Below, piece after piece: positions 1 to 9,460 of a DNA stretch of 9,460 nucleotides; positions within the stretch are counted from its first letter, which is position 1, and each line of letters opens with the position of its first letter. A model generated the notes under the pieces. It searched no databases and was not told the DNA's origin. It was given only the letters and a program-made list of their open reading frames with translations. Both the position numbers and the translations under genes were made by a program. This DNA comes from Candidatus Krumholzibacteriota bacterium. Its GTDB lineage: Bacteria > Krumholzibacteriota > Krumholzibacteriia > Krumholzibacteriales > Krumholzibacteriaceae. The stretch lies in assembly GCA_016932415.1 (NCBI GenBank), contig JAFGCX010000002.1, forward strand, positions 1 to 9,460, written 5' to 3'.

Positions 1-43
1 CTTTGGTTTTGGCTTTCTTTTTGGCTTTAGCCTTTGTAGCCAT
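1..43 (-). CDS. N-terminus of a lysine/alanine-rich basic protein (partial, cut by window edge)
   Basis: Only the first 14 codons are inside the window. Read on the minus strand they give MATKAKAKKKAKTK. The ATG is preceded by a purine-rich AAGGGGTGGG ribosome-binding site about 4 nt upstream, and a near-consensus promoter lies further back, so this is a real start. Lys/Ala tails of this kind occur on HU-like and histone H1-like DNA-binding proteins, and also on some DksA/TraR-type proteins. The rest of the protein is outside the window, so the family cannot be decided. The gene diverges from the DUF362 operon. Confidence 0.6.
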   Translation of the reverse strand, partial: MATKAKAKKKAKTK

Positions 44-156
44 CTTGCCCACCCCTTTGAAAAAGTTGAAAGCCCGCCATCGAACATTTTAGCTTTCACG
101 TTTCAACTATTAGACAACTGATGTAAAAATAATGAAAGCAAACATATGATAGGGAC

Positions 157-186
157 ATCATATTCACTTACAAAAAAAAGTGTCAA
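157..186 (-). promoter_or_regulatory. sigma70-like promoter for the lysine-rich protein gene
   Basis: On the minus strand there is a perfect TTGACA (186-181), an 18-bp spacer containing a T-tract, and TATGAT (162-157). Transcription would start near 150 and leave a leader of roughly 105 nt before the ATG at 43. The only gene downstream on this strand is the lysine-rich one. The call rests on sequence match alone. Confidence 0.5.
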
Positions 187-243
187 GAAATATTTATCAT
201 CAAACGCAAATAATAAATATTTTTCTTTCATCCTTCGCACGAA

Positions 244-272
244 TTGACATGCTGGTTTTCCACTGATATAGT
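244..272 (+). promoter_or_regulatory. sigma70-like promoter for the DUF362-NhaC-MATE operon
   Basis: TTGACA (244-249), a 17-bp spacer and TATAGT (267-272) make a nearly ideal housekeeping promoter. The predicted start near 279 gives a leader of about 40 nt before the ATG at 321. The two divergent promoters lie about 58 bp apart within one AT-rich stretch. No clear operator palindrome was seen between them. Confidence 0.6.
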
Positions 273-320
273 CTTCGAAAATCAATTTGTCGGCCCGGAA
301 TATTTCAAGACAAAAACAAA

Positions 321-1322
321 ATGAAAAACCAGACTCGATTTTTTAAGAAAGAAAAGCCTCTTTTCCGTTTTCTCAGGAACCGGATAAAAGAAACTTTTCG
401 GGAACAGGCAGCCGTTGCGGTCAAGCTCCATATGGGAGAACCCGGTAACCGTCACTATATAAAAGCGGCGTTCGCGCAAGAGATAACAAACCTTCTCGTC
501 GCCTCTGGATTAAAGCCCGTCCTCTTTGACACACCTGTCGTCTATTCAAGCCCGAGAAACAGCGTCGCGGGATATATGGAAGCCGCCGCCACACATGGAT
601 ACTCGGAGAAATTACTGGGAGTGCCTGTGATCATTTCGGATGAAAGCAGAAACCTCACAGGATCCCTTGGCAGGTACCAGGCCGCTTCGATCCCTCTTGA
701 CGCTGACGGCGTTATTCTGCTTACACACTTCAAAGGACATATCTGCTCTGGAGCCGGTGGCGCGATAAAGAATGTCGGGATGGGCTGCATGTCAAAAAGT
801 ACGAAAGGGGATATTCATGGTGGAGGAGAACCGGTTTACACGAGCGGCTGCACCGGATGCGGGAACTGCGCTGAAAACTGCCCGACGGAAAATATCAGGA
901 TCGACGATTCACGGCCATGGTTCGACGCGACCTGGTGTTCAGGATGCAGCAACTGTATTATTTCCTGTCCTCAATCATGTCTCTCCCCGGTGAAGGATCT
1001 TTTCGACAATCTTCTCTCTGACGCGGCCGTAACGGCTCACCGAGAATATAAGAAAGTCCTGGCGATCAATATTATGCGGGAGATCACTCAGCTATGCGAC
1101 TGCATGGCAGACGCGGGCCCCGTAGTCACTGGCGATATCGGTTACGTCTGCGCGGACGATATGCTTTCCGCCGATATAGCATCGATGAGAATCCTTGCCG
1201 AGCATACCGGTGAGGAGGATATTTTCCAAAGGTATAACAAAGTTTCTTCATGGGGACATATCAAAGCTGCGGCAAAATTCATGAACAGAGACCTCGAGAT
1301 CAGTATAGAAAAAGAAGACTGA
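321..1322 (+). CDS. DUF362 domain protein with two [4Fe-4S] ferredoxin motifs
   Basis: A 333-residue protein of the DUF362 type. The N-terminal part carries typical family segments: VAVKLHMGEPGNRHYI near residues 32-47, then VILLTHFKGH at 131-140 and GAGGAIKNVGMGC at 144-156. A bacterial ferredoxin insert follows, with two CxxCxxCxxxC motifs: Cys177/180/183/187 and Cys206/209/212/216. It should therefore bind two [4Fe-4S] clusters and take part in electron transfer or redox chemistry in the cytoplasm. No signal peptide or membrane segment is visible. The substrate of this family is not established. The frame is closed by a stop at 264-266, and 321 is the first ATG after it. There is no good Shine-Dalgarno, so the start is less certain than the gene. 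It is the first gene of an operon, 17 bp before the NhaC-type gene. Confidence 0.9.
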   Translation: MKNQTRFFKKEKPLFRFLRNRIKETFREQAAVAVKLHMGEPGNRHYIKAAFAQEITNLLVASGLKPVLFDTPVVYSSPRNSVAGYMEAAATHGYSEKLLGVPVIISDESRNLTGSLGRYQAASIPLDADGVILLTHFKGHICSGAGGAIKNVGMGCMSKSTKGDIHGGGEPVYTSGCTGCGNCAENCPTENIRIDDSRPWFDATWCSGCSNCIISCPQSCLSPVKDLFDNLLSDAAVTAHREYKKVLAINIMREITQLCDCMADAGPVVTGDIGYVCADDMLSADIASMRILAEHTGEEDIFQRYNKVSSWGHIKAAAKFMNRDLEISIEKED

Positions 1323-1339
1323 AAGGGATATCCAAAAGA

Positions 1340-3328
1340 ATGAAGATCCATCCTGATTTAAAAGCACGTAGGCGTCTGTCGATATGCACGGTTGTCCTGA
1401 TCCTGATGATCTCCACGATCATTGTCGCTTCTCCCCGGGTCTTCTCCAGAGAACAGTCGGGGAGAGACATCGATGCTGTCGTTCTGAAAGGTATTCCATG
1501 GAAATGGCATCCCTCCGAAGACCTCCTGAATTCGCTCGATTCGGATGACGGCACTGCTGCTCTTTTCATCGATGAAGCCTTCATCGAAAATGTAAAGATA
1601 GACAGCCTCTCTTACGCGGGAATCATACTCGCCTTTGAAAAAGCGGGGATAAAACAAGTGAGGCTTGTCAGTGGGGACAGCGAAATAACGGGATACTTCA
1701 GATCGATTAGCGGCCTTCTCGCCATTCTTCCCCCGATCATCGCGATAGTCTTCGCCCTGGTATTCAAACAGGTCGTCATCGCCCTTTTATCAGGGGTCTG
1801 GCTCGGGTCGCTTGTATTCACCGGCTATCATCCGATAGGGTCGATCATGAGGATTGTTGATCATTATGTTATAAATACTCTCGCCGGCACAGCCGAGGGG
1901 ATCGATCACATGTCGATAGTGATCTTTACTCTGCTTCTTGGAGGCATGGTAGGCATAACCTCGCGGATGGGCGGGATGCAGGGAATAGTACGGACTATAT
2001 CGAAACTGGCCACGAACCCAAGACGCGGCCAGCTGACCGTATGGCTGATGGGCGTGATAATATTTTTTGATGACTACACGAACACTCTTATCGTTGGTAA
2101 CTCGACCCGGCCTCTGACTGACAGGCTGCGGATATCGCGCGAAAAACTCTCATATATAGTCGACTCGACAGCCGCACCGATAACCTCACTAGCGGTCATC
2201 ACCAGCTGGATAGGTTTCCAGATATCGCTTATCAACCAGTCATTCACCGCGATGCAGATCGACCGAAACCCTCTTGCCACTTTCGTCTCCTCTCTGCCAT
2301 ACAGCATCTATCCTATCCTCGCGATACTCTTCGTGCTATTCATCATACTCTCTGGAAGGGATTATTCACTGATGCTGAAGGCTGAACGAAGAGCCAGAAC
2401 GACGGGAAAAGTCAACAGCGACAGCGCAGTCCCCCTTTCCTCCATCGATTCGGAGAAGATAGCGCTTGCCGACGGAGTAACTCCAAGGATCGTAAACGGT
2501 ATAATCCCCATTTCGGCAGTTATAATCGTTACGTTCATAGGCCTGCTTATCACAGGCCGCGATTCTCTCAGGAGTTCCGGAGTGGATTCGTACACGATCC
2601 TGGAAATGCTCAAGGAATCGAACTCGTTTGTGGCGATCCTTTGGAGTTCATTTACAGGTTGTATCATAGCGGCGGCAATGGCTCTGAGCCAGAGGCTTCT
2701 CTCCCTGACAGAAACCGTCTCCGCCTGGGTAGACGGCATCAAATCGATGGTAATGGCTTTCATCATCCTCATACTGGCATGGTGCATCGGTAGCGTCTGT
2801 GTCGAGCTTCATACCGCCGACTATCTCGTCCATCACCTGGCGAGTTTCCTTTCCCCCGATTTTCTTCCGATGATCATCTTTCTGCTTGCGATGGGTATCT
2901 CTTTTTCGACCGGGACATCCTGGGGCACGATGTCGATCCTTACGCCAATCGTGATTCCTCTGGTGTACGGAACAGCCAGTGCGTCCGGACTGGACGCTGC
3001 CTCGACAGAACCAATACTTCTGGCGTCGATCGCCGCGATACTGTCAGGAGCTGTATTCGGTGATCATTGCTCTCCCATCTCCGATACTACAATAATGTCT
3101 TCGATGGCTTCGGGGGCAGATCATATAGATCATGTGCGGACCCAGCTTCCATACGCCCTTACCGTTGGCGCGATCGCTCTTGTCGGGGGATACCTGCCCG
3201 TGGCGCTGGGAGTACCTGTCCTGCTATCGCTGGCCCTGTCGATCCTGTCCATGGCCGCGGTACTGAGGATATTCGGCAGGACCGTCCAGGCGGGAAATGA
3301 TTCGAATACAAGTAATGACCTCAATTAA
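1340..3328 (+). CDS. NhaC-family Na+/H+ (or organic acid/cation) antiporter with N-terminal extracytoplasmic extension
   Basis: Membrane antiporter of the NhaC family (Pfam Na_H_antiporter). Conserved family segments are IFFDDYTNTLIVGNSTRP near 241-258, STGTSWGTMSILTP near 523-536 and GDHCSPISDTTIMSS at 574-588. Members exchange Na+ for H+, and some exchange malate/lactate or other substrates; the substrate here cannot be read from sequence. At 662 residues it is longer than usual (about 450-520). After one N-terminal hydrophobic segment (13-30) comes a polar stretch of about 85 residues (35-120), probably outside the membrane, before the antiporter core. The frame is open from an ATG at 1250, but that overlaps the DUF362 gene by 73 nt. 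ATG 1340 was chosen because GAAAGGGA lies just upstream and the protein then begins with a normal signal-anchor. The gene overlaps the MATE gene by 32 nt. Confidence 0.88.
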   Translation: MKIHPDLKARRRLSICTVVLILMISTIIVASPRVFSREQSGRDIDAVVLKGIPWKWHPSEDLLNSLDSDDGTAALFIDEAFIENVKIDSLSYAGIILAFEKAGIKQVRLVSGDSEITGYFRSISGLLAILPPIIAIVFALVFKQVVIALLSGVWLGSLVFTGYHPIGSIMRIVDHYVINTLAGTAEGIDHMSIVIFTLLLGGMVGITSRMGGMQGIVRTISKLATNPRRGQLTVWLMGVIIFFDDYTNTLIVGNSTRPLTDRLRISREKLSYIVDSTAAPITSLAVITSWIGFQISLINQSFTAMQIDRNPLATFVSSLPYSIYPILAILFVLFIILSGRDYSLMLKAERRARTTGKVNSDSAVPLSSIDSEKIALADGVTPRIVNGIIPISAVIIVTFIGLLITGRDSLRSSGVDSYTILEMLKESNSFVAILWSSFTGCIIAAAMALSQRLLSLTETVSAWVDGIKSMVMAFIILILAWCIGSVCVELHTADYLVHHLASFLSPDFLPMIIFLLAMGISFSTGTSWGTMSILTPIVIPLVYGTASASGLDAASTEPILLASIAAILSGAVFGDHCSPISDTTIMSSMASGADHIDHVRTQLPYALTVGAIALVGGYLPVALGVPVLLSLALSILSMAAVLRIFGRTVQAGNDSNTSNDLN

Positions 3329-4652
3329 TACGAGAATGATCAGAGAAATAATCAGCATGTCGATTCCGGTCATGATCGGAATGGTCTCTCACACCGTTCT
3401 TAATATGGTCGATACTGCCATGGTCGGAAGGCTTGGAGTAGTGCAGCTTGCCGCGGTCGGCCTGGCATCTTTCTTCACTCTGGTCATGGTCCTTATCTTC
3501 GGTTCTCTGAATATCGGGACGCAGGCGATCACTGCCAGGCGCGTGGGCGAAGAGAGGACGGAAGAATTCCCCCGGATCGCGTACAACTCTATTCTGCTCG
3601 CTCTGGGAGCCGGCGCTCTGATATCGATCGCGGGCCATAATCTCTCCGGATGGATATTCTCGGTAATATCAGACGATGCAGACGTCATCTCTATCGGGAC
3701 TCCATACCTTTCGATAAGGTTCACCGGAATGTTCGCGATGATAGTGATATTCACGCTGAAAGGGTTCGTCATCGGGCTGGGGCGGGTCAGGATCGATATG
3801 ATCGTCTCTGTCATAATCAACCTTCTGAATATATTTCTTAACTACTGCCTTATCTTCGGACATTGTCTCATGCCGAGGCTTGAGGTCAGGGGGGCGGCGA
3901 TCGCCTCCGTAATATCAACATTGATCGGACTGGTGATATATCTGCTCTTTGTTCATTTCCGAATCCTCCGAAATATGCCCCGGGTGAGATTCCTCAGGAT
4001 TCTCTCACCTGAACTTATGGGACAGATAGTCAGGATATCCGCTCCAAGGGCTGTCCAGAGTTTCTCGGTCCTGGGATTCATAGTCTTCCTCAGTTTCATC
4101 GGACAGATCGGAGTAAGCGAACTGGCGATAAGCAATATCATCTTCAAAGCGTTCAATCTGTCATTCATGCTTGGAATGGCAGTTGGCACAGCCTCGGCAA
4201 CGCTCGTCGGAAAAAGCCTCGGCGGCGGCGACTCAAAAGAGGCCGTCAGGTACGGATGGTACTCCGCCGGAACCGGTGCTGTCGTAATGGGGATCATCGG
4301 CACGCTATTCATGTTCTTTCCCCGCCAGATAATGGGCATCTTCAGCAATTCGAGAGAAACTGTCGAAAAGGGAGTAGTCCCGTTCCAGATACTCGGAGCG
4401 ATGCAGTTCATTGATGGCGTCGGTATAGTTCTGTCGAGGACCTTGCAGGGAGTGGGATGTACGGTCTACGTGATGATCTCGGAGACGATATGCGTCTGGG
4501 CAATAATGATACCGGGGTCATGGATCGCCGTGTCGCTACTGCGCGGCGGATTGCTCGCAGCCTGGAGCAGCCTCTATATCTATGTCCTGTGTTTTGCCTC
4601 ATTCATGGCCTGGAAGTTTTACGAGGGCAGCTGGAAAAAAATAAAAATATAG
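3297..4652 (+). CDS. MATE-family multidrug/toxin efflux transporter
   Basis: A 451-residue polytopic protein with about twelve hydrophobic segments, the normal size for the MATE (NorM/DinF-like) family. The conserved first-helix motif NMVDTAMVGRLG is at 36-47 and GTQAITARRVGE at 74-85. The related segment GTASATLVGKSLGGG marks the second, internally duplicated half. MATE proteins expel organic cations, drugs or metabolites using a Na+ or H+ gradient. Lying downstream of, and overlapping, a Na+/H+ antiporter gene, it may be coupled to it through the sodium gradient; that is inference. AGGCGGGAA just before ATG 3297 favours this start. ATGs at 3315 and 3336 are alternatives and would reduce the 32-nt overlap. 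The stop at 4650-4652 lies about 10 nt before the next promoter. No terminator hairpin was seen. Confidence 0.9.
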   Translation: MIRIQVMTSINTRMIREIISMSIPVMIGMVSHTVLNMVDTAMVGRLGVVQLAAVGLASFFTLVMVLIFGSLNIGTQAITARRVGEERTEEFPRIAYNSILLALGAGALISIAGHNLSGWIFSVISDDADVISIGTPYLSIRFTGMFAMIVIFTLKGFVIGLGRVRIDMIVSVIINLLNIFLNYCLIFGHCLMPRLEVRGAAIASVISTLIGLVIYLLFVHFRILRNMPRVRFLRILSPELMGQIVRISAPRAVQSFSVLGFIVFLSFIGQIGVSELAISNIIFKAFNLSFMLGMAVGTASATLVGKSLGGGDSKEAVRYGWYSAGTGAVVMGIIGTLFMFFPRQIMGIFSNSRETVEKGVVPFQILGAMQFIDGVGIVLSRTLQGVGCTVYVMISETICVWAIMIPGSWIAVSLLRGGLLAAWSSLYIYVLCFASFMAWKFYEGSWKKIKI

Positions 4653-4662
4653 AACTTCTAAC

Positions 4663-4691
4663 TTGACTTCATATGCTTATATGCGTATATA
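4663..4691 (+). promoter_or_regulatory. promoter of the arsR-like operon
   Basis: TTGACT (4663-4668), a 17-bp spacer and TATATA (4686-4691). The predicted start is at about 4698-4700, right at the ATG chosen for the ArsR protein, implying a leaderless or nearly leaderless mRNA. This fits the absence of any Shine-Dalgarno before the possible ArsR starts at 4673, 4691 and 4700. Confidence 0.45.
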
Positions 4692-4698
4692 TGTATAC
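4671..4698 (+). promoter_or_regulatory. candidate ArsR operator (AT-rich dyad over the -10 region)
   Basis: The spacer and -10 region are built of repeated ATATG/TATAC words. They include an imperfect dyad beginning ATATGC at 4671 and ending TATAT at 4690, and a second dyad GTATA-N4-TATAC at 4685-4698. ArsR/SmtB-family repressors bind AT-rich 12-2-12-like inverted repeats that overlap the promoter of their own gene. The position is what autoregulation would need; the exact operator boundaries are a guess. Confidence 0.4.
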
Positions 4699-4699
4699 T

Positions 4700-5050
4700 A
4701 TGAAAGCAGCGGATTCAAATAAGAGGAAGGCATTACCATTTACAAGGATCGCCCGTCGGTTGAAGGCGATGGCCGAACCTTCGCGCCTTTCGATAATGCA
4801 GAAGCTCTGCGACAGGGAGATGAACGTAACTGAACTGGTCGATTCGACAGGATTCAGCCAGGCGAACGTCTCGAAACATCTGCGTATACTAAGGACTGAG
4901 GAACTTGTCGATTACAGAAGAGAGAATAAAAAGATTTACTATAGTCTGAAAAACGATATGCCACGGGAAGTATGCAACATTATCTGCCGCTCTCTTGAAG
5001 ATGAACTTTCTTCCGAAGCGAAGATACTCAAGAAATACTGGAGAAGCTGA
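4700..5050 (+). CDS. ArsR/SmtB-family winged-helix transcriptional repressor
   Basis: A 116-residue protein with the ArsR fold. LKAMAEPSRLSIMQKL (21-36) is the characteristic helix. A helix-turn-helix spans about 42-66, with SQANVSKHLRIL as recognition helix, followed by the wing LVDYRRENKKIYYSL (69-83). Proteins of this family are dimers that leave the operator when metal, metalloid, thiol or persulfide binds. The classical ArsR/SmtB alpha-3 CxCxxC-type site is absent. Cysteines are at 37, 92 and 96, so sensing by thiols or another metal site is possible but unproven. The start at 4700 coincides with the predicted transcription start; ATG 4673 would fall inside the promoter. The gene is followed after 1 nt by the small membrane protein gene, so the two are very probably translationally coupled. 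Likely negatively autoregulated. Confidence 0.85.
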   Translation: MKAADSNKRKALPFTRIARRLKAMAEPSRLSIMQKLCDREMNVTELVDSTGFSQANVSKHLRILRTEELVDYRRENKKIYYSLKNDMPREVCNIICRSLEDELSSEAKILKKYWRS

Positions 5051-5051
5051 A

Positions 5052-5246
5052 ATGAACGACCTGTTGGGAATATTGCTCTTTTTCGCGGCCTGGATCCTTG
5101 TAATGAAGTTCATCCTGCCGAAAATCGGAGTTCCGACCTGAATGGGTGAAGTATGCGATGCCGGGGACCGGCATGAAGAGAAAAAACCAGCGGTAAATGA
5201 CAAAAGCAGAACTGAAGACCCGGGAGAAAAGAATGCCGATATTTGA
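5052..5246 (+). CDS. small one-helix membrane protein, candidate selenoprotein (TGA codon 30 read as Sec)
   Basis: An ATG 1 nt after the ArsR stop, with GGAG 8 nt upstream, starts a 29-codon frame. It encodes a single transmembrane helix (about residues 4-22) followed by LPKIGVPT. The TGA at 5139-5141 would end it there. The same frame then continues without a stop for 34 codons to TGA 5244-5246. This extension is very polar and starts MGEVCDAGDR, so read-through would give a 64-residue protein with Sec30 and Cys35 in a soluble tail. A SECIS-like hairpin begins 16 nt after the TGA, the main reason to suspect selenocysteine. If TGA is an ordinary stop, the gene is 5052-5141; the ATG at 5142 could also start a separate 34-residue peptide. 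The extension overlaps the fmdB-like start by 14 nt. The family was not recognised with certainty. Confidence 0.6.
5158..5174 (+). promoter_or_regulatory. SECIS-like hairpin downstream of in-frame TGA
   Basis: ATGCCGG (5158-5164), loop GGA (5165-5167) and CCGGCAT (5168-5174) form a perfect 7-bp, GC-rich stem. The loop begins 23 nt after the TGA at 5139-5141. Bacterial SECIS elements are hairpins inside the coding region just after the UGA, with the apical loop about 16-37 nt away and a G among its first two bases; all of this is met. No T-run follows, so it is not an intrinsic terminator. The binding of SelB and any lower-stem bulge cannot be judged by eye. Confidence 0.5.
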
Positions 5247-5433
5247 ATATAAATGCTCCGATTGTGAGAAAGAATTCGAGGAACTCGTGATCTCGGACAG
5301 GACGAGTGTAAATTGCCCCTCCTGTGGATCGGGCAGAATAGAGAAACTCTTTTCCGCTTTCTCCGGAGGCTCCAGCGCCGGTGGAAATCCATCCGGTAGC
5401 CAGTCAGGCGGAGGGTGTGGATCGTTTGGCTGA
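5233..5433 (+). CDS. FmdB/CxxC_CxxC_SSSS-type zinc-ribbon protein
   Basis: A 66-residue protein starting MPIFEYKCSDCEKEFE, the standard start of the FmdB-type putative regulatory family. Two CxxC knuckles (Cys8/Cys11 and Cys28/Cys31) form a zinc ribbon. They are followed by the low-complexity Ser/Gly tail typical of the family, ending GGGCGSFG with one more cysteine at 62. FmdB was named from a formamidase operon in Methylophilus; the biochemical role of most homologues is unknown. An upstream ATG at 5197 is in frame, but the family start and GGGAGAAAAGA just before ATG 5233 identify 5233. It is the third gene of the ArsR operon, and its start overlaps the possible Sec extension of the small membrane protein gene. 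Confidence 0.85.
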   Translation: MPIFEYKCSDCEKEFEELVISDRTSVNCPSCGSGRIEKLFSAFSGGSSAGGNPSGSQSGGGCGSFG

Positions 5434-5509
5434 AGCCCGTTCTGATCAGGCGGCGGTCTGCCGCTCAAAGATCCCCGCGCGAAATACAGCGTTTTGCCGG
5501 CCAGAAAAA
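5434..5509 (+). other. short 3' region after the fmdB-like gene
   Basis: No gene is visible here. The stretch holds one small GC-rich hairpin, GCGGC-GGTCT-GCCGC, with no T-run. It may help end or stabilise the operon transcript, but nothing more can be supported. Confidence 0.3.
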
Positions 5510-5538
5510 GACCCGGAAGAGAACCTCTATTCCGGGTC
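5510..5538. terminator. intrinsic terminator between convergent operons
   Basis: GACCCGGAA (5510-5518) and TTCCGGGTC (5530-5538) pair perfectly over 9 bp around an 11-nt loop that can itself pair (AGAG/CTCT). On the minus strand the hairpin is followed by CTTTTTC, a good terminator for the gltX-tRNA transcript. On the plus strand it is followed only by AAATTTAT, a weaker stop for the ArsR operon. Its place between convergent transcripts fits a two-way terminator. Confidence 0.65.
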
Positions 5539-5547
5539 AAATTTATC

Positions 5548-5622
5548 TGGTAGCCCCTAGGGGAGTCGAACCCCTGATTCATGGCTGAGAACCATGCGTC
5601 CTGACCACTAGACTAAGGGGCC
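5548..5622 (-). tRNA. tRNA-Glu (anticodon CUC)
   Basis: A 75-nt cloverleaf including an encoded CCA (complement of 5548-5550). The acceptor stem is GGCCCCT/AGGGGCT with a G-U pair at 1-72. The anticodon stem CATGG/CCATG encloses loop TTCTCAG, giving CUC, which reads GAG. The T arm contains GGTTCGACTCC. It lies 9 nt after tRNA-Gln, is probably processed from the same precursor, and is followed by the terminator. Confidence 0.95.
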
Positions 5623-5631
5623 AGAAATATC

Positions 5632-5705
5632 TGGCTGGAGAGGGAGGACTCGAACCCCCATCGGCTGATCCAGAGTCAGCTGTCCTACCGTTGGACGACT
5701 CTCCA
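5632..5705 (-). tRNA. tRNA-Gln (anticodon CUG)
   Basis: A 74-nt cloverleaf with encoded CCA (complement of 5632-5634). The acceptor stem TGGAGAG/CTCTCCA is perfect and the discriminator is G. The anticodon stem GCTGA/TCAGC encloses loop CTCTGGA, giving CUG, which reads CAG. It lies 60 nt downstream of the gltX stop. No convincing promoter was seen in that gap, so co-transcription with gltX is likely. Confidence 0.95.
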
Positions 5706-5765
5706 AGAATATGGGGTAACTTACATTATTCGAAAAAGAAAAGCAATAGACTTTCTGAAAAAACT

Positions 5766-7331
5766 TTACCGTGTTTTGCCAGATACCTTCCTGAGCCTTT
5801 CACACGCTTTTTTCTTGCCCAGAAAGAGTATTACCCAGAAAATATCAGGAGAAACCGCCTGCCCGGTAAGGGCTACGCGGCATGGATGAATGATATCTCC
5901 AGCCTCTATTTCCAGCCTGTCGGCGAGCGACCTGATAGTCTCCTCCACCGCGTTGAGGTCGAAATACTTCAGATTTTCCAGTTCATCGGCAAGAAGCGCC
6001 AGCCTCTTTCCTGTTTCTTCGCCATTGAGGTATTTCCCGACGGCATTTTCATCGATGCTGAATTCATCCTGATAAAAATACCTCAACATCCCCGGTATAT
6101 CCTTGAGGAGTTTTAACCTGTTCCCGAAAACCTTGATTATCAGCAACAATCTCTGGAATTCTTTCTTGTCAAAGACCTTCTCCTCATCCGAGATCCCGGT
6201 CGTAAGAGGTTCAGTGCCCGGAACGAGTTCAAGCTCTACCGGTTTTGTCAGGTCCACGTTAAAAGCGGGTGGAAGCACCTTTTCCTCTTCCAGCGCTCTG
6301 TAGGCCAGAACCGCCTTCTGTACAAGAGGCATCTTCTTGAAATGTTCTGAATTGATGTATTCCATTCTCGAATTGTCGAATATAGCCGGGTTTTTCGATA
6401 CTTTTTTAAGGGAGAAAGCCTTAACGAGTGATTTTCTTTCAAACAATTCCCGTTTTCCGTCGAAAGACCATCCCAGAAGGGCGAGATAGTTGTTCATCGC
6501 GTCGGGAAGATAATGTTTTTCACTGTAGAAATCTATCGAAGTAGCTCCATGCCTCTTGCTGAGCCTTGTCTTGTCCTCGCCAAGAATCATCGGAAGATGG
6601 GCAAATACGGGCAACCTGTAACCGAGGGCTTTATATAAGTGTACCTGCCTAGGCGTGTTCGAAATATGATCATCGCCCCTGATCACATGTGATATCTTCA
6701 TCCTCGCGTCATCTACCACGACTGCGAAATTATACGTCGGCTTTCCGTCCGACCTTATAAGAATAAAATCATCGAGGTCGGAATTTGAGAACTCGAACTC
6801 TCCCCTCACTACATCCCTGAAGATAACATTGCCTTCATCCGGCATTTTGAACCTTGTGACATGACTTTCACCCTTCTCTATCCTGGAGGCAGCTTCGTCA
6901 GGTGAGATACTCCTGCATTTTCGATCATATTTCGTGTCGAGCTTCCTTATCGCGGCTTCTTTCTTCTTTTCCTCGAGTTCTCCAGGCGTACAGAAGCAAT
7001 AATACGCCATACCGTTTTCATATAGCTTTCGGGCGTCCGAATGATAGAATACCCCCCGCGCCGATTGAAGGTAGGGACCGAATTCACCGCCGATATCGGG
7101 GCCTTCGTCCCAGTAGAGTCCGAGCCATTTCAACCCTCTCAGTATCCCCTCATACGATTCCTCCGTCGAACGCAAAGCGTCCGTATCCTCGATCCTCAGC
7201 ACGAACTTCCCACCGGTCTTTCTCGCGTACAACCAGTTATATAGAGCTGTCCTCGCGCCGCCGACGTGAAGATGGCCGGTCGGGCTGGGAGCGAATCTTA
7301 CCCTGATCTCCTTTTCATCACCTGTGTTCAT
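5766..7331 (-). CDS. gltX: glutamyl-tRNA synthetase
   Basis: Class I aminoacyl-tRNA synthetase that attaches glutamate to tRNA-Glu using ATP. Visible marks are RFAPSPTGHLHVGG, whose HLHVGG at 20-25 is the HIGH-type signature, RIEDTD at 46-51, and the KMSKS-type signature TRLSKR at 255-260. A bacterial GluRS zinc-site pattern is also present: Cys112, Cys114 and, after 24 residues, Cys139. The C-terminal anticodon-binding half is present. At 521 residues it is slightly long for the family (about 470-490). AGGAAAGA lies 6 nt before the ATG, and the start overlaps the upstream lipoprotein stop by 14 nt, implying translational coupling. The next genes are tRNA-Gln and tRNA-Glu. In bacteria without GlnRS the enzyme is non-discriminating and also makes Glu-tRNA-Gln for GatCAB. 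That would suit this neighbourhood but cannot be proved from this window. Confidence 0.97.
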   Translation of the reverse strand: MNTGDEKEIRVRFAPSPTGHLHVGGARTALYNWLYARKTGGKFVLRIEDTDALRSTEESYEGILRGLKWLGLYWDEGPDIGGEFGPYLQSARGVFYHSDARKLYENGMAYYCFCTPGELEEKKKEAAIRKLDTKYDRKCRSISPDEAASRIEKGESHVTRFKMPDEGNVIFRDVVRGEFEFSNSDLDDFILIRSDGKPTYNFAVVVDDARMKISHVIRGDDHISNTPRQVHLYKALGYRLPVFAHLPMILGEDKTRLSKRHGATSIDFYSEKHYLPDAMNNYLALLGWSFDGKRELFERKSLVKAFSLKKVSKNPAIFDNSRMEYINSEHFKKMPLVQKAVLAYRALEEEKVLPPAFNVDLTKPVELELVPGTEPLTTGISDEEKVFDKKEFQRLLLIIKVFGNRLKLLKDIPGMLRYFYQDEFSIDENAVGKYLNGEETGKRLALLADELENLKYFDLNAVEETIRSLADRLEIEAGDIIHPCRVALTGQAVSPDIFWVILFLGKKKACERLRKVSGKTR

Positions 7332-8274
7332 TTTTATCTTTCCTGTCGACCATCATCCCCTCGGGAAGTTCGCCTATATAGTAGGTGAAATCCTTTTTCA
7401 GCCTGACCTTTTCCACCAACGCTTCGTAATCGATTCCAAAGACCCCCTCTGAAGCTTCATCGAGACTCTCTCCCCGTCCCAGCCTGGCCGCGAATGATAC
7501 AATATCTTCGAACGAATGACTCTTCAGAAGGTTTTCTACCATCGTGTAGGCGATGAAAAAAGAGATCCGCGTTATCGCCTTGTCATCGGCGATCTCGAGA
7601 TAGTCCTCCAGTTTATCTACCGTAGGATTGAACCCGAGCATCTGTTTATTGAACTCGAAAGCCTGCAACTGGAGGATCGGCCTCTCGTTGGCGATGGTGG
7701 AAGCAGTTCCTTCCCTCATCCAGAGCGGCAGTCTTCCAGCCGATATATTCTTCAGCGCCATTTGAGATATCTTCTGCAGGATCGCTATTTCCGCGAACGT
7801 TCTCTTCGTGACAAAATCATATCGCTTCAGCATCACGTCGAGAGGCTCTAGATACAGAGTGTCACCCTGCATTACTCCGTAGTACCACCACTCTTTCCGG
7901 GTTAGGAATTTATATTCCGACATATCCTTCGCGCCAACAACCACGATGCGGCCTTTCGCTGGACGGCCGATCCTTTCACGCGCGATATCATAAGCAGTCT
8001 GAACGAGCCCGAAATTCCTGACGGCTATATAGCGGCCGATCTCGGATGCCGGATACTGCAGTTCGATATCGTTGTTTGCCATCACACCGCCTCTTATGGG
8101 ATGATAATCATCCCTGACAAGATTATATCCCGCTATAGGAGCCAGAAGCGAATCAGGGATGCGGAAATCATCTCCGGCCATTTTCTTCTCGTCTGATTTT
8201 TCCGAGCAGCCCGCGCCGATCACCATCGCCAGGGCCAACGCGGCTAAAACCTTCCTGCCTGCGATTCTATTCAT
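7318..8274 (-). CDS. predicted lipoprotein, degenerate gluzincin (Peptidase_MA-like) fold
   Basis: A 318-residue protein not assigned to a named gene. It starts MNRIAGRKVL, then a hydrophobic stretch and IGAGC with Cys23 as the likely lipidated residue; Ser24 after it would favour the outer membrane. The middle resembles peptidase MA-like gluzincins: a segment RTFAEIAILQKI (158-169), then LPLWMREGTAS (182-192) about 20 residues later. In active relatives the first is HExxH and the second supplies the third ligand Glu. Here the first reads AEIAI (161-165), so both histidines are gone and zinc catalysis is unlikely. It may be a binding or structural protein. ATG 8286 is in frame, but AAGGATGG sits too close to it and well placed for ATG 8274. 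The gene lies between ilvC and gltX in one operon. Confidence 0.75.
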   Translation of the reverse strand: MNRIAGRKVLAALALAMVIGAGCSEKSDEKKMAGDDFRIPDSLLAPIAGYNLVRDDYHPIRGGVMANNDIELQYPASEIGRYIAVRNFGLVQTAYDIARERIGRPAKGRIVVVGAKDMSEYKFLTRKEWWYYGVMQGDTLYLEPLDVMLKRYDFVTKRTFAEIAILQKISQMALKNISAGRLPLWMREGTASTIANERPILQLQAFEFNKQMLGFNPTVDKLEDYLEIADDKAITRISFFIAYTMVENLLKSHSFEDIVSFAARLGRGESLDEASEGVFGIDYEALVEKVRLKKDFTYYIGELPEGMMVDRKDKNEHR

Positions 8275-8298
8275 TCTGCGCACCATCCTTATTATCGA

Positions 8299-9288
8299 TC
8301 AGTCACCACTTCCATAAAGTCTTCTTACCGTCTTTCCCGTCTTTTCTATTAACAGTTCCGCCTCTTTACGACGCAGATCTTCCAGCGCTTCGGGGTGCCG
8401 GGATGATTTCTCAAGCCAGTCCCTGGCAAACTCACCCTTCTCTATCATCTCGAACAATTCTTCCATCGATGATACGACCTCGTCAGAAATCAACTTCTCA
8501 CCGTACTTCAGACCTCCGTACGCCGCTGTTCCGCTTATCACTTCCCTCATCCCGGCGAAACCTCTCTCTGAAAAGAGGTCGACTATGATCTTGAGTTCCT
8601 CGAAACACTCGAAATAGGCGACCTCAGGGCTGAATCCGCGCCGTATCAGAAGATCGTACGCCGCCTTTACCAGACCGGTGACTCCACCGCAAAGGACTGC
8701 CTGCTCCCCGAAGATATCGCTTACCGCTTCCTCCCGGAACGACGTCTGAAATCCACCTACCCTGAGACAGCCAAGGGCCGACGCGATTGCCAGGGCTCTT
8801 GCCTGAGCCTCTCCCGACACATCATTGGCCACACCGACCAGGCAGGCCACTCCCGAGCCCTGCAGGTATGCTTTTCTCAATCTTTCGCCCTGTCCCTTGG
8901 GCGCGACGAGGACCAGATCGAAGTTTCCCGGTCCTATCTCTCCAAAGGCGACGGCGAATCCATGAGCGAATGATATCGTAGCGCCCTCGCTGATATTTCC
9001 GGCGATCAATTCCCCGTATATCTTACCCTGCAGCTCGTCCGGGAGAAGGAACATGAGGATATCGGCGACCCGCGCCCCCTCTTCGAGACCAACCGGAGAA
9101 AAACCGTCATCGAGAGCTTTTCTCCAGCCACCTCTCCCTTCCCTTGCCGAAACGACAACGTCAACGCCACTGTCGCGCAGATTGAGGGCCTGCGGACGGC
9201 CCTGGTTGCCATACCCCATTACGACTACCCTTTTATTTCGCAGGATTGAAGGGGAAGAATCCTTTTCAGTATACAGTTTCATCTTCAT
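8299..9288 (-). CDS. ilvC: ketol-acid reductoisomerase-like protein
   Basis: A 329-residue class I (short) KARI homologue, the branched-chain amino-acid enzyme that converts 2-acetolactate or 2-aceto-2-hydroxybutyrate to dihydroxy acids using Mg2+ and NAD(P)H. The Rossmann motif GYGNQG (25-30), AHGF with His109, APKG with Lys131, DIFGEQAVLCGG with Asp191 and Glu195, YFECFEELKIIVDL with Glu227 and Glu231, and Ser252 are all kept. So the metal and acid/base residues are intact. Several positions differ from typical KARIs: QGRPQ instead of QGHAH, KGQGE instead of KGPGH, ISGTAAYG instead of ISDTAEYG, and an altered cofactor loop, AREGRGGW. No ilvB, ilvN or ilvD is adjacent. ATG 9282 is an equally possible start, because the purine-rich AGAGATGAAG precedes it. 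First gene of the ilvC-lipoprotein-gltX-tRNA operon. Confidence 0.9.
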   Translation of the reverse strand: MKMKLYTEKDSSPSILRNKRVVVMGYGNQGRPQALNLRDSGVDVVVSAREGRGGWRKALDDGFSPVGLEEGARVADILMFLLPDELQGKIYGELIAGNISEGATISFAHGFAVAFGEIGPGNFDLVLVAPKGQGERLRKAYLQGSGVACLVGVANDVSGEAQARALAIASALGCLRVGGFQTSFREEAVSDIFGEQAVLCGGVTGLVKAAYDLLIRRGFSPEVAYFECFEELKIIVDLFSERGFAGMREVISGTAAYGGLKYGEKLISDEVVSSMEELFEMIEKGEFARDWLEKSSRHPEALEDLRRKEAELLIEKTGKTVRRLYGSGD

Positions 9289-9311
9289 CTCTTTTCTCGG
9301 ACTTCCAAGTA

Positions 9312-9340
9312 TCTATAACAGACATGACTTATACAGGCAA
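9312..9340 (-). promoter_or_regulatory. candidate promoter for the ilvC operon
   Basis: Minus-strand TTGCCT (9340-9335), a 17-bp spacer and TATAGA (9317-9312), matching 4 of 6 bases in each box. Transcription would start near 9305, leaving a leader of about 17 nt. That leader is too short for a leader-peptide attenuator or T-box, so no such control is seen here. Confidence 0.4.
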
Positions 9341-9358
9341 GCGGATTGTAGAAACCAC

Positions 9359-9386
9359 TTGACAACCCCCGTTTTTTTTATACTAT
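9359..9386 (+). promoter_or_regulatory. promoter of the tRNA gene at the right edge
   Basis: Perfect TTGACA (9359-9364), then a GC block and T-tract, then TACTAT (9381-9386) with 16-bp spacing. The overlapping TATACT (9379-9384) is a better box but at only 14 bp. Initiation near 9393 would leave about five bases before the tRNA 5' end at 9398, a normal stable-RNA layout. Confidence 0.5.
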
Positions 9387-9397
9387 TCCCTGAGTGT

Positions 9398-9460
9398 GGC
9401 GGTGTAGCTCAGTTGGTTAGAGCAGCGGAATCATAATCCGCGTGTCCGGGGTTCAAATCC
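9398..9460 (+). tRNA. tRNA with CAU anticodon, probably elongator tRNA-Met (3' end outside window)
   Basis: The acceptor 5' strand GGCGGTG is followed by TA, then a D arm GCTC-AGTTGGTTA-GAGC. The anticodon stem GCGGA/TCCGC has loop ATCATAA (anticodon CAU). The T arm starts CGGGGTTCAAATCC at the window end. The sequence resembles elongator tRNA-Met. It lacks the three consecutive G-C pairs of the initiator anticodon stem. tRNA-Ile(CAU), whose C34 is changed to lysidine, cannot be fully excluded from the visible part. Confidence 0.9.

Follow-up and report, generated by a model that had tools for sequence, protein, structure and literature searches.

Does an in-frame TGA at codon 30 of a small open reading frame terminate a short membrane peptide, or is it read as selenocysteine (Sec) within a longer protein? 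This question is raised by positions 5052-5246 of a 9,460-nt stretch of DNA (the window), located on contig JAFGCX010000002.1 of a Candidatus Krumholzibacteriota bacterium with a 3.1 Mb genome (95% completeness). An earlier note, made from the letters of the window alone, had proposed that the UGA encodes Sec30 of a new one-helix selenoprotein. Judged by comparative sequence evidence, 5052-5246 can now be regarded as a genuine selenoprotein gene belonging to a large, undescribed bacterial family.

Gene layout and membrane topology

The gene order in the window is a MATE transporter, arsR, the selenoprotein ORF and fmdB, followed by two tRNAs and gltX (assigned by its own sequence) on the opposite strand. 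Upstream of arsR, positions 321-1322 hold a gene for a DUF362 and ferredoxin-type protein; an antiporter-like frame lies between it and the MATE transporter. The arsR-type repressor gene (4673-5050, plus strand, like all features located below) may start at 4673 or at an in-frame ATG at 4700, and ends with a stop codon at 5048-5050. Its product matches Pfam HTH_5 (4.4e-14) and NCBIfam HTH_metalloreg (83 bits, cut-off 55). As the earlier note had described, the ATG of the selenoprotein gene (5052) comes 1 nt after this stop, and a Shine-Dalgarno motif recognised by its sequence, GGAG at 5040-5043, precedes it by 8 nt.

The gene (5052-5246) encodes 64 residues, MNDLLGILLFFAAWILVMKFILPKIGVPT-U-MGEVCDAGDRHEEKKPAVNDKSRTEDPGEKNADI-stop. 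Its translation agrees with the features first proposed: a single transmembrane helix (residues 3-24, 5058-5123), then the TGA as codon 30 (5139-5141), and 34 further codons up to the terminal TGA (5244-5246). Cys35 (codon at 5154-5156) lies five positions past the TGA in a U-x4-C arrangement, and is invariant in one alignment of the family (A1) and conserved in at least 90% of another (A5). The expected zinc-ribbon neighbour was confirmed as fmdB (5233-5433) by matches to Pfam Zn_ribbon_8 (1.5e-15) and TIGR02605 (54 bits, above cut-off). Its start (ATG 5233) overlaps the 3' end of the selenoprotein ORF.

AlphaFold2 predicted one confident helix (residues 3-24) and a disordered tail, with a mean pLDDT of 66 (87-88 in the first 20 residues, 50-59 in the tail). 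As a prediction, this model supports the helix only, which was also indicated by hydropathy in 172 members. In the same hydropathy and charge analysis, the average net charge was +0.9 for the C-terminal flank and -0.5 for the N-terminal flank. Since the C-terminal flank is positive, the positive-inside rule places the Sec tail in the cytoplasm, by inference. The product would be held in the inner membrane by one helix, its tail in the cytoplasm and its selenol a few residues from the membrane surface.

Decoding of codon 30

The machinery for Sec insertion was sought in the host genome. SelA (490 bits, cut-off 268), SelB (350 bits, cut-off 242) and SelD (378 bits) were detected, as was a tRNA-Sec with a UCA anticodon (53.8 bits), the gene of which is cut by a contig end. 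All four genes for which a check had been advised (selA, selB, selC and selD) are present. The host also carries a second selD copy (L255, contig C10, 246767-247690) with one in-frame TGA, and this second SelD is probably a selenoprotein itself.

Homologues were searched in 98 related genomes, TGA being translated as Cys. Matches extended from members of the same genus to the wider class, and nearly all significant ones crossed exactly one TGA. A contig scan using the single protein of the window as query gave no matches, probably because it was back-translated with Cys codons and was over-specific. Within the home phylum, Krumholzibacteriota, a 30-member profile detected the gene in 63 genomes out of 80 (79%). 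A diverse profile detected it in 166 (about 42%) of the 395 genomes sampled from the Geobacter phylum and in 22 of 246 Planctomycetota genomes. A 14-member profile returned 35 loci from a scan of named genomes. Cultured carriers include Geobacter argillaceus, Oryzomonas japonica and Geomesophilobacter sediminis, and the titles of carrier MAGs name KSB1, Spirochaetes, Acidobacteria, Armatimonadetes, Calditrichota, Verrucomicrobia, Phycisphaerales and SAR324. The family spans about ten bacterial phyla. A weak match from another phylum (L105) was judged unrelated and left out.

The members share a common pattern, in which the helix is followed by [LF]-P-[RK]-x-G-[VI]-x-T-U-M-S-x-x-C. A 35-member alignment shows no variation at P, G and U (or Cys); one sublineage has the P-G-U arrangement with one additional residue. 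Several members (L073, L074, L076, L077, L104) have no Cys at +4 to +6, so that a Sec-Cys pair is not universal. At L076 (G030:C186), the selenoprotein gene is present twice, the nearly identical copies lying about 2.7 kb apart, with Sec and without Cys at the usual spacing.

The behavior of the key codon was followed by reading 176 copies codon by codon (one locus, L114/L146, is counted twice). It was TGA in 174 copies and TGC in two, never TAA or TAG, whereas the terminal stops of the same copies were mixed (70 TGA, 56 TAA and 50 TAG). Thus both kinds of homologue that the earlier note had looked forward to, with Cys or with TGA at position 30, exist, and sequence past this position is conserved. 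Homologues ending at the GVPT position with any stop codon and with nothing conserved beyond, which would have refuted the proposal, were not seen.

Selection on the codons past the TGA was estimated from 26 close pairs. The pN/pS of the 16 codons past the TGA was 0.26 (0.21 without the hairpin codons), compared to 0.15 before the TGA, from which we infer purifying selection on this part of the protein. Silent changes were almost absent in the hairpin codons only, indicating that this stretch is constrained as protein and RNA simultaneously.

The hairpin itself (5158-5174) overlies the A-G-D-R codons. The perfect 7-bp stem (5158-5164/5168-5174) and the GGA loop (5165-5167) were found as initially reported, the stem beginning 16 nt and the loop 23 nt past the TGA. 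The isolated stem has an energy of -9.7 kcal/mol; a 52-nt stretch containing it folds at -13.8 kcal/mol (z = -2.74), with 1 of 200 shuffles as good. The published bacterial SECIS (bSECIS) model asks for a loop of 3-9 nt with G in its first two positions, a stem of 4-16 bp, a loop located 16-37 nt from the UGA and a minimum free energy of -7.5 kcal/mol or lower (PMC13188914), and the hairpin satisfies these criteria. Across the family, a qualifying hairpin of -5 kcal/mol or lower follows the key TGA in 83% of 174 Sec copies, against 9% for codon-shuffled tails, 12% for random TGAs and 24% for the genes' own terminal TGAs. Only perfect stems of SECIS geometry were counted, bulged stems being excluded.

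Covariation was analyzed in a set of 26 sequences, drawn from the home phylum, relatives of Geobacter and KSB1. Double-sided changes occur at seven of the eight pairs, giving 47 double-changed cells; none of 500 shuffles did as well (control mean 10.8), and no slid pairing register came near the hairpin register in this set. Base pairing in these 26 sequences is maintained by compensatory change, as expected of a bSECIS. A second set (A4) varies too little and is only weakly informative. Some members share a G-D-R motif, which falls on the hairpin loop and is missing from phyla whose hairpins differ; therefore it is, at least partly, RNA-driven.

Exchange of Sec for Cys was compared with the presence of selB. 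Within the home phylum this is uninformative because selB is matched in 77 of 80 genomes, and Planctomycetota were used instead. There, the genomes of all four Cys forms (L121, L239, L242, L245) are without a SelB match, and 17 of 18 genomes with Sec forms have selB above cut-off (one-sided Fisher 5/7315 = 7e-4). Among non-carrier Planctomycetota genomes, 14 of 20 have selB. On these gene matches, Sec/Cys exchange tracks selB in Planctomycetota. Outside this phylum, selB is above cut-off in 18 of 21 genomes with Sec forms and three have none above cut-off; the genome of a Bryobacterales Cys form (L120) has selB. Behind the Cys codon of L121 (Planctomycetales 71-10), a SECIS-shaped hairpin is still found (GUGCGGU-GUC-ACCGCAC, -9.7 kcal/mol). 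It is possibly a relic of a lost Sec codon, or due to chance.

The alternative would be an ordinary stop codon, releasing a 29-residue membrane peptide, with the conserved stretch behind it being an RNA element or a chance frame. Indeed, the frame has only 29 codons without recoding, and hairpins that directly follow a stop may function as terminators or regulatory folds. Nevertheless, this hairpin has SECIS geometry and no T run, and genomes without selB have Cys codons at the same place. Given that codon 30 is never another stop and that the amino acids past it appear to be under selection, the ordinary stop is rejected, being already refuted to high probability and retaining hardly any credit. 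The claim that UGA encodes Sec30 is supported by the near-exclusive use of TGA, the conserved protein sequence past it, the Cys homologues and the sel genes of the host. We consider it almost certain, in the absence of any protein or selenium data, that codon 30 is Sec.

Gene neighbourhood and possible function

Neighbours were counted by tblastn in the fetched flanks of 176 loci, since a simple gene caller let shadow ORFs hide small neighbours. The FmdB zinc-ribbon gene is the most constant neighbour of the selenoprotein gene: it was detected near 89 loci, on the same strand in 88 of them and within 300 nt in 84 of those, and lies downstream in all 30 home-phylum loci tested. ArsR was found near 26 of the 176 loci, an association mainly limited to part of Krumholzibacteriota. 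Thioredoxin (TrxA) genes occur near nine loci, all on the same strand; five lie directly upstream, at 2-139 nt. Thioredoxin reductase (TrxB) genes occur near five loci; four are on the same strand, all within 200 nt, and at L140 the trxB gene overlaps the selenoprotein end. CcdA is found near ten loci, five times on the opposite strand. At three loci (L198, L216, L221) the order is ArsR, Sec protein, a small Cys-rich protein, FmdB and TrxA, with CcdA next at L216 and L221. The Cys-rich protein between selenoprotein and FmdB has 61-66 residues (RCKKF...CPRPEEYC..REKC). Two Planctomycetota Cys forms (L239, L242) lie in a sulfide-oxidation cluster, flanked by a metallo-beta-lactamase/rhodanese protein and an SQR-like protein, the nearest model of which is a type III sulfide:quinone reductase (259-262 bits, below the cut-off of 525); another (L245) precedes a YgaP-like transmembrane protein. 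These thioredoxin and sulfide-gene links concern a minority of loci only, and the neighbours of most copies in the Geobacter phylum are varied.

Persulfide-sensing ArsR proteins carry a Cys pair in helices alpha2 and alpha5 (PMC10509353). In the Krumholzibacteriota ArsR, a Cys at the end of alpha2 and one in alpha5 are conserved in 9 of 9 aligned proteins, the helices being assigned by alignment and not by structure. The ArsR of the window shares this arrangement with the SqrR/BigR sensors, but scores 55 bits against the BigR model, far below the cut-off of 155, and does not meet the criterion for membership. Its alpha2 Cys presumably stands about one helical turn later than in SqrR/BigR.

The best explanation, which we hold with slightly better than even confidence, is that the protein acts as a selenol/thiol relay tethered to the membrane, which thioredoxin serves and which is linked to sulfane-sulfur or thiol redox chemistry. 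This function is inferred from gene context only. It is favoured because of the FmdB, TrxA, TrxB and CcdA neighbours, the sulfide-oxidation genes beside Cys forms and the ArsR Cys pair, taken together. SelB, aided by the hairpin, reads the UGA as Sec, as the comparative evidence shows. In the proposed relay, Sec30 would attack an oxidised or sulfane-sulfur-carrying substrate. The resulting intermediate would be resolved by Cys35 as a selenenylsulfide, to be reduced in turn by thioredoxin (TrxA/TrxB, with CcdA in some lineages). Induction of the gene in the window, via its ArsR, would follow a rise in thiol or persulfide stress. A Sec30-Cys35 redox pair is plausible and remains untested.

The main rivals of this relay are a persulfide carrier, which overlaps with it, and a metal-related role. 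In the former, which is possible but less well supported, the protein would be a membrane carrier passing sulfane sulfur (persulfide) from sulfide:quinone reductase to rhodanese or persulfide dioxygenase, and thioredoxin would merely reset it. The position of the L239 and L242 Cys forms, the YgaP-like neighbour of L245 and the resemblance of the ArsR Cys pair to that of persulfide sensors all suit such a carrier. However, the neighbour clusters that recur beside Sec forms contained no recognisable SQR or dioxygenase, and the strongest links of these forms are with FmdB and TrxA. The latter, an unlikely role, would make the protein a binding or detoxification helper for metal, metalloid or selenium, its gene induced through a metal-sensing ArsR and the zinc ribbon acting as its partner. 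ArsR and zinc-ribbon neighbours are compatible with this, and activity on mercury and arsenic is known from other selenoproteins (PMC13188914). Against it, the ArsR has a Cys pair of the dithiol type, in alpha2 and alpha5, the Cys forms adjoin sulfide-oxidation genes, and among recurring neighbours of the gene we recognised no family of transporters, MerA or ArsC, a permease beside L166 excepted. Finally, a membrane peroxidase or lipid-hydroperoxide reductase using the selenol directly is quite improbable: selenoprotein S, a comparable one-helix protein, is reported to be a reductase and peroxidase in vitro in works cited by PMC10298544, but the protein of the window has no peroxidase fold, and neither a peroxide-response regulator nor a peroxiredoxin cluster was recognised among recurring neighbours.

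Novelty and comparison with known systems

The earlier note had recognised no selenoprotein family of this layout, and searches of current libraries agree. Neither Pfam-A nor NCBIfam 20.0 gave any member a match above noise or curated cut-offs; weak Pfam matches (Arabinose_trans, best E 0.007) were rejected as due to helix composition. A catalogue of 119 prokaryotic selenoprotein families from May 2026 has no entry with such a layout (PMC13188914), and none of the NCBIfam models, including those built for the families of this catalogue, matches any member. The family is not mentioned in the accessible portions of two early read-through surveys (PMC1242214, PMC1914089). We therefore consider it very probable that the family is new, with a layout not previously listed for bacteria; an earlier mention is possible in supplements, subscription papers or deposited annotations, which were not covered.

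A common selenoprotein, carried by roughly 42% of the 395 Geobacter-phylum genomes and 79% of those of the home phylum, thus appears absent from current family libraries. By its own statement, a current predictor may miss selenoproteins without Cys homologues (PMC12013277). The family was likely overlooked because its frame before the UGA has only about 29 codons and because a current predictor relies on Cys homologues, which are rare here. This exposes a blind spot of current selenoprotein predictors. Moreover, at about 55 residues, the protein offers a minimal system for asking what a lone selenol does at the membrane, and cultured, named strains carry the gene.

With the 119 catalogued families (PMC13188914), the new family has in common a SelB-decoded UGA, a bSECIS right behind it and Sec/Cys exchange. 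An FmdB-family protein that itself holds Sec was described in the GOS survey (PMC2398784); in the window, by contrast, FmdB retains Cys and Sec belongs to the product of a separate gene, of which fmdB is the commonest neighbour across the family. The Tso selenoproteins are similar in that their gene adjoins an ArsR-type regulator (TsoR), but no Tso selenoprotein model matches the family and the ArsR of the window reaches only 39 bits against the TsoR cut-off of 115.

The eukaryotic selenoproteins SelK and SelS are likewise small and membrane-bound, their tail is disordered and their Sec stands outside a thioredoxin fold, and SelS is proposed to form a Cys174-Sec188 bond (PMC3628699; PMC10298544). 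They differ in having Sec near the extreme C-terminus and a SECIS in the 3'-UTR, whereas here Sec lies a few residues past the helix and the bSECIS is in the coding region. The comparison concerns layout only, and neither sequence homology nor membership is claimed. Tentatively, and with rather less than even confidence, the family may be an overlooked, wide one whose members act as a membrane-tethered selenol relay coupling thioredoxin to sulfane-sulfur or thiol chemistry at the inner membrane, as a counterpart in layout of SelK and SelS. If this is true, it would rank among the more widely distributed bacterial selenoprotein families.
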